Of a DNA stretch of 55,374 nucleotides, positions 1-55,374 are shown in pieces (position 1 is the stretch's first letter; each line of letters begins with the position of its first letter). Made by a program: the position numbers and the translations under genes. The DNA is taken from NCBI GenBank assembly GCA_945860285.1, contig CAMAQB010000010.1, positions 1-55,374 on the forward strand, written 5' to 3'. The notes under the pieces were generated by a model. The model did not search any database. It worked only from the letters and a program-made list of their open reading frames with translations, and was not told the origin of the DNA. This stretch comes from Akkermansia muciniphila. Lineage in GTDB: Bacteria; Verrucomicrobiota; Verrucomicrobiia; Verrucomicrobiales; Akkermansiaceae.

Positions 1-37
1 GGTCTTCAATGCCTTTCGGCTTTGGGGGGTCTTGGGA
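1..37 (-). CRISPR. Possible leader-proximal CRISPR repeat cut by window edge
   Basis: Read on the minus strand, this stretch ends in GCCGAAAGGCATTGAAGAC: a small GCC-GAAA-GGC hairpin followed by an ATTGAA-type tail, the usual layout of a CRISPR repeat 3' end and crRNA handle. It lies where the first repeat is expected, after cas1, cas2 and an AT-rich leader all read in the same direction. Only one copy is in the window, so the repeat boundary and identity cannot be proven; the 36-37 nt length is a guess. Confidence 0.35.
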
Positions 38-236
38 TGGCGGGGAGCGTAGGCCTATATTTTATAAGGGGCAAGAGGTATCTCAGGTCGTGAGCTGATT
101 TTTTGGGGTTCATCATCGCAGGGACGTTGTCTGCTATTTCGGATTGGCAGTGAATTTTCGCTGGTTTCATGGGGATTTTTAGTCAGGTCATGAGAGGCGG
201 GTTTTGTGGTGTTTTCCGCTCATGACCTGGCTGCCG
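38..236 (-). promoter_or_regulatory. Probable CRISPR leader downstream of cas2
   Basis: This 199-bp non-coding stretch lies between the cas2 stop and the putative first repeat. On the minus strand it has a TATAAAATATA tract (56-66), a good -10 candidate that would start array transcription about 15-20 nt before the repeat, and several A-tracts. It carries three copies of an 11-mer, CAGGTCATGAG or a one-base variant (84-94, 184-194, and inverted at 219-229). The leader assignment rests on position and composition, not on a known leader family. Confidence 0.45.
184..229. repeat. Inverted repeat just past the cas2 stop
   Basis: CAGGTCATGAG at 184-194 pairs perfectly with CTCATGACCTG at 219-229, leaving a 24-nt loop. 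It begins 8 nt after the cas2 stop (minus strand). It could be a transcription-end hairpin for the cas genes, although no long U-tract follows, or a protein-binding site in the leader. A near copy with one mismatch lies exactly 100 bp away at 84-94 in the same orientation as the 184 copy. Confidence 0.5.
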
Positions 237-593
237 TTACATGATGTAGCAGAGAACTTTCTCCGAGCAGGTCATTTGTCCGGCGGTGAGGGTTTTGCGG
301 GCACTGCGGGCATCGAGCTGGTAGGCCACGAGTTTATCTTCCTCGTGATTGATGATGTCATTGAGGGCACTCCAGAGGTATTCAAAATGCAGATCATTCA
401 GGCGGCATTCGAAGACCGAGTATTGGACGCGGAATCCATGATCTTCCAAAGTTTTAGCAACCTTGGAAAGACGTTTGGGGTTGCTAATGTCGTAGGCAAT
501 GAGGATGAGCATTTGTTTGTTTCCGGGGGCTTTCCATTCACGGGGCATTGCCGGGAAGGCATCTTCCCACCAGGTGTCTGTGCTGTCGCTCAT
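237..593 (-). CDS. cas2: CRISPR-associated endonuclease Cas2
   Basis: Cas2 is the small dimeric partner of Cas1 in the spacer-integration complex. The core has the ferredoxin-like start LILIAYDIS with the conserved Asp (residue 35 of the 118-residue form), then a helix with NPKRLSKVAKTLEDHG and a strand with VQYSVFEC, all typical. The ATG at 593 gives a 27-residue Trp-containing N-terminal extension. The ATG at 512 would give a standard 91-residue Cas2, with a weak GGA 10 nt before it. The longer form is listed because it leaves only 24 bp after cas1. It is the last cas gene before the leader. Family call is firm; the start is open. Confidence 0.9.
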   Translation of the reverse strand: MSDSTDTWWEDAFPAMPREWKAPGNKQMLILIAYDISNPKRLSKVAKTLEDHGFRVQYSVFECRLNDLHFEYLWSALNDIINHEEDKLVAYQLDARSARKTLTAGQMTCSEKVLCYIM

Positions 594-617
594 GGAGTTT
601 GTGTGGTGTCTGGGTTG

Positions 618-1634
618 TCAATTCATGCGGAACGGTTGATAGGCATCAGGGCGTTCGAGTGCGGCTTTGAACTGGGCGGCATCCTGCTGGATTTGTGCGC
701 GCAGGGTGGTGCGGTGACCGCGGTGTTCGGAGAGAAATTCCCGTTCCATGCGTTTTTCGTATTGGAGGATCAATCGTTTGCGTCCGAGCGGGGTGAGGTA
801 AATGCCGCCCTCCTGCGGGTGAAAGTGTTTTTCGCAGAGAATGCCACGGGAGAGCAGGTCGATGGTGAGCGGCTCGACGATGACAGGCCGATAGGGCTCC
901 ATGAGGTCGAGGGCGAGAGACCAGCGGCCGTTCTCGGTGACATGATAAACGCCGAGGCCGGGGTCCAGACCGCAACTGTGGAGGGCACTGGTCATTTCGT
1001 GATAGAGGATCGAGGAGGTGAAGGAGAGAATGGCATTGACTGGATTGTGGGGAGGACGGCGCGAGCGTTTTTCGAAAGGAAAGCTATGGGGAAGGAATTG
1101 CGCCCAGTTTTGGAACCAGAGAGCGGCGGCCTGGCCCTCGGTGCCGAGAAGATGGGAGAGGCCCGTGGAGTTTTCGGCTTGTTTGATGGCGTTGCCCAGT
1201 GTGATGATGGTGTTGCCGAGTTGTGCCTCGCGGGTGTGGGCGAGTCGCTGGAGGGCGCGGCGTTGGTTGTAGATCTTGGCGGCGACAAGGCGCCGGGCCA
1301 TGGTGAGGGTGAATGCGGTGTCTTGCGACAGATTGTATTGGCGCAGCCTCCATTGGGCATGGGCGGGGGTGGCGGGCTGGATGCTGCCGAGCAGGCTTTC
1401 GCCGTAGTTGGCAATGATGACCAGCGGGATGGTTTCGCGCATCAGTGCAGCGATGGCGGGGCCGGATATCGTGATGTTCTCCGAGACGCTGAGGCGGTCG
1501 AGGTCGAGCAGGGGGATGCTGCGTTTGATTTCGACCTCGCGGTCTTGTTCGTCGAGGAGCACGCCGGAAAGTTCCAGGCGTTTTGATTCGAGGCGGATGG
1601 TACCGCGGAGAAGGTCGATCCAGGCAGAGGGCAT
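618..1634 (-). CDS. cas1: CRISPR-associated endonuclease/integrase Cas1
   Basis: This is the integrase subunit of CRISPR adaptation, about 338 residues from the ATG at 1634; an in-frame TTG at 1652 would add six. The metal-binding triad is present: Glu166 in LLGTEGQAA, His231 in LDPGLGVYHV and Asp243 in WSLALDLMEPYRP. The N-terminal beta-domain (about 1-85) and the C-terminal helical domain are both complete, so the protein looks functional. It reads straight into cas2 after 24 bp and follows the NE0113 gene after a 57-75 bp gap that holds a tandem CGCGGATGT repeat (1673-1691). Cas1 alone does not fix the CRISPR subtype; the CARF neighbours point to type III. Confidence 0.95.
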   Translation of the reverse strand: MPSAWIDLLRGTIRLESKRLELSGVLLDEQDREVEIKRSIPLLDLDRLSVSENITISGPAIAALMRETIPLVIIANYGESLLGSIQPATPAHAQWRLRQYNLSQDTAFTLTMARRLVAAKIYNQRRALQRLAHTREAQLGNTIITLGNAIKQAENSTGLSHLLGTEGQAAALWFQNWAQFLPHSFPFEKRSRRPPHNPVNAILSFTSSILYHEMTSALHSCGLDPGLGVYHVTENGRWSLALDLMEPYRPVIVEPLTIDLLSRGILCEKHFHPQEGGIYLTPLGRKRLILQYEKRMEREFLSEHRGHRTTLRAQIQQDAAQFKAALERPDAYQPFRMN

Positions 1635-1709
1635 GGAGACAGGAATAGGCAAAGGTGCAGAGGGCGCAAGAACGCGGATGTCCGCGGATGTAGTGGCGCC
1701 GGGGGTGAC

Positions 1710-2756
1710 TCACTCGATGAGGCGGAACGGGGCCTGCTGGAGGGTGCGTCTGGTGGGGCTCCATGGTGCTTTGGCGAGAATGTCGCGGAGGTGATGGAGT
1801 TCGCGGCGGAAGTCGCTTTCGTCGAAGTTGGGATGATCGATGTGGCCGAGTGTCGCCCGTTTCTGGTCGTACCATGACTGGAAAGCCGTGGCGGCGGAGA
1901 TTTGATCCCGGGGGATTTGGTCCTTTAGATTGCATTCGAGAATGAAGTGAAGGATGGCGAGAGCGCGGGCGCGGACCGGGTAGGGGGTGTCGTCGACATG
2001 GAGAGTGCCACTGCGGTGGTCGATGCGGATGGGGATTTCGCGTGCGGATTCCTGCTGGAGTCGGCGGGCTAGGGAGTCGCGCAAGTCCAGGTAAGAGCCG
2101 GGGAGTTCATCAAGTTCACGGAATTTATTGCGCAGTGAGACGAAGGGCAAGTCGGCGAGGTGGAGACGCGCGGAAGAGGCTTCGTAGGCGCGGCCCTCGC
2201 GGGAGAGCAGCGGACTGCCTGGCTGCGAGGGGAAGAAAAAGCCGGGCAGGGCATCGAAGGGAGGATCGACAAGGATATGTGTGAGCCGATCATTTTCCCT
2301 GCCGATCAGCGAGACCGCTGAGTGGAGCAGTGCACCCATGGTCTTTCTGCCGCCGGCGATCGAGGCTATGAGATGGTTGTTGCGGTCGCGCACGATGTCC
2401 CAGACTGCGGCGAAGATGCATTCTGCAGCGGCGTGATTGTCGTTGGGGGTGACGATGTCCTCCAGCGGAGCGGTGCGGCCCTCTCTGGCATTCGGGTAGT
2501 GGATGATACGCGGAGCCTCGGCGATCAGTTGGCGGTCATTCGTCCCGAGGATTCGGCGCAGGGATTCCCATACAGTGATGTTGCCCCATTCCAGCAATGG
2601 GGTGAATAATTGTTCCTGGAGTTTTGCCGCGCCGGTCAGGGTGGTAATGAAAGCCACGCGTTCCGGAAGGACGGCGGGTTTTTCGCGAGCGAGTGCGAAG
2701 ATTGTCTCAGTGACAATCGCGGGAGATAGGCCGGTGACGGCGAGCAGGGTGGTCAT
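1710..2756 (-). CDS. NE0113-family CARF protein, probable cOA ring nuclease
   Basis: The 348-residue protein opens with a Rossmann-like strand and loop, TTLLAVTGLSPAIVTETI, and carries SIAGGRKTM at 132-140, the signature I associate with the NE0113 family (SSO2081-like ring-nuclease superfamily). Such proteins bind and cleave cyclic oligoadenylates made by Cas10, switching off the type III response. Residues about 245-340 look like a winged-helix-type C-terminal domain. No HEPN RxxxxH motif was noticed, which argues against a Csm6-type RNase. The ATG overlaps the stop of the upstream Card1-like gene by 4 nt, implying coupled translation. Family call is fairly secure; catalytic activity is inferred. 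Confidence 0.78.
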   Translation of the reverse strand: MTTLLAVTGLSPAIVTETIFALAREKPAVLPERVAFITTLTGAAKLQEQLFTPLLEWGNITVWESLRRILGTNDRQLIAEAPRIIHYPNAREGRTAPLEDIVTPNDNHAAAECIFAAVWDIVRDRNNHLIASIAGGRKTMGALLHSAVSLIGRENDRLTHILVDPPFDALPGFFFPSQPGSPLLSREGRAYEASSARLHLADLPFVSLRNKFRELDELPGSYLDLRDSLARRLQQESAREIPIRIDHRSGTLHVDDTPYPVRARALAILHFILECNLKDQIPRDQISAATAFQSWYDQKRATLGHIDHPNFDESDFRRELHHLRDILAKAPWSPTRRTLQQAPFRLIE

Positions 2757-3949
2757 GGTGGAATGGGTTGAGTGCTAAGCGAAGCGGGGCTGGCTTCATT
2801 CGTGGGGTAGAGTTCACCGGCGAGGAGAATTTTGACATTCAGTTGCCTGCCGTACTGACGGATTGTGTTCGCTTGATCGGCATTTTTAGTTTGGAAAAGA
2901 AACAGACAGGCAGTGGCGAATTTTCCGCCGAGGCGATCAGCGCGATCACGGAGCGACGCGAGATGTTCAAGCGGATTGACGTGTGCAAGAGATGACTTGC
3001 AGGAAAAGATGGCTAGGCTGAACTTATCAGTATCCACAGCTACGATGTCGGTTTCGCCATAGTCCTCCCGCTGGTGTATGGCTGGCTCAACACTCCAGTG
3101 GAGATCGGCGTATTTTGGATCCGTCAGCAAATGATTGTATAATACCAGTTCGAGCCAGGTGCCTTCGATCAGGTTGGCAATGGACTCTACTTCACTGCGC
3201 TTGGTGGCATTGAGGAAAAAGGAACCAGATAGATCGGAGCGAATCAAATTGGCGGCGCAAGCGGCATCAAGGAGTTGCTCCACCGGCTCTGACTGCGCAC
3301 GGGGAAGGGGCTTCAAGAGCATAGTTTTTAGCTGCCCTTTGTCCGGGATTTTGCCGTCTTCGCCGCGCACCTGCTTGCGCAGTTCGGCAAGCCAGGCACC
3401 GAGTTGTTGATGGTATTGCGTGTGCAGAATTCCCGCGCTGCGTCCGAATTTTTGGAGTTTTTCCGTCACTGGCTTGCTCTTCCATGCGCTTTCGTCCTTA
3501 CCGTGAGCGGCCATGAGGATCTTGAGCGACAAGCGATTTACCAGGCTTGCCATGTCTGACATATCTGGCAGGGTAGCAGTACCCGCCGACAGCCACGATT
3601 TTGTGCGGGTGTGACAATAAAAAGCCGGAACCTTGTGCTCCGTAGCTGCCGACCAGGCACCGATGCTCATGAGTTTTGTGCCGCCGGTGAGATTAATAAC
3701 ACAGGGAGAATCTGCAGGTAGGTTTTTGATAATAGCGTTGTGCGTTTCCTGCCAAGAAGGGAAATCGCTGGGGAGAATCTCTTCGATGAATTCTGCCGAG
3801 ATGCCTGCCAGTTTGAGGGCGTTTTTTTCATTGGGGATCGAATTTTTACTGACCTGTGAAGCAATAAAAACTAGCCGCTTCGGTAGCAGTGCCATCGCGG
3901 GGAGGACATTCTGCATGGTTTGCTCACTAACGAGATGGATGAGTGTCAT
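2753..3949 (-). CDS. Card1/Can2-like CARF nuclease (DUF1887 type)
   Basis: The 398-residue protein has an N-terminal CARF domain (about 1-150), with TLIHLVSEQTMQNVLPA and the cOA-pocket motif NLTGGTKLMSIGAW (Gly89-Lys92). A linker or winged-helix region follows, then a C-terminal restriction-endonuclease fold (about 255-380). Card1 and Can2 are cA4-activated nucleases with this layout. In the nuclease part Glu267 (GTWLELVLY) and Asp301 (GETDIVAV) are present, but the ExK motif reads FSCKSS, with Ser316 where Glu is usual and Lys318 kept. It may be weakly active, may use another residue, or may belong to a natural S-x-K branch. Both gene ends overlap their neighbours by 4 nt (ATGA). Confidence 0.8.
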   Translation of the reverse strand: MTLIHLVSEQTMQNVLPAMALLPKRLVFIASQVSKNSIPNEKNALKLAGISAEFIEEILPSDFPSWQETHNAIIKNLPADSPCVINLTGGTKLMSIGAWSAATEHKVPAFYCHTRTKSWLSAGTATLPDMSDMASLVNRLSLKILMAAHGKDESAWKSKPVTEKLQKFGRSAGILHTQYHQQLGAWLAELRKQVRGEDGKIPDKGQLKTMLLKPLPRAQSEPVEQLLDAACAANLIRSDLSGSFFLNATKRSEVESIANLIEGTWLELVLYNHLLTDPKYADLHWSVEPAIHQREDYGETDIVAVDTDKFSLAIFSCKSSLAHVNPLEHLASLRDRADRLGGKFATACLFLFQTKNADQANTIRQYGRQLNVKILLAGELYPTNEASPASLSTQPIPP

Positions 3950-5769
3950 GGTTTTGTGATTCCGGGTTGGATACTTGATGAAATGAAACGCTTCAAAGAG
4001 TTTTTCGCTGCAGGAGGGAGAAAGCTCATATCGACCGCATTAGCAATAAGCTGCAGCAGATCCATGCGAGTTAGATCAGGGCAGAGTTGGGCGGCAAGCA
4101 GGAAGTTTTCGCTGAGTGAGGCAGCCGAAATGCCGATGTTGTCAGTGTTGATACTGACACAAACGCGGCGGTCGAGGTATATTTTCAATGGGTAGGTAAA
4201 GTCTTTGCTCCGCAAATGATAGCCTTTGATTTGGGCGTTAGCGTAGGGGCACATTTCCACGCCGATGCCGCGGGCGGCTACGCTTTGCAACAGTTCAGGG
4301 GAGTCGATGAGGTGGAGGGCGTGGCCGAGACGGCGTGCATTCAGGTCAAAAACCGCACGCCAGATCGCTTCGGCATCGTCGATTTCTCCTGCATGGGCTG
4401 TGAGCGCCAGTCCGCAGCGATGGACGGCGGAAAATTCCTCGCGGAAATAATGGGCACGGGTGGTGGCATCTTCAAAGCCTGCAAGATCGACACCAACCAC
4501 CCGGCATTCCTCTTGATTTGTCCAATGTTCCGCAGCGGTGACGGCGAGTGCCAGATGCCGGGAAATCGCCGCGCGATAGTCACCCTTATCTTTGCGAGTG
4601 GCGATGACGATCAGATTGATGTGGCAGCGGCTGGTGGGAAAATTGGCGCTGCCAGCGGTGTGCGCGTTCATGCATTCATCAAAGTGATGTTTGATGTCGC
4701 TGAGCACCTGCCAAGACGAGCGACCGGTGGAGGTGTAGTTGGCCGGCGAACAGCGGATTTCGGCATAGCAAACGTTTTGTTCTAACAGGTTTTGGTAGAG
4801 TAGTTCGCATTGCTTTTTGAGGCAGCCGGGGTCAAATAACAGAGCTGAGCCGTTGGCATCTCCGAGTTTCATATATTCGTTGAGAGAGATGGCTTTATCG
4901 GGCAATGGCCATGAGTCGGGAAATGCATGCTCCTCTAGAAGAACCAGTGTTCCATCTGCCGCTGCGCGGACTTGCGCGAGTAGGCTGCCGTGGGTGGCGA
5001 AGCCGCCAAGATGGCTGTGTAGTTCTACTTTCGGCAAGCTGCTGATCCATGCTGCTTCGGTGGAGGCGTTCAGCGGTTGCATCAACCAATCGATGTCTGC
5101 TGTTGTCCATGTGGCGAGGTCTTGGAAAGGAAAATTGCCTAAAATTTCCCAACTGTCGGCGATGCGATGTGAGCGTTCGACGATGGATCTTACGTGATTA
5201 CGGAGAGTATGGTTCGGACATTCGACCCAGCGGGTATGGTTTTCTAGCTTCGCTGTTGTGAGAGGGTAAGAAGTTGACGCTACAACGCGCAGTTGTGGCC
5301 AGCCCGATTCTGGACCGAGGCGCACCCAGTGAATCTCATTTTGCTTGAGGGCAGCGGCGATTTCTTCGTCCGTGCTTGGGTTTTTTGGGCACAATACATG
5401 AAAGACCTCGGCGGCTCCGAATATTGCAGCGGCCTTTTGCATGGCTGCGGACATCGTCTTGTAACCTCCCGCTATGCTGACATATATTTGTCCATCAGCA
5501 TGTTCGAGCATCCAACGGAAGAGAATTTCCTCGAAGCGAAAATGATCTTCTTCATTGGAAAAATCCCCAAACCCCGCCACATGGGTAATCGTTAGCATCA
5601 CTTCCGGAGCGTTTTGGGAAAACCATTTTCTCACAAATTCGACACTTGCCGCGATCTTTGGTCCGTCGGTGGTAATCACATGCACTGCGGAAAAATCCAC
5701 ATCAGGCAGGTGAAATGCTTCCGGCACTATGGCGGGAGTGGTTCCCAGGGAAATGAGCAGCGAAGGCAT
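3946..5769 (-). CDS. cad1: CARF-adenosine deaminase fusion (Cad1 type)
   Basis: This 607-residue protein (from the ATG at 5769) joins a CARF-like domain to a complete adenosine deaminase. Residues 1-165 begin PSLLISLGTTPAIVPEAF and carry SIAGGYKTM (98-106), close to the motif in the neighbouring NE0113 protein. The deaminase spans about 245-600: His251/His253 (ELHSHLGG), RCSP (339-342), DLAGFED, His459 and Glu462 (HAGE), His483 (RLGHAL) and Asp543 (INTDN). These are the zinc ligands and catalytic Glu of ADA; the usual second Asp is Asn544. Cad1 proteins are reported to deaminate ATP to ITP when cOA binds, halting growth of infected cells. The substrate here is inferred from that family. A TTG at 5805 could add 12 residues. 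Confidence 0.88.
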   Translation of the reverse strand: MPSLLISLGTTPAIVPEAFHLPDVDFSAVHVITTDGPKIAASVEFVRKWFSQNAPEVMLTITHVAGFGDFSNEEDHFRFEEILFRWMLEHADGQIYVSIAGGYKTMSAAMQKAAAIFGAAEVFHVLCPKNPSTDEEIAAALKQNEIHWVRLGPESGWPQLRVVASTSYPLTTAKLENHTRWVECPNHTLRNHVRSIVERSHRIADSWEILGNFPFQDLATWTTADIDWLMQPLNASTEAAWISSLPKVELHSHLGGFATHGSLLAQVRAAADGTLVLLEEHAFPDSWPLPDKAISLNEYMKLGDANGSALLFDPGCLKKQCELLYQNLLEQNVCYAEIRCSPANYTSTGRSSWQVLSDIKHHFDECMNAHTAGSANFPTSRCHINLIVIATRKDKGDYRAAISRHLALAVTAAEHWTNQEECRVVGVDLAGFEDATTRAHYFREEFSAVHRCGLALTAHAGEIDDAEAIWRAVFDLNARRLGHALHLIDSPELLQSVAARGIGVEMCPYANAQIKGYHLRSKDFTYPLKIYLDRRVCVSINTDNIGISAASLSENFLLAAQLCPDLTRMDLLQLIANAVDMSFLPPAAKNSLKRFISSSIQPGITKP

Positions 5770-5813
5770 GTCGGCAAGTAGAGCGGAGCCGCCGGATTTT
5801 GGCAATCACGCAT

Positions 5814-5827
5814 ACATCCGCGGATGT
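5814..5827. repeat. 14-bp palindrome ACATCCGCGGATGT
   Basis: A perfect 14-bp palindrome in the gap between the exonuclease gene and the CARF-deaminase gene, both transcribed leftward. It could be an operator for the CARF cassette. Related sequence occurs at 1673-1691, upstream of cas1, and at 21114-21125, upstream of the metal ATPase, so it may instead be a dispersed intergenic motif. Confidence 0.4.
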
Positions 5828-5853
5828 TCTTGATGGCACGTCTGGCAGTCCCC

Positions 5854-6417
5854 TCAAATCTTCCAATCCACCGGGCACTGCTGGATTTTTTGATTGCGGT
5901 CTTCGTAGCGGAGGTAGCCGTGGGTGGCTCCGAATTCGTGGACCATTTTGGTGACTTTCACATCATAGCAACAGTATTCGGCGATTTTCAACATCAGGGC
6001 GGGATCACCGCCGCGTTTGTATTCCTGCCACCATTTCAAGGCGTCCATCCCGTCGGCCGTTTTTCCCGTGCCGAGCGAGGCCGACGCGATGGAGTCGAGC
6101 TTCAGCCGGTGACCGAGTTTTTTTTCGACTTCCACCAGCATGTCGAGATTCACGGTTTGCTCCAGCAGGTCGAACACCGCATACGATTGCAAAACGGCAT
6201 AGTCGAAGCTGAGGTGGTTGAATCCCACGACCAGGTCGGCGCGGGTGAGTTCGGTGATCAGCTCCTGCAATTCGTTTTCCTGATAAATGCAGTACTGCCC
6301 GTCAACGCTGGAGTAGGTGACGGCTACGGAGACTCCCATCTTGTGTTTTTGCGTGGCACCGCCGACATCGCTGAAGCTGCGCTGGGTTTCGAGGTCGAAG
6401 TATACAATGTTGGCCAT
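5854..6417 (-). CDS. DEDDy-type 3'-5' exonuclease (RNase H-like fold)
   Basis: This is a 187-residue stand-alone exonuclease domain from the ATG at 6417. Exo I reads IVYFDLETQRSF (Asp7, Glu9), Exo II is in VVGFNHLSFDYAVL, and Exo III is EYCCYDVKVT, with the Tyr-x3-Asp spacing of DEDDy enzymes. It resembles the YprB-like and PolB-proofreading exonucleases and has no polymerase or helicase attached. It is on the same strand as the CARF cassette, with 84 bp and a palindrome between them. It may be a host gene marking the cassette boundary or a repair nuclease joined to it. Specificity for DNA or RNA cannot be read from sequence. Confidence 0.7.
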   Translation of the reverse strand: MANIVYFDLETQRSFSDVGGATQKHKMGVSVAVTYSSVDGQYCIYQENELQELITELTRADLVVGFNHLSFDYAVLQSYAVFDLLEQTVNLDMLVEVEKKLGHRLKLDSIASASLGTGKTADGMDALKWWQEYKRGGDPALMLKIAEYCCYDVKVTKMVHEFGATHGYLRYEDRNQKIQQCPVDWKI

Positions 6418-6536
6418 GCGGAAGTATCCTAGGGAACGGCTGCTTTTGATCAAGTGTGGATATCGCAAAATATCCCGTGGATTTTCGGCAAATTGGTGTT
6501 ATTTGTGATGTGTTTCGCCCGTATGGGATTTATCTT

Positions 6537-9494
6537 ATGACATTGAAAAAGTCGAATCATTTACCGGATCGCGCAGCATGGGTGCTGGCCTTGCTGTCAT
6601 TGCTGGTGGCGCCCTGTCATGCCCAGAGCACCGACGACGTGGATTTTTTCCGCACCAAGGTGAAGCCGATCTTGCAGGAGAACTGCTTTGAATGTCACGG
6701 CGGCAGCGATGGCAAGGGTGGCTTCAAGGCCAAAAGCGGTCTTCAATTGATCAGCCGCAAGGGCTTGCTCAAGGGCGGTCAGCACGGGCCCGCTTTCAAT
6801 GAAAAGGAGCCGCTCAAAAGCCTGGTGCTCGAGGTCATTTCCTACAGCAACGACGACCTGCAGATGCCGCCGAAAAATAAATTGGATGCCGGGCAGATCG
6901 GTTTGATTACCGAGTGGGTGAAGCGCGGCGCGCCCTGGACCCCCGAGGACGCGGACCTGCTTCGTGAGATTGTCGATGCTCATTCCGAAAACACCACGGT
7001 GAATGAAAAAACCAAGGACCACTGGTCTTATCGGAAAATGTTGCGACCCGATGTGCCCGCTTCGGGAACCAGCGCCGCATTCACACATCCGATTGATCGC
7101 TTGCTCGAAGTCAAACGCGCCGCGAACGGACTGAAAGCCAACCCGCCCGCATCCAGAGCCGAGTTGCTGCGTCGAGCCACCTTTGACCTCACCGGGCTGG
7201 CTCCTACCGTGCAACAGATCGCCGACTTTGAGGCGGACAAGAGCGCCGATGCCTGGCAGAAGCAAATCGACCGACTGCTGGCGTTGCCGCAATATGGTGA
7301 AAAGTGGGGGCGCCACTGGCTCGATCTGGTCCGCTATGCCGAGACCAATGGTTTCGAGCGCGACAGCGACAAACCCTTCGTGTGGCGCTATCGGGATTAC
7401 GTCATTGAGTCCTTCAACCAAGACAAACCGTATGATCAATTTCTCACGGAGCAACTGGCCGGGGATGAGATTGCGAATCCCACGGCGGATTCGATGATTG
7501 CCACCGGCTATCACCGCCTGATGCAGTGGGACGACGAGCCGGCTGACAGACTTCAGCACATGTATGATGTCATCGACGACAACGTCCGCGTCACCACCGA
7601 AACCATGCTCGGCATGACGGTTGGCTGCGCGCGTTGTCATGACCACAAAGGCGATCCGATTCCTCAAAAGGACTATTATCAACTCGCCTCCTTTTTCCGC
7701 AACATCAAGCAGATGGGGCGGGGGGATGAAAACCTCCAACAGATCGCGATGGGTTCGAGCGGTGGACCCGCGCAAACTGCCGCGCTGCAAGCGGAGAAGA
7801 AATCGCTGGTGGATAAAATCGCCCTCGCGGAAAAGCAGTATGTGGAACTTCCTTCGGTCAAGGAGGCTGCGGCCAGAGGTTTTGCCGGAGACCTGATCAC
7901 CGATGCGAGGAAAAAGCCGTGGTCGTGGCATTATACGATCGAGAAACCTGCCGACGACTGGAAGGCGGTGAGTTTCCGCGCCGAGAACCAGGCTTGGAAG
8001 CAGGGGCTTGCGGGCTTCGGAACCCAGGTGCCGGATGCGCAATCTCGGACAACCTGGAACACCAAGGAGATCTGGCTGCAAACGACGTTTTTGTTGGAAA
8101 AAATTCCCAAGAATCTGGTGATGAGTCTCTATCACGACGAGGAAGTGGCCATTTACTGCAACGGACAGTTGGTTTTCGAGCGCAAGGCATTCAACACACA
8201 GTATGAGAACATCGACGCCCCGGTTGCCTTCATCGCCGCGTTGCAAACCGGGCGCAATGTCATCGCGGTTCATGTGAACCAGAGCTCTGGCGGCCAGTTT
8301 TTCGACATGGGACTGTCGAGCGTGGGGCGGTCGCTGCGCGAGGAGATGCTCGATCCGGCGAATAAACTTGTTCTGGAGCATACCCGCGCTGGTTATCAGC
8401 AAGCTTTGCAGCGCATCCAGGAGATTGAAAAGGCATTGGACACCCGTCAGGAGAAAGTCATGGTGGTCGCGGAAAACGGCAGCAAGGTGCCGCCGACATT
8501 CGTTCACATGCGCGGCAGCGCCCATGCGGAAGGCGAGGAAGTGCAGCCAAAATTTCCGGAAATTTTCGGGGGCTTCACGCCGGTGATCACCCCGCCTGCG
8601 AACGGCAAAAGCAGCGGCCGCAGGCTGGCGCTGGCGCAATGGATCACCCATCCCAACAACCCGCGCACGGCGAGGGTGATGGTTAACCGTCTGTGGCAAC
8701 ATCATTTCGGCAGGGGGCTTTGCGCCACACCGAATGACTTCGGTTATCTCGGACTGGGCACCAATGAACCGGAATTGATCGACTGGCTGGCCACCGAGTT
8801 CGTGGCGCAGAAATGGAGCGTCAAGGCGATGCACCGGATCATCATGAACACGGCCGCCTATCAGATGTCGAACCGCCGCCAGGATGCGGCCTTGGCCAAG
8901 GACGGCAGCAACGAGTTGTGGTGGCGTTTCCTGCCGCGACGGATGTCGGCCGAGGAGTTGCGCGACAACATGTTGCTGGCAACAGGCGAACTCAGCATGG
9001 AGCGCGGTGGACCGAGTTTCTTCGTGCCGATCCCCGAGGAGGTTCTCGCCACATCGTCGACCAAGGGCAATGGCTGGCGCAACAATCCGCCGGAACAAAC
9101 CAATCGTCGTTCGGTGTATGCGGTGAGCCGTCGTTCGCTGCAGGTGCCCTTGTTCAGCGAGCATGATCAGGCGGACACCGACAGTCCCTGCCCGGTGCGT
9201 TTCACCACCATCGTTCCGACCCAGGCGCTGGGAATGATCAACAGCGACTTCGTTCATCAAAAGGCGAAGGCCTTTGCGAGCAGGTTGAAACGCGAGGCCG
9301 GTCCCGATGCCACCGCGCAGGTGCGGCTGGCCTACCAACTTACGGTGCAGCGCCTGGCGACTGATGCCGAAGTCAAACGCGCGGTGGATTTCATGCAACT
9401 GATGCAGGGCGAGCAGAAATTGTCCGTTGATGACTCCCTGCAGCGCTTCTGTCTTGCCGTCTTCAGCTTCAACGAGTTCATCTTCATCGATTAA
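6537..9494 (+). CDS. Secreted PSCyt1/DUF1549/DUF1553 protein
   Basis: About 985 residues from the ATG at 6537, with a signal peptide ending near CHAQS. An unusually small cytochrome-like domain follows, with one heme motif (CFECH, about residues 48-53). DUF1549 covers about 180-400 (RATFDLTGLAPT, RHWLDLVRYAETNGF and a second cysteine pair, CARCHDHK). A beta-sandwich or jelly-roll insert lies at about 460-615, and DUF1553 at about 700-960 (NPRTARVMVNRLWQHHFGRG). The family is abundant in Planctomycetota and Verrucomicrobiota, is predicted periplasmic, and often sits in polysaccharide-use loci; its reaction is not established. It is followed after 18 bp by its usual partner, a DUF1501 gene. Confidence 0.9.
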   Translation: MTLKKSNHLPDRAAWVLALLSLLVAPCHAQSTDDVDFFRTKVKPILQENCFECHGGSDGKGGFKAKSGLQLISRKGLLKGGQHGPAFNEKEPLKSLVLEVISYSNDDLQMPPKNKLDAGQIGLITEWVKRGAPWTPEDADLLREIVDAHSENTTVNEKTKDHWSYRKMLRPDVPASGTSAAFTHPIDRLLEVKRAANGLKANPPASRAELLRRATFDLTGLAPTVQQIADFEADKSADAWQKQIDRLLALPQYGEKWGRHWLDLVRYAETNGFERDSDKPFVWRYRDYVIESFNQDKPYDQFLTEQLAGDEIANPTADSMIATGYHRLMQWDDEPADRLQHMYDVIDDNVRVTTETMLGMTVGCARCHDHKGDPIPQKDYYQLASFFRNIKQMGRGDENLQQIAMGSSGGPAQTAALQAEKKSLVDKIALAEKQYVELPSVKEAAARGFAGDLITDARKKPWSWHYTIEKPADDWKAVSFRAENQAWKQGLAGFGTQVPDAQSRTTWNTKEIWLQTTFLLEKIPKNLVMSLYHDEEVAIYCNGQLVFERKAFNTQYENIDAPVAFIAALQTGRNVIAVHVNQSSGGQFFDMGLSSVGRSLREEMLDPANKLVLEHTRAGYQQALQRIQEIEKALDTRQEKVMVVAENGSKVPPTFVHMRGSAHAEGEEVQPKFPEIFGGFTPVITPPANGKSSGRRLALAQWITHPNNPRTARVMVNRLWQHHFGRGLCATPNDFGYLGLGTNEPELIDWLATEFVAQKWSVKAMHRIIMNTAAYQMSNRRQDAALAKDGSNELWWRFLPRRMSAEELRDNMLLATGELSMERGGPSFFVPIPEEVLATSSTKGNGWRNNPPEQTNRRSVYAVSRRSLQVPLFSEHDQADTDSPCPVRFTTIVPTQALGMINSDFVHQKAKAFASRLKREAGPDATAQVRLAYQLTVQRLATDAEVKRAVDFMQLMQGEQKLSVDDSLQRFCLAVFSFNEFIFID

Positions 9495-9512
9495 TCCATC
9501 ACTCCCAACATC

Positions 9513-10973
9513 ATGATCATTCAGCCCTATTCCAACTTTTGCGGTCGCGTCCGTCGTCGCGAGTTCATCCACCAGCTCGGCGGGGGATTCACCTCGCTGG
9601 CGCTCACCGGTCTGTTGAGCAAGGAAGGTTTTTTCGCCAATGCCGCCGCAGCCCAGGTCGGTGCCAATCCACTTGCGCCCCGCGAACCGCAGCTTCCGGC
9701 CAAGGCGAAGTCGTGCATCTTCCTTTTCATGTACGGCGGCCCGAGCCAGGTCGACACCTTTGATTACAAACCGAAGCTTTATCCGCTGGACGGCAAAACG
9801 ATTCCCATCAAAACCTTCGGTCGCGGCGGCAAGAAAAAAGAGGGCCGGGTCGTCGGGCCCAAATGGAAATTCCAGCAACACGGCCAGTGCGGCAAGTATG
9901 TCTCCGAGTTGTTCCCGAACGTCGCGACCTGCGTGGACGACATCGCGTTCGTGCATTCGATGATCGCCGACTCGCCCATCCACGGTTCCGCGATGCTGAT
10001 GATGAACAGTGGCTCCTTGATCAGCGGCAAACCATCGCTCGGCTCGTGGCTGAACTACGGTCTCGGCAGTGTCAACGACAACCTGCCGGGTTATGTGGTG
10101 ATGCTCGATAAAACCGGTGGACCGATCTCCGGGGCCAAGAACTGGTCATCAGGTTACATGCCGGCTTCGTATCAGGGGGTTGTGTTCCGCGCCAAGGGCG
10201 ATCCGATTTTGAATCTCGCCGACAAAAACGGCATGAACCGCGTGCAGCAGCGATCGCTGTTGGACTACCTCGGTGACGTCAATCACGCCCATTTGCAGGG
10301 TCGGGAGGATCACAGCGACCTCTCGGCCCGCATCGCTAGTTATGAACTTGCCTATCGCATGCAAGCCAATGCACCGGAGGCGATCGATATCGACTCGGAA
10401 CCGGAACACATCAAAGCAATGTATGGCATGGATCAACCGCGCACCGAGGACTTCGGCAGGAAATGTCTGCTGGCGCGCCGGCTCGTCGAACGCGGCGTTC
10501 GTTTCATCCAGGTGTATTCCGGCGGCGCGCACAACGACGACAACTGGGACGCGCATGGTGACCTGGTGAAAAACCACACATTTCATGCGGGCAACACCGA
10601 CAAGGCGATCGCGGGATTGTTGAAGGATCTCAAACAGCGCGGATTGCTCGATGAAACCCTGGTGGTATGGGGCGGCGAGTTCGGTCGCCAGCCAACGGCG
10701 GAATACGCGGCGGGCACGGGGCGCGACCACAATTCCTATGGCTTCACCATGTGGATGGCGGGCGGAGGCATCAAGGGCGGCGTGAGCTATGGAGAAACGG
10801 ACGAACTGGGCGGGCAGGCCGTGGTCAACCGCACCGAGGTCAAAAACCTCCATGCCACCATCCTTCACCAGATGGGACTCGAACCCGACAATTTGAAATT
10901 CTTTTACAATGGCCTAGACCAAAAGCTCGTTGGCGTGGAAGGTGCGGAACCGATCCGCGACATTATCCTCTGA
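9513..10973 (+). CDS. DUF1501 family protein with Tat signal
   Basis: The 486-residue protein starts with a twin-arginine signal (RVRRREFIHQLGGG, then a hydrophobic stretch ending near NAAAAQ), so it is exported folded. The body matches DUF1501, a family with the alkaline phosphatase/sulfatase fold: FLFMYGGPSQVDTFDYKP near the N-terminus, then GGAHNDDNWDAHGDL and VVWGGEFGRQP, the latter regions supplying Asp and His metal ligands in that superfamily. Whether it is a hydrolase is unknown. It forms a two-gene operon with the upstream PSCyt1/DUF1553 gene, the standard pairing in PVC bacteria, and ends before a terminator. Confidence 0.9.
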   Translation: MIIQPYSNFCGRVRRREFIHQLGGGFTSLALTGLLSKEGFFANAAAAQVGANPLAPREPQLPAKAKSCIFLFMYGGPSQVDTFDYKPKLYPLDGKTIPIKTFGRGGKKKEGRVVGPKWKFQQHGQCGKYVSELFPNVATCVDDIAFVHSMIADSPIHGSAMLMMNSGSLISGKPSLGSWLNYGLGSVNDNLPGYVVMLDKTGGPISGAKNWSSGYMPASYQGVVFRAKGDPILNLADKNGMNRVQQRSLLDYLGDVNHAHLQGREDHSDLSARIASYELAYRMQANAPEAIDIDSEPEHIKAMYGMDQPRTEDFGRKCLLARRLVERGVRFIQVYSGGAHNDDNWDAHGDLVKNHTFHAGNTDKAIAGLLKDLKQRGLLDETLVVWGGEFGRQPTAEYAAGTGRDHNSYGFTMWMAGGGIKGGVSYGETDELGGQAVVNRTEVKNLHATILHQMGLEPDNLKFFYNGLDQKLVGVEGAEPIRDIIL

Positions 10974-11016
10974 TGTGCATACTGTTTCAGCTAACTTAAT
11001 TTTTTCCACAATCATT

Positions 11017-11053
11017 CCGCTTGAAATGATCGTTGGAATGAAGCGGTTTTTTT
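11017..11053 (+). terminator. Rho-independent terminator after the DUF1501 gene
   Basis: CCGCTT (11017-11022) pairs with AAGCGG (11041-11046), followed at once by seven T residues (11047-11053). An overlapping alternative stem, CATTCC/GGAATG, exists within the same stretch. It closes the PSCyt1-DUF1501 operon. Confidence 0.6.
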
Positions 11054-11110
11054 CATTTTTCCGATCACTTGTTTGACAAGGAAATCGCTGGGCGGTGAAG
11101 TCGGCCAGTT

Positions 11111-11983
11111 ATGACGGAGTTACGCGCAAAAGGAGATGTTACCAAGGGTCGTTTGTTGGAAGCCACGGAAAACTTGATAGCGGAAAAAGGTTTTGATGCC
11201 GTGTCCGTGCGCGACATCACCGGCTTGGCGAAAGCCAATGTGGCGGCGGTGAATTATCATTTCGGCAGTCGCGAGGGATTGCTTGCGGCCGTGCTCGAAC
11301 ACAGGATGAAACCGCTCGCGGAGGAGCGGATCACGAATCTCGCATCGCTGGGTGAGGATCACGGTGTGCGTGAACTTTTCCAGGCCTGGGTGAGTCCTCT
11401 TGTTTCATTGTTGGTTGTTTCGGGGTTACCCGAACTTGCCTATTGCCGGGTGATGGGCCGCTGCATGGAAATGCTGGCCTCTCCGGCGTTTCCCGATGCG
11501 GCAAAAGCCAGCCGGGCCGTCGATGAGAAATTGCTGGAGTCGCTGGAAAAATGCATTCCCCTGATGAGCCGGCAGGAGATTGAATGGCGCTTGCATTTTG
11601 TCACCGGTGCGCTGATTCATGCTCTGGTTCATGGCGCGTCAATCCAGGACCATTACCGCCTGACTGTGGCGGTCGAACAATGGGTTGATGCCGCAACAAT
11701 GTCATTCCAAGGGACCGATATCCTCTACGAGCGAAACGAGGCAGTGAAGAAGGGCAACGCCAACCGGCGCAAGGTTCGCGCCACGCCCCAGATGCGTCAA
11801 GTCGCGGAGGTCGTTTCGTCGGTCATGGAAGCTGACGAGGTGAATGGGGAAACGGCTGATGTTGCGGAAAATGCGCCATCCGTTGTTGGAGAGTATCAGA
11901 ATGCGGGCCCGGTGGAAGGGAAAAATCAGAAGCACAAAAAGTCCAAAGGCGACGACGGCCACGGGGAGTTGTTTTTGTTTTAG
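11111..11983 (+). CDS. TetR/AcrR family transcriptional regulator
   Basis: The 290-residue protein has an N-terminal TetR helix-turn-helix (about 10-60: GRLLEATENLIAEKGFDAVSVRDI, then ANVAAVNYHFGSREGLLAAV). A helical ligand or dimer domain extends to about 200. The last 80 residues are a charged, low-complexity tail unusual for the family, ending in KHKKSKGDDGHG. A TTGACA hexamer at 11073-11078 is a possible -35 box, but no good -10 follows. It stands alone, between the DUF1501 terminator and the convergent CAP gene. Its target is unknown; a binding site near its own promoter would be usual for TetR proteins. Confidence 0.88.
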   Translation: MTELRAKGDVTKGRLLEATENLIAEKGFDAVSVRDITGLAKANVAAVNYHFGSREGLLAAVLEHRMKPLAEERITNLASLGEDHGVRELFQAWVSPLVSLLVVSGLPELAYCRVMGRCMEMLASPAFPDAAKASRAVDEKLLESLEKCIPLMSRQEIEWRLHFVTGALIHALVHGASIQDHYRLTVAVEQWVDAATMSFQGTDILYERNEAVKKGNANRRKVRATPQMRQVAEVVSSVMEADEVNGETADVAENAPSVVGEYQNAGPVEGKNQKHKKSKGDDGHGELFLF

Positions 11984-12016
11984 CCACCCGCCTTGATCCG
12001 AACTTTCTCCGCGAGT

Positions 12017-13033
12017 TTATCGTCCGAACATCTGTGTCCAGTGGTTGCCATGTTGGCCGAGACCGATCCGTTGCTGTTCGGCGCTGAACATGTTCTTGTG
12101 GTGTCCCGGTGAAAAGAACCAGCCGGTGTTGGCGCCGTGAGGATCTTGAGAACCCATGTAGATGTTTTCACCCGAGGCGCTGGTGTCGAATTTTGCGGCG
12201 CGGTCCCAAGGTGTTTTTTTTCCTGGCACCGGGCTTTCGTGGGCGAAGAACCCTTTGGTGGCCATGTCTTTTGAGTGATCGCGCGCGGCTGCGCAGAGTT
12301 TCGGATCAATCGCACAGGCATTTAGTCCGACCAGCAATCGCCACAGGTTGCACTCCTCGATGCCCTTGACCTCCGCTGCGGGGATGCTGTTTTTTTCGGC
12401 GATTTTTTCATTGCTCGCGAGGATTTTTTTGCCGTTGCGATCAATGTCCGCATGGTCATCCGCGATTTTTTTTTCGGCTGTCGCCAAGGTGGTCAAAGAA
12501 TCGGCTTCGATGAACGAGAGGTCGTCCTTCAACAAAGCGTTGCGGAAAGTGCCGAGCGCGACCGCTCCGCTGCGCAGTTTTGCCACCTTTGCTCCGCCTT
12601 CTTTGATCATGTTCGCGACATCGGGCATCAGCAGGCGTTTCAGTTCCTCCACCGCAGGCATGCTTTTGCTGTGCAGCTGGGATTTCATGCCGTCATCATC
12701 CAGTTTGTAAACCTCTTGAAACTGGGCGTGCAACTCGCGAACTCGTGCCTGCTTTTTGTTTTTCCCAACTCCGGTAGAGCTGTGTTTCGCCGCAGCCTCA
12801 AGGCCGGCGATGTAGAGGTCGCGGACTTTAGGCCAGCTTTTTTCAATCTCGACGATCAGCTTTTTTTTGTCAGCGGAAGGAATGCTGGGCAGGCTTTTGA
12901 TCAGGGGCTCTACGGAACTTTCCTTTTCCATGCAGCTTTGCAAAGCAGCCAGTACCTCGTCGCATGCGCTGACAGCCGCCGACGAGTGATGCAATGGGAG
13001 AAGTAGCAAAAGGGATGCGAGCAAGTTTTTCAT
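12017..13033 (-). CDS. Secreted CAP/SCP-domain protein
   Basis: The 338-residue protein has a signal peptide (MKNLLASLLLLLPLHHSSA), a long Lys/Glu-rich helical region (about 25-215), and a C-terminal CAP domain (about 220-338). The CAP part shows NLWRLLVGLNACAIDPKLC, AARDHSKDMATKGFFAHES, SGENIYMG, and a closing segment with WFFSPGHHKNMF and WTQMFG. These are the CAP cavity His/Glu positions. Bacterial CAP proteins are secreted or envelope proteins with few known reactions. It lies 12 bp downstream of the uronate isomerase gene on the same strand, although the two functions are not obviously linked. Confidence 0.82.
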   Translation of the reverse strand: MKNLLASLLLLLPLHHSSAAVSACDEVLAALQSCMEKESSVEPLIKSLPSIPSADKKKLIVEIEKSWPKVRDLYIAGLEAAAKHSSTGVGKNKKQARVRELHAQFQEVYKLDDDGMKSQLHSKSMPAVEELKRLLMPDVANMIKEGGAKVAKLRSGAVALGTFRNALLKDDLSFIEADSLTTLATAEKKIADDHADIDRNGKKILASNEKIAEKNSIPAAEVKGIEECNLWRLLVGLNACAIDPKLCAAARDHSKDMATKGFFAHESPVPGKKTPWDRAAKFDTSASGENIYMGSQDPHGANTGWFFSPGHHKNMFSAEQQRIGLGQHGNHWTQMFGR

Positions 13034-13045
13034 TTTGTGCGTGCA

Positions 13046-14443
13046 TTACAGACCTACCATTCGCCGGGCGTTGCCGGCGCAGACAGCGCGAACCAGCTCG
13101 GCCAGGGTGTCGAAGTCGTCGGGCAATTCGCCGCGCTCGGTCTCGCCGCCGATGATATTGCAGAGAATCCTGCGGAAATATTCATGCCGGGAAAACGAGA
13201 GGAAGCTGCGCGAGTCGGTCAGCATGCCGATGAAGCGCGACAGCAGGCCGCTGGCGCAGAGGGCATTGAGCTGCATTTCGATGCCTTCCTTCTGATCGAG
13301 AAACCACCAGGCGGCGCCGAATTGGATTTTTCCCGCGCGACTGCCGTCCTGAAACGCTCCGGTCAGGCTGGCGAAGAGATAGTTGTCGCGGGGGTTGATG
13401 TTGTAGAGGATGATGTTGGGCAATTGCTCCCTCGATGCGAGGGCATCGAGATAATGGATCAGCCCGTGGCCCTGGGCGGTATCGCCCATCGTGTCAAACC
13501 CCCTGTCGGGCCCCAACAGCTGAGACATGCGCGAGTTGACCATGCGCAGCGGACCGAGATGGAGTTGCTTGGTCCAGCCTTTCCCGGCATCGAGTTCTCC
13601 AAAAAAGACCATCATGAAAAACGTGAAGCGCTCCTTTTCCTCGGCGCTGATCATTTGCCGATGCAGCGCATTGTTGAAGATCCCCTGCGCGGTGGCGGGG
13701 GAGCAGTCCAGCGCCGGACAGCGGTCAAGGCTGTGGTCGGACATGCGGCCGCCCGCCTCATGAAAGTGATCGTGCCGCTGCCGCAGTGCCGAGCACAAGT
13801 CATCGAGAGTCAGAATCGATCGGCCGCAGATGGCTGCCAGCTTGTCGAGCCAGGCGAGGAACATTTCGGGCTGGTCGATCGCCAATGCCTTGTCGGGCCG
13901 GAACGTCGGCATGACCCGGGTGGCCAGTCCGCCTTCTGCGATGCGCAGATGATCGTCGAGCGGATCGGCGGGATCATCGGTGGTGCCAACCATCTTCACA
14001 CGGAATTTTTCAAGGATGCCGTGCACGCAGAAGTCGGGCTCGGCGAGACGCTGGTTGCAGCGTTGCCAGATGCTTTCGGCAGTGGCGGGTCCGAGCAGTT
14101 CGTCGATGTCGAAATAGCGGCGCAGTTCCATGTGCACCCAGTGATGCATCGGATTGCGCAGGGTGTGCGGCACCGTTTCTGCCCAGGCTTGGAATTTCTC
14201 CCTCGGACTCGCGTCGCCAGTGATGAACTTTTCATCGATGCCATTCGCGCGCATCAACCGCCACTTGTAGTGGTCGCTGCCGAGCCACAGTTCCGTGATA
14301 TTGTCCCAACGATGGTTGTCGGCAATTTCCCGGGCTGACAAGTGGCCGTGGTAATCGTAAACCGGGCAGTCGTTTGCCACTTCATGAAAAAGCCGCCGGG
14401 CTGTCGCGCTGTTCAGAAAAAAATCCTCGTTCAGGTAGTTCAT
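13046..14443 (-). CDS. uxaC: Uronate (glucuronate) isomerase
   Basis: UxaC converts D-glucuronate to D-fructuronate and D-galacturonate to D-tagaturonate, the first cytoplasmic step of uronic-acid breakdown. The protein has the amidohydrolase-fold start FHEVANDCPVYDYHGHLSAREIADN with the HxH metal pair, HTLRNPMHHWVHMELRRYF, and the C-terminal segment with SFLSFSRHEYFRRILCNIIG. The length of about 465 residues is normal. The ATG at 14443 aligns best with known UxaC starts and has a GGCGGA-like site upstream; an ATG at 14461 would add six residues. No other uronate-pathway gene (uxaA/uxaB/uxuA/kdgK) is nearby, so the pathway must be scattered. Confidence 0.95.
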   Translation of the reverse strand: MNYLNEDFFLNSATARRLFHEVANDCPVYDYHGHLSAREIADNHRWDNITELWLGSDHYKWRLMRANGIDEKFITGDASPREKFQAWAETVPHTLRNPMHHWVHMELRRYFDIDELLGPATAESIWQRCNQRLAEPDFCVHGILEKFRVKMVGTTDDPADPLDDHLRIAEGGLATRVMPTFRPDKALAIDQPEMFLAWLDKLAAICGRSILTLDDLCSALRQRHDHFHEAGGRMSDHSLDRCPALDCSPATAQGIFNNALHRQMISAEEKERFTFFMMVFFGELDAGKGWTKQLHLGPLRMVNSRMSQLLGPDRGFDTMGDTAQGHGLIHYLDALASREQLPNIILYNINPRDNYLFASLTGAFQDGSRAGKIQFGAAWWFLDQKEGIEMQLNALCASGLLSRFIGMLTDSRSFLSFSRHEYFRRILCNIIGGETERGELPDDFDTLAELVRAVCAGNARRMVGL

Positions 14444-14622
14444 CGGTAGAAATTCCGCCATCAGGATAGTGGGAAAAGCTCTGCTGTAAAGGGCGGATCA
14501 ACTGCATGATCCGTCGTTTTCGCATCGCTCGGCGATGGATTGGCAGAGTCGCCGCTTTTGTAGTTGTCGCCCGTGCTGCAGTGGATATATTGTCCATCGT
14601 ATTTCGATCGTCTCATTTTCCC

Positions 14623-17600
14623 ATGTGTTTAGGTGCTTTTCATCCCTGCCGTCCGAGCGAACGTGCGCTCGCTCGATTTTTTTTGCGTGGATTGTTCAAA
14701 CGGGTGCGGATGGTTCTTTTCGCGATGCTGCCGCAGCTGCTGTGCGCGCAGGAGGCGACTGTTGCGCCCCCGGTAATCGAGGCGACCGCGCTGATGGATC
14801 AGCAGCAGTGGCTGAAGGCTCTACAGGTTTTGGATGCGGCGGTGAAGCGGGCGGACCTGCGACGAAGCGGGGCCGATGCCGGCGAGATTTGGTATCAAAA
14901 GGGAATTTGTGAAACAAAGCTGGGCAAACATGCCGAAGCGATAAAATCGTTCGCAACCTGCTACATGGACTTCGTGCCCGGCAAGGATGGCTCCGGCAAT
15001 CGCTGGCACAAACTGGCATTGCTCAGAGGGGGAGATGCGGCTCTGGCGGCAGAGCAATATGATTTGGCGTTGAGGCAGTATATGAAGTTCCTCGCGGAAC
15101 GCGGGAAGGAAAACTACAGTCGCGGGTCGTTTCACATCAACGTCGGCATCTGCTATTTCAAGCTTGGCAAGCTCGCCGAGGGCATGGAAAACCTTGAGAT
15201 TGCCGTGAAAAACAAAGAGATCTTCCCCACACCGCAAGCGGGGATCATCGCAGGATTCCAGGCATTCGTTGCGGCGGCGATTGCGAAAAACGACGAGCAA
15301 TCGCTGCTCGATTTTGTTGCCAAGAATCGCGCGGATTTTCCGGGCGAACCATTTGAAATGCAGGAGTTCCAACGGCTAATCCTGAAACTCGCGCAGGACG
15401 CGCTGGCCGCTGGAATGGAGCGGGCCGCCATTCAGTTGCATCAGATGGTCGCGGCCACTGGGGTGACGGTCGACGATGTGAAGGCGCGTCTGGTACCGAT
15501 GGGCGGGCAGGGCATCATCGAGGATGGCGGTCGCGTGTTCAATGCCGGCGATCTGAAGAAGGCAGCGGAGGAATTGAGCGCGGCAAACCGTGGGTCGGCG
15601 AACGCCGAGGTCGCGCAGTTGCGTGATATTGCGGGCATACACGAACGCAACGGCAACCTGCGCGGAGCCATGGCCGCATACGAATGTCTGGAACTGTATT
15701 ATCCCCAGAATGGCCAGCGCGAAGCCCATCTTTTCCAGTTGATCCGCACCTGTTCCCTTGTGGGCAACCTGTCGTCGGTGGAAAAATACGCGCAGGTTTT
15801 TGAGACTTTTTTCCCGACATCATTGCAGTTGGCGGCAGTGAGAAAAATCACCCTCACAACCTTGTTTCGGGAAGGCGCCTATCAAAAATGCGCGGCTCTG
15901 GCAGGACCATGGCTAGAAAAGCTCGACCGGGCATCGGACCTCCATGACACGTGTCTGCATTTGCTCGGTGGTTCGTACTTTTACCTCGGCATGAACCGGC
16001 AGGCGCAGCCTCTGCTGGACCAGCATGTCGACAGTTTTCCGCAATCCGCATGGCATGCGCAGGCATTTTACTTCCAGGCATCCAATTTGACGAAAATCCA
16101 GGAGTTCGACAAAGCCGCCATGCTGTTTGATCAATATCTCGCGCGTCTTCCCGGGGGGAAACCCGATTCTTTGCTGCCCTTCGCGCTGCTGGACCGCGCG
16201 ACCTGCCATTTCGCCGCCAGGGAATACACAAAAGCGCTGGCGATGCTGGATCGCCTGGAAAATGAGTTTCCGCAATCCGCTGTCATCGAGATGGCCTGCA
16301 ACATGAAGGGCAATGTGTTTCTGGCGATGGCGCGGAAGCAGCAGGCGGAAAATTGCTACAAAGCCGGTTTCGAGAGGGCGGAAAAACGCGGCATGAAAAT
16401 CGTGGCAGGGGAGTCGGTCTTTCTCCTCGTGGCGATGCTCGGCGACAGCGGCGAACCGGATGCACCGAATTCCCGACTGAAGGATGCGGTGCCGTGGATT
16501 GATCGATTCTGGAAGGACTACGCGGCCGCTTCGAATTTTTGCCCGCAGGTCGCCATCGCCGGCGTTCACGCTCTCGCCGCGGTCGGCAGGGGTGAGGAAG
16601 GCATGAAGCATCTTCGCGATGCGATCGTCGCGATGTCTTTAGACCCCTCTGCGGTCGACCTGCAGAAGGCAATCAGGCGATACGCCGGGATTTATCTTAC
16701 AAATCACTCGAGTGCCGAACTCAGGAGTCATTTCTACGCGTTTCCGGGACTTCGGGAGCAGACTACCGGTGCCCGGTCATTGCTGCGAATGGCATTGATC
16801 GAGGTGTATGAGGATGCGGCGACACGTTCATCCAATGCCGATGAGAAAAAAGATGCCGATGAACAGTTGCGTTCACTATTCAGCGACCTGAAGACCGATT
16901 TTTCGCCGAAGGATCTGGCGCCATTCATCCTGATTTCCTTGGGTGATTTCATCCGCGAAAAAACCAGCGCGCCGCGTGAGGCGCTGGCGTATTATGTTGA
17001 GGTAATCTCCCGACCCGACAGCAGTTATGCGTGCGAGGCACTGTACGGTCGGGCCGATGTCTATGGTCGCGGCAAAGTTCAGGCAGAACTTGAAAAAGGC
17101 ATTGCCGACCTCGGCGAACTTGATCAAAAGTCCGTCGATTCGTTTCTTCTGGAGAAGGCGCTGCGGCGGAAAATCGAACTGCTCGCCATTGCGGGCGAAT
17201 GGAAGCGGGTCGCGGAAAATGCCATGCAATACCTGAGCCGTTTTGCCAGTCATGCCGGGGCGGATGCGGATGGCGTATCCCTGCTGCTGGCACAGAGTCA
17301 TGAAAAAAACGACAAAATCGATGAGGCGATTCCACTCTATGAGGCCCTTGGTTTCAGCAGACGAAGCAAACAGATCCGCTGTTCCTCTCTCGCCTGCAGG
17401 AAATGGATGCAGTTGCTCTGGCAGCGCGATCAGCCTGCAGCGGACGGCAAACCCGGCGACCGACAGGCGGCCTACAGCGGCGGGTTTCGCTACCTTGAAG
17501 CCACTCGTGAGCAAGTCCCGCGGATGAGCGATACGGAAAGGGAAAGCAGGGATGCCGTCGCCGAACTCGTGAAGGATTTTGCCGCCAGTCCCGGCATAGC

Positions 17601-17643
17601 CCCAATGGTTGCGCCGAACCAATCCAACAAACAGGAAGACTGA
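14623..17643 (+). CDS. Large secreted TPR-repeat protein
   Basis: About 1006 residues from the ATG at 14623; an upstream ATG at 14506 and an internal one at about 14710 are also in frame. A hydrophobic segment ending MLPQLLCAQEA looks like a signal peptide. The rest is nearly all helical, with repeated tetratricopeptide-like pairs such as EIWYQKGICETKLGKHAEAI, FHINVGICYFKLGKLAEGM, and AQAFYFQASNLTKIQEFDKA. TPR arrays hold protein complexes together; this one is probably periplasmic. No enzyme motif is seen. The next gene, 18 bp on, encodes another secreted TPR-like protein, so the two probably act together. The exact start is uncertain. Confidence 0.75.
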   Translation: MCLGAFHPCRPSERALARFFLRGLFKRVRMVLFAMLPQLLCAQEATVAPPVIEATALMDQQQWLKALQVLDAAVKRADLRRSGADAGEIWYQKGICETKLGKHAEAIKSFATCYMDFVPGKDGSGNRWHKLALLRGGDAALAAEQYDLALRQYMKFLAERGKENYSRGSFHINVGICYFKLGKLAEGMENLEIAVKNKEIFPTPQAGIIAGFQAFVAAAIAKNDEQSLLDFVAKNRADFPGEPFEMQEFQRLILKLAQDALAAGMERAAIQLHQMVAATGVTVDDVKARLVPMGGQGIIEDGGRVFNAGDLKKAAEELSAANRGSANAEVAQLRDIAGIHERNGNLRGAMAAYECLELYYPQNGQREAHLFQLIRTCSLVGNLSSVEKYAQVFETFFPTSLQLAAVRKITLTTLFREGAYQKCAALAGPWLEKLDRASDLHDTCLHLLGGSYFYLGMNRQAQPLLDQHVDSFPQSAWHAQAFYFQASNLTKIQEFDKAAMLFDQYLARLPGGKPDSLLPFALLDRATCHFAAREYTKALAMLDRLENEFPQSAVIEMACNMKGNVFLAMARKQQAENCYKAGFERAEKRGMKIVAGESVFLLVAMLGDSGEPDAPNSRLKDAVPWIDRFWKDYAAASNFCPQVAIAGVHALAAVGRGEEGMKHLRDAIVAMSLDPSAVDLQKAIRRYAGIYLTNHSSAELRSHFYAFPGLREQTTGARSLLRMALIEVYEDAATRSSNADEKKDADEQLRSLFSDLKTDFSPKDLAPFILISLGDFIREKTSAPREALAYYVEVISRPDSSYACEALYGRADVYGRGKVQAELEKGIADLGELDQKSVDSFLLEKALRRKIELLAIAGEWKRVAENAMQYLSRFASHAGADADGVSLLLAQSHEKNDKIDEAIPLYEALGFSRRSKQIRCSSLACRKWMQLLWQRDQPAADGKPGDRQAAYSGGFRYLEATREQVPRMSDTERESRDAVAELVKDFAASPGIAPMVAPNQSNKQED

Positions 17644-17661
17644 TCCCCAACATCGTCCGCC

Positions 17662-18612
17662 ATGAACCGAATCTTTTGCCGATTACTCACCGCCCTGCTG
17701 CTGGTTTCGCCAGCGCGCGCAAAAAAATCTGCAGAACCGCCGACAGCACTGCTGATCTTCGTCGAAGAAGCGCGCGCTCCTCTGAAGGTTTTTCTTGTCG
17801 ATGCTTCGACTTCCGTCATCCATTATCGAAAATCCGCTGAATCTCCTGAATTGTCGAGAGTGGATCGTTCGGTCTTGAAATCCGTGTATCTTTTTGAGCC
17901 CCGGATTTATCACGACGCGATGAAATTCTATCGCGGCCGCAATTATGCCGAAGCCCGGGAGTTGTTTGCCGAATCGAAACGGTGTTATCAAAGCACCAGC
18001 GCGCTGCCCGACAATTTTTCGAGTCTGGGGGCCTTTTACGAATTGGAATGTTACCGTCGGCTCGGAGATCTCGAAGGCCTCGCCAAGGCGCTGGAGGGAT
18101 TCCGCAAGGACGCGCTGACTCGCGAAAACCAGCTCAGTCAAATGGCCCTTTATGTGTTCTGGGACGCCGTGCGCACCAAGTCATGGGAACGCATCCTGGC
18201 TCTGGCTGCTGAACGGTTGAACGACAAGCTCCCCTCCGGACAGCGGGCGCAGATCGCCTTTTGCTCAGCCAAAGCTCATGAAGAACTCGTGCAACTCGAC
18301 ATGGCTTTGAATGCTTACAACGTCGCGATGGTGGTCGACATCGGAACCAGCGAGGAGATTGCCGGGCAGGCTGCCTGCGCGGTGATGCGTATCCATCTTG
18401 CCGATCCCGAAGTGCAATCCGCGATCCAAACGTGGGGGAGTGCCGAAGAGAACAGGAACAGCCGGGGTTTTCGCAAACTTCAGGAAGCCGCCGCCGTGGC
18501 GGTTCTCTATCAAATGACACTCGGAGGCGGCAAAGCGCTGCCCGGTCCCTTCAGCCAACTGCCGTCGTTCCATGCCGCCACCCGGGAACCGCAGTACGGC
18601 AATGATCGATGA
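17662..18612 (+). CDS. Secreted TPR-like hypothetical protein
   Basis: The 316-residue protein begins with a signal peptide (MNRIFCRLLTALLLVSPARA). A short beta-rich part (about 30-75: ALLIFVEEARAPLKVFLVD) precedes helical repeats containing AMKFYRGRNYAEARELFAES, a TPR-like pair. I do not recognise a named family. It follows the large TPR gene by 18 bp on the same strand, consistent with one operon and a shared role in the periplasm. Confidence 0.7.
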   Translation: MNRIFCRLLTALLLVSPARAKKSAEPPTALLIFVEEARAPLKVFLVDASTSVIHYRKSAESPELSRVDRSVLKSVYLFEPRIYHDAMKFYRGRNYAEARELFAESKRCYQSTSALPDNFSSLGAFYELECYRRLGDLEGLAKALEGFRKDALTRENQLSQMALYVFWDAVRTKSWERILALAAERLNDKLPSGQRAQIAFCSAKAHEELVQLDMALNAYNVAMVVDIGTSEEIAGQAACAVMRIHLADPEVQSAIQTWGSAEENRNSRGFRKLQEAAAVAVLYQMTLGGGKALPGPFSQLPSFHAATREPQYGNDR

Positions 18613-18655
18613 TTTTGTTCTAGACTATCAATTCGCCCGCCACTACAAGCGACTC

Positions 18656-19630
18656 ATGATGAATTCGATTGAGCTTGCGCGCCGCGTCATCGAGATCGAG
18701 GCCGACTGCCTGCATGCGCTTTCAAAGCGGATTGACGAGTCCTTTACCCATGCCGTGCGATTGCTGGAGGAGACGCTTGTCAATCGTGCGAAAATTGTCG
18801 TGGTGGGAGTGGGGAAATCGGGCAACATCGGCCATAAGATCGCCGCCACCCTGAACTCGACCGGAGCGACGGCGGTGGTCTTGAGCTCCCAGAACGCCCT
18901 TCACGGCGACTTGGGAATGGTTTCTGCGGGCGACGCGGTGATCGCGCTTTCGTATTCGGGGGAAACGGCGGAATTGATGCATTTGCTTCCTTTTTTGAAA
19001 CGTTCGGCGGGCTGTCTGATCGCTATGACCGGTAAAGCCGGGTCATCATTGGCGGAGCACGCGGATGTCGTTCTGGACACGTCGGTTGAGCGCGAGGCAT
19101 GTCCGTTCAACCTGGCGCCCACCTCATCATCCACCGCCATGTTGGTGATGGGAGACGCACTGGCTATGGCATTGCTCGATGCCCGCGGCTTCACCGAAGA
19201 GGATTTCGCGCGCTATCATCCCGGCGGATCGCTGGGTCGCGCGCTGCTGACCAAGGTGGCCGACATCATGCGCACGGGAGAATCACTGGCGTTGGTGACG
19301 CTGGATGCCTCCGTGAATGACGCGTTGGTTTCCATGACCCGCGCCCGTTCCGGAGCTTGCGCGATCCTCGATGCCGAAGGCCGCCTGGCAGGTATATTCA
19401 CCCATGGCGATTTTGTCCGATCATTTCAAAAGGATCCCATGCTGGGGCCGCGTAAGGTCGCCGATTTCATGACAGCGAAACCGGTGACGGTTCTGGCGTC
19501 GTCGCTTGCGGTCCAGGCCGTCAACACCATCGGCTCGCACCGGGTAGATGATGTGGTTGTGCTCGATGAAGGGAATCGCCCTGTGGGATTGGTCGATACC
19601 CAGGACCTGGCGAGGTTGCGGATCATGTGA
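18656..19630 (+). CDS. kdsD: Arabinose-5-phosphate isomerase (KdsD/KpsF family)
   Basis: The enzyme converts D-ribulose 5-phosphate to D-arabinose 5-phosphate, the first step of Kdo synthesis for lipopolysaccharide. The SIS domain has VVVGVGKSGNIGHKIAATLNSTG, SSQNALHGDLGM, IALSYSGETAE and LAPTSSSTAML. Two CBS domains fill the C-terminal third (IMRTGESLALV, FMTAKPVTVL). From the ATG at 18656 the length is 324 residues, matching E. coli KdsD; starts at 18572 or 18602 would overlap the previous gene. Its stop overlaps the GTG of the CLC gene by 4 nt. Confidence 0.93.
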   Translation: MMNSIELARRVIEIEADCLHALSKRIDESFTHAVRLLEETLVNRAKIVVVGVGKSGNIGHKIAATLNSTGATAVVLSSQNALHGDLGMVSAGDAVIALSYSGETAELMHLLPFLKRSAGCLIAMTGKAGSSLAEHADVVLDTSVEREACPFNLAPTSSSTAMLVMGDALAMALLDARGFTEEDFARYHPGGSLGRALLTKVADIMRTGESLALVTLDASVNDALVSMTRARSGACAILDAEGRLAGIFTHGDFVRSFQKDPMLGPRKVADFMTAKPVTVLASSLAVQAVNTIGSHRVDDVVVLDEGNRPVGLVDTQDLARLRIM

Positions 19631-20913
19631 GTGAATGGGGATATCCGATCATGTCCTTGTCGCGCGATTCCACAAAACACAGCATCCGTGATTGGCTGCG
19701 TTGTGGATTGTTGATTTTGCTTTGCGCGGCCGTCATTGGTTCGGCGAGTGCCCTGTTTCTCGCATCGCTGGACCTGGTCACCCGGTGGCGCGCTGCCCAT
19801 CCGCAACTGTTGCTGGCACTGCCGTTGGCGGGAGTGCTGATCGTCTGGATCTATCAAAAATGGGGTGCCAATGCCAATCGCGGCAGTCAATTGTTGTTCG
19901 AGGAAGTTCATGATTGTCGTGATCGGATTCCTCTGCGCATGGCTCCGTTCGTTCTTATCGCGACGCTGGCGACTCATCTGTTCGGCGGTTCGGCCGGGCG
20001 TGAGGGAACTGCGGTGCAGGTCGGAGGGAGTCTGGCCGCCGGGGTGTCGCGTTGGTTTGCTCTGAGGAAAGACCAACAAAAAATCCTTCTGCTCTGCGGT
20101 ATTGCCGCCGGTTTTGGTTCGGTTTTCGGCACTCCCTGGGCTGGCGCGGTCTTTGCAATGGAGGCACCGGGTCGTCGTCTTTGGCAGCCGAATTTGTTGT
20201 TGCCGCTGTTGGGCGCTTCTTTTTTCGGTCATTTTTCCTGCTTGGCCTGGGGCATTGTGCACACCGATTACCGGAGCTGCGGTTTGAGTTTAGACGGGTT
20301 TCACTTGCTGTCTCTGCCGTTGCTTGGTTGCGTAATGATGGCCGCCATTGCGTTCGGCCTGGCAGGCCGCTTGTATGTCAAACTCTCGCACGCCGGCGCG
20401 GCCTTTTGGTGCAGAGATCGGGTCAATCCGCTTCTTCGTGCCTTTCTTGGCGGAGTGTGTGTCATCCTGCTGGTGCAGGCGAGCGGCTCGACCGATTACC
20501 TTGGCCTTGGGGTGATATCGCTGCGCGAAGGCGGGGTGTCCATTCTTTCCAGCTTTCATCCTGGCGGTGCCGAGACCTGGAGCTGGCTGTGGAAAATGGC
20601 GTTCACCGTGGTCACGCTGAGCAGCGGTTTCAAGGGCGGTGAAGTGACGCCATTGTTTTTCATCGGAGCCACGCTGGGAAATGTTCTGGCCACCGCGACG
20701 GGCCAACCTGTCGAACTTTACGCGGGTCTCGGGCTGATCGCCGTTTTTGCCGCCGCATCGAAAACACCGCTTGCCTGCACTCTGCTCGGTTGGGAAATTT
20801 TCGGTTCGCACAATCTGGCACTGTTCGCGCTTGGCTGTTTCCTTGCGGTTCTTTGCAGCGGCAGGAAGGGGATTTACGCTGTCGCTAAACACGGCGAAGC
20901 CGTGCGTTCCTGA
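19627..20913 (+). CDS. CLC-family anion/proton antiporter, possibly fluoride type
   Basis: The 428-residue polytopic membrane protein starts at a GTG that overlaps the kdsD stop; an ATG at 19651 is the alternative. CLC signatures are clear: GGSAGREGTAVQVGGSLA with the gating Glu, GFGSVFGTPWAGAVFAME, and FKGGEVTPLFFIGATLGN. GREGT and GGEVTPLF are closer to fluoride-exporting CLC-F proteins than to chloride ClcA (GREGP). However, the segment NANRGSQLLFEEVHD has Ser where I recall Met in several CLC-F proteins, so the ion is uncertain. No crcB-type fluoride riboswitch can precede it, because kdsD abuts it. Confidence 0.85.
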   Translation: MSEWGYPIMSLSRDSTKHSIRDWLRCGLLILLCAAVIGSASALFLASLDLVTRWRAAHPQLLLALPLAGVLIVWIYQKWGANANRGSQLLFEEVHDCRDRIPLRMAPFVLIATLATHLFGGSAGREGTAVQVGGSLAAGVSRWFALRKDQQKILLLCGIAAGFGSVFGTPWAGAVFAMEAPGRRLWQPNLLLPLLGASFFGHFSCLAWGIVHTDYRSCGLSLDGFHLLSLPLLGCVMMAAIAFGLAGRLYVKLSHAGAAFWCRDRVNPLLRAFLGGVCVILLVQASGSTDYLGLGVISLREGGVSILSSFHPGGAETWSWLWKMAFTVVTLSSGFKGGEVTPLFFIGATLGNVLATATGQPVELYAGLGLIAVFAAASKTPLACTLLGWEIFGSHNLALFALGCFLAVLCSGRKGIYAVAKHGEAVRS

Positions 20914-21139
20914 TTTCAGCCGAATCAATTACGGCACCGCAAGCAATCGCTGGGGCAGGGAGTTTTTTTCCGGCCGTGCCAGTGGAGAGGCCGGTAATCT
21001 AACAAAAAAACACATTGACTTCAAGCTCCCTTCCGCAATCAAAGGCTGTGAGTCAGGGAGCAAAGAACCTTGCCACCACCGGTTCGGCAAGAGCTGCGAT
21101 CCTTTCCATTTGCATCCGCGGATCCGGGAAAAGTAACTG

Positions 21140-23116
21140 GTGTTTTCGATTGTGAAGCAGCGCGCATGCTGCCATCTTACTCCGGTGGAACAAGATACAG
21201 AGCACACGAATGAATCGGGATGGAAGTGGCTGATGATTTCGGCTTTGTTCTGCGGTTTGGCGCTGGTTGTGGCGATCATTCTTGATCGACAGCCGGGCAT
21301 GGCAAACGTGGCATTGGTATTTTACATACTGGCCTACATTGCCGGCGGTTGGGATGCGCTGATCGACACGTTCGCCACCATCCGCAAAGGGCAATTGGAA
21401 ATTCATTTCCTGATGTTGTTCGTGGCGGTGGGAGCCGCCGTGATCGGCGCCTGGTGGGAGGGTGCCACGCTGCTCTTTTTGTTTTCCTTGAGCGGTGCAT
21501 TGGAAGCCATGGCGATGGCGAGAACCGAACGCGAAATCCGCTCGCTGTTTCGCGACTCGCCGAAGGTGGCGACACTGGTGGCAGCATCGGGTGCGGTGAG
21601 CGAGGTTGAAGTGAATCTGCTGCTGCCCGGCCAAGTCGTGCGGGTGCTTCCGGGTTCGCAGTATCCGGTTGATGCCCGCATCATCAGCGGCCAGACCGCC
21701 GCCGATGAATCGATGCTGACCGGAGAATCGGTCCCTCTCGACAAGTCCCCGGGCGACTCGGTTTTTGGAGGCACCCTGAACACCTGGGGTGCGGTGGATG
21801 CCGAGGTCCTGCGACCACCATCGGAGAGCGCGCATGTCAAGATCATCCGCCTGATCCGCGAGGCTCAGGCGAGCAAAGCGCCATCGCAGAAATTCACGGA
21901 TCGCTTCGGCACTCCCTATACACTCGGAATTCTCGCCCTCAGCGCGTTGGCATTTTGCTGGTGGTTTTTTGTCGCGGGTCTGCCTGCCTGGGGTTTTACG
22001 CCAGGGCATCCATCGGCCTTGTATCGGGCCATGACTTTGTTGGTCGTCTGTTCGCCTTGTGCCCTGGTGATTTCCATTCCCAGCGCGATTCTTGCAGGCA
22101 TCGCCGCAGCGGCCAAACGCGGAATCCTTTTTCGCGGGGGAATTGCCTTGGAAAATCTCGCGACGATCAACCGACTTGCTGTCGACAAGACCGGAACCCT
22201 GACCAAGGGCGAGTTCGAGATCGCCGCGATCGAGAGTCATCCAGAGGGAGGCAATGATGAGTTGTTGGAGATGGCCGCGTCCCTTTCGCAGCAATCGACC
22301 CACCCCTTGTCGAGAGCGATCGCCGCAGCATGGTTGAAAAAGAGCGGACGTTCCGCGGATCGACCCCTCGAATATGAGTCGATTTCCGGAAAGGGAGTGA
22401 AAGGGATGGTTCGGGGTGTGCAGGTGGTGCAGGGCCGGCGGTCGCTGTTTTCTCCGCAATCCTGGGTTGTGCAATTGCCTCCGCCATCGCCGGGATTGAC
22501 CGAAGTGTTGCTTGAATCGGCATCGCTATCGGGGCGGATCTTGTTGCGCGACGCGCCGCGATTGGAGAGCAAGCCCTTGATTCGTGCATTGCAGGACATG
22601 GGGATCAAGGTAGCAATGCTCACCGGGGATCGCCCCGAATCGGCGGCTTTGCTGGCAGGGGAGCTCGGTCTTGATGACACCCGCTCCAGCATGTCGCCCG
22701 AGGACAAGGTCGAAGCGATCCGCGGATGGCGCAATGCCGGGGAGGTAGTGGCGATGGTTGGCGATGGGGTGAACGACGCGCCCTCGCTGGCGGTGGCCGA
22801 CGTTTCCATCGGCATGGGATTGCGCGGATCTGATGCGGTATTGGAACAGGCCGACGTGATCCTTTTGAAAGATCAATTGGAGAAGGTGCTGACGGCATAT
22901 TTTTTGAGCCGGAAATGCCGCCGCATCATCCGTCAAAACCTGGTGATTTCCCTCGGTGTTGTGCTGATTCTTGGTTTTGGCTCGCTGGGATTTTCAATTC
23001 CCTTGCCTGTCGGCGTGCTGGGTCACGAGGGATCGACAGTGATCGTCGTATTGAACTCCCTACGTCTGCTGTTGGTGAAGGAACCACGGAAAGAACCGCG
23101 GACAGGCATCACTTGA
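21140..23116 (+). CDS. Heavy-metal P1B-type ATPase, P1B-4-like
   Basis: The 658-residue metal-transporting ATPase starts at a GTG. It has TGESVPL in the actuator domain, CSPCALVIS (Ser305-Pro-Cys) in the membrane metal site, the phosphorylated Asp349 (DKTGT), a His-Pro motif (STHPLS), MLTGDRPESA, and GDGVNDAPSLA. The last helices carry GHEGSTVIVVLNSLRLL. SPC plus HEG(S/G)T points to the P1B-4 group (Co, Zn or Fe export) rather than copper pumps. There is no N-terminal HMA domain; a short CCH cluster (10-12) could bind metal. The 226 bp upstream hold a CATCCGCGGAT copy at 21114 but no recognised riboswitch. It overlaps the next gene convergently by 8 bp. Confidence 0.92.
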   Translation: MFSIVKQRACCHLTPVEQDTEHTNESGWKWLMISALFCGLALVVAIILDRQPGMANVALVFYILAYIAGGWDALIDTFATIRKGQLEIHFLMLFVAVGAAVIGAWWEGATLLFLFSLSGALEAMAMARTEREIRSLFRDSPKVATLVAASGAVSEVEVNLLLPGQVVRVLPGSQYPVDARIISGQTAADESMLTGESVPLDKSPGDSVFGGTLNTWGAVDAEVLRPPSESAHVKIIRLIREAQASKAPSQKFTDRFGTPYTLGILALSALAFCWWFFVAGLPAWGFTPGHPSALYRAMTLLVVCSPCALVISIPSAILAGIAAAAKRGILFRGGIALENLATINRLAVDKTGTLTKGEFEIAAIESHPEGGNDELLEMAASLSQQSTHPLSRAIAAAWLKKSGRSADRPLEYESISGKGVKGMVRGVQVVQGRRSLFSPQSWVVQLPPPSPGLTEVLLESASLSGRILLRDAPRLESKPLIRALQDMGIKVAMLTGDRPESAALLAGELGLDDTRSSMSPEDKVEAIRGWRNAGEVVAMVGDGVNDAPSLAVADVSIGMGLRGSDAVLEQADVILLKDQLEKVLTAYFLSRKCRRIIRQNLVISLGVVLILGFGSLGFSIPLPVGVLGHEGSTVIVVLNSLRLLLVKEPRKEPRTGIT

Positions 23117-23978
23117 ATCCAGCGAGCTTGTTGTTCATGGCGATGGAGATCCGCAGCAAGCGCATGACCTCGACCATAGTGCGCTGTTCCATGGCGATTT
23201 TCGCACAGAGCGGATTGCGCTTGGTGTAGCGGCTCAGATAGCGGCCCACCTCCGATTTCAGTTGGTGAATTTGCAATTCGATGGTGCCGATCTGGGAACG
23301 GGCGAGCGAGAGGTCGCGATTGAGCTCGCCCATTTGTTGGAACACCACGCTGGCGCGGTCCCGCTTTTCCTGCTTGAATTCAGCAAGCTTGCTATCGATC
23401 ACGTCGATCAATCTATCGCCCTCTTCGATTTCCTTGACCATCTCCTGCCGGCGGATTTTGAGAGAGCGGAATTCACTCTTCAGGTTTTCGATGGCAATTT
23501 CCACTTTGGCAATTTCCTCAGGCGGTTGGCCATCGCTCTGGATGACTTCAATTTTTGTCAACATGCCTTCGTGGGCGCGGCGCAACTCCTTGGCGCGCTG
23601 GATCACGTTGTCTCGCTCGTAGGCAAGTTCTTCAAGATAAAGGAGGAAGTTGCTGCGTTTGTTCTCGCACTCGGATTGTTCCTGCGACACGTCGTTGAGA
23701 ATGGCCGAGCGCTGCACCATCAGGGATTCCACAGTCGCATTTAATTCATCCAGCTTGGCGCGCACTTGCTTCTGCTCCACGGTCAATTTGCGCAGGTTCC
23801 AATATTCCACTGACAAGTCTTCGATGGGTTCGATTTTTTCCCAAAGATGCTGCCCCAGTTGGAACTCCGCCTCACGTAACAAGCCCATTTCGGTGGAGGC
23901 GTCGGACAGACGTTTGTTGCGGCGTTGAAAACCGAACGAGCGGGCAATGGAAGCGATGTAGTAGGATGTGGGTGTCAT
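23109..23978 (-). CDS. Coiled-coil protein of unknown function
   Basis: The 289-residue protein is mostly long coiled coil from about residue 60 to 250, with runs such as EIAKVEIAIENLKSEFRSL and QIGTIELQIHQLKSEVGRYL. There is no signal peptide and no convincing membrane segment, so it is probably cytoplasmic. I do not recognise the family. It lies 14 bp downstream of the acetyl-CoA synthetase gene and is probably cotranscribed with it. Its end overlaps the metal ATPase gene from the other strand by 8 bp. Confidence 0.72.
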   Translation of the reverse strand: MTPTSYYIASIARSFGFQRRNKRLSDASTEMGLLREAEFQLGQHLWEKIEPIEDLSVEYWNLRKLTVEQKQVRAKLDELNATVESLMVQRSAILNDVSQEQSECENKRSNFLLYLEELAYERDNVIQRAKELRRAHEGMLTKIEVIQSDGQPPEEIAKVEIAIENLKSEFRSLKIRRQEMVKEIEEGDRLIDVIDSKLAEFKQEKRDRASVVFQQMGELNRDLSLARSQIGTIELQIHQLKSEVGRYLSRYTKRNPLCAKIAMEQRTMVEVMRLLRISIAMNNKLAGFK

Positions 23979-23992
23979 GGGACAAAAAAAAT

Positions 23993-25942
<1,950 letters not shown>

Positions 25943-26038
25943 GGGTTCTGCGGAATGGAATGTCGGGCGTAGACTAGACCGGGAAATGCATGCAGGTAAA
26001 TGGCAAAATGGGATTTCTCTTGGAACTTTTTTTCTGTG

Positions 26039-26566
26039 ATGTATGAATCTCCGCAGCCGATGGCCGCCACGCAACAGAACCCCCCCGGAACCGTCGGGAC
26101 GACCAGCCTGCTGATCGGTTCCATGTCGCTGGGGCTCGCCGTGGGCCTCGGTTTGCTGGGATTTTGGGATCATGCGAATGAGCTGCTGACACCCTGGATG
26201 TCTCAATTGGGAGGTGAAGCACGCAAGGTGCCAAATCAGTGGATTTTGGCGATGGCGGCACTCATGGCTTATCTCCCTCCCTTCGCGATGTTGTTGTCGC
26301 CGGGGCTGTGGCGGCGACTTGTGCTTTGGGTCAGCGCGATGACTCTTGCGATCGCATGGATTCCAGTGCTCGCCTTGGCCACCTGGCAATTGCCGCCGTG
26401 TTTGCCTTTGGTGGCGGGATTTTGGAGCGGACTTTGTGCGCTGATCTATGCGTCGCGCCACGTTCTGCCCTGCGAGGTCGTAATCAAGGATGCGCCGCTG
26501 AAAAAAATTGTCGTCAGGGATGCGTCGATCACTGCTCCCGTGGGCGGGGCGGAAACGGAATCATAA
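26039..26566 (+). CDS. Small integral membrane protein
   Basis: About 175 residues from the ATG at 26039 (another ATG at 26060). It has roughly four hydrophobic segments, for example [20 protein letters not shown] and [20 protein letters not shown], plus two closer to the C-terminus, then a short hydrophilic tail. No conserved family is recognised. Its stop lies 1 nt before the recR start, so translation is probably coupled and the three-gene unit (this gene, recR, methyltransferase) is likely one operon. Confidence 0.7.
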
Positions 26567-26567
26567 T

Positions 26568-27173
26568 ATGGCGAAACTGGAGTATCCCGAGGCGGTGCGC
26601 GAATTGGTGGCGGAACTGAAGCGTCTGCCGGGTGTGGGTCCGCGCAGTGCGGAACGCATGGCCGTGTGGCTTTTGCAAAACAAACGGGCCGAACCGCTCG
26701 CGCTCGCCCGCGCTCTGGAGCGCGCCGAGCGGGAGGTGCTGCTCTGCCATCGATGTGGGTTTTTCGCCACTGAGGAATGCTGTCCGGTGTGCGACGACTC
26801 CAAACGCGATGTCACAATTCTCTGCGTGGTGGAGCAAGCGACGGATGTCCTGCCGATCGAACGTTCGGGCTCTTTTCAAGGGCTGTATCACTGCCTCGGG
26901 GGCAAGCTTTCGCCGCTGGACCACGTTGCGCCCGATGACCTGCGCATCGGCTCACTCTTGCGGCGCGTGCGCAAGGACATGGAGGTGATTCTCGCTCTCG
27001 GCTCCGATGTCGAGGGCGAGGCCACCGCTTCTTATCTGGCGGAGGAATTGCGACGTCATGATTGCAAGATCACCCGCATTGCCCAGGGACTGCCGGCCGG
27101 TGGGGGACTTGAACATGCCGACGAATTGACCCTGCTGCGCGCCATCCAGGGCAGGCGCGAAATTTCTCACTGA
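26568..27173 (+). CDS. recR: Recombination mediator RecR
   Basis: The 201-residue protein works with RecF and RecO to load RecA on gapped DNA. It shows the N-terminal helix-hairpin-helix (LVAELKRLPGVGPRSAERMA), the C4 zinc finger (CHRCGFFATEECCPVC), the Toprim domain (ILCVVEQATDVLPIERSG, EVILALGSDVEGEATA), and a C-terminal Walker-like segment (ITRIAQGLPAGGGLEHADE). Length is normal. The ATG at 26568 is chosen because it gives the standard MAKLEYPEAVRELVAELK start. Confidence 0.97.
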   Translation: MAKLEYPEAVRELVAELKRLPGVGPRSAERMAVWLLQNKRAEPLALARALERAEREVLLCHRCGFFATEECCPVCDDSKRDVTILCVVEQATDVLPIERSGSFQGLYHCLGGKLSPLDHVAPDDLRIGSLLRRVRKDMEVILALGSDVEGEATASYLAEELRRHDCKITRIAQGLPAGGGLEHADELTLLRAIQGRREISH

Positions 27174-27181
27174 ACATCGTT

Positions 27182-28105
27182 ATGAAATCGAACCGCAATC
27201 CCGAAGACCCATCCAGCAACCGCAAGGGCGGGATGCCGTTTTGGGAGAAAATGCAGTCGAAAAAAAAGGCTGTCCCCGCCGCCAAAAAAAAGAACTTTGA
27301 CGAAAATCAACCGCCTGCATCGGTAGTCAGGAAATCGATGGCGGCAGGTGAAAAAGGCTGGGACCAGGTGGCGCAGTGGTACGATCAATTGGTCGGGGAC
27401 CACGGTTCGGACTATCACAAGAATCTGATCATGCCCGCCGTGATGGCCCGGCTCCCGCAGCTCAAGGGTGCGCGCGTGATCGACATCTGCTGCGGCCAGG
27501 GCTTCGCGGGCAAACTGCTCAGGCAGGCTGGCGCGACGCTGGTTCACGGTGTCGACGCCAGCCCGCGCTTGATCGATGCCGCACGCAAACGCGCTGTGGC
27601 GGACAACGGCCTGAGTTATGAAGTCGCCGATGCCTGCGTCCCCGGGGCCTGGGCCGATGGCTCCTATGACATCGCTTTGAACATCATGGCCGTACACGAT
27701 GTGCCGGATCTGCCGGTACTTTGCAAAAACATCGCCCGATCACTGCAAAAGAATGGTCGGGTGATTCTGGTGTTCATGCACCCCTGTTTTCGCATTCCTA
27801 AACAGTCGCACTGGGGCTGGGATGCCGACAAAAAAGTGCAGTTCCGCCGCATCGACCGCTACGGCTCCGCGGTGGAAATCCCGATCACCACCCATCCGGG
27901 TCGTTCTTCGGGAGAATCGACGGTTTTTTATCATCGTCCGCTCTCCGCTTATGTTGCCGCCTTGAGCGATGCTGGCCTGGCGGTGACAGGATGCGACGAA
28001 TTGTGCAGTCATCGGCGTTCCCAAGAGGGACTGCGCAGCAAGGCCGAACATTTCGCCGCGGCGGAATTTCCGCTGTTCCTGTTGTTAGAGGCTTTTGTTG
28101 TCTGA
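27182..28105 (+). CDS. Class I SAM-dependent methyltransferase
   Basis: The 307-residue protein has a Lys-rich, disordered N-terminal 50 residues followed by a methyltransferase domain. Motif I is ARVIDICCGQGFAGKLL (Asp101, Gly105, Gly107), the acidic ribose ligand is in VHGVDASPRLIDAA, and YDIALNIMAVHDVPDL matches motif IV. The substrate is unknown. It follows recR by 8 bp in the same operon, although a role in recombination is not implied. Its end overlaps the convergent Nudix gene by 21 bp. Confidence 0.88.
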   Translation: MKSNRNPEDPSSNRKGGMPFWEKMQSKKKAVPAAKKKNFDENQPPASVVRKSMAAGEKGWDQVAQWYDQLVGDHGSDYHKNLIMPAVMARLPQLKGARVIDICCGQGFAGKLLRQAGATLVHGVDASPRLIDAARKRAVADNGLSYEVADACVPGAWADGSYDIALNIMAVHDVPDLPVLCKNIARSLQKNGRVILVFMHPCFRIPKQSHWGWDADKKVQFRRIDRYGSAVEIPITTHPGRSSGESTVFYHRPLSAYVAALSDAGLAVTGCDELCSHRRSQEGLRSKAEHFAAAEFPLFLLLEAFVV

Positions 28106-28711
28106 TAGATGGGCGATGCAGTGCTGCGACCAGGTTTCGAGCTGTCCGAACAAGGGACCGCGCAACTCCGCAAGCGACGTGAATCCGAGATCCGTTAGAG
28201 CATCCTCGCGCGACTGCACGTCGGCGTTTTCCAGGTCGACCAGATGCACGATGCCGAGGTGGACCTGACCGACCGGATTGCTGTCGTCGTTCAGCAAGGC
28301 GATGATCCGGCTGGTGCGCGGACCGGAGAGAAGCAATTCCTCATCGAGTTCGCGCGCCACGGCGGCGAAGTAGGCCTCCGGCCCGGTGCGGCCATCACCG
28401 GTGTCAATCGGGTTGATGTGGCCGCCGACACCGACCGAGATTTTCGCATGCAGCCGGCTTTCCCCGCCCGCTTTGCCGCGGGTGTAATGGAGGATTTTGT
28501 CGCCGCAGCGGAAAACGCAATAAGGGATCAACTGCTTGTGACTCGGATCCTCCTCTGCGATGCCGCGATCCATGAAAAAATGATTTTCCGGTTCGAGCAG
28601 GCTGGCGATGGCCGGGTCGATGTCACCGGTGAGGATGCCGTGAAACTCGCCGATTTCATCGAATAGCGAGCGACGGACGACGAGAACTTTTTCCCCTGCG
28701 TATTTGGACAT
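28085..28711 (-). CDS. Nudix-domain hydrolase
   Basis: The 208-residue protein has a Nudix box with a slightly enlarged loop: GGHINP at 96-101, Glu112, then ARELDEEL with Arg120, Glu121, Glu124 and Glu125 as the metal-binding core. Nudix enzymes cleave nucleoside diphosphates linked to another group; the substrate cannot be read here. The N-terminal 90 residues (KVLVVRRSLFDEIGEF and FFMDRGIAEEDPSHKQLIPY) form a family-specific lead domain. It is monocistronic and converges on the methyltransferase gene. Confidence 0.85.
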   Translation of the reverse strand: MSKYAGEKVLVVRRSLFDEIGEFHGILTGDIDPAIASLLEPENHFFMDRGIAEEDPSHKQLIPYCVFRCGDKILHYTRGKAGGESRLHAKISVGVGGHINPIDTGDGRTGPEAYFAAVARELDEELLLSGPRTSRIIALLNDDSNPVGQVHLGIVHLVDLENADVQSREDALTDLGFTSLAELRGPLFGQLETWSQHCIAHLSDNKSL

Positions 28712-28860
28712 GATCGTAAATGGGGCAACGGTGAAATGCGATCCGTTCGCCGCCGCAGACTAGGGAGGTTCGCGCCCGCCGGGCAAGCGGCATTTTGTCA
28801 GCGTTGATTTTTTTGCAGCCCGTGCTTGTCAAACCAGCTTTCCCTGCTTAACTAATCCGC

Positions 28861-29283
28861 ATGACACTTTTAACCGAAGATTCCGCTGTGATGGTGAAAA
28901 CCCGTGAACTTTGCGCCTCGATCATCGAGGATGCCCATTTCCAGATGCTTACCGGCCGGGTCGAGGCATTTCTTGAAGACGATGCCGCACGCCTGCAATA
29001 TCAAAGCGTCAACGAGCGCGGTGAGGAACTGCATCAGAAACAGCACTCGGGCATCGAACTCTCCCGCCGCGAGATCAGCGAGTTTGAAGAGGCGCGCGAT
29101 GCCCTTCTTGCCAACGACGTGGCCCGCGATTTCCTTGAAGCCCAGCGCGAACTCGAAAACCTCCAGCGCTCAATCGGCAAGTACATCGGCATGACCCTTG
29201 AGCTGGGACGCATGCCCACGGCCGATGATTTTGCCAAGGCTTCGGGCGGTGGCTGCTGCGGCGGCGGTTGCGGCTGCGATTGA
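28861..29283 (+). CDS. YlbF-like helical protein with Cys-rich tail
   Basis: The 140-residue all-helical protein resembles the YlbF/YmcA family (AVMVKTRELCASIIED, REISEFEEARDALLAND, DFLEAQRELENLQRSIGKYI). In Bacillus these proteins form a complex that affects RNase Y and biofilm formation and can bind Fe-S clusters. This protein ends in a Gly/Cys tail with Cys132, Cys133, Cys137 and Cys139, a plausible metal or Fe-S site. The stop is 8 nt before the deaminase-like gene, suggesting one operon. Confidence 0.75.
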   Translation: MTLLTEDSAVMVKTRELCASIIEDAHFQMLTGRVEAFLEDDAARLQYQSVNERGEELHQKQHSGIELSRREISEFEEARDALLANDVARDFLEAQRELENLQRSIGKYIGMTLELGRMPTADDFAKASGGGCCGGGCGCD

Positions 29284-29291
29284 TCCCGGAA

Positions 29292-29732
29292 ATGATTTCC
29301 ATGGCTGCGGAGCGTTTATCCATCCCCCAATACGCCATGGCACTGGCACATGTCGCCAGCCTCCGGTCGGAAGATCCCTTTCGCAAGGTGGGCGCGGCGG
29401 CATTGGATCATGACAACCGGGTGATCGCCACCGCCTACAACGGTCTGGCCCCCGGTTTTGATGCCCCTCCCGGATTCTGGGAGGATCGCGAGAAGCGGCA
29501 GAAATTCATGCTTCATGCCGAGGTCAACCTCTGCAGTTTGTTCAAACGCGGCGAAGCGAAACTGGTCGCCACCACCACGATGCCCTGCACCGCCTGCATG
29601 CAAACGCTTTGCGCCTACGGTGTGAATCAGGTCTATTACCGCGACATCTATCATCAGTCCGACGCTCCGGAAATTGCCGAAACCTACGGCATCCTGCTGG
29701 CCCAGGTGGAGGACTTTCCGCAGTATCCCTGA
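29292..29732 (+). CDS. dCMP/cytidine deaminase-like zinc protein
   Basis: The 146-residue protein (from the ATG at 29292; a second ATG at 29301) has the deaminase zinc site HAE (75-77, with catalytic Glu77) and PCTAC (98-102, Cys99 and Cys102). SEDPFRKVGAAALDHDNRVIATAYNG is the typical dCMP-deaminase opening. dCMP deaminases make dUMP for thymidylate synthesis; other nucleotide substrates are possible. It follows the YlbF-like gene by 8 nt and ends 8 bp before the convergent secreted-protein gene. Confidence 0.88.
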   Translation: MISMAAERLSIPQYAMALAHVASLRSEDPFRKVGAAALDHDNRVIATAYNGLAPGFDAPPGFWEDREKRQKFMLHAEVNLCSLFKRGEAKLVATTTMPCTACMQTLCAYGVNQVYYRDIYHQSDAPEIAETYGILLAQVEDFPQYP

Positions 29733-29740
29733 GCGACGCT

Positions 29741-32698
29741 TCAGGGTGCTGTGTATTCCACCAGCACGCGGCCAAAGCGGATTGCCGCACCCGGAACGCT
29801 GTCCTCGATGACAATCCGCTCCCACTCGGTATCGATCGTTGTGGGGGTGACTGCGGGGCCATCCTGCCAGCCATCGGGACCCGAGGAGGAGGACGGGTCA
29901 GTACAGAATTGCGGGCGATAGCTCAGGCCGCTGCCGGCACCAATGCGCTGCACGTATTCGATGCGCAGTCTTCGGCTGGCCCCGCTGCCGACAACGCTGA
30001 TGGCCGGAAGTCCGGCGGTGGCTCCGACACCCGGTGTCATGGCGGTGGCGGGCGAGGTAAAGGGCGGCAGGTTGAAGGCGTAACAGAGAAGGTTGTCCGT
30101 GCCGTCGCCATTGGCATCCTCGAGTTCACCATCGAGCCCGCCGGGGCCGAAGTTCTGTGAGACGGCCCAGAGAGCATAACCGCTGCCACCATGATGGATC
30201 GTGAGTGTCGAGGTCGAACCCATGGGCAGGGTATGGAGCAGAACATTGTAGGAACGAACCTTGCCACTGCCGTCGGTGAGCTGCAATTCGAGATCGTAAT
30301 CGCCGGGCATGAAGAAGTTGGTAAGGTCGAAATGCAATTCATAAATGCCATTGGTGGGCGAGCCTGACGTGCGATTGGCAGCGGAAATGGAGCTGACTCC
30401 ATAGCTGGTGTAACTGCTCCCCGAGTTGGTGGTCAGAGACAGTTGGCCGCTGGCGAGGCCTGATGCATCATCGGTGATGTTGATCGTCAGCGTGACCGGC
30501 ACGGGTGAGGAAACATCGGCCACGGCGGGAAGGCCGGTGAGCGAAACCACCACCGGCGGATTCACGTCAATGCTGCCGGTGTTGAGCACGTCCACGCTGC
30601 CGCCTGAAACGGGAATGATATGGTCATCCTGCACGGTGTTCGGGCCCTGCGGGGTCCATTGGTAGAATTCGACTCCGGAATGCGTGTCCAAAATCAAATT
30701 CCACAATCCCGGCGCATGGAAGCCGGGGATCGTGAGTGTGACCCGATAGGTGCCGAGCAGATCGGTGCCGCTGATGCGGTCGTAAGGCGAGATGAACGCA
30801 TCGGCGTAAGAACGGGAATTGGTGGTTTCCGTTGTGAGGTGGGCGATCATGTAACCGGTCGGGAAAATCGGGCTGTCGGACGCGACGGTGAATTCCAGTG
30901 TCACGTTCTGCGACCCGGCGCCGACATCGACGCTGGCTGGTGTCAACGAAAACCCGGTGACCCGCACCGTGGGTGTGGGAGCGGCGGCGATTTCCAGATC
31001 GAATTCCCCGACTTGCGCATTGCCAACGCCATCGCCACACACCGCGATTTTATAGACGGTGCCCGACTGCGCCAGAAAGACGATCGGTCTTTTTTGCCCG
31101 AATCCCGCCGACAGGGAGTTGTCATTGCGACCGATTTCCTGGAGTGTGGCAACATCGGAACCGGTATAGAGGGCGTAAATGGGATCATAACTGATGTTGT
31201 TGGTCACCTTGATGCTGACCCAGCCGCTGGCGGGAGCGGTCCACTCATACCAGGCGGAAGCCGTGGTGGTGGCATTAAGGTTCGATTCTCCGGATTCGAG
31301 GGTGCAAAAGTTGGTGCTGCCCGCGGCGATCGCAGGAAGGGCGGGACCGACGACGATGCGGTTGGCAAAGTTGTCGTTGGCAGGCGGTGTGGCGGAGATG
31401 ACGATCGACGTGCTGGAGCCCATCGGCAGGGATTCATGCAGGGGACCATACACCCTGCGGTTGGTCGTTAGATCCTGGATTTCCACTTCCACCTGGTAGC
31501 TGCCGGGGGGGATCTGTGGGTAGTCGGAGGACACGGAGTACAACACCACCGACAGGGTGTAGGTGCCGGAAGCGGTGCTGCCGGAACTGAGGTTCGACTC
31601 ATTGAAATAGGCCAGAGAGTATCTGGTGCCGGCGCCGTCGTTCAGCCAGATGATGCCGCTTTCGACACCGGAAATGGCGTCGTTGGCATCAAAGGTGATG
31701 TCGAAAGTCGCATCGCCGTCCGCGAGATCGACGGCGGCTGGCAGTCCGGTGAAGGAGGTGATCACCGGTGCCTGGGCATCAACCGTACCGGTGTTGGCCA
31801 CAATGAGATAGGCGTTTGCCTGGGGAATCAGGTAATCGTCTTCCACGATGTCGTTGCCGGTCGACGACCAAATCAAAAAGTCGTCAATGACTGGCGAATA
31901 AGTGCCGATGCTGACATGCCAGTTGCCCGGTTGCTCGTACAATGGCACCGATACCTGCGCGCAGTAGCTGCCATTCGTGGTCGTGCCCGAGAAGCAGTCG
32001 GTGACATTGATGGAATCATAGTCCGCCTCTATCCCGTTCGAAGAGCGCAGCAAGGTGAAGTTCGCATAGGAAAACGGATTCGTGGTTTGAATCGACACCG
32101 TGGCATCGCTGCTGGCCGAAGCGCTGGCGATGTCAACGCTGGCCGGGGAAAAGACCACCGAGGACACAATGAAATCGGGAGTGGCGTCCGCAGCGAGGTG
32201 AAGTTCGAAAGGTCCGCTCAATCCGTCGTAGCCGTGCACCGCGATCTTGTAAACAGTTCCGCTGGTGGCTTTGAATACCAGCCGCGACGGCCCGTATCCA
32301 TCGGGGTAAACGCCGACGGGATAGTCAGAGCCACGAACGCTCTCTTCGTTGTGCCCGAGCATCGCTGCGCTGGCGACATCGGCACCGTCGGCAAACAACG
32401 CGAGCACGGTGTCGAGGCCGTTGCCCGGGTAGGTGGCCGAGGTGTGAATCGTAAACCAACCGGTGCTCGGGGCGGTCCACGAGAACCACACGGACGCACC
32501 GCCATATCCGCCCGGGTTCGTCTCGCCGACTTGCAGTGTCGCATCGGTGTTGTTGCCGGTGGTGTTGACCGTCGATCCGGAAATGCTCTGCGCATCGGCA
32601 TAGTTGTCATTCGCCGGTGCCGTGGCGCGGACGGGAAGGGAAGCGGCGAGCGCGAAACCAAGAACGGCGATGAGGCGGAAGAATCGAGTTGTTTTCAT
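29741..32698 (-). CDS. Large secreted protein with two long internal repeats
   Basis: The 985-residue protein has a signal peptide ending SLPVRA. Two copies of a roughly 420-residue module follow (about 27-440 and 441-870). Each has a jelly-roll-like domain (APANDNYADA / PPANDNFANR, then a WYEWTAPASGWVSI-type strand) and two Ig-like domains (ITSFTGLPAAVDLADG / VVSLTGLPAVADVSSP) closing in a LPMGS(S/T)ST motif. The last 115 residues have an Asp/Asn-rich ELEDANGDGTDNLLCYAFN block common in Verrucomicrobiota secreted proteins. It is probably a surface or adhesive protein. The upstream region holds a direct repeat, AATTTTTGTGG twice in tandem (32831-32853), inside a TTGCCA/TGGCAA inverted repeat. 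Confidence 0.85.
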   Translation of the reverse strand: MKTTRFFRLIAVLGFALAASLPVRATAPANDNYADAQSISGSTVNTTGNNTDATLQVGETNPGGYGGASVWFSWTAPSTGWFTIHTSATYPGNGLDTVLALFADGADVASAAMLGHNEESVRGSDYPVGVYPDGYGPSRLVFKATSGTVYKIAVHGYDGLSGPFELHLAADATPDFIVSSVVFSPASVDIASASASSDATVSIQTTNPFSYANFTLLRSSNGIEADYDSINVTDCFSGTTTNGSYCAQVSVPLYEQPGNWHVSIGTYSPVIDDFLIWSSTGNDIVEDDYLIPQANAYLIVANTGTVDAQAPVITSFTGLPAAVDLADGDATFDITFDANDAISGVESGIIWLNDGAGTRYSLAYFNESNLSSGSTASGTYTLSVVLYSVSSDYPQIPPGSYQVEVEIQDLTTNRRVYGPLHESLPMGSSTSIVISATPPANDNFANRIVVGPALPAIAAGSTNFCTLESGESNLNATTTASAWYEWTAPASGWVSIKVTNNISYDPIYALYTGSDVATLQEIGRNDNSLSAGFGQKRPIVFLAQSGTVYKIAVCGDGVGNAQVGEFDLEIAAAPTPTVRVTGFSLTPASVDVGAGSQNVTLEFTVASDSPIFPTGYMIAHLTTETTNSRSYADAFISPYDRISGTDLLGTYRVTLTIPGFHAPGLWNLILDTHSGVEFYQWTPQGPNTVQDDHIIPVSGGSVDVLNTGSIDVNPPVVVSLTGLPAVADVSSPVPVTLTINITDDASGLASGQLSLTTNSGSSYTSYGVSSISAANRTSGSPTNGIYELHFDLTNFFMPGDYDLELQLTDGSGKVRSYNVLLHTLPMGSTSTLTIHHGGSGYALWAVSQNFGPGGLDGELEDANGDGTDNLLCYAFNLPPFTSPATAMTPGVGATAGLPAISVVGSGASRRLRIEYVQRIGAGSGLSYRPQFCTDPSSSSGPDGWQDGPAVTPTTIDTEWERIVIEDSVPGAAIRFGRVLVEYTAP

Positions 32699-32961
32699 GA
32701 TGCGGATCGTGAGGATTGCCTGGAGAGATTTGGTGCTGGAAAAATCACGCGCGGGACAGTCGGACAAAGCCAAATCTATCTCCTGCCGCCAGTGTTTCCA
32801 TGTCGATGTTAGTATTCTGTCCCATTTTGCCAAGAATTTTTGTGGAATTTTTGTGGCAATATATTGACACAAGGCACACCTGTGGGGAGTGGATATTTCG
32901 TGCAATACCCTGCATCTTAACACTTGACCGAGAGACCCGCTGACGATGAGATACTACCATA

Positions 32962-33700
32962 CTGCGCAAAATCGCCATTTTCGCCCTTGTCCCTGAGTTT
33001 GCCAGCGCTCCGGAGTATCGTGCCGACGTGGTCATCTACAGCGGCACCTCGACGACGGTCATCGCAGCCGTGCAGGTGAAAAAAATGGGGCGTTCGGTGC
33101 TCATTTTTGCTCCCGATCAACATCTCGGCGGGCTGAGCAGCGGGGGGCTGGGATCGACCAATACCGGAAACAAGTCGGCCATCGGCGGCCTGGCGCGCGA
33201 GTTTTACCACCGCATCTGGCAGCATTACCAGAATGACAATGCGTGGAAATGGCAGCCGCGCTAGCAACACGGCAACAAGGGCCAGGGCAGCCCGGCGATC
33301 GGTGGCGAGAATCGCACGATGTGGATTTGCGAACCCCACGTGACCGAACAAGTCTTCGAGGGATTCATCGCCGAACAGCAAATCCCCGTGTATCGCAATG
33401 AATGGCTGAACCGCAGCAACGGTGTGAAAAAAGACGGCGCGACATTGATTTCGATCACCACCTTGAGCGGCGCGGCGTATTTCGGAAAAATGTTTCTCGA
33501 TGTCACCTACGAAGGCGACCTCATGGCGGCGGCGGGTGTGAGTTACCACGTCGGCCGCGAGGCGAATGCTGCCTACCAGGAAACCTGGAATGGCGTGCAG
33601 CCCGGTGCCCGTCAACACCTCGATGGATTTCAAGTTACCATCAATCCGCTTGCGGCCTATTGCGTTCCCGGTGATCCGGACCCGTTCTGCTGCAGCGCGC
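32962..33700 (+). pseudogene. Decayed FAD-dependent oxidoreductase fragment
   Basis: In one frame the translation reads LRKIAIFALVPEFASA (a former signal peptide), then ADVVIYSGTSTTVIAAVQV and GRSVLIFAPDQHLGGLSSGG, matching the FAD-binding start of secreted FAD-dependent oxidoreductases common in PVC bacteria. The start position is ATA, there is an in-frame TAG at 33262-33264, and the match stops near 33700, about a third to a half of a full gene. After the TAG the same frame continues with MWICEPHVTEQVFEGFI and AYFGKMFLDVTYEGDLMAAA, so the lesions are recent. It is preserved but not functional. Confidence 0.75.
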
Positions 33701-34043
33701 GGGTCGGCAATTTGGGAGGTATGAAGAAACGGATCAAAACACCAACGAGCACGCTGAAGGCGATCGTGGAAATCACGAAACCATAAGCCGTGGATCGCAA
33801 CACCATTGAGATGCTTTCAGACAACGCCCCTGTATCACCGCTGCCGCCGCCACTCGCTGATAGCTGACCAAACGCCTTCCTCATACCGATCACGGTACAG
33901 GCAACCCCAATCACCGGTGGGGCAATCACTCCGGCAATCGATAGCCAAATGGCACGGAACCAGAAGCGACGTCGGCTCCGTATCAGATCGGCGGTCTCGG
34001 AGGCATCCAGCGCATGTTGAGAAGTTTCGTATGGTGCGGTCAT
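33657..34043 (-). CDS. Small MotA/TolQ/ExbB-like membrane protein, possibly truncated
   Basis: The 128-residue protein has two hydrophobic segments (FRAIWLSIAGVIAPPVIGVA and STAYGFVISTIAFSVLVGVL) around a loop with MRKAFGQL and ALSESISMVLRSTA, an arrangement like MotA/TolQ/ExbB proton-channel proteins. It is shorter than those families. Its last 15 or so codons run through the end of the oxidoreductase fragment on the other strand, so its natural C-terminus may have been lost when that fragment arrived. It lies 32 bp downstream of the lipoprotein gene. Confidence 0.55.
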   Translation of the reverse strand: MTAPYETSQHALDASETADLIRSRRRFWFRAIWLSIAGVIAPPVIGVACTVIGMRKAFGQLSASGGGSGDTGALSESISMVLRSTAYGFVISTIAFSVLVGVLIRFFIPPKLPTRALQQNGSGSPGTQ

Positions 34044-34075
34044 TTTTTTGTAGGACGGTGAAGGGCTCCGACCCG

Positions 34076-34699
34076 CTACCGGGAGCTTTCCTTCGATTTT
34101 GATTGATGATTCATTTCGCTCTCAGACTTCGATTCCGGAACGATAGCAGGTTGGTCAAGACGGTCTTGTTTGGCTCGCTTGTCTCGTCTCGTGTAACGGG
34201 TTGGTAGAGGGTGGAAAAAATCGTCTCGAGGAATTGCTGCTTTGTAGTAGTCACCGAGAGCTTCCGCTGTCCCTTTCTCAATGCTTGCCGCTGCTTGGTC
34301 TATCAAAGGCAGCTTCTCTTCGTTGGGAATCGAAATGTTTAGCTGATCATTCACGCCCAACGCGTAGGTGCAAGGCAGCCACTTGGGAAGTTTCTTCCGA
34401 CTGTTCTGTTCGGTTGGAGTCCATCGGAGCCATACAACATCCTTACCTCCTGCTGCTGCGTGATGTCCGAGCAGATGGATCGTGGTCTGAACTTCTCCCG
34501 ACATCGCTGTCATCTCGATCTTGTAGTGGTCGGCATCAAATCTTGATAATGTAAGCTCGGAGCCATTGGACCCGTCCCATACACCAAGAAGCATTTCATC
34601 AAGTTTGCGGCTGGGCTTCTCCGAACCCGGATGATCAAAAAGGCATCCCGACAGGAAAAGGATCAAGATCAGAACAAGCCCTTGTGGTAACAGTTTCAT
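34076..34699 (-). CDS. Hypothetical lipoprotein
   Basis: The 207-residue protein has a lipoprotein signal (MKLLPQGLVLILILFLSGC, lipobox LSGC). The mature part begins near LGVWDGSNGSELTLSRFDADHYKI, a small beta-barrel-like pattern, and ends in a Ser/Lys/Glu-rich tail. No family is recognised. It is probably cotranscribed with the ExbB-like gene downstream. Confidence 0.65.
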   Translation of the reverse strand: MKLLPQGLVLILILFLSGCLFDHPGSEKPSRKLDEMLLGVWDGSNGSELTLSRFDADHYKIEMTAMSGEVQTTIHLLGHHAAAGGKDVVWLRWTPTEQNSRKKLPKWLPCTYALGVNDQLNISIPNEEKLPLIDQAAASIEKGTAEALGDYYKAAIPRDDFFHPLPTRYTRRDKRAKQDRLDQPAIVPESKSESEMNHQSKSKESSR

Positions 34700-35125
34700 T
34701 CTTTAGCGAACAGATGATAAGTTCAGTCGCGGATGATATCAATCCTGCTATAAAGGGGAAGGTCTTTTTTGGGGCACGCTCAAACTTCAGATCTTCAAGG
34801 CATCCTACGTCGATCAAGACAGGGCAAAGAATACCAATCAAACATCCCGTGCATTCAGCAACGACTGGAACCGATCCCATTGATGGAATGAATTGATTTT
34901 CAAATTCTGCAAAATTCTGAAATTCTGTCAAAAATGGCTGATCACATCAAGGTGTGCTTGAAGGCTCGGCCCATTTCACCCACGGATTCTTCAATTTCAC
35001 TCATCACTACCGACTCCACGCGTACCCTTTCAAGGAACATTTGATCTTTTTTGAAAAATTTTCTAAGGTATCGTTCCGATCAGGGTCAATCCTTGTGCAG
35101 GCATGAATGCTCAACCGTTGCAGCC
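34700..35125. other. 426-bp stretch without a recognisable gene
   Basis: The stretch is more AT-rich than its surroundings and has only short frames without codon character. It must hold the leftward promoter for the lipoprotein gene and the rightward promoter of the sigma-factor operon, but no clear -35/-10 pair stands out. It is part of the same low-order region as the oxidoreductase fragment. Confidence 0.5.
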
Positions 35126-35707
35126 ATGGAAAACACCAACTCCACACTCCTTTCACGAACCCGTGCAGCGGGGGATTTGTTGACGGCCAGCCGTGTCATG
35201 ATCGAAGAGAAACCCAGCATTCGAGCGATCTACGATTCCCAGGAGTCGGCGTTGCTGCGTTTTGCCTACGGGATTTGCGGGCAACGCGAAACCGCGGAGG
35301 ACCTGGTGCAGGAGGCGTTTTTGCGACTTCATGAACATTGGCAGGAAGTGCAGAACCCGGTGGCGTGGTTGTATCGTTCGATCCGCAATCTCGCGCTCAA
35401 CCACTTGCGCGACCACCGCAAGGAGAGTGCCATGGAAAATGCCGACGACCTGTGCAGCGAGGCACCGAGTGCCGATGAAACGCTGGGAAAGATGGAGGCC
35501 ATCGGCGTGCTGCGGATGTTGATGGCGGAAATGAACGAGGAGGACATGAGGTTGATTCAGTTGAAATACCACGGAAGTTTGAGTTACGACGACATCAGCA
35601 AGCGCACCGGATTGTCGGTGAGCAACGTCGGATACAAGCTGCATCATTTGTTGAAGGGGCTCGCCGATTCGCTGCGGCGCATGGGGGTGGAAAGTGTGGA
35701 GGGATGA
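35126..35707 (+). CDS. ECF-type RNA polymerase sigma factor
   Basis: The 193-residue protein (from the ATG at 35126) has sigma region 2 (ALLRFAYGICGQRETAEDLV, then QEAFLRLHEHW and VAWLYRSIRNLALNHLRD) and region 4 (LSYDDISKRTGLSVSNVGYK, then LHHLLKGLADSLRRM). It directs RNA polymerase to a small stress or envelope regulon. The next gene, 13 bp on, starts with an anti-sigma-like domain, so the two form a sigma/anti-sigma pair. The giant membrane protein downstream is a likely target of the same regulation. Confidence 0.92.
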   Translation: MENTNSTLLSRTRAAGDLLTASRVMIEEKPSIRAIYDSQESALLRFAYGICGQRETAEDLVQEAFLRLHEHWQEVQNPVAWLYRSIRNLALNHLRDHRKESAMENADDLCSEAPSADETLGKMEAIGVLRMLMAEMNEEDMRLIQLKYHGSLSYDDISKRTGLSVSNVGYKLHHLLKGLADSLRRMGVESVEG

Positions 35708-35720
35708 ACGTCAGACGACT

Positions 35721-38717
35721 ATGAACGAAGGCAGGACAGGTTTGAATGCGGTGGGTGACGAGAAGATGGAGGCGCGCATCGTCGCCTGGGTTCTCGGCCA
35801 GGCATCGACATTCGAAGCAGAGGAGTTGGAGAAATTTTGCGCGGAGTATCCGGAGTGGAACGTGTATCATCGCCGCATGCGGGCCTTGCATGGGCTGTTG
35901 CTGGAGGCGGCTGCTGTGGAGGCATCAGCCGAATGGAAACTGGAGGCCGGGAGGCGTGCGAAACTGGATCAGGTGCTCGGAGCGACACATGTGGAGGGAA
36001 GTCCGGGTGGGGAGAAACGCCAGGGACATGGGACGCTGATGTGGCAACACATCGCCAAGAGCGCGGCGGCCATTTTGCTCATCACGCTGATAGTGGGGCT
36101 GGCGAAGTTTTCGCTTTCCAAGAAAAGCGCTGAGCGCACGTCCCTGGCGGTGGAGGATGCGGAGGGAGAAGGTTACCGGTTGAGACTTCCCGGTCGGGCA
36201 TCGGCAGGTGGCGAGGGCGGTGGAGTGTCTCATAAGATAGAATCTGCTGGGTCCCGCTTTCGAGTCTCCGAGAAGTCTCGCCTGAATCGAGAAATTCTTT
36301 CCAAAACCGAATTGCCGTCGGCGAAAAAAAGTTTGGAGTTGGCCGTGGCCGATGAGTTAGCAGATTCATCACCATTGCCACAGCCTGTGACCTCGCCGCC
36401 GCCCCCGCAGGTACCTGGCAAACCTGAAGCGAGGCCTGCGGTTGAACTTGCTTCGCGTGAATCTGGCCATAAAGAAAATTCGCCGGAAGAGGCCAAAGAC
36501 GATCTTTACAGGTCCAGCTATGCTTTCGAACCGGCAAATGGTCCGGTTGCAACTTCCAACTTCAGATTACCCACCCTCAAATCGGGATCGATCGCACCCG
36601 CAGATGCTGCCGCCAGTGCCGCAGCTCCTTCAAAATCCGAAGTCGCGATGAACAAGGAAATGATCCCGGGCGTCGGCAGCGGGGAAGGGTATGGCGGAGC
36701 AAAGCCGGAAATTTTGGCTGGAAGGAGATCGGGTGATCAACCGCTTACGGAGGGTTTTGGTATCGATAATGGTATTGTTGAAACACCCGCCGCTGACACT
36801 TTTGGCAACAGGATGGGTGGAAGCGATGACTTGGATGAAGACAAAAGCGGGATCGATCTTTTCAAAGATGGTGTGGCAAATGGCAGAGGCGATGTGGCCA
36901 AAGGAAAACCCGCCACAGCGAGCGGTGCCAGTCTCGGGGATTGGAGTGAAAGGCAACCGACCGGCGAGGAGAAGTTAGCGGCGGCAAAGCGCCCGAGTCC
37001 CGGCAATGTTAAGGGGCTATCGCCGGATACTTCGGTCGCGCCCTCAGGCGGCGTGGAAAAACCGGCGGGAGTAGCGGACTTGTCTGACTTCAGAGCCGAC
37101 AAGGCAGCGGGTGCCATCGATGATGTACTTAGAGAAAGGGCGAAACAATCAGAGGACGAGATAATTACGCACTCCGCAAATATGTTGGATACGAGGGATC
37201 AGTTGCCCGTGGGGGGTAAACTTTTCGACGCTGATCAAGATGCTCGTTCTGGTCAGAATGCGGGGGAACTGAAAGCGTTTCAAGAAGAGAAGAAGCAACT
37301 GGAATCACCCCGGGAAGAGGAAGATCGCAAAGAGCAGATTGAAGATTTGCGAAGACAATCCAATGCGGCGATGCCTGCAACTCCGATCTTGCAAAATCAG
37401 GCACCCGAGCTTGCCGCCGCTCTGGAACCCTATTCGACCTTTTCCCTCCGGGTCAGCGATGCCTCGTTCAAACTGGCCCAGGCCGCGATGGCGAAAAACC
37501 AACGTCCCGATCCTGCTTCGGTGAGAGTCGAGGAGTTTTACAACGCCTTCGATTACGGCGACCCGGTTCCCGCCGCCAACGAGCCTGTCGCCTGTGCGTT
37601 GGAACAGTCGGCGCATCCCTTCCTGCCGTCGCGCAATCTGGTTCGCGTCAGCATGCGCACGGCATCGGCGGGCCGCGGCGCGGGACAAGCGCTGCATCTC
37701 ACGGTGCTCATCGACAACTCGGGCTCGATGGGCCGCGAGGACAGGGCCGCCGTGATGGAGAAATCCGTGCAGGAACTCACGACTCTGCTCACCGAAAACG
37801 ACCGGGTGTCGATCATCAGCTTCGCCCGCACCCCGCGATTGGTCGCGGAAAACATTGTCGGCAACAACGCCGAACAAATCCGCACGATTCTAACCCAAAC
37901 TCCCAGCGACGGCGGCACCAATCTGGAGGAGGCGCTGAAACTTTCCACGCAAATCAGCACGCGCAATCAGGCGGCTGGCGCGCAGAATCGGATTCTATTG
38001 ATGACCGACGGCGCGGCCAATCTCGGCGATGCCAATCCCGATCGGCTGGCCGACTCGGTGAAAACGATGCGCCAGGGCGGCCTGGCATTCGACATCATCG
38101 GCATCGGCACCGATGGTTTGAACGACGCGATGTTGCTGGAGCTGGCCCGCAACGGCAATGGCCGCTATTACGTGGTGAACAGCGCCACCGATGCCAAGGA
38201 GAATTTCGCCCGTCAACTCGCCGGTGCCTTCCGCCCCGCTGCCGAAAATGTCAAGGTGCAGGTGCGCTTCAATCCACAACGCGTGGGCAAATACAAACTG
38301 ATCGGCTTTGAAAAAGACCGTCTGAAAACAGAGGATTTCCGCAACGACTCCGTGGACGCCGCCGAACTCGCCGCCGCCGAGGCGGGCAACGCGATCTATC
38401 AGGTCGAGCTGTTGCCCGAAGGCAGCGGCGACATCGGTGAAGTGAGCGTGCGGTTTCGCGACACCGCGACCAAACAAATGGTCGAGAACAAATGGACCAT
38501 GAACTACGATGCCTCGGCACCGGCATTCGATCGTGCGTCGCCGTCGATGCAACTCGCCGGTCTGGCGATGATGACCGCCGACAAACTGAAAGGCGGGCCG
38601 CTGGCGAACATGGTGCGCTTCGGTGAAATGACGGGCACCCGCGACGCCGTGCGCCAACGTTACTCCGGCACCGCCCGCGTGGCGCAGTTGCTGGAGATGA
38701 TTCGCAAGCTCGAGTAA
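35721..38717 (+). CDS. Membrane anti-sigma/YfbK-type vWA fusion protein
   Basis: The 998-residue protein has an N-terminal anti-sigma-like segment (ARIVAWVLGQASTFEAEELE, about 18-65), one membrane helix (about 114-132), a long low-complexity Pro/Ser/Ala linker (about 135-570), and a C-terminal half of the YfbK type. That half has the lead domain (FSLRVSDASFKLAQ, then VRVEEFYNAFDY), a von Willebrand A domain with an intact MIDAS (LIDNSGSMG: Asp665, Ser667, Ser669; later MTDGAAN), and a DUF3520-like tail. The topology puts the anti-sigma part in the cytoplasm and the vWA part outside, so an external signal could release the sigma factor. That mechanism is inference. Confidence 0.85.
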   Translation: MNEGRTGLNAVGDEKMEARIVAWVLGQASTFEAEELEKFCAEYPEWNVYHRRMRALHGLLLEAAAVEASAEWKLEAGRRAKLDQVLGATHVEGSPGGEKRQGHGTLMWQHIAKSAAAILLITLIVGLAKFSLSKKSAERTSLAVEDAEGEGYRLRLPGRASAGGEGGGVSHKIESAGSRFRVSEKSRLNREILSKTELPSAKKSLELAVADELADSSPLPQPVTSPPPPQVPGKPEARPAVELASRESGHKENSPEEAKDDLYRSSYAFEPANGPVATSNFRLPTLKSGSIAPADAAASAAAPSKSEVAMNKEMIPGVGSGEGYGGAKPEILAGRRSGDQPLTEGFGIDNGIVETPAADTFGNRMGGSDDLDEDKSGIDLFKDGVANGRGDVAKGKPATASGASLGDWSERQPTGEEKLAAAKRPSPGNVKGLSPDTSVAPSGGVEKPAGVADLSDFRADKAAGAIDDVLRERAKQSEDEIITHSANMLDTRDQLPVGGKLFDADQDARSGQNAGELKAFQEEKKQLESPREEEDRKEQIEDLRRQSNAAMPATPILQNQAPELAAALEPYSTFSLRVSDASFKLAQAAMAKNQRPDPASVRVEEFYNAFDYGDPVPAANEPVACALEQSAHPFLPSRNLVRVSMRTASAGRGAGQALHLTVLIDNSGSMGREDRAAVMEKSVQELTTLLTENDRVSIISFARTPRLVAENIVGNNAEQIRTILTQTPSDGGTNLEEALKLSTQISTRNQAAGAQNRILLMTDGAANLGDANPDRLADSVKTMRQGGLAFDIIGIGTDGLNDAMLLELARNGNGRYYVVNSATDAKENFARQLAGAFRPAAENVKVQVRFNPQRVGKYKLIGFEKDRLKTEDFRNDSVDAAELAAAEAGNAIYQVELLPEGSGDIGEVSVRFRDTATKQMVENKWTMNYDASAPAFDRASPSMQLAGLAMMTADKLKGGPLANMVRFGEMTGTRDAVRQRYSGTARVAQLLEMIRKLE

Positions 38718-38809
38718 TCATTTGCACAATCGAACCGCTGGTCACCCGCATTTTTACCGATTGTATGAAGAAAAACCGCCCACCTCGCGCCACACTCACC
38801 GCGAACATT

Positions 38810-41800
38810 ATGATGAAAAAATCCATTCTCCTGCTTCTCGCCGTCGTCATGGCTGCGGCTCAGGAAGCTCCGACTCCGCAAGCAGCTGTCCCGATAGAAC
38901 CACACCTGCCGGGCATTGGCGAGGGTGTCATGGTTCTCCCGCTTGACATGCATCGCAAGGAAGCGCCGTTTTTTTATTCGGTCACGGCTGATGTCGAGGC
39001 GCATGTGTTTTTTGATCGCATTGAAACGCAAACCACTCTGGAGTTCCAGGTGCATCAGGGCAAGGTGGAAACGCTGGGCGTTGCCCTGTCAGGGGATGGC
39101 CAGGTGATGTCCGCTGCGGGAGAAGGCATGAAGGACTGGTCGATCCGGGTCGATGAGCAGGGGCAGCGGTTTTTTGAAATGCGACCGAACGAAGAGGCTG
39201 CCGTTCGGAAAAATGGGACGATCACTCTTCACTCCGTTTACAAAAAAAATCAAAAGGCCGGGTCGGCCCGCTTGTTGCTTCCTGGCAAGGGTGGTGCTTC
39301 CGGGTTTTCCCTCAAGGTGAAATTGATCAACGAAGGCAATGCCCGGGCCCGGGTTGTCGAAACCGCGGGTCTCTGGCCGGTGGAGGAATCCAAAGGCACC
39401 GAGTTTGTCGGGTTCGATGGCGCGTCGCTGCAACTGGACCTGGCCCACAATGATGCGGGGTTGGCGCTGGAAGATGCCCGTTTGCAGGGCGGATTGGCGG
39501 CGGATGGCAAGAGTGTTTCGTTCCTACTGACCGCGACGGTGCAGTCGAGCAGGGCTGGTGCCGATGAAGTATTGCTCGATGGCGCTGCGGCAATTTCCTC
39601 CGCTACATCAGGCGATGGCTGGCATGTGGACTTGCGGGCGACCAAGGATGGCGGATATTTGTATCACCTTGTAGCCGGGCACAAGGGTGTGATTCCGTTA
39701 GAATTGCATTTCGAGGTACCAGTGACCGAACAGGGCGACTGGCGGAAAATCGACTTCACCATGCCCGCCGGGGTGGTGGTGCCGCTGTGGATGAACGGCC
39801 TCATCGCCACGGTGCAATTTGACAAGCAACTGCCTGTGGTACCTGCGAAAGATGGTGATCAATGGCGGGGTTTTCTGCCTGCCGATGGTCACGCATCGCT
39901 GGCATGGCGCGATGGCAGGGATGTCGCGGATGGTGCTTTGTTTTTTTCCAGTTCGGAAATCAGCGACGTGCGCATCGGCAGCGGCTTGTTGCGGCAGGGT
40001 AGCGCGATCGATTTCCGGATCATGCAGGGCAAGCTCGGCAGCATCGCGCTGGCACTGGATGGTCCAGGAGAAATTCTCTCGGTGCAGGGTGAACATGTCG
40101 TCGGCTGGTCGGTGAAGGAGGATGAGGGCAAACGTACGCTGCAATTGCAATTGAACCGACCGATGGAAGGCAGCGGGCGAATCACCGTGGAGTCCCAGGC
40201 ACCGTTGACAAATTTCCCTTACAAGTCCGCGGTGCTGAGATTGTCGCCGCGGGATTCGATTCGTCACAGCGGTTGGTTGCGCGTCGCCAACGACGGTGCG
40301 GTGAAAATCGAGGTGACCGAAGTCAAGGGTCTGATCCAACTGGCTCCCGAACAATTTCCCGTTAGCTCCCCCAAACTCCGCCAGGCGTTCGTCTATCGAT
40401 TCCCCTCTGCGGATTATTCCTATCAGGTGCTGGCCGACCACGTGCTGCCGGAAACCTCTGTCAATGAACTGACCATTTACGAACTAGCGGAAACCGACCG
40501 CCGGATCATTGCCGATCTCGAATTGGACATCCGCGAGGCGCCCTTGCGCGAGTGGGAGATCGATGTTCCTGCCGACTCCACCGTGGTCTCCGTGACCGGG
40601 GCCGCGGTGGAGGATTATTCCGTTGCCGGCGAAGTGATCAAGGAACGCAAGCGTTTGAAAATCATGTTTCGCGAGGCGGTGCAAAACCGCCAGTTGATCA
40701 GCCTGCGTCTTGAAAAAAACGAAGCGGTCAAGGCAGGTTCGTGGAGTTTGACTCCCTTGCTCTATCCAACGGCGAAGTCGCATCGCGGCTTCATCGGCGT
40801 TGTCACGGCGGCCGGATACCGCATCGTCCCCGGACCGCTTGCCAATCTCGCGGAAGTTCCGCTGTCATTCTTTCCGAAGCAAATACCCGGCCTGCAACAG
40901 ACCTATCGGATCCGCGAGGGGGAATGGAGCGCGAAGATGACGGTGGAGGCCCTGGGACAAAGCATCCAGGCGGATGTGTTTCATCTTTACTCGGTCAAGG
41001 AAGGTGCGGTCTACGGCAGCATTTTGTTCAATTACTTTGTCGTCGGCGCTCCCGCGACCGAGTGGCGCGTGCAGGTGCCGAAAGAGGTCGGCAACATCGA
41101 AATCACCGGTCAGAATGTCGGCCACGAATGGAGTCGCGCCGAAAACGTGCTCATCATTCCGCTGTCGCGTCCACTGCTGGGGGCTGGCACGATGCTGCTC
41201 ACTTTTGAACAACCGATCAAGGCCGTCGGCGGTGAGATTGCCGCAGGGGAAATCCGCCCGCTGAATGTGCAAAGCGAGCGCGGCTATGTGCAGGTCGTAA
41301 GCCCGCTTCAGGTCAATCACGAAGTCAGCGTCATCAAGGGCCAGGTGCTGCCCCTGCAGGCAAACGAGCTGCCGGCCGAATACCGCATGCTTTCGAGCGC
41401 GCCGACACTCGGTGCATGGCAATACACGGCCGCGGAGTTTGGCATCGGCCTGAAATTCAGCTGGTTCAAGACGGGCGAAACGGTCGAACAAGTGGTGGAT
41501 TTCGTCAAGCTATCGAGCCAGGTGTCGCGCGACGGTCAACTGGTCACGGAGGCACGATTTTTCGTGAAATCGAAACGCCACGATGCCCTGCGAATGCGTC
41601 TTCCCGCCGATGCGATTTTGTGGGAAACCAAGGTCAATGGCGAAACGGCGAACCCCCGTCAGGATAATGGCGAGGTGGTAATTCCGCTGCCGCAGAAAAA
41701 CGATCTCAACACCCCGGTCGAAATTTCCCTGCGCTACGGACTGCAAGCCAAGTCCGCCGGGCGCGTGAAGCTGATTGCTCCGGTGTTGTTGGCACCCACG

Positions 41801-44800
41801 GTGATCGGCGAATGGACGGTGGTCGGCGACGAGGGTCGACAGCTGCTCCATCTCGGTGGCACGGTGGAACTGGTCAAGGATGCGAAACAAGCGAACGGCT
41901 TCGAATGGCTGTCGCAGCACACCCTCATTGCATGGATTTTCGCCGCGGTTCTGTTAGCCTCGGTGTTTGTTTTCTGGAAAGGTCGATTCACCTGGCTGGC
42001 GATGAGCGCACTGCTTGCGGTTTCATCGCTGATGGCATGGCAAAGCATCGTCGCGCCGCTCAGCGGACCGACGGCGCTGGCCTATGCGGCTCCAGTTGTG
42101 AAGGCGGGTGCCGTGATGGTCGTGGAGTTGCAGAATTCCTCGAATTTTTTCGCGCGCATGGGATTTGCCGTCTGGCTGGGATTGATTGCCGGCCTGGCAG
42201 CCTGCCTGTTTGGATTGTACAAAAAGGACCGCACCTGGCTGGGCGGCGGGGTGATGGTATTGTGCATCGGCCTGCTCTGCATCCGCGGGGCGGCAAGCGC
42301 GTTTTTCCTTGTCATCGCGCTGAGCATGGCCGTGCTGCTGATGGTGAAATTGATCCGCTCGTGGCCGAAAGCAAAAACGCCGTTGCCACCGATTCCGCCT
42401 GCCGTCGCCGCGCTGCTTCTGTTCGCCGCCCTGTTCACATTGACCGGCACTCCGGTCAGGGCACAGGAAGCGCCCCAACAATTTTCCTGGAAAAAAACCG
42501 CGGACCGCATCGACTTTGATTGTCGGATCGTCGAAGGCAGGTTGCTGGGAACTGTGGAGGTAAGCGTTCGCGCCGAAGCAGGCGACCGCTTTCCGTTTCT
42601 TCAAGCACCCGCCGTGTTGGGCGAGTTCAAGGGTGAAGGGCTGCGGGTACTGCGCGAAAAAGAGGATGATGGCAGGCTTGTGTATCTTTTGCAGGCCGAT
42701 CAAGCAGGCGTGTTCACGGCGAAGGCCCGATTTGAAATGCCGCTCGCCAATCCGCAGCAAGGCTGGCTGCTTCCTTGTGCGGTGGCGAGCATGCGCAGTT
42801 TGAAAATCCGCTGGGACGAGGGAGGCTGGGAACTTTTTTCCCCTGCCGCCGCCCGGACCACGACACTCGCTGGTCTAACGGAAAATGAAAGCGGGGCGTC
42901 GATGGTGCTCAGGCCCGCCGCGATTGTCGAAATGAAAGTGCGCGCTAGGCAGCGCGATGCAAGCGCGGAGAAGTCGGTGTTTTTTGTCGAGGCCTCGCAT
43001 TTGATGATGCCGCTTCCCGGGGTCGTCAATGGCCGCCATGCCTTTCAAATCAGGCCTTCCCAGGGGCGGGTAACGGAGCTGACGATGATGGTGCCGTCAG
43101 GGTTCACCGTGAGCGATGTCGGCGAGGGGCCCACGGGCGAATGGCGCTTTGACCCGGTGAAGTCGGAACTCCATGTCGCGATCGAACCGGCGCAGGTCAG
43201 TGCATTTTCCTTCACGGTGCAAACCCAGCGCGGCACTTCGGCGTTGCCGATGGACATGGACTTGCAGCCGCTGCGGCTTGTGGGCGCGGCTGGTGAGGTC
43301 GGCACGCTGGCACTGGCGTTTGGCGACGATGCCCAACCCGAAAAAGCGGAGATCAAGGGATTGTCGCTGGTGAACCCCGACGATTTCAACAAGAAAATGC
43401 TGCCGCGCGACAAGGATGGCAAGGCTTTGGCGGTTGTGCAGCAGGTTTACCGCTACGGCGGCGGTGAAGCCTCGCTCAAACTCCGCGTCGCTCCGGTTGC
43501 TCCGGAAATGCGAGCGGAATCGTGGCAGGTTCTCTCGTTAGGCGATGACCGCATTCTGCTGGCCGCCGATTTCGCAGTCACCATAACCCGCGCCGGCATT
43601 TTCCGGCTGCTGATGGAGATTCCCGAGGGCATGGAAATCGAAAGCGCGTCCGGCGACTCGCTTGGACACTGGACGGAATCGATGGTCGATGGCAAACGCC
43701 TGATGACACTGCATTTGCGTGGTCGCACGATGGGTCTGCAAAATTTTCACATCACGCTGACTGGTGCGGCGACGGGGGCGAAGCCAAAATGGTCGACGCC
43801 GCGCATCGTGCTGCGCGAAGCGACACGCGAGTCGGGAATCATGACCATCGTGCCGGATGCCGGCATGCGGGTGAATGTGGTGGAACGCAACCATGTTTCC
43901 GCGCTGGACCCGCGCGAACTGGGCACCGCACCGCAGGAGCATGCCAGCGCCGCCTTGAAACCGGGTGCCCTTGCATTCCGGCTTTTGCAAACCGATTGGA
44001 AACTGGAACTTCAGATCGACGAATTGGAACCATGGGTCACCGCCCAGGTGCTGCACGATGTGGTGGTGCGCGAGGGACAGATCAGCACGAAAATCAATCT
44101 GATCTATCGGATCGAAAACGCCGCGATGAAAACAATGCGCGTCCGCATTTCCGGTCTAACGGAAATGAGCAGCGCCACCGTGCGCGCCGCTGGTCCGGCC
44201 GTCGCGGATTTTGTCAAGGTCGCGGACGAAAAGGATCTGTGGGAACTGCGCTTCCAACAAAGCGTTTCCGGAAACACCCAGGTGGACATCGAGTTCCAAC
44301 AACAACTCAAGGACGAGGCGATCGATTCCATCCATCCGGTGAATCTCGAAAACGCGAGACAGGTGGCGTATTTCGTCGCCGTGCGCGCCGGAGGTCGCAT
44401 GGAACTCCTCACCAATGAGGCTTTGCCCGAAGGATGGCTGCGCAGCGACTGGGCCGTTTTGCAATCGGCGCTGCCGAAACTGCGCAATACTCCGGTGCCC
44501 ACGCTGTCCTACAAGGTGGCCGATGCCAAGAATCCGCTGACATTGAAATTCCAGCGTCATCAACTGGCCGACGTGCAGAAGATGCGGGTCACCGAGGGAT
44601 CGTTGACGACCTTGATTTCGTCGAAAGGAGAATCGCTGACAGCGGTCAATCTGCAAATGCAGGTTGCGGAGAAAGGAACCGTGCGGTTGCGTTTGCCCAA
44701 GGCTTCCGCGCTCTACAATGTGCTGGTCAACGATGAGGGGGCCTCGCTGGTGAAGGAAGGTGACGAGTGGTTGTTCTATGTTTTCCCTTCCCCGGACGGC

Positions 44801-45643
44801 AGCAAGCCGGCGAGCTTGCGTTTTGTGTACGCCGCCGATGCCAACAAGCTGGTGCTGGAAGGTCCGTCGCTCAATGTGCCGATGGAAAACCTTACCTGGC
44901 GCGTGCTGATTCCCGAGGGCTGGCGACTGTCAGGTCACGAGGGAGATTTCGATCTCAAGGAAAGTCGAGTTGCGGGTTCGTTCCGTTTGGAAAACTACCA
45001 GGAGTTCGTTAGCAATCGCAAGGAATCGAGTTCGAAGGACGCCGTGGCCCTGCTTGAACAGGCGAATGCATGGATCAACCAGGGTGATCAGGAAAAAGCC
45101 TCGATCGCCCTGGGCAATGCCTCGCGCAACAGCCAGCTTGATGAGGCATCCAATGAGGACGCGCGGGTGCAACTCCGCCAGTTGAAAACCCAGCAGGCGG
45201 TGCTGGGCCTGAACACCCGCCGACAAAGGTTGTTTCTCGACAACAAGGCCGATGCCGTTGGCAATCAGCAGCTCGAACAGGCCGCCAACATCAACCCGGT
45301 CCTGCAAGGCCGTTACAATTATGATCCCAAACAATTCGACCGTTTCACCGAGGGCAACTCGGCGGATGAAAACGCCGCGTTGAAGGCCATCGCGAACCGC
45401 ATTGTCACCCAGCAGCTTGCCGTCGAACCGGTGCCGTCGGGATTGGAAATCGCCGTGCCCAAACGCGGTTCGGTGCTGACGTTCGCCCGCAGCATCCAGG
45501 TCGATGGTGCCAAACCGATGAGGATCGAACTGGATTTGCAACGCAAGGATGCCGACAACCGCACATTGGTCTATGTGATCTGCGCTCTGTTGGGCGTGAT
45601 GATCGCCTGTGGCTTGCGCTCATGGCACATTGCGAAGGTTTGA
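38810..45643 (+). CDS. Giant 2277-residue membrane protein with repeated beta-rich units
   Basis: The start ATG at 38810 is followed by a signal peptide (MMKKSILLLLAVVMAAAQ). A first extracytoplasmic part (about 40-1035) is followed by a cluster of about six membrane helices (1040-1215), a second extracytoplasmic part (1220-2245), and a last membrane helix (LVYVICALLGVMIACGL). Both large parts contain recurring units such as LREWEIDVPADSTVVSVTG, ATEWRVQVPKEVGNIEITG and GTVRLRLPKASALYNVLVN, each about 90-110 residues and probably a beta-sandwich. No enzyme motif is seen. It follows the vWA gene by 92 bp. It may be an envelope scaffold or sensor in the sigma-factor system; the function is unknown. 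Confidence 0.8.
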   Translation: MMKKSILLLLAVVMAAAQEAPTPQAAVPIEPHLPGIGEGVMVLPLDMHRKEAPFFYSVTADVEAHVFFDRIETQTTLEFQVHQGKVETLGVALSGDGQVMSAAGEGMKDWSIRVDEQGQRFFEMRPNEEAAVRKNGTITLHSVYKKNQKAGSARLLLPGKGGASGFSLKVKLINEGNARARVVETAGLWPVEESKGTEFVGFDGASLQLDLAHNDAGLALEDARLQGGLAADGKSVSFLLTATVQSSRAGADEVLLDGAAAISSATSGDGWHVDLRATKDGGYLYHLVAGHKGVIPLELHFEVPVTEQGDWRKIDFTMPAGVVVPLWMNGLIATVQFDKQLPVVPAKDGDQWRGFLPADGHASLAWRDGRDVADGALFFSSSEISDVRIGSGLLRQGSAIDFRIMQGKLGSIALALDGPGEILSVQGEHVVGWSVKEDEGKRTLQLQLNRPMEGSGRITVESQAPLTNFPYKSAVLRLSPRDSIRHSGWLRVANDGAVKIEVTEVKGLIQLAPEQFPVSSPKLRQAFVYRFPSADYSYQVLADHVLPETSVNELTIYELAETDRRIIADLELDIREAPLREWEIDVPADSTVVSVTGAAVEDYSVAGEVIKERKRLKIMFREAVQNRQLISLRLEKNEAVKAGSWSLTPLLYPTAKSHRGFIGVVTAAGYRIVPGPLANLAEVPLSFFPKQIPGLQQTYRIREGEWSAKMTVEALGQSIQADVFHLYSVKEGAVYGSILFNYFVVGAPATEWRVQVPKEVGNIEITGQNVGHEWSRAENVLIIPLSRPLLGAGTMLLTFEQPIKAVGGEIAAGEIRPLNVQSERGYVQVVSPLQVNHEVSVIKGQVLPLQANELPAEYRMLSSAPTLGAWQYTAAEFGIGLKFSWFKTGETVEQVVDFVKLSSQVSRDGQLVTEARFFVKSKRHDALRMRLPADAILWETKVNGETANPRQDNGEVVIPLPQKNDLNTPVEISLRYGLQAKSAGRVKLIAPVLLAPTVIGEWTVVGDEGRQLLHLGGTVELVKDAKQANGFEWLSQHTLIAWIFAAVLLASVFVFWKGRFTWLAMSALLAVSSLMAWQSIVAPLSGPTALAYAAPVVKAGAVMVVELQNSSNFFARMGFAVWLGLIAGLAACLFGLYKKDRTWLGGGVMVLCIGLLCIRGAASAFFLVIALSMAVLLMVKLIRSWPKAKTPLPPIPPAVAALLLFAALFTLTGTPVRAQEAPQQFSWKKTADRIDFDCRIVEGRLLGTVEVSVRAEAGDRFPFLQAPAVLGEFKGEGLRVLREKEDDGRLVYLLQADQAGVFTAKARFEMPLANPQQGWLLPCAVASMRSLKIRWDEGGWELFSPAAARTTTLAGLTENESGASMVLRPAAIVEMKVRARQRDASAEKSVFFVEASHLMMPLPGVVNGRHAFQIRPSQGRVTELTMMVPSGFTVSDVGEGPTGEWRFDPVKSELHVAIEPAQVSAFSFTVQTQRGTSALPMDMDLQPLRLVGAAGEVGTLALAFGDDAQPEKAEIKGLSLVNPDDFNKKMLPRDKDGKALAVVQQVYRYGGGEASLKLRVAPVAPEMRAESWQVLSLGDDRILLAADFAVTITRAGIFRLLMEIPEGMEIESASGDSLGHWTESMVDGKRLMTLHLRGRTMGLQNFHITLTGAATGAKPKWSTPRIVLREATRESGIMTIVPDAGMRVNVVERNHVSALDPRELGTAPQEHASAALKPGALAFRLLQTDWKLELQIDELEPWVTAQVLHDVVVREGQISTKINLIYRIENAAMKTMRVRISGLTEMSSATVRAAGPAVADFVKVADEKDLWELRFQQSVSGNTQVDIEFQQQLKDEAIDSIHPVNLENARQVAYFVAVRAGGRMELLTNEALPEGWLRSDWAVLQSALPKLRNTPVPTLSYKVADAKNPLTLKFQRHQLADVQKMRVTEGSLTTLISSKGESLTAVNLQMQVAEKGTVRLRLPKASALYNVLVNDEGASLVKEGDEWLFYVFPSPDGSKPASLRFVYAADANKLVLEGPSLNVPMENLTWRVLIPEGWRLSGHEGDFDLKESRVAGSFRLENYQEFVSNRKESSSKDAVALLEQANAWINQGDQEKASIALGNASRNSQLDEASNEDARVQLRQLKTQQAVLGLNTRRQRLFLDNKADAVGNQQLEQAANINPVLQGRYNYDPKQFDRFTEGNSADENAALKAIANRIVTQQLAVEPVPSGLEIAVPKRGSVLTFARSIQVDGAKPMRIELDLQRKDADNRTLVYVICALLGVMIACGLRSWHIAKV

Positions 45644-45826
45644 TTTTTTTCACCGGCGCTCATCTAAGCAAATTGGGAATATGCTTGCATATCGGTCCTC
45701 AGTCGGTATCTCTCGCTGGTCGAATTGTTTTCTTGGTTGCCCGTAAAGTGAACAGAATCAACGTTTTGACTCTGTGCGGCGAGCGCACTCGGGCAAGTTG
45801 ACTGGCAACGGACTTGATAGACAGCT

Positions 45827-46813
45827 ATGAACCACAAAAATGTTGAACGCAACATTGGATCCTCACCTTCAGAGCCGCGGAGTGAGGTTTCCGCGTCCTC
45901 GTTTGCCAAAATAAGAAGGACTTATGATCGGCAGGCCTTTGGTACGGGGCGGAAGCGGAAGCGCAAGACGCGTCGCAACAAAAGGTTCCGCATGTATCTG
46001 GGCATTGTTTTCGTGGCGGTGGCCGGTTTTTTTGTCATGGCCGTCACCAAGCTGATCTATGCGCGGATCACCGAGGAGCCGAAAACCATGTCTTTTGTTG
46101 ACATCGATGCAGAGCAGGAGCAGGTGAGCGTGCCTCATCCCGACATGGCGGCCTGTTTGGAACTCGTGAATGCCGTTCATGCGGCGAATACCGCCGAAGA
46201 ATTGCGGGGTTTTGTGGTGCTCCGGCGCCTTGGCTCCGAGCAGGCTTTTGATCTTTTCACCCAGTGGAAAAAAGACGCGGGCGAAGTCGCTGCGGTGGAT
46301 TGGATAGGGTCCGTGGAAAACAACGGACTGTCGATGGAGATGGTGACAGTGCGCTACAAGATAGGAAAAAAAGCCATCGCCTATATCAGGCTCAATGATC
46401 GAAACGAGTGGTGCGTGGATCTGGAATCGATGTTGCAATACTGCAGTGAGCCAATGGAGAAACTTCTTTCGAAAGACGATGTTTCTGCCGTGGTCCGCGT
46501 GCTGGTAGCTACCGACTTTTATTACAACGGTCAATTTGCCGATTCCAAAGAATGGATGAACATATCGATGTTGTTTCCCGGCGACTTCGAAAAACTCCAG
46601 GGTTATGTGAAGCTCGATTCCCCCAGTCATCTGGCCCTGAAGGATCTGATGCGCGATCGCAAAGCCGCCTCGGTGCTTCTCGAAATCTCCCGTCGCTCAA
46701 GCATGCTGCCCAAACAATACGAGATCAAAGCCGTCATTGCCATGGGCTGGGTGGAGTCGGATATCGTTTACAGCGATCAATTTCAAAAAAATGCGCAAGC
46801 GGACAAAGAATGA
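45827..46813 (+). CDS. Single-pass membrane protein of unknown function
   Basis: The 328-residue protein has a very basic N-terminus (GRKRKRKTRRNKRFRM), one membrane helix (about 55-75: YLGIVFVAVAGFFVMAV), and an extracytoplasmic domain of about 245 residues. That domain has alternating helices and strands (ACLELVNAVHAANTAEELRG, MEMVTVRYKIGKKAIAYIRL). No family is recognised. It lies 183 bp after the giant protein gene, far enough for its own promoter, and converges on the permease gene. Confidence 0.7.
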   Translation: MNHKNVERNIGSSPSEPRSEVSASSFAKIRRTYDRQAFGTGRKRKRKTRRNKRFRMYLGIVFVAVAGFFVMAVTKLIYARITEEPKTMSFVDIDAEQEQVSVPHPDMAACLELVNAVHAANTAEELRGFVVLRRLGSEQAFDLFTQWKKDAGEVAAVDWIGSVENNGLSMEMVTVRYKIGKKAIAYIRLNDRNEWCVDLESMLQYCSEPMEKLLSKDDVSAVVRVLVATDFYYNGQFADSKEWMNISMLFPGDFEKLQGYVKLDSPSHLALKDLMRDRKAASVLLEISRRSSMLPKQYEIKAVIAMGWVESDIVYSDQFQKNAQADKE

Positions 46814-46827
46814 CTGTCGGCGTGATT

Positions 46828-47967
46828 TCAACGGAGAAAGGGTTGATTGAGGAGCGCTGCGAAAAGCACGACCTGCGGAATCGACAGCAGTGGCAGGATC
46901 AAGGCGCTGAGCCAGCGGCCGGTGGTGCTTTTCAGTGCCATGATTTCCGTGTAGTCGGACGCTGCCCCGGCCATCAGAAATGCAAAGGCATTGCCCGGCG
47001 CTCCGGCACCGTGAAACAATTCGGCGGCGAGCGGCGATGATCCTTCACTGCATACCTCCAACAGGGACGTGGTGAGCAGCGTCAGCATGAGCCCTGCAAA
47101 TGTAGGTCCATAGTTCTGATGCAGGAAGTGTTCGGGCACGAAAGCCTTGACGAGCCCGGTGAGCACGAAACCCGCGAGAATCCAGCGCAGGATCATGCGC
47201 GAATCCCTGATCCCGGTCAGCAGCAGGCTGCCGAGGTTTGCCGGGTTCGGTGAAAGCGCGCGGGCCATCTCCCGCAGCGAAGCGCGCAGGGAAACATTCC
47301 GGGGCAGGGTGATGCTGTTGACATTGGCGGGCAACTTGCCGCGATGGGTGAGATATTCCACCACGAAACCGGTGATTGCGGCAATGACGGCGGACAGCAG
47401 CAAATAGGCGAGCATCCATTTCCAGCCGATCAGCGCGGCGAGCAACAGCGTCAAAGACAGCGAGTTCCACGGGCTGGCGATGAGAAACGCGATCGTTTGA
47501 CCGAGCGAGGCCCCGCGTTTGTAGAGGCCCATGCCAACCATCAGAATCCCGTGATTGCAGAGGTCGAGCATCACTCCGGCTCCGATGGCACGGAAGATTC
47601 CCGACATCGTGCCGGGCTTGCCGAGTATTGCGGCGACCAGTTCCTTGGGGGTCTTCGAGAGCACCGCCATCGCGATGATCCCGGCGGCCACCGCCCACCA
47701 CGCTTGGGAAGCGAGCTGGGTGCAGGTGAGTGAAAATTTTTCCAACCAAGCCGGGGCGGTGGGGAAAAACAGGCGCACGGCAACCCCGCAGACAAACAAA
47801 ACAAGCGACACCCAGAGCACGTAGTCGAATCGACGATCCGGTGCGTCGCAGCACGACGCTTGGCTCTCTGTCGCAGAAAAATCAGCGCTGAGCAGGTCGA
47901 AGGCAGGAACATTCACGTGCTCGATTTTTTTTCCGGCACCACCTGAGCCGCCACAACAGTCGGACAT
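46828..47967 (-). CDS. Permease of the SO_0444/DUF318 type, putative metal efflux
   Basis: The 379-residue protein (from the ATG at 47967) has about nine or ten membrane segments in two halves, a pattern of the permease family linked to copper, zinc or arsenic export. Motifs include DLCNHGILMVGMGLYKRGAS, FLIASPWNSLSLTLLL and LEVCSEGSSPLAAELFHGAG, with conserved polar residues in the membrane. The N-terminus, MSDCCGGSGGAGKK, plus a CCDAPD at about 37-42, could bind a metal. It diverges from purC across about 100 bp. The ion is not determined. Confidence 0.8.
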   Translation of the reverse strand: MSDCCGGSGGAGKKIEHVNVPAFDLLSADFSATESQASCCDAPDRRFDYVLWVSLVLFVCGVAVRLFFPTAPAWLEKFSLTCTQLASQAWWAVAAGIIAMAVLSKTPKELVAAILGKPGTMSGIFRAIGAGVMLDLCNHGILMVGMGLYKRGASLGQTIAFLIASPWNSLSLTLLLAALIGWKWMLAYLLLSAVIAAITGFVVEYLTHRGKLPANVNSITLPRNVSLRASLREMARALSPNPANLGSLLLTGIRDSRMILRWILAGFVLTGLVKAFVPEHFLHQNYGPTFAGLMLTLLTTSLLEVCSEGSSPLAAELFHGAGAPGNAFAFLMAGAASDYTEIMALKSTTGRWLSALILPLLSIPQVVLFAALLNQPFLR

Positions 47968-48068
47968 GCCGATATGGTAGTCGGACAACGCCAAAGCGCA
48001 CGGGAATTTTTCGGATTCTTCGCGGTCGTTCTGCTTGACCTGTCCGGCATGGCTGGCTAGATAACCGC

Positions 48069-48779
48069 ATGGCAACAATTTACGAAGGCAAGGCGAAGCG
48101 CTTGTGGACCACGGACGACCCGCAGGTGCTGCGCATGGAGTTCAAGAACGATGCCACCGCTTTCAATGGCGAGAAAAAGGCCCAGTTTGAAAACAAGGGA
48201 CGACTCAACAATACCATCAGCACATTGATTTACGGGCAACTCGAGCGTGCGGGAATCCCGACGCATTTTGTGCGCCAGATCGACGACACCAATGTGCTCG
48301 TGAAAAAAGTCTCGATCATCATGGTTGAGGTGATCGTTCGCAATGTTTCCGCCGGAAGTTATTGCAAGCGCACCGGCCAATCGGAGGGACTGGCATTTTC
48401 GCAACCGATCATCGAATTTTCCCTGAAGAGCGATGAACTCGGCGACCCGCTGGTCAATGACGACTACATTCGCGAACTGCATCTGGCTTCGCCCGCCGAC
48501 ATGGCATTCCTGCGGGCCTCGGCCCTCAAGGTGAACGAGTTTCTAACCGCGCTGTTCGCCAGGGTCGGCTTGCGTTTGATCGACTTCAAACTCGAGTTCG
48601 GCCGCCTCGAAGCCGATCCTTCGGTGATTGTTCTCGCCGACGAAATCAGTCCCGACGGATGCCGTCTTTGGGACATCGCCACCGGGGAAAAAATGGACAA
48701 GGACCGCTTCCGTCGCGACCTCGGCGGAGTGATGGAGGCGTATGAGGAAGTTCTGAAACGATTGCAGGAATTGTCATGA
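48069..48779 (+). CDS. purC: SAICAR synthetase
   Basis: PurC joins aspartate to CAIR in purine synthesis. The 236-residue protein opens with IYEGKAKRLWTTDDPQVLRM and has FKNDATAFNGEKKAQFENKG, VEVIVRNVSAGSYCKRTG and LIDFKLEFGRLEADPSVIVL, then ADEISPDGCRLWD. All ATP- and substrate-binding motifs are present and length is normal. Its stop overlaps the start of the PurS-like gene by 4 nt (ATGA), implying translational coupling. Confidence 0.97.
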   Translation: MATIYEGKAKRLWTTDDPQVLRMEFKNDATAFNGEKKAQFENKGRLNNTISTLIYGQLERAGIPTHFVRQIDDTNVLVKKVSIIMVEVIVRNVSAGSYCKRTGQSEGLAFSQPIIEFSLKSDELGDPLVNDDYIRELHLASPADMAFLRASALKVNEFLTALFARVGLRLIDFKLEFGRLEADPSVIVLADEISPDGCRLWDIATGEKMDKDRFRRDLGGVMEAYEEVLKRLQELS

Positions 48780-49225
48780 TTGTGGAATGTGAAGTGACCA
48801 GGAAAAACCAGCACGCCGGCGATGCGGATGCCTTGTTGTACACGCCGTTGAAAGCAGGTCTGACGATGAAGCACAGTCGGATTTATGATTTCGACTTCGA
48901 AGGTGACGCCGCGGCGCTGATGGAATTCGCCCGCGCCGTGCTGGTCGACGAAGTAAGCCAGGAAATGAGCGCGGACAAGGCACCCGCGGTGCAGGGCGCG
49001 CTTTTTCACATTGATTATTCGATGAAACCGGGCGCGCTTGATTTGGAAAAGGAGGCGATCATGAATTATTACCGCGGTCGCAGTGGTGATGCTTTTGTTC
49101 TGCGGCAACTGCACATCGCACAACGCATCTACATCTTCGGCAGCGGCGATGTCGCCGCGCTGTCGGCGCGATTCGTCAAGGACATCGTCAATCCCGCGAT
49201 CCACAAACATCAGGTGATTGTCTGA
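48776..49225 (+). CDS. PurS-like protein, probably two fused PurS-type domains
   Basis: The 149-residue protein directly follows purC with a 4-nt overlap. The second half has features of PurS and the PurL N-terminal domain: YSMKPGALDLEKEAIMNYY (compare the usual KPGVLDP-x-G-x-A start) and a closing segment FVKDIVNPAIHKHQVIV (compare LLANPVIEDY). The first half may be a diverged copy (MIVECEVTRKNQH, then IYDFDFEGDAAALMEFARAV). PurS bridges PurL and PurQ in FGAM synthase, and purC-purS is a common gene order. The match was made by eye and is moderate. Confidence 0.5.
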   Translation: MIVECEVTRKNQHAGDADALLYTPLKAGLTMKHSRIYDFDFEGDAAALMEFARAVLVDEVSQEMSADKAPAVQGALFHIDYSMKPGALDLEKEAIMNYYRGRSGDAFVLRQLHIAQRIYIFGSGDVAALSARFVKDIVNPAIHKHQVIV

Positions 49226-49267
49226 TATTTCCACTGGCAAGAATGCCATTCACCGCTACCTTCGCGC

Positions 49268-52200
49268 GTGGCAAAAAAAAGAGAACAGGGAGCGTTGATC
49301 CGCATAGTCGGTGCCAGGCAGCACAATCTGAAATCGCTGGACCTCGACATTGCCCACGGCACGCTGACCGTTGTGACCGGTCCCTCGGGATCGGGAAAAT
49401 CATCGCTGGCATTTCACACGTTGTACGCGGAAGGGCAGCGCCGCTACGTGGAAACATTTTCCCCTTACATCCGGCAGTTTTTCGACCGCATGGACAAGCC
49501 GGATGTGGAATCGATCGAGGGAATTCTGCCGGCCATTGCGATCGAACAAAAAAACCATGTCCGCAGCACCCGCTCCACGGTCGGCACTCTAACGGAAATC
49601 AACGACTATTTGAAAGTGTTTTTCGCCCGCGCTGCGAGGGGATACGATCCGCACAGTGGCGAAGAAATCCGTCCGGATTCGCCGGAGTCCGCAATTTTAT
49701 GGTTGCGGGAGAACAAAGCCGGGCAGGCGATGTTGGTTTGCTTTTCCGTCAAGGTTCCGGCCGCTGCCAGCCCGGTGGATTTTTTCCCGATGCTCGCGCA
49801 GCAGGGATTCATGCGGGTGCTTCTCTATGGGGAAATCTGCCGCACCGATGAACCGGAGTTGTGCAAGCACGCCCAACTTCCCGCGGAGATTCTGGTCGTG
49901 CAGGATCGGCAGACAGTCGCGAAAACGAAATCCGCCCGCTTGTTGGAGTCGCTCGAAGCCGCCGCGTTGCACGGACGGGGACGTTTCACCATCGCGCCTG
50001 CCGACGATTTGATCGCTGGCATGAAAACCTTCAGTCATGATTGGGTCAATCCCGCCACCGGGTTCCGGCTTTGCGAACCGAGTGCGGGATTGTTTTCCTT
50101 TAACAGTCCGCGCGGCGCTTGTGAAAAATGTCGAGGTTTCGGTCGGGTCATCGGCATCGATCTGGCGAAAGCGGTTCCCGATCCCTCGCTGTCGATCCGC
50201 GGAGGTGTCATCAAACCGTTTCAAGGTGAGCGCGGCGGGGAATGCCAGCGCGACCTGCTCCGTTGCTGCAAAGCACGGGGTATCAGTGTCACCACCCCAT
50301 GGGAGGATCTGTCGGACGAGGATCGCGAGTGGATCAACTACGGGGAAGGTGGCGACCCCGATGAAAATTACCGCGACGGCTTGTGGTACGGGATCAAGGG
50401 ATTTTTCGACTGGATGGAGACCAAGGCCTACAAGATGCACGTGAGGGTGTTTCTCTCCCGTTACCGATCCTACACCGAGTGTCCCGCCTGCCGGGGCAAA
50501 CGATTGCGACCCGAGGCCCTGTGTTTCCGGGTCGATGGCATGTCCCTTCCCGAGATCTGGCAAATGCCGGTCAACCGGCTGGCCGGGTGGTTCGATCGGT
50601 TCAAAACAAATGAACCAGCGTTGGAACGGGTGCGCTTGGAGATTCACTCGCGCCTGCGCTATCTCGATGATGTCGGTCTTGGTTATCTCACTCTCGACCG
50701 CCAGACACGCACCCTGTCCGGCGGCGAAATGGAACGGGTCAACCTGACCACCTGCCTCGGGGCGGCGTTGACGAACACGCTTTTTGTTCTCGATGAGCCG
50801 ACCGTCGGTTTGCATGCACGCGACATCCAACGGCTGGTGACAGTCATGAAAGGACTGCGCGACAAAGGAAATACGCTGGTCGTGGTGGAGCACGAAGAAG
50901 CGGTGATGGTCGCCGCGGATGAAATCATCGACCTCGGTCCCGGGGCCGGGGACTTCGGTGGTCAACTCGTCTATCAGGGGCCGGCGGTGAATGCGCGGCA
51001 ACAACAGGGCACCATTCCCTGGCTCGATGGGCGAAAGTCGATTCCCTTGCCCACGAAGCGTCGTGCACCGGGAAATCAGGAAATCGTGATTCGCGGAGCG
51101 AGCCTGCACAACATCAGAAAGCTCGATTTCACATTGCCCTTGGGAATGTTCGTATGCATGACCGGCGTTTCCGGCTCCGGCAAATCCACCCTGGCTCACA
51201 ATGTTCTCTATCTGAACCTCCTGCGCAAACTGGGCAAAGAGCAGAGCGGGGAATCCGCCGCCGCATCGATCAAAAGCCTCACCGGTTCGCAGTATCTAAC
51301 GGATGTGCTGCTGGTCGATCAAACATCGCTGGCGCGCACGCCTCGCTCGACACCCGCCGTGTTTTGCGGTGCGTTCGAACTGCTGCGCCAGTTGATGGCC
51401 GAAACGGACCAGGCCCGCGCTTCGTCGATCCAGGCGGGATATTTTTCCTTCAATTCCGGGGAAGGACGCTGCGACCGCTGCACCGGGGCGGGTTATGAAA
51501 AAGTAGAAATGCAGTTTCTCAGCGACATCCAGGTGACCTGTCCGGATTGCAATGGCCGCCGCTACCGGCCCTCGGCCCTGGAATTCACTCTGGCGGGAAA
51601 ATCAATCGCCGACATCCTCGAGCTGACGGTTTCCGCGGCACTCGAATTTTTGCAGGAATTGAACAAGGCATCCACCAAAAAGTCCACCTCGCTGGCCCGA
51701 AAAACCAGCGAGTTGCTGCTGCCACTCGAACGTGTCGGACTCGGCTATCTGCGCCTCGGCCAGCCGCTAAACACCTTGAGCGGCGGTGAATCGCAGCGAT
51801 TGAAACTCTGTCAGTTGTTGGATCCGAAAACCGGCGGGGGCAAGCTGTTGATTCTCGATGAACCAACGACGGGACTGCATTTTTCCGATATCGCGACTCT
51901 GTTAGGCGTGTTCCAGCAACTCGTCGATGCCGGAAACAGCCTGCTGGTGATCGAACATCAATTGGATGTCATGGCCGCGGCCGACTGTTTGATCGACCTC
52001 GGTCCCGGCGCGGGCGAGGAAGGCGGGCAGATCATCGCCGCAGGACCTCCGGAAAGCGTGGCGCAGAGCGGATCCGAAACGGCGCATTATCTGCGTGGAA
52101 AACTGGGAATGAAAATGCCAGCCGTGCGACCACAGCGATTGAAATCGGTGGAGAGCCAACCACAGCGCAATGAAATCTCCCTGCATGGCGCACGACACCA

Positions 52201-54793
52201 CAACTTGAAAAATGTCTCGCTTAATATTCCTCGCGATCAGTTCGTGGTCATTTCCGGTTTGAGCGGGTCGGGGAAATCGACGCTGGCATTCGACATTCTT
52301 TTCGCCGAGGGGCAGCGGCGTTTTCTCGACTCGATGTCGGCCTATGCACGACAGTTCGCCGATCAGTTGGAAAAACCGGAAATCGACCACCTGAGCGGGT
52401 TGCCGCCGACGGTTGCGATCGAACAACGCATTTCCCAGGGCGGTGGCAAGTCGACGGTGGCCACGATCACCGAGGTCTGGAATTTCATCCGTCTTCTGTA
52501 TGCCAAGCTCGGCACTCGCCATTGCTGCGGCCACCCGGTCGAGAAACAATCGTTGAGTGCAATGGAGCAAACGCTGCGCCTTGCGGTGAAAAAGGGTCCG
52601 GTGAAATTGTTCGCCCCGCTGATCCGCGGTCGCAAGGGCTATCACAACGAAGTCGCGGAGTGGGCCTTGAAACACGGCTATCATGTCATGTTGGCGGATC
52701 GCAAGATCATCGAGGCGGAGAATTTCCAACGCTTGGAACGATTCAAGGAACACGATGTCGATGTCATGATCGCGGAGTTCCATTCCGATTCTGAGCCGAT
52801 CGCCGAGAAACTGGAGGAAGCATTGAAAATCGGCAAGGGCACGGTGAGGCTTCTAACAGCCGACAAAAGGTTTCACGTTCTTTCCTCAAGCCAGTCATGC
52901 GCAACCTGCGGCACTTCGTATGAAGACCTCGACCCCCGCGATTTTTCTTTCAACTCGCCGCATGGCTGGTGTCCCGAGTGTCGAGGTTACGGCAAGGTGC
53001 CGCACAAACACCGTGCTCTTGATGCGTCGCGATTCGACTCGATGCTGGCCGCGGAGGTTGACGATGAGCGCTCGATGGAGCGCATGGACGACGACGAACT
53101 GGTCACTTGTCCCGGTTGCAAGGGCGTGCGCTTGAATGCGGCATCCCGACAGGTGCAATTGGAGCATCGTGCGATCGAATCCCTATCGCGGCTTTCCATC
53201 GCCGAGGCCGCGGGTTATTTCGATACCCTGAGTTTCACAGAAAAACGCCGGCAGATGATCGCACGCGACATCATTCCCGAGATTCACCAGCGCCTGCGTT
53301 TCCTTGCGAATGTCGGGCTCGGCTACCTGCAATTGGATCGCTCGGCGCGCACGCTTTCCGGAGGTGAAAGCCAGCGCATCCGCCTCGCGGCGCAGTTGGG
53401 TTCGAACCTTCGCGGCGTGCTGTATGTTCTCGATGAACCGACGATCGGCCTTCATCCGCGCGACAACGCCGCATTGCTGGACACCCTGGTGGCTTTGCGC
53501 GACCGCGGAAATTCGCTCGTAGTGGTGGAGCACGACGAGGACACCATCGCCCGTGCCGACTGGCTGATCGACCTCGGTCCTGCGGCTGGCAGGCTCGGCG
53601 GACAGGTGGTGTATGAGGGCAAACCACCACGTTTGGGTGCTCGCATGGGCAGCAAAGCGGCACGGGAAATTTCCCCCACTTTGCGGGCCATGGCCATGCA
53701 TTCCACGCACCCAAGCCGAGGTGAGCGCCGGCCGGTCGGAAAAAATCGCACGTTTCTCTCGCTCGACGGCTGCCACGCCAACAACCTGAAAAAGATCGGC
53801 GTGAAAATTCCGTTAGGGTGTCTGACGGTGCTCACCGGTGTTTCCGGTTCGGGAAAATCCTCGCTGATGCACGGCTGCATTGCCGTTGCGGCGCGAAAAT
53901 CCAAATCCGCCAAATCATCGCCGCCTCCCTTCACCCGCAGCGCCCATTTCGATTTGCTGGAAGCGGTTTACGAGGTCGATCAATCACCCATCGGCAAAAC
54001 CTCGCGATCCTGTCCCGCAACCTACGTCGGTATTTTCGATGACATCCGCAAGGTTTTCGCCCAGTTGCCTGAGTCGCGCGCTCGAGGCTACGAGGCCTCG
54101 CGATTTTCGTTCAATACCGATGGCGGACGCTGCGAAGAGTGCAAAGGCAACGGCCGGATCAAACTGGAAATGGATTTCCTGCCTTCGACATGGGTGCCCT
54201 GCGAGGTTTGCCAGGGCGAGCGTTACAACAGCGCCACGCTCGAAGTTGCCTATCGCGACAAGTCAATCGCCGATGTGCTCAACATGACCATCGAGGAGGC
54301 GGCGGCCTTTTTTGCAACCCACAGCCGACTGGCCGAACCGCTGCGGCTGCTCAATGAAACCGGTCTCGGCTATCTGACAATCGGCCAGGCCTCGCCGACG
54401 CTTTCGGGTGGCGAAGCCCAGCGCATCAAGCTTGTCAGCGAAATCGCCCGCGGTCGCTCGCTGCGCAAGCGCATGGCGACCCTCGGCAATGCGAAAGGCA
54501 ATCTTTATCTGATCGAGGAGCCCACCGTGGGACTTCATCTCGAGGACGTGCGGCGTTTGATCGACGTCATGCATCGCATGGTTGACGAAGGTCACACGCT
54601 CGTTGTCATCGAACACCACATGGCGCTGGCGGCCGAGGCCGACTGGGTGATCGATCTCGGCCCCGAAGCCGGTGAGGGCGGGGGCCAACTGGTGGCACAG
54701 GGTCCGCCGGAAAAAGTCGTCCTTTGCAAACAATCCCGCACCGCACCATTTCTCGCCGCCCAGTTGGGTGACCAAACCGTAACACAGTTTTGA
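49268..54793 (+). CDS. uvrA: Double-length UvrA with four ATPase sites
   Basis: The 1841-residue protein starts at a GTG and is two UvrA-like proteins fused head to tail, about 1-950 and 955-1841. Four Walker A motifs (GxSGSGKS(S/T)) are at 38, 633, 997 and 1524, and four LSGGE signatures are at about 484, 838, 1364 and 1713. Walker B/D-loop reads LDEPT in the first three and LIEEPT in the fourth (about 1749). Zinc-type CxxC pairs are seen (CEKC, CPAC, CDRC, CPDC, CATC, CPEC, CPGC, CEEC, CEVC). UvrA dimers find bulky DNA damage in nucleotide excision repair; tandem forms could act as a covalent dimer. Its stop codon touches the mobile-element insertion. Confidence 0.93.
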   Translation: MAKKREQGALIRIVGARQHNLKSLDLDIAHGTLTVVTGPSGSGKSSLAFHTLYAEGQRRYVETFSPYIRQFFDRMDKPDVESIEGILPAIAIEQKNHVRSTRSTVGTLTEINDYLKVFFARAARGYDPHSGEEIRPDSPESAILWLRENKAGQAMLVCFSVKVPAAASPVDFFPMLAQQGFMRVLLYGEICRTDEPELCKHAQLPAEILVVQDRQTVAKTKSARLLESLEAAALHGRGRFTIAPADDLIAGMKTFSHDWVNPATGFRLCEPSAGLFSFNSPRGACEKCRGFGRVIGIDLAKAVPDPSLSIRGGVIKPFQGERGGECQRDLLRCCKARGISVTTPWEDLSDEDREWINYGEGGDPDENYRDGLWYGIKGFFDWMETKAYKMHVRVFLSRYRSYTECPACRGKRLRPEALCFRVDGMSLPEIWQMPVNRLAGWFDRFKTNEPALERVRLEIHSRLRYLDDVGLGYLTLDRQTRTLSGGEMERVNLTTCLGAALTNTLFVLDEPTVGLHARDIQRLVTVMKGLRDKGNTLVVVEHEEAVMVAADEIIDLGPGAGDFGGQLVYQGPAVNARQQQGTIPWLDGRKSIPLPTKRRAPGNQEIVIRGASLHNIRKLDFTLPLGMFVCMTGVSGSGKSTLAHNVLYLNLLRKLGKEQSGESAAASIKSLTGSQYLTDVLLVDQTSLARTPRSTPAVFCGAFELLRQLMAETDQARASSIQAGYFSFNSGEGRCDRCTGAGYEKVEMQFLSDIQVTCPDCNGRRYRPSALEFTLAGKSIADILELTVSAALEFLQELNKASTKKSTSLARKTSELLLPLERVGLGYLRLGQPLNTLSGGESQRLKLCQLLDPKTGGGKLLILDEPTTGLHFSDIATLLGVFQQLVDAGNSLLVIEHQLDVMAAADCLIDLGPGAGEEGGQIIAAGPPESVAQSGSETAHYLRGKLGMKMPAVRPQRLKSVESQPQRNEISLHGARHHNLKNVSLNIPRDQFVVISGLSGSGKSTLAFDILFAEGQRRFLDSMSAYARQFADQLEKPEIDHLSGLPPTVAIEQRISQGGGKSTVATITEVWNFIRLLYAKLGTRHCCGHPVEKQSLSAMEQTLRLAVKKGPVKLFAPLIRGRKGYHNEVAEWALKHGYHVMLADRKIIEAENFQRLERFKEHDVDVMIAEFHSDSEPIAEKLEEALKIGKGTVRLLTADKRFHVLSSSQSCATCGTSYEDLDPRDFSFNSPHGWCPECRGYGKVPHKHRALDASRFDSMLAAEVDDERSMERMDDDELVTCPGCKGVRLNAASRQVQLEHRAIESLSRLSIAEAAGYFDTLSFTEKRRQMIARDIIPEIHQRLRFLANVGLGYLQLDRSARTLSGGESQRIRLAAQLGSNLRGVLYVLDEPTIGLHPRDNAALLDTLVALRDRGNSLVVVEHDEDTIARADWLIDLGPAAGRLGGQVVYEGKPPRLGARMGSKAAREISPTLRAMAMHSTHPSRGERRPVGKNRTFLSLDGCHANNLKKIGVKIPLGCLTVLTGVSGSGKSSLMHGCIAVAARKSKSAKSSPPPFTRSAHFDLLEAVYEVDQSPIGKTSRSCPATYVGIFDDIRKVFAQLPESRARGYEASRFSFNTDGGRCEECKGNGRIKLEMDFLPSTWVPCEVCQGERYNSATLEVAYRDKSIADVLNMTIEEAAAFFATHSRLAEPLRLLNETGLGYLTIGQASPTLSGGEAQRIKLVSEIARGRSLRKRMATLGNAKGNLYLIEEPTVGLHLEDVRRLIDVMHRMVDEGHTLVVIEHHMALAAEADWVIDLGPEAGEGGGQLVAQGPPEKVVLCKQSRTAPFLAAQLGDQTVTQF

Positions 54794-54801
54794 CAGGTTG
54801 G
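54792..54801 (+). repeat. 10-bp target-site duplication, left copy
   Basis: GACAGGTTGG here is repeated exactly at 55314-55323. The two copies flank the pair of 251-bp elements, as expected for a target duplication made on insertion. The left copy starts inside the uvrA stop codon. Confidence 0.75.
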
Positions 54802-55052
54802 CACGGCGATCAAGCTAGGGAAAGGATTGACAAGAAATGTCGCAATCAAAAAGGTAGGGAACGATCTCCGAGCGTTCCGGTGGGGGACGGTCGCGGATCA
54901 CCCTAACCTGATCTACCTTCACCCCACGCCCTCGTGCGCCAAAAACGCCGATGAGTCAGGAAGGAAGATGACCCGTCAACCATCCTGCCCCCACCGGATC
55001 GCTAGGAACAGCGTTCCCTGCCTTTGAGCATCTCCCTGGCTTGATCGCCGTG
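54802..55052 (+). mobile_element. MITE-like element, copy 1
   Basis: This 251-bp element has terminal inverted repeats: CACGGCGATCAAGCTAGGGA at the left end against TCCCTGGCTTGATCGCCGTG at the right (19 of 20 matched). Inner inverted segments also pair (AAAGGTAGGGAACG with CGTTCCCTGCCTTT; TCCGGTGGGGG with CCCCCACCGGA), so the whole element could fold into a long hairpin. It has no transposase gene and would depend on one elsewhere. A 66-codon open frame (54827-55027) has no known match. Confidence 0.75.
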
Positions 55053-55062
55053 CAAATACTTT

Positions 55063-55313
55063 CACGGCGATCAAGCTAGGGAAAGGATTGACAAGAAATG
55101 TCGCAATCAAAAAGGCAGGGAACGATCTCCGAGCGTTCCGGTGGTGGACGGTCGCGGATCACCCTAACCTGATCTGCCTTCACCCCACGCCCTCGTGCGC
55201 CAATAACGCCGATGAGTCAGGAAGAAAGATGACCCGTCAACCATCCTGCCCCCACCGGATCGCTAGGGACAGCGATCCCTGCCTTTGAGCATCTCCCTAG
55301 CTTGATCGCCGTG
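55063..55313 (+). mobile_element. MITE-like element, copy 2
   Basis: This second 251-bp copy has the same orientation as the first, separated from it by 10 bp (CAAATACTTT). I count 8 differences between the copies, about 97% identity. Its terminal inverted repeats match at 20 of 20 positions. The spacer is the same length as the outer target duplication, suggesting the pair arose as a tandem and then moved together. Confidence 0.75.
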
Positions 55314-55323
55314 GACAGGTTGG
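55314..55323 (+). repeat. 10-bp target-site duplication, right copy
   Basis: GACAGGTTGG directly abuts the right end of element copy 2 and matches 54792-54801. The remaining 51 bp to the window end hold no recognised feature. Confidence 0.75.
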
Positions 55324-55374
55324 TGCAATTTTTGATTTGACCCAGTCTCGGTTCTTTAGTAGATCGAATGAAGT

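Follow-up and report, generated by a model that had tools for sequence, protein, structure and literature searches.

Type III CRISPR-Cas loci that carry several effectors are already known, yet their regulation is not. Among these effectors, the Cad1 enzymes, in which a CARF domain is fused to an adenosine deaminase (ADA), convert ATP into ITP upon binding of cyclic oligoadenylate (cOA) (PMC11645235, PMC12669630), and one of them, TaqCad1 from Thermoanaerobaculum, itself degrades cA4 (PMC12669630). In the Card1/Can2 group, two substitutions, one of them at the ExK Glu, served to make the inactivated form of TsuCan2 (PMC7969007). Can1-2 effectors lack a ring nuclease activity of their own and are often accompanied by a ring nuclease. 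Two ring nucleases occur together in only about 4% of the loci that have any, and Csx16 is a ring nuclease of confirmed activity (PMC12409355). Csa3, a transcription factor in which CARF is joined to a winged helix (PMC8844856, PMC8699464), is listed as a cA4 binder without degradation (review PMC9704534). For the NE0113 family, named "ring nuclease Csm6" at NCBI, a role in transcription regulation was predicted in a 2014 analysis (PMC4012209), beyond which the open-access literature yielded nothing on its function.

The window analyzed here spans contig C10 in full (C10:1-55374; 55,374 nt), from a 3.7-Mb Akkermansia muciniphila genome in 162 contigs (98% complete), and it carries one gene of each of the Cad1, Card1/Can2 and NE0113 groups (Table 1). 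At both junctions between these CARF genes, stop and next start overlap by exactly 4 nt (ATGA), as the first-pass annotation had described, and the three genes form one translationally coupled unit in a type III context. The family assignments of that annotation also held. It had further let the unit read into cas1-cas2; these genes do follow, but only after 57 nt (75 nt if counted to the cas1 ATG), and the gap contains a candidate promoter element of its own, so that read-through is uncertain.

Table 1. Coordinates of the cassette, its flanking elements and the cad1-linked NUDIX genes of related loci (positions refer to the window unless a locus is given).
Feature	Position	Strand	Size	Remarks
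cad1-type CARF-adenosine deaminase	3946..5769	(-)	607-619 aa	ATG at 5769, alternative TTG at 5805
Card1/Can2-fold CARF protein	2753..3949	(-)	398 aa	variant nuclease motif (E299, D301, S316-C-K318)
NE0113-family protein	1710..2756	(-)		ring-nuclease-type CARF (1-210) and OmpR-like winged helix (about 236-348), predicted
cas1	618..1634	(-)		ATG at 1634, TTG at 1652; PF01867 7.2e-75
cas2	237..593	(-)		PF09827 8.3e-22
Single CRISPR repeat at contig end	2..36	(-)		identical to the array repeat preceding cas10-cmr on C27
Tandem 10-bp-period element TACATCC-GCG-GACATCC	1676..1692	(-)		42 nt upstream of cas1 ATG; TTG 6 nt downstream
Perfect palindrome ACATCCGCGGATGT	5814..5827	(.)	14 bp	45 nt upstream of cad1 ATG
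NUDIX-family gene	L007:11842-12507, L009:11863-12501, L010:3706-4374, L011:11872-12492, L013:2272-2889, L026:10636-11265		about 210 aa	directly after cad1

The first-pass reading had been made to hinge on a cas10 gene somewhere in the genome, and one is present on contig C27. The 35-nt repeat of the window end recurs there in 20 copies at the contig start, of which 19 are exact and the final one has two mismatches. Behind this array come a DUF6261 ORF, cas10, cmr3, cmr4, a PIN-like ORF, cmr5, cmr6 and cmr1, and the Cas10 translation carries both GGDD and an N-terminal HD motif. With cas10, cmr1, cmr3-6 and a matching CRISPR array, the genome contains a type III-B system; because the repeat is common to both contigs, we infer one type III-B locus divided over C10 and C27, its linkage being unassembled. 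A Cas6 of PF10040 had no match in the genome. An apparent 3′ end of an ORF precedes the C27 array (1-145), so that an insertion element or an extra gene may separate cas2 from the array. Between the DUF6261 ORF and the cas10 promoter downstream of it lie six imperfect tandem repeats of 41 bp (C27 1709-2521 and 2497-2812). PIN-domain (VapC-like) or toxin-antitoxin-like genes lie in or beside cmr/CARF operons on C27 (8379-8771) and in three other loci (L016 9541-9939; L025 490-882; L026 11296-11993). A motif block (IDLGPGAG...GGQ-like) that resembles UvrA-type ATPase repeats occurs four times near the far end of the window, together with a 261-bp near-perfect tandem duplication (50856-54702 and 54802-55313).

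By sequence, the window Cad1 belongs firmly to the characterized family and is unremarkable within it. It matches the PADLOC model CARF5-CARF_ADA (PDLC01908) over residues 15-612 (E 1.5e-164) and PDB 8z3k over 598 aa (1.7e-220), with 9c67 as a further full-length match; CARF is thus fused to ADA over the full length, and HxH, HAGE, GHAL, TD and GGxK are all present in an alignment of the window protein with its relatives, ELHSHLGG, TAHAGE, LGHALH, NTDNIG and the CARF GGYK being intact. It shares this architecture, the Zn/catalytic motifs and the type III neighborhood with known Cad1 enzymes (PMC11645235, PMC12669630; PDB 8z3k, 9c67, 9ebt), from which it differs in that its ligand and its activity on ATP are predicted, its locus is of type III-B and shared with Card1-like and NE0113 proteins, and no NUDIX gene is linked to it. 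Moreover, motif I of its own CARF reads GTT instead of GTS, which makes self-cleavage of cOA by this Cad1 less certain.

The Card1-like protein passes the cut-off of CARF_Card1 (PF23400, E 1.2e-11), while the PF09002 nuclease model, at 22.3 bits, stays below its cut-off of 26.4. Its AlphaFold model (pLDDT 92) is predicted to have the full Card1/Can2 fold, CARF plus PD-(D/E)xK, aligning with VC1899, Card1 and Can2 at Z 25.4, 24.6 and 24.3 (325-348 residues), and at Z 21-25 over 317-365 residues overall. The first-pass annotation had named missing CARF pockets as a ground for rejection; CARF domains are found in both predicted structures, this one and that of the NE0113 protein. The whole-length fold, the CARF GGTK and the nuclease-domain E-x-D and Lys are as in Card1, Can2 and VC1899 (PMC7969007; PDB 6xl1, 7bdv, 1xmx), unlike which the window protein has S-C-K for E-C-K, a partly conserved acid in the next helix and the low Pfam nuclease score. 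D301 and K318 correspond to Card1 D294 and K310, yet Card1 E308 is replaced by S316, and the canonical E-x-K is therefore read here as S316-C317-K318, a motif common to the eight aligned sequences of the SCK subfamily. A Glu or Asp follows about ten residues after the Lys in most, not all, members (E328 in the window protein). In some PD-(D/E)xK enzymes the acidic residue has moved to such a place after the Lys, as in Cfr10I, with S-V-K and a later Glu; a catalytic role for the E328-type acid is a guess. Of the "Card1/Can2-like nuclease" that had been proposed, then, the fold stands, whereas the Ser in place of the ExK Glu leaves nuclease activity not assured, and we file the protein as Card1-like with a variant site instead of canonical Card1/Can2. 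Elsewhere, the nuclease motif of the Card1-like protein L080 (G234:C11:47633-48745) is degenerate, and the profiles used recognized no cas or CARF genes within about 8 kb of it.

The third protein appears to go beyond a ring nuclease, since its sequence and model indicate a CARF domain with both ring-nuclease motifs and an OmpR-like winged helix at the C-terminus. Membership is clear from TIGR02584 (E 1.9e-56; 191.4 bits against a cut-off of 80.65) and PF09623 (84.8 against 23). In the AlphaFold model (pLDDT 88), the CARF aligns with the Cad1 CARF at Z 16 and with the ring nucleases Sis0455 and Sso2081 at about 15, alignments that cover mainly residues 1-237 and say little on the C-terminal domain. 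Motif I (G9-L10-S11) and motif II (G136-R137-K138) equal G9-T10-S11 and G104-R105-K106 of Sso2081; across 36 NE0113 sequences, G9, G136, R137 and K138 are invariant and S11 is kept in at least 90%. Since Pfam recognized Trans_reg_C at the C-terminus of only one of the 36 members (E 0.24), profile comparison was used. It matched OmpR C-terminal domains with an hhalign probability of 94% (E 1.2e-7) over 35 columns only, while five column-shuffled and several unrelated control profiles all stayed below 0.5%; relatives from Gammaproteobacteria and Rhodothermus gave an OmpR-type match too (84%). The modeled order, strand-strand-strand-helix-helix-helix-strand, fits a winged helix, with a C-terminal wing of low confidence. 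A sequence search of the PDB returned no match, and no NE0113 protein was found in phages.

Compared with TIGR02584/Crn1 ring nucleases (Sso2081, Sis0455; PMC10018336), the NE0113 protein thus has the same CARF fold and the same two motifs, but an additional OmpR-like domain and an associated promoter element; at about 350 aa it also exceeds the 250-aa limit used in a ring-nuclease survey (PMC12409355). Like Csa3, it is encoded in CRISPR loci and links CARF to a winged helix; it differs in its OmpR-like type, its ring-nuclease motifs, its bacterial type III-B locus and the tandem 10-bp element. On Allochromatium and Aeromonas plasmids, NE0113 occurs in a locus with an annotated csx16. On a Vibrio casei plasmid (L198 13115-14389), NE0113 overlaps a gene of the ADP-ribosylglycohydrolase family, followed by a metallophosphoesterase, with no annotated cas genes nearby.

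The gene order, for which the first-pass annotation had advised a search of Verrucomicrobiota genomes, recurs in about ten further loci, most of them verrucomicrobial, and many have a NUDIX gene behind cad1. Within contig limits, L006-L013 and L026 read (cas10-cmr3-4-5-6-1)-cad1-(NUDIX)-Card1-like-NE0113-cas1-cas2, L026 with additional inserted genes, and L073 is such a locus with a broken cad1. The cassette represents a variant form, itself conserved, of type III-B loci with multiple effectors, and several loci keep an ATP deaminase together with a Card1-fold protein. CARF-ADA itself is scarce in the phylum, with full-length, partial or broken copies in about a dozen of 387 genomes (further matches were to the ADA part alone), and none was found on plasmids at 1e-40. 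The Card1-like slot is modular, being filled in the cassette and related loci by three subfamilies with ECK, DCK or SCK motifs. Two distant ones interchange at one operon position, DCK in L008 and L010-L013 and SCK in the window, L006, L007, L009 and L026.

The NUDIX gene linked to cad1 in L007-L011, L013 and L026 is absent from L006, L012 and the window. It is plausibly a partner that hydrolyzes ITP or other nucleotides; the open-access literature yielded nothing on Cad1 with NUDIX. A stand-alone NUDIX homologue in the window (28085-28711, minus strand), 38% identical to the cad1-linked protein, was considered as the missing partner and rejected: it occurs in 28 of the 29 genomes searched and looks like a housekeeping gene. 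The cad1-linked NUDIX may derive from this stand-alone type.

The cad1-upstream palindrome and the cas1-upstream tandem repeat together gave the pattern GACRTCC-N3-GACRTCC. With at most 2 mismatches the palindrome occurs only twice in the 55 kb, at both ends of the cassette; it contains the half-site and is a weak variant of the element at the cad1 promoter. In 39 NE0113-associated loci (377 kb) the pattern had 24 matches with ≤1 mismatch, near-palindromic sites being counted on both strands, whereas 150 permuted units averaged 0.7 matches and reached 9 at most; enrichment was confined to the 10-bp period. No match fell inside profile-recognized genes, most lying upstream of cas1, cas10, NE0113 or cmr4; C27 carries a two-mismatch copy at the cas10 promoter and a perfect copy at cmr4. 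The genome G000 and those of L006 and L007 each contain two copies of the exact core ACRTCC-N4-ACRTCC, and all six of these copies lie in type III loci; in the G290 and G412 genomes the core also occurs outside the type III locus. Loci without NE0113 (232 kb) had two matches, and the consensus was not found in gammaproteobacterial NE0113 loci or in Rhodothermus plasmid loci.

Downstream of the 24 oriented sites, TTG follows at 5-7 nt in 7 cases (0.8 expected) and TANNNT at 28-30 nt in 11 (1.1 expected), a spacing that points to a sigma70-like promoter with a 17-bp spacer directly downstream of the element. The element would then sit at about -58 to -42 of these candidate promoters, the position at which OmpR-type activators act, and cas1-cas2 are apparently served by a separate promoter that bears a conserved element.

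These observations can be brought together in a reading that we consider evenly poised between right and wrong: as the signaling and adaptation part of a type III-B (Cmr) locus, the cassette with cas1-cas2 would supply two cOA effectors together with a transcription regulator that senses cOA, limits itself and acts on that very locus. Upon recognition of foreign RNA, Cas10 would make cyclic oligoadenylate, most likely cA4; Cad1 would turn ATP into ITP and, provided that its S-x-K site works, the Card1-like protein would cut nucleic acid, giving two parallel responses. The NE0113 product would sense the same molecule through its ring-nuclease-type CARF, bind with its winged helix the tandem element upstream of the -35 before cas1, cas10, cmr4 or NE0113, and adjust expression of the locus until its own ligand is cleaved. 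From the position of the site, activation is more likely than repression.

The first-pass annotation took the NE0113 protein for a plain off-switch, which the near-invariant motifs in 36 relatives, the Z of about 15 to Crn1 enzymes, the NCBI name and the habit of Can1-2 effectors of being accompanied by a ring nuclease all favor. The C-terminus would then be a dimerization or remnant domain, and the element would be bound by an unrelated regulator, a possibility raised by L019 and G290, which have the element without an adjacent NE0113 gene (L075 ends inside cad1). Yet profile comparison recovers the OmpR-like domain in Verrucomicrobiota and again, independently, among other phyla, a companion csx16 on the plasmids would make two ring nucleases in one locus, which is rarely seen, and transcription regulation had been predicted earlier; this alternative is rather unlikely in our view, and off-switch is at best half of the role. 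Conversely, NE0113 could be a pure, Csa3-like cOA sensor and transcription factor, with cOA removed by the CARF of Cad1 or by dilution. The winged helix and the element agree with this, as do degradation of cA4 by TaqCad1 and binding without degradation by Csa3, but the Ser of motif I and the Arg-Lys of motif II are kept in NE0113 and the window Cad1 has GTT; we regard such a division of labor as improbable.

As for the effectors, the Card1-like protein may be a catalytically dead or non-nuclease cOA binder, a sponge or scaffold, leaving Cad1 as the sole effector. Replacement of the ExK Glu by Ser in the S-x-K subfamily, the inclusion of that Glu in the inactivating TsuCan2 double mutant and the plainly degenerate relative L080 speak for it; against it, the helix Glu267, E299, D301 and K318 remain conserved, most members have an acid about 10 residues past the Lys, and conservation across divergent species argues for function. 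We regard this alternative, too, as doubtful.

Returning to the self-limiting regulator, the most interesting part of the cassette is its third gene with the candidate regulon. The NE0113 family appears to be a regulator with a recognizable promoter element, which suggests that database names mislead, and the recurrence of that element before CRISPR genes suggests that the defense controls its own expression. Perhaps the family as a whole consists of cOA-sensing, cOA-cleaving OmpR-type regulators that, in Verrucomicrobiota, act through the tandem operator to place cas10/cmr, cas1-cas2 and the effectors in a self-timed feedback loop, a generalization offered tentatively and with somewhat less than even confidence. 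If this is true, the ring-nuclease CARF of NE0113 would be a timer, and a foreign-RNA signal would directly alter expression of the spacer-acquisition genes, linking interference to adaptation in bacteria.
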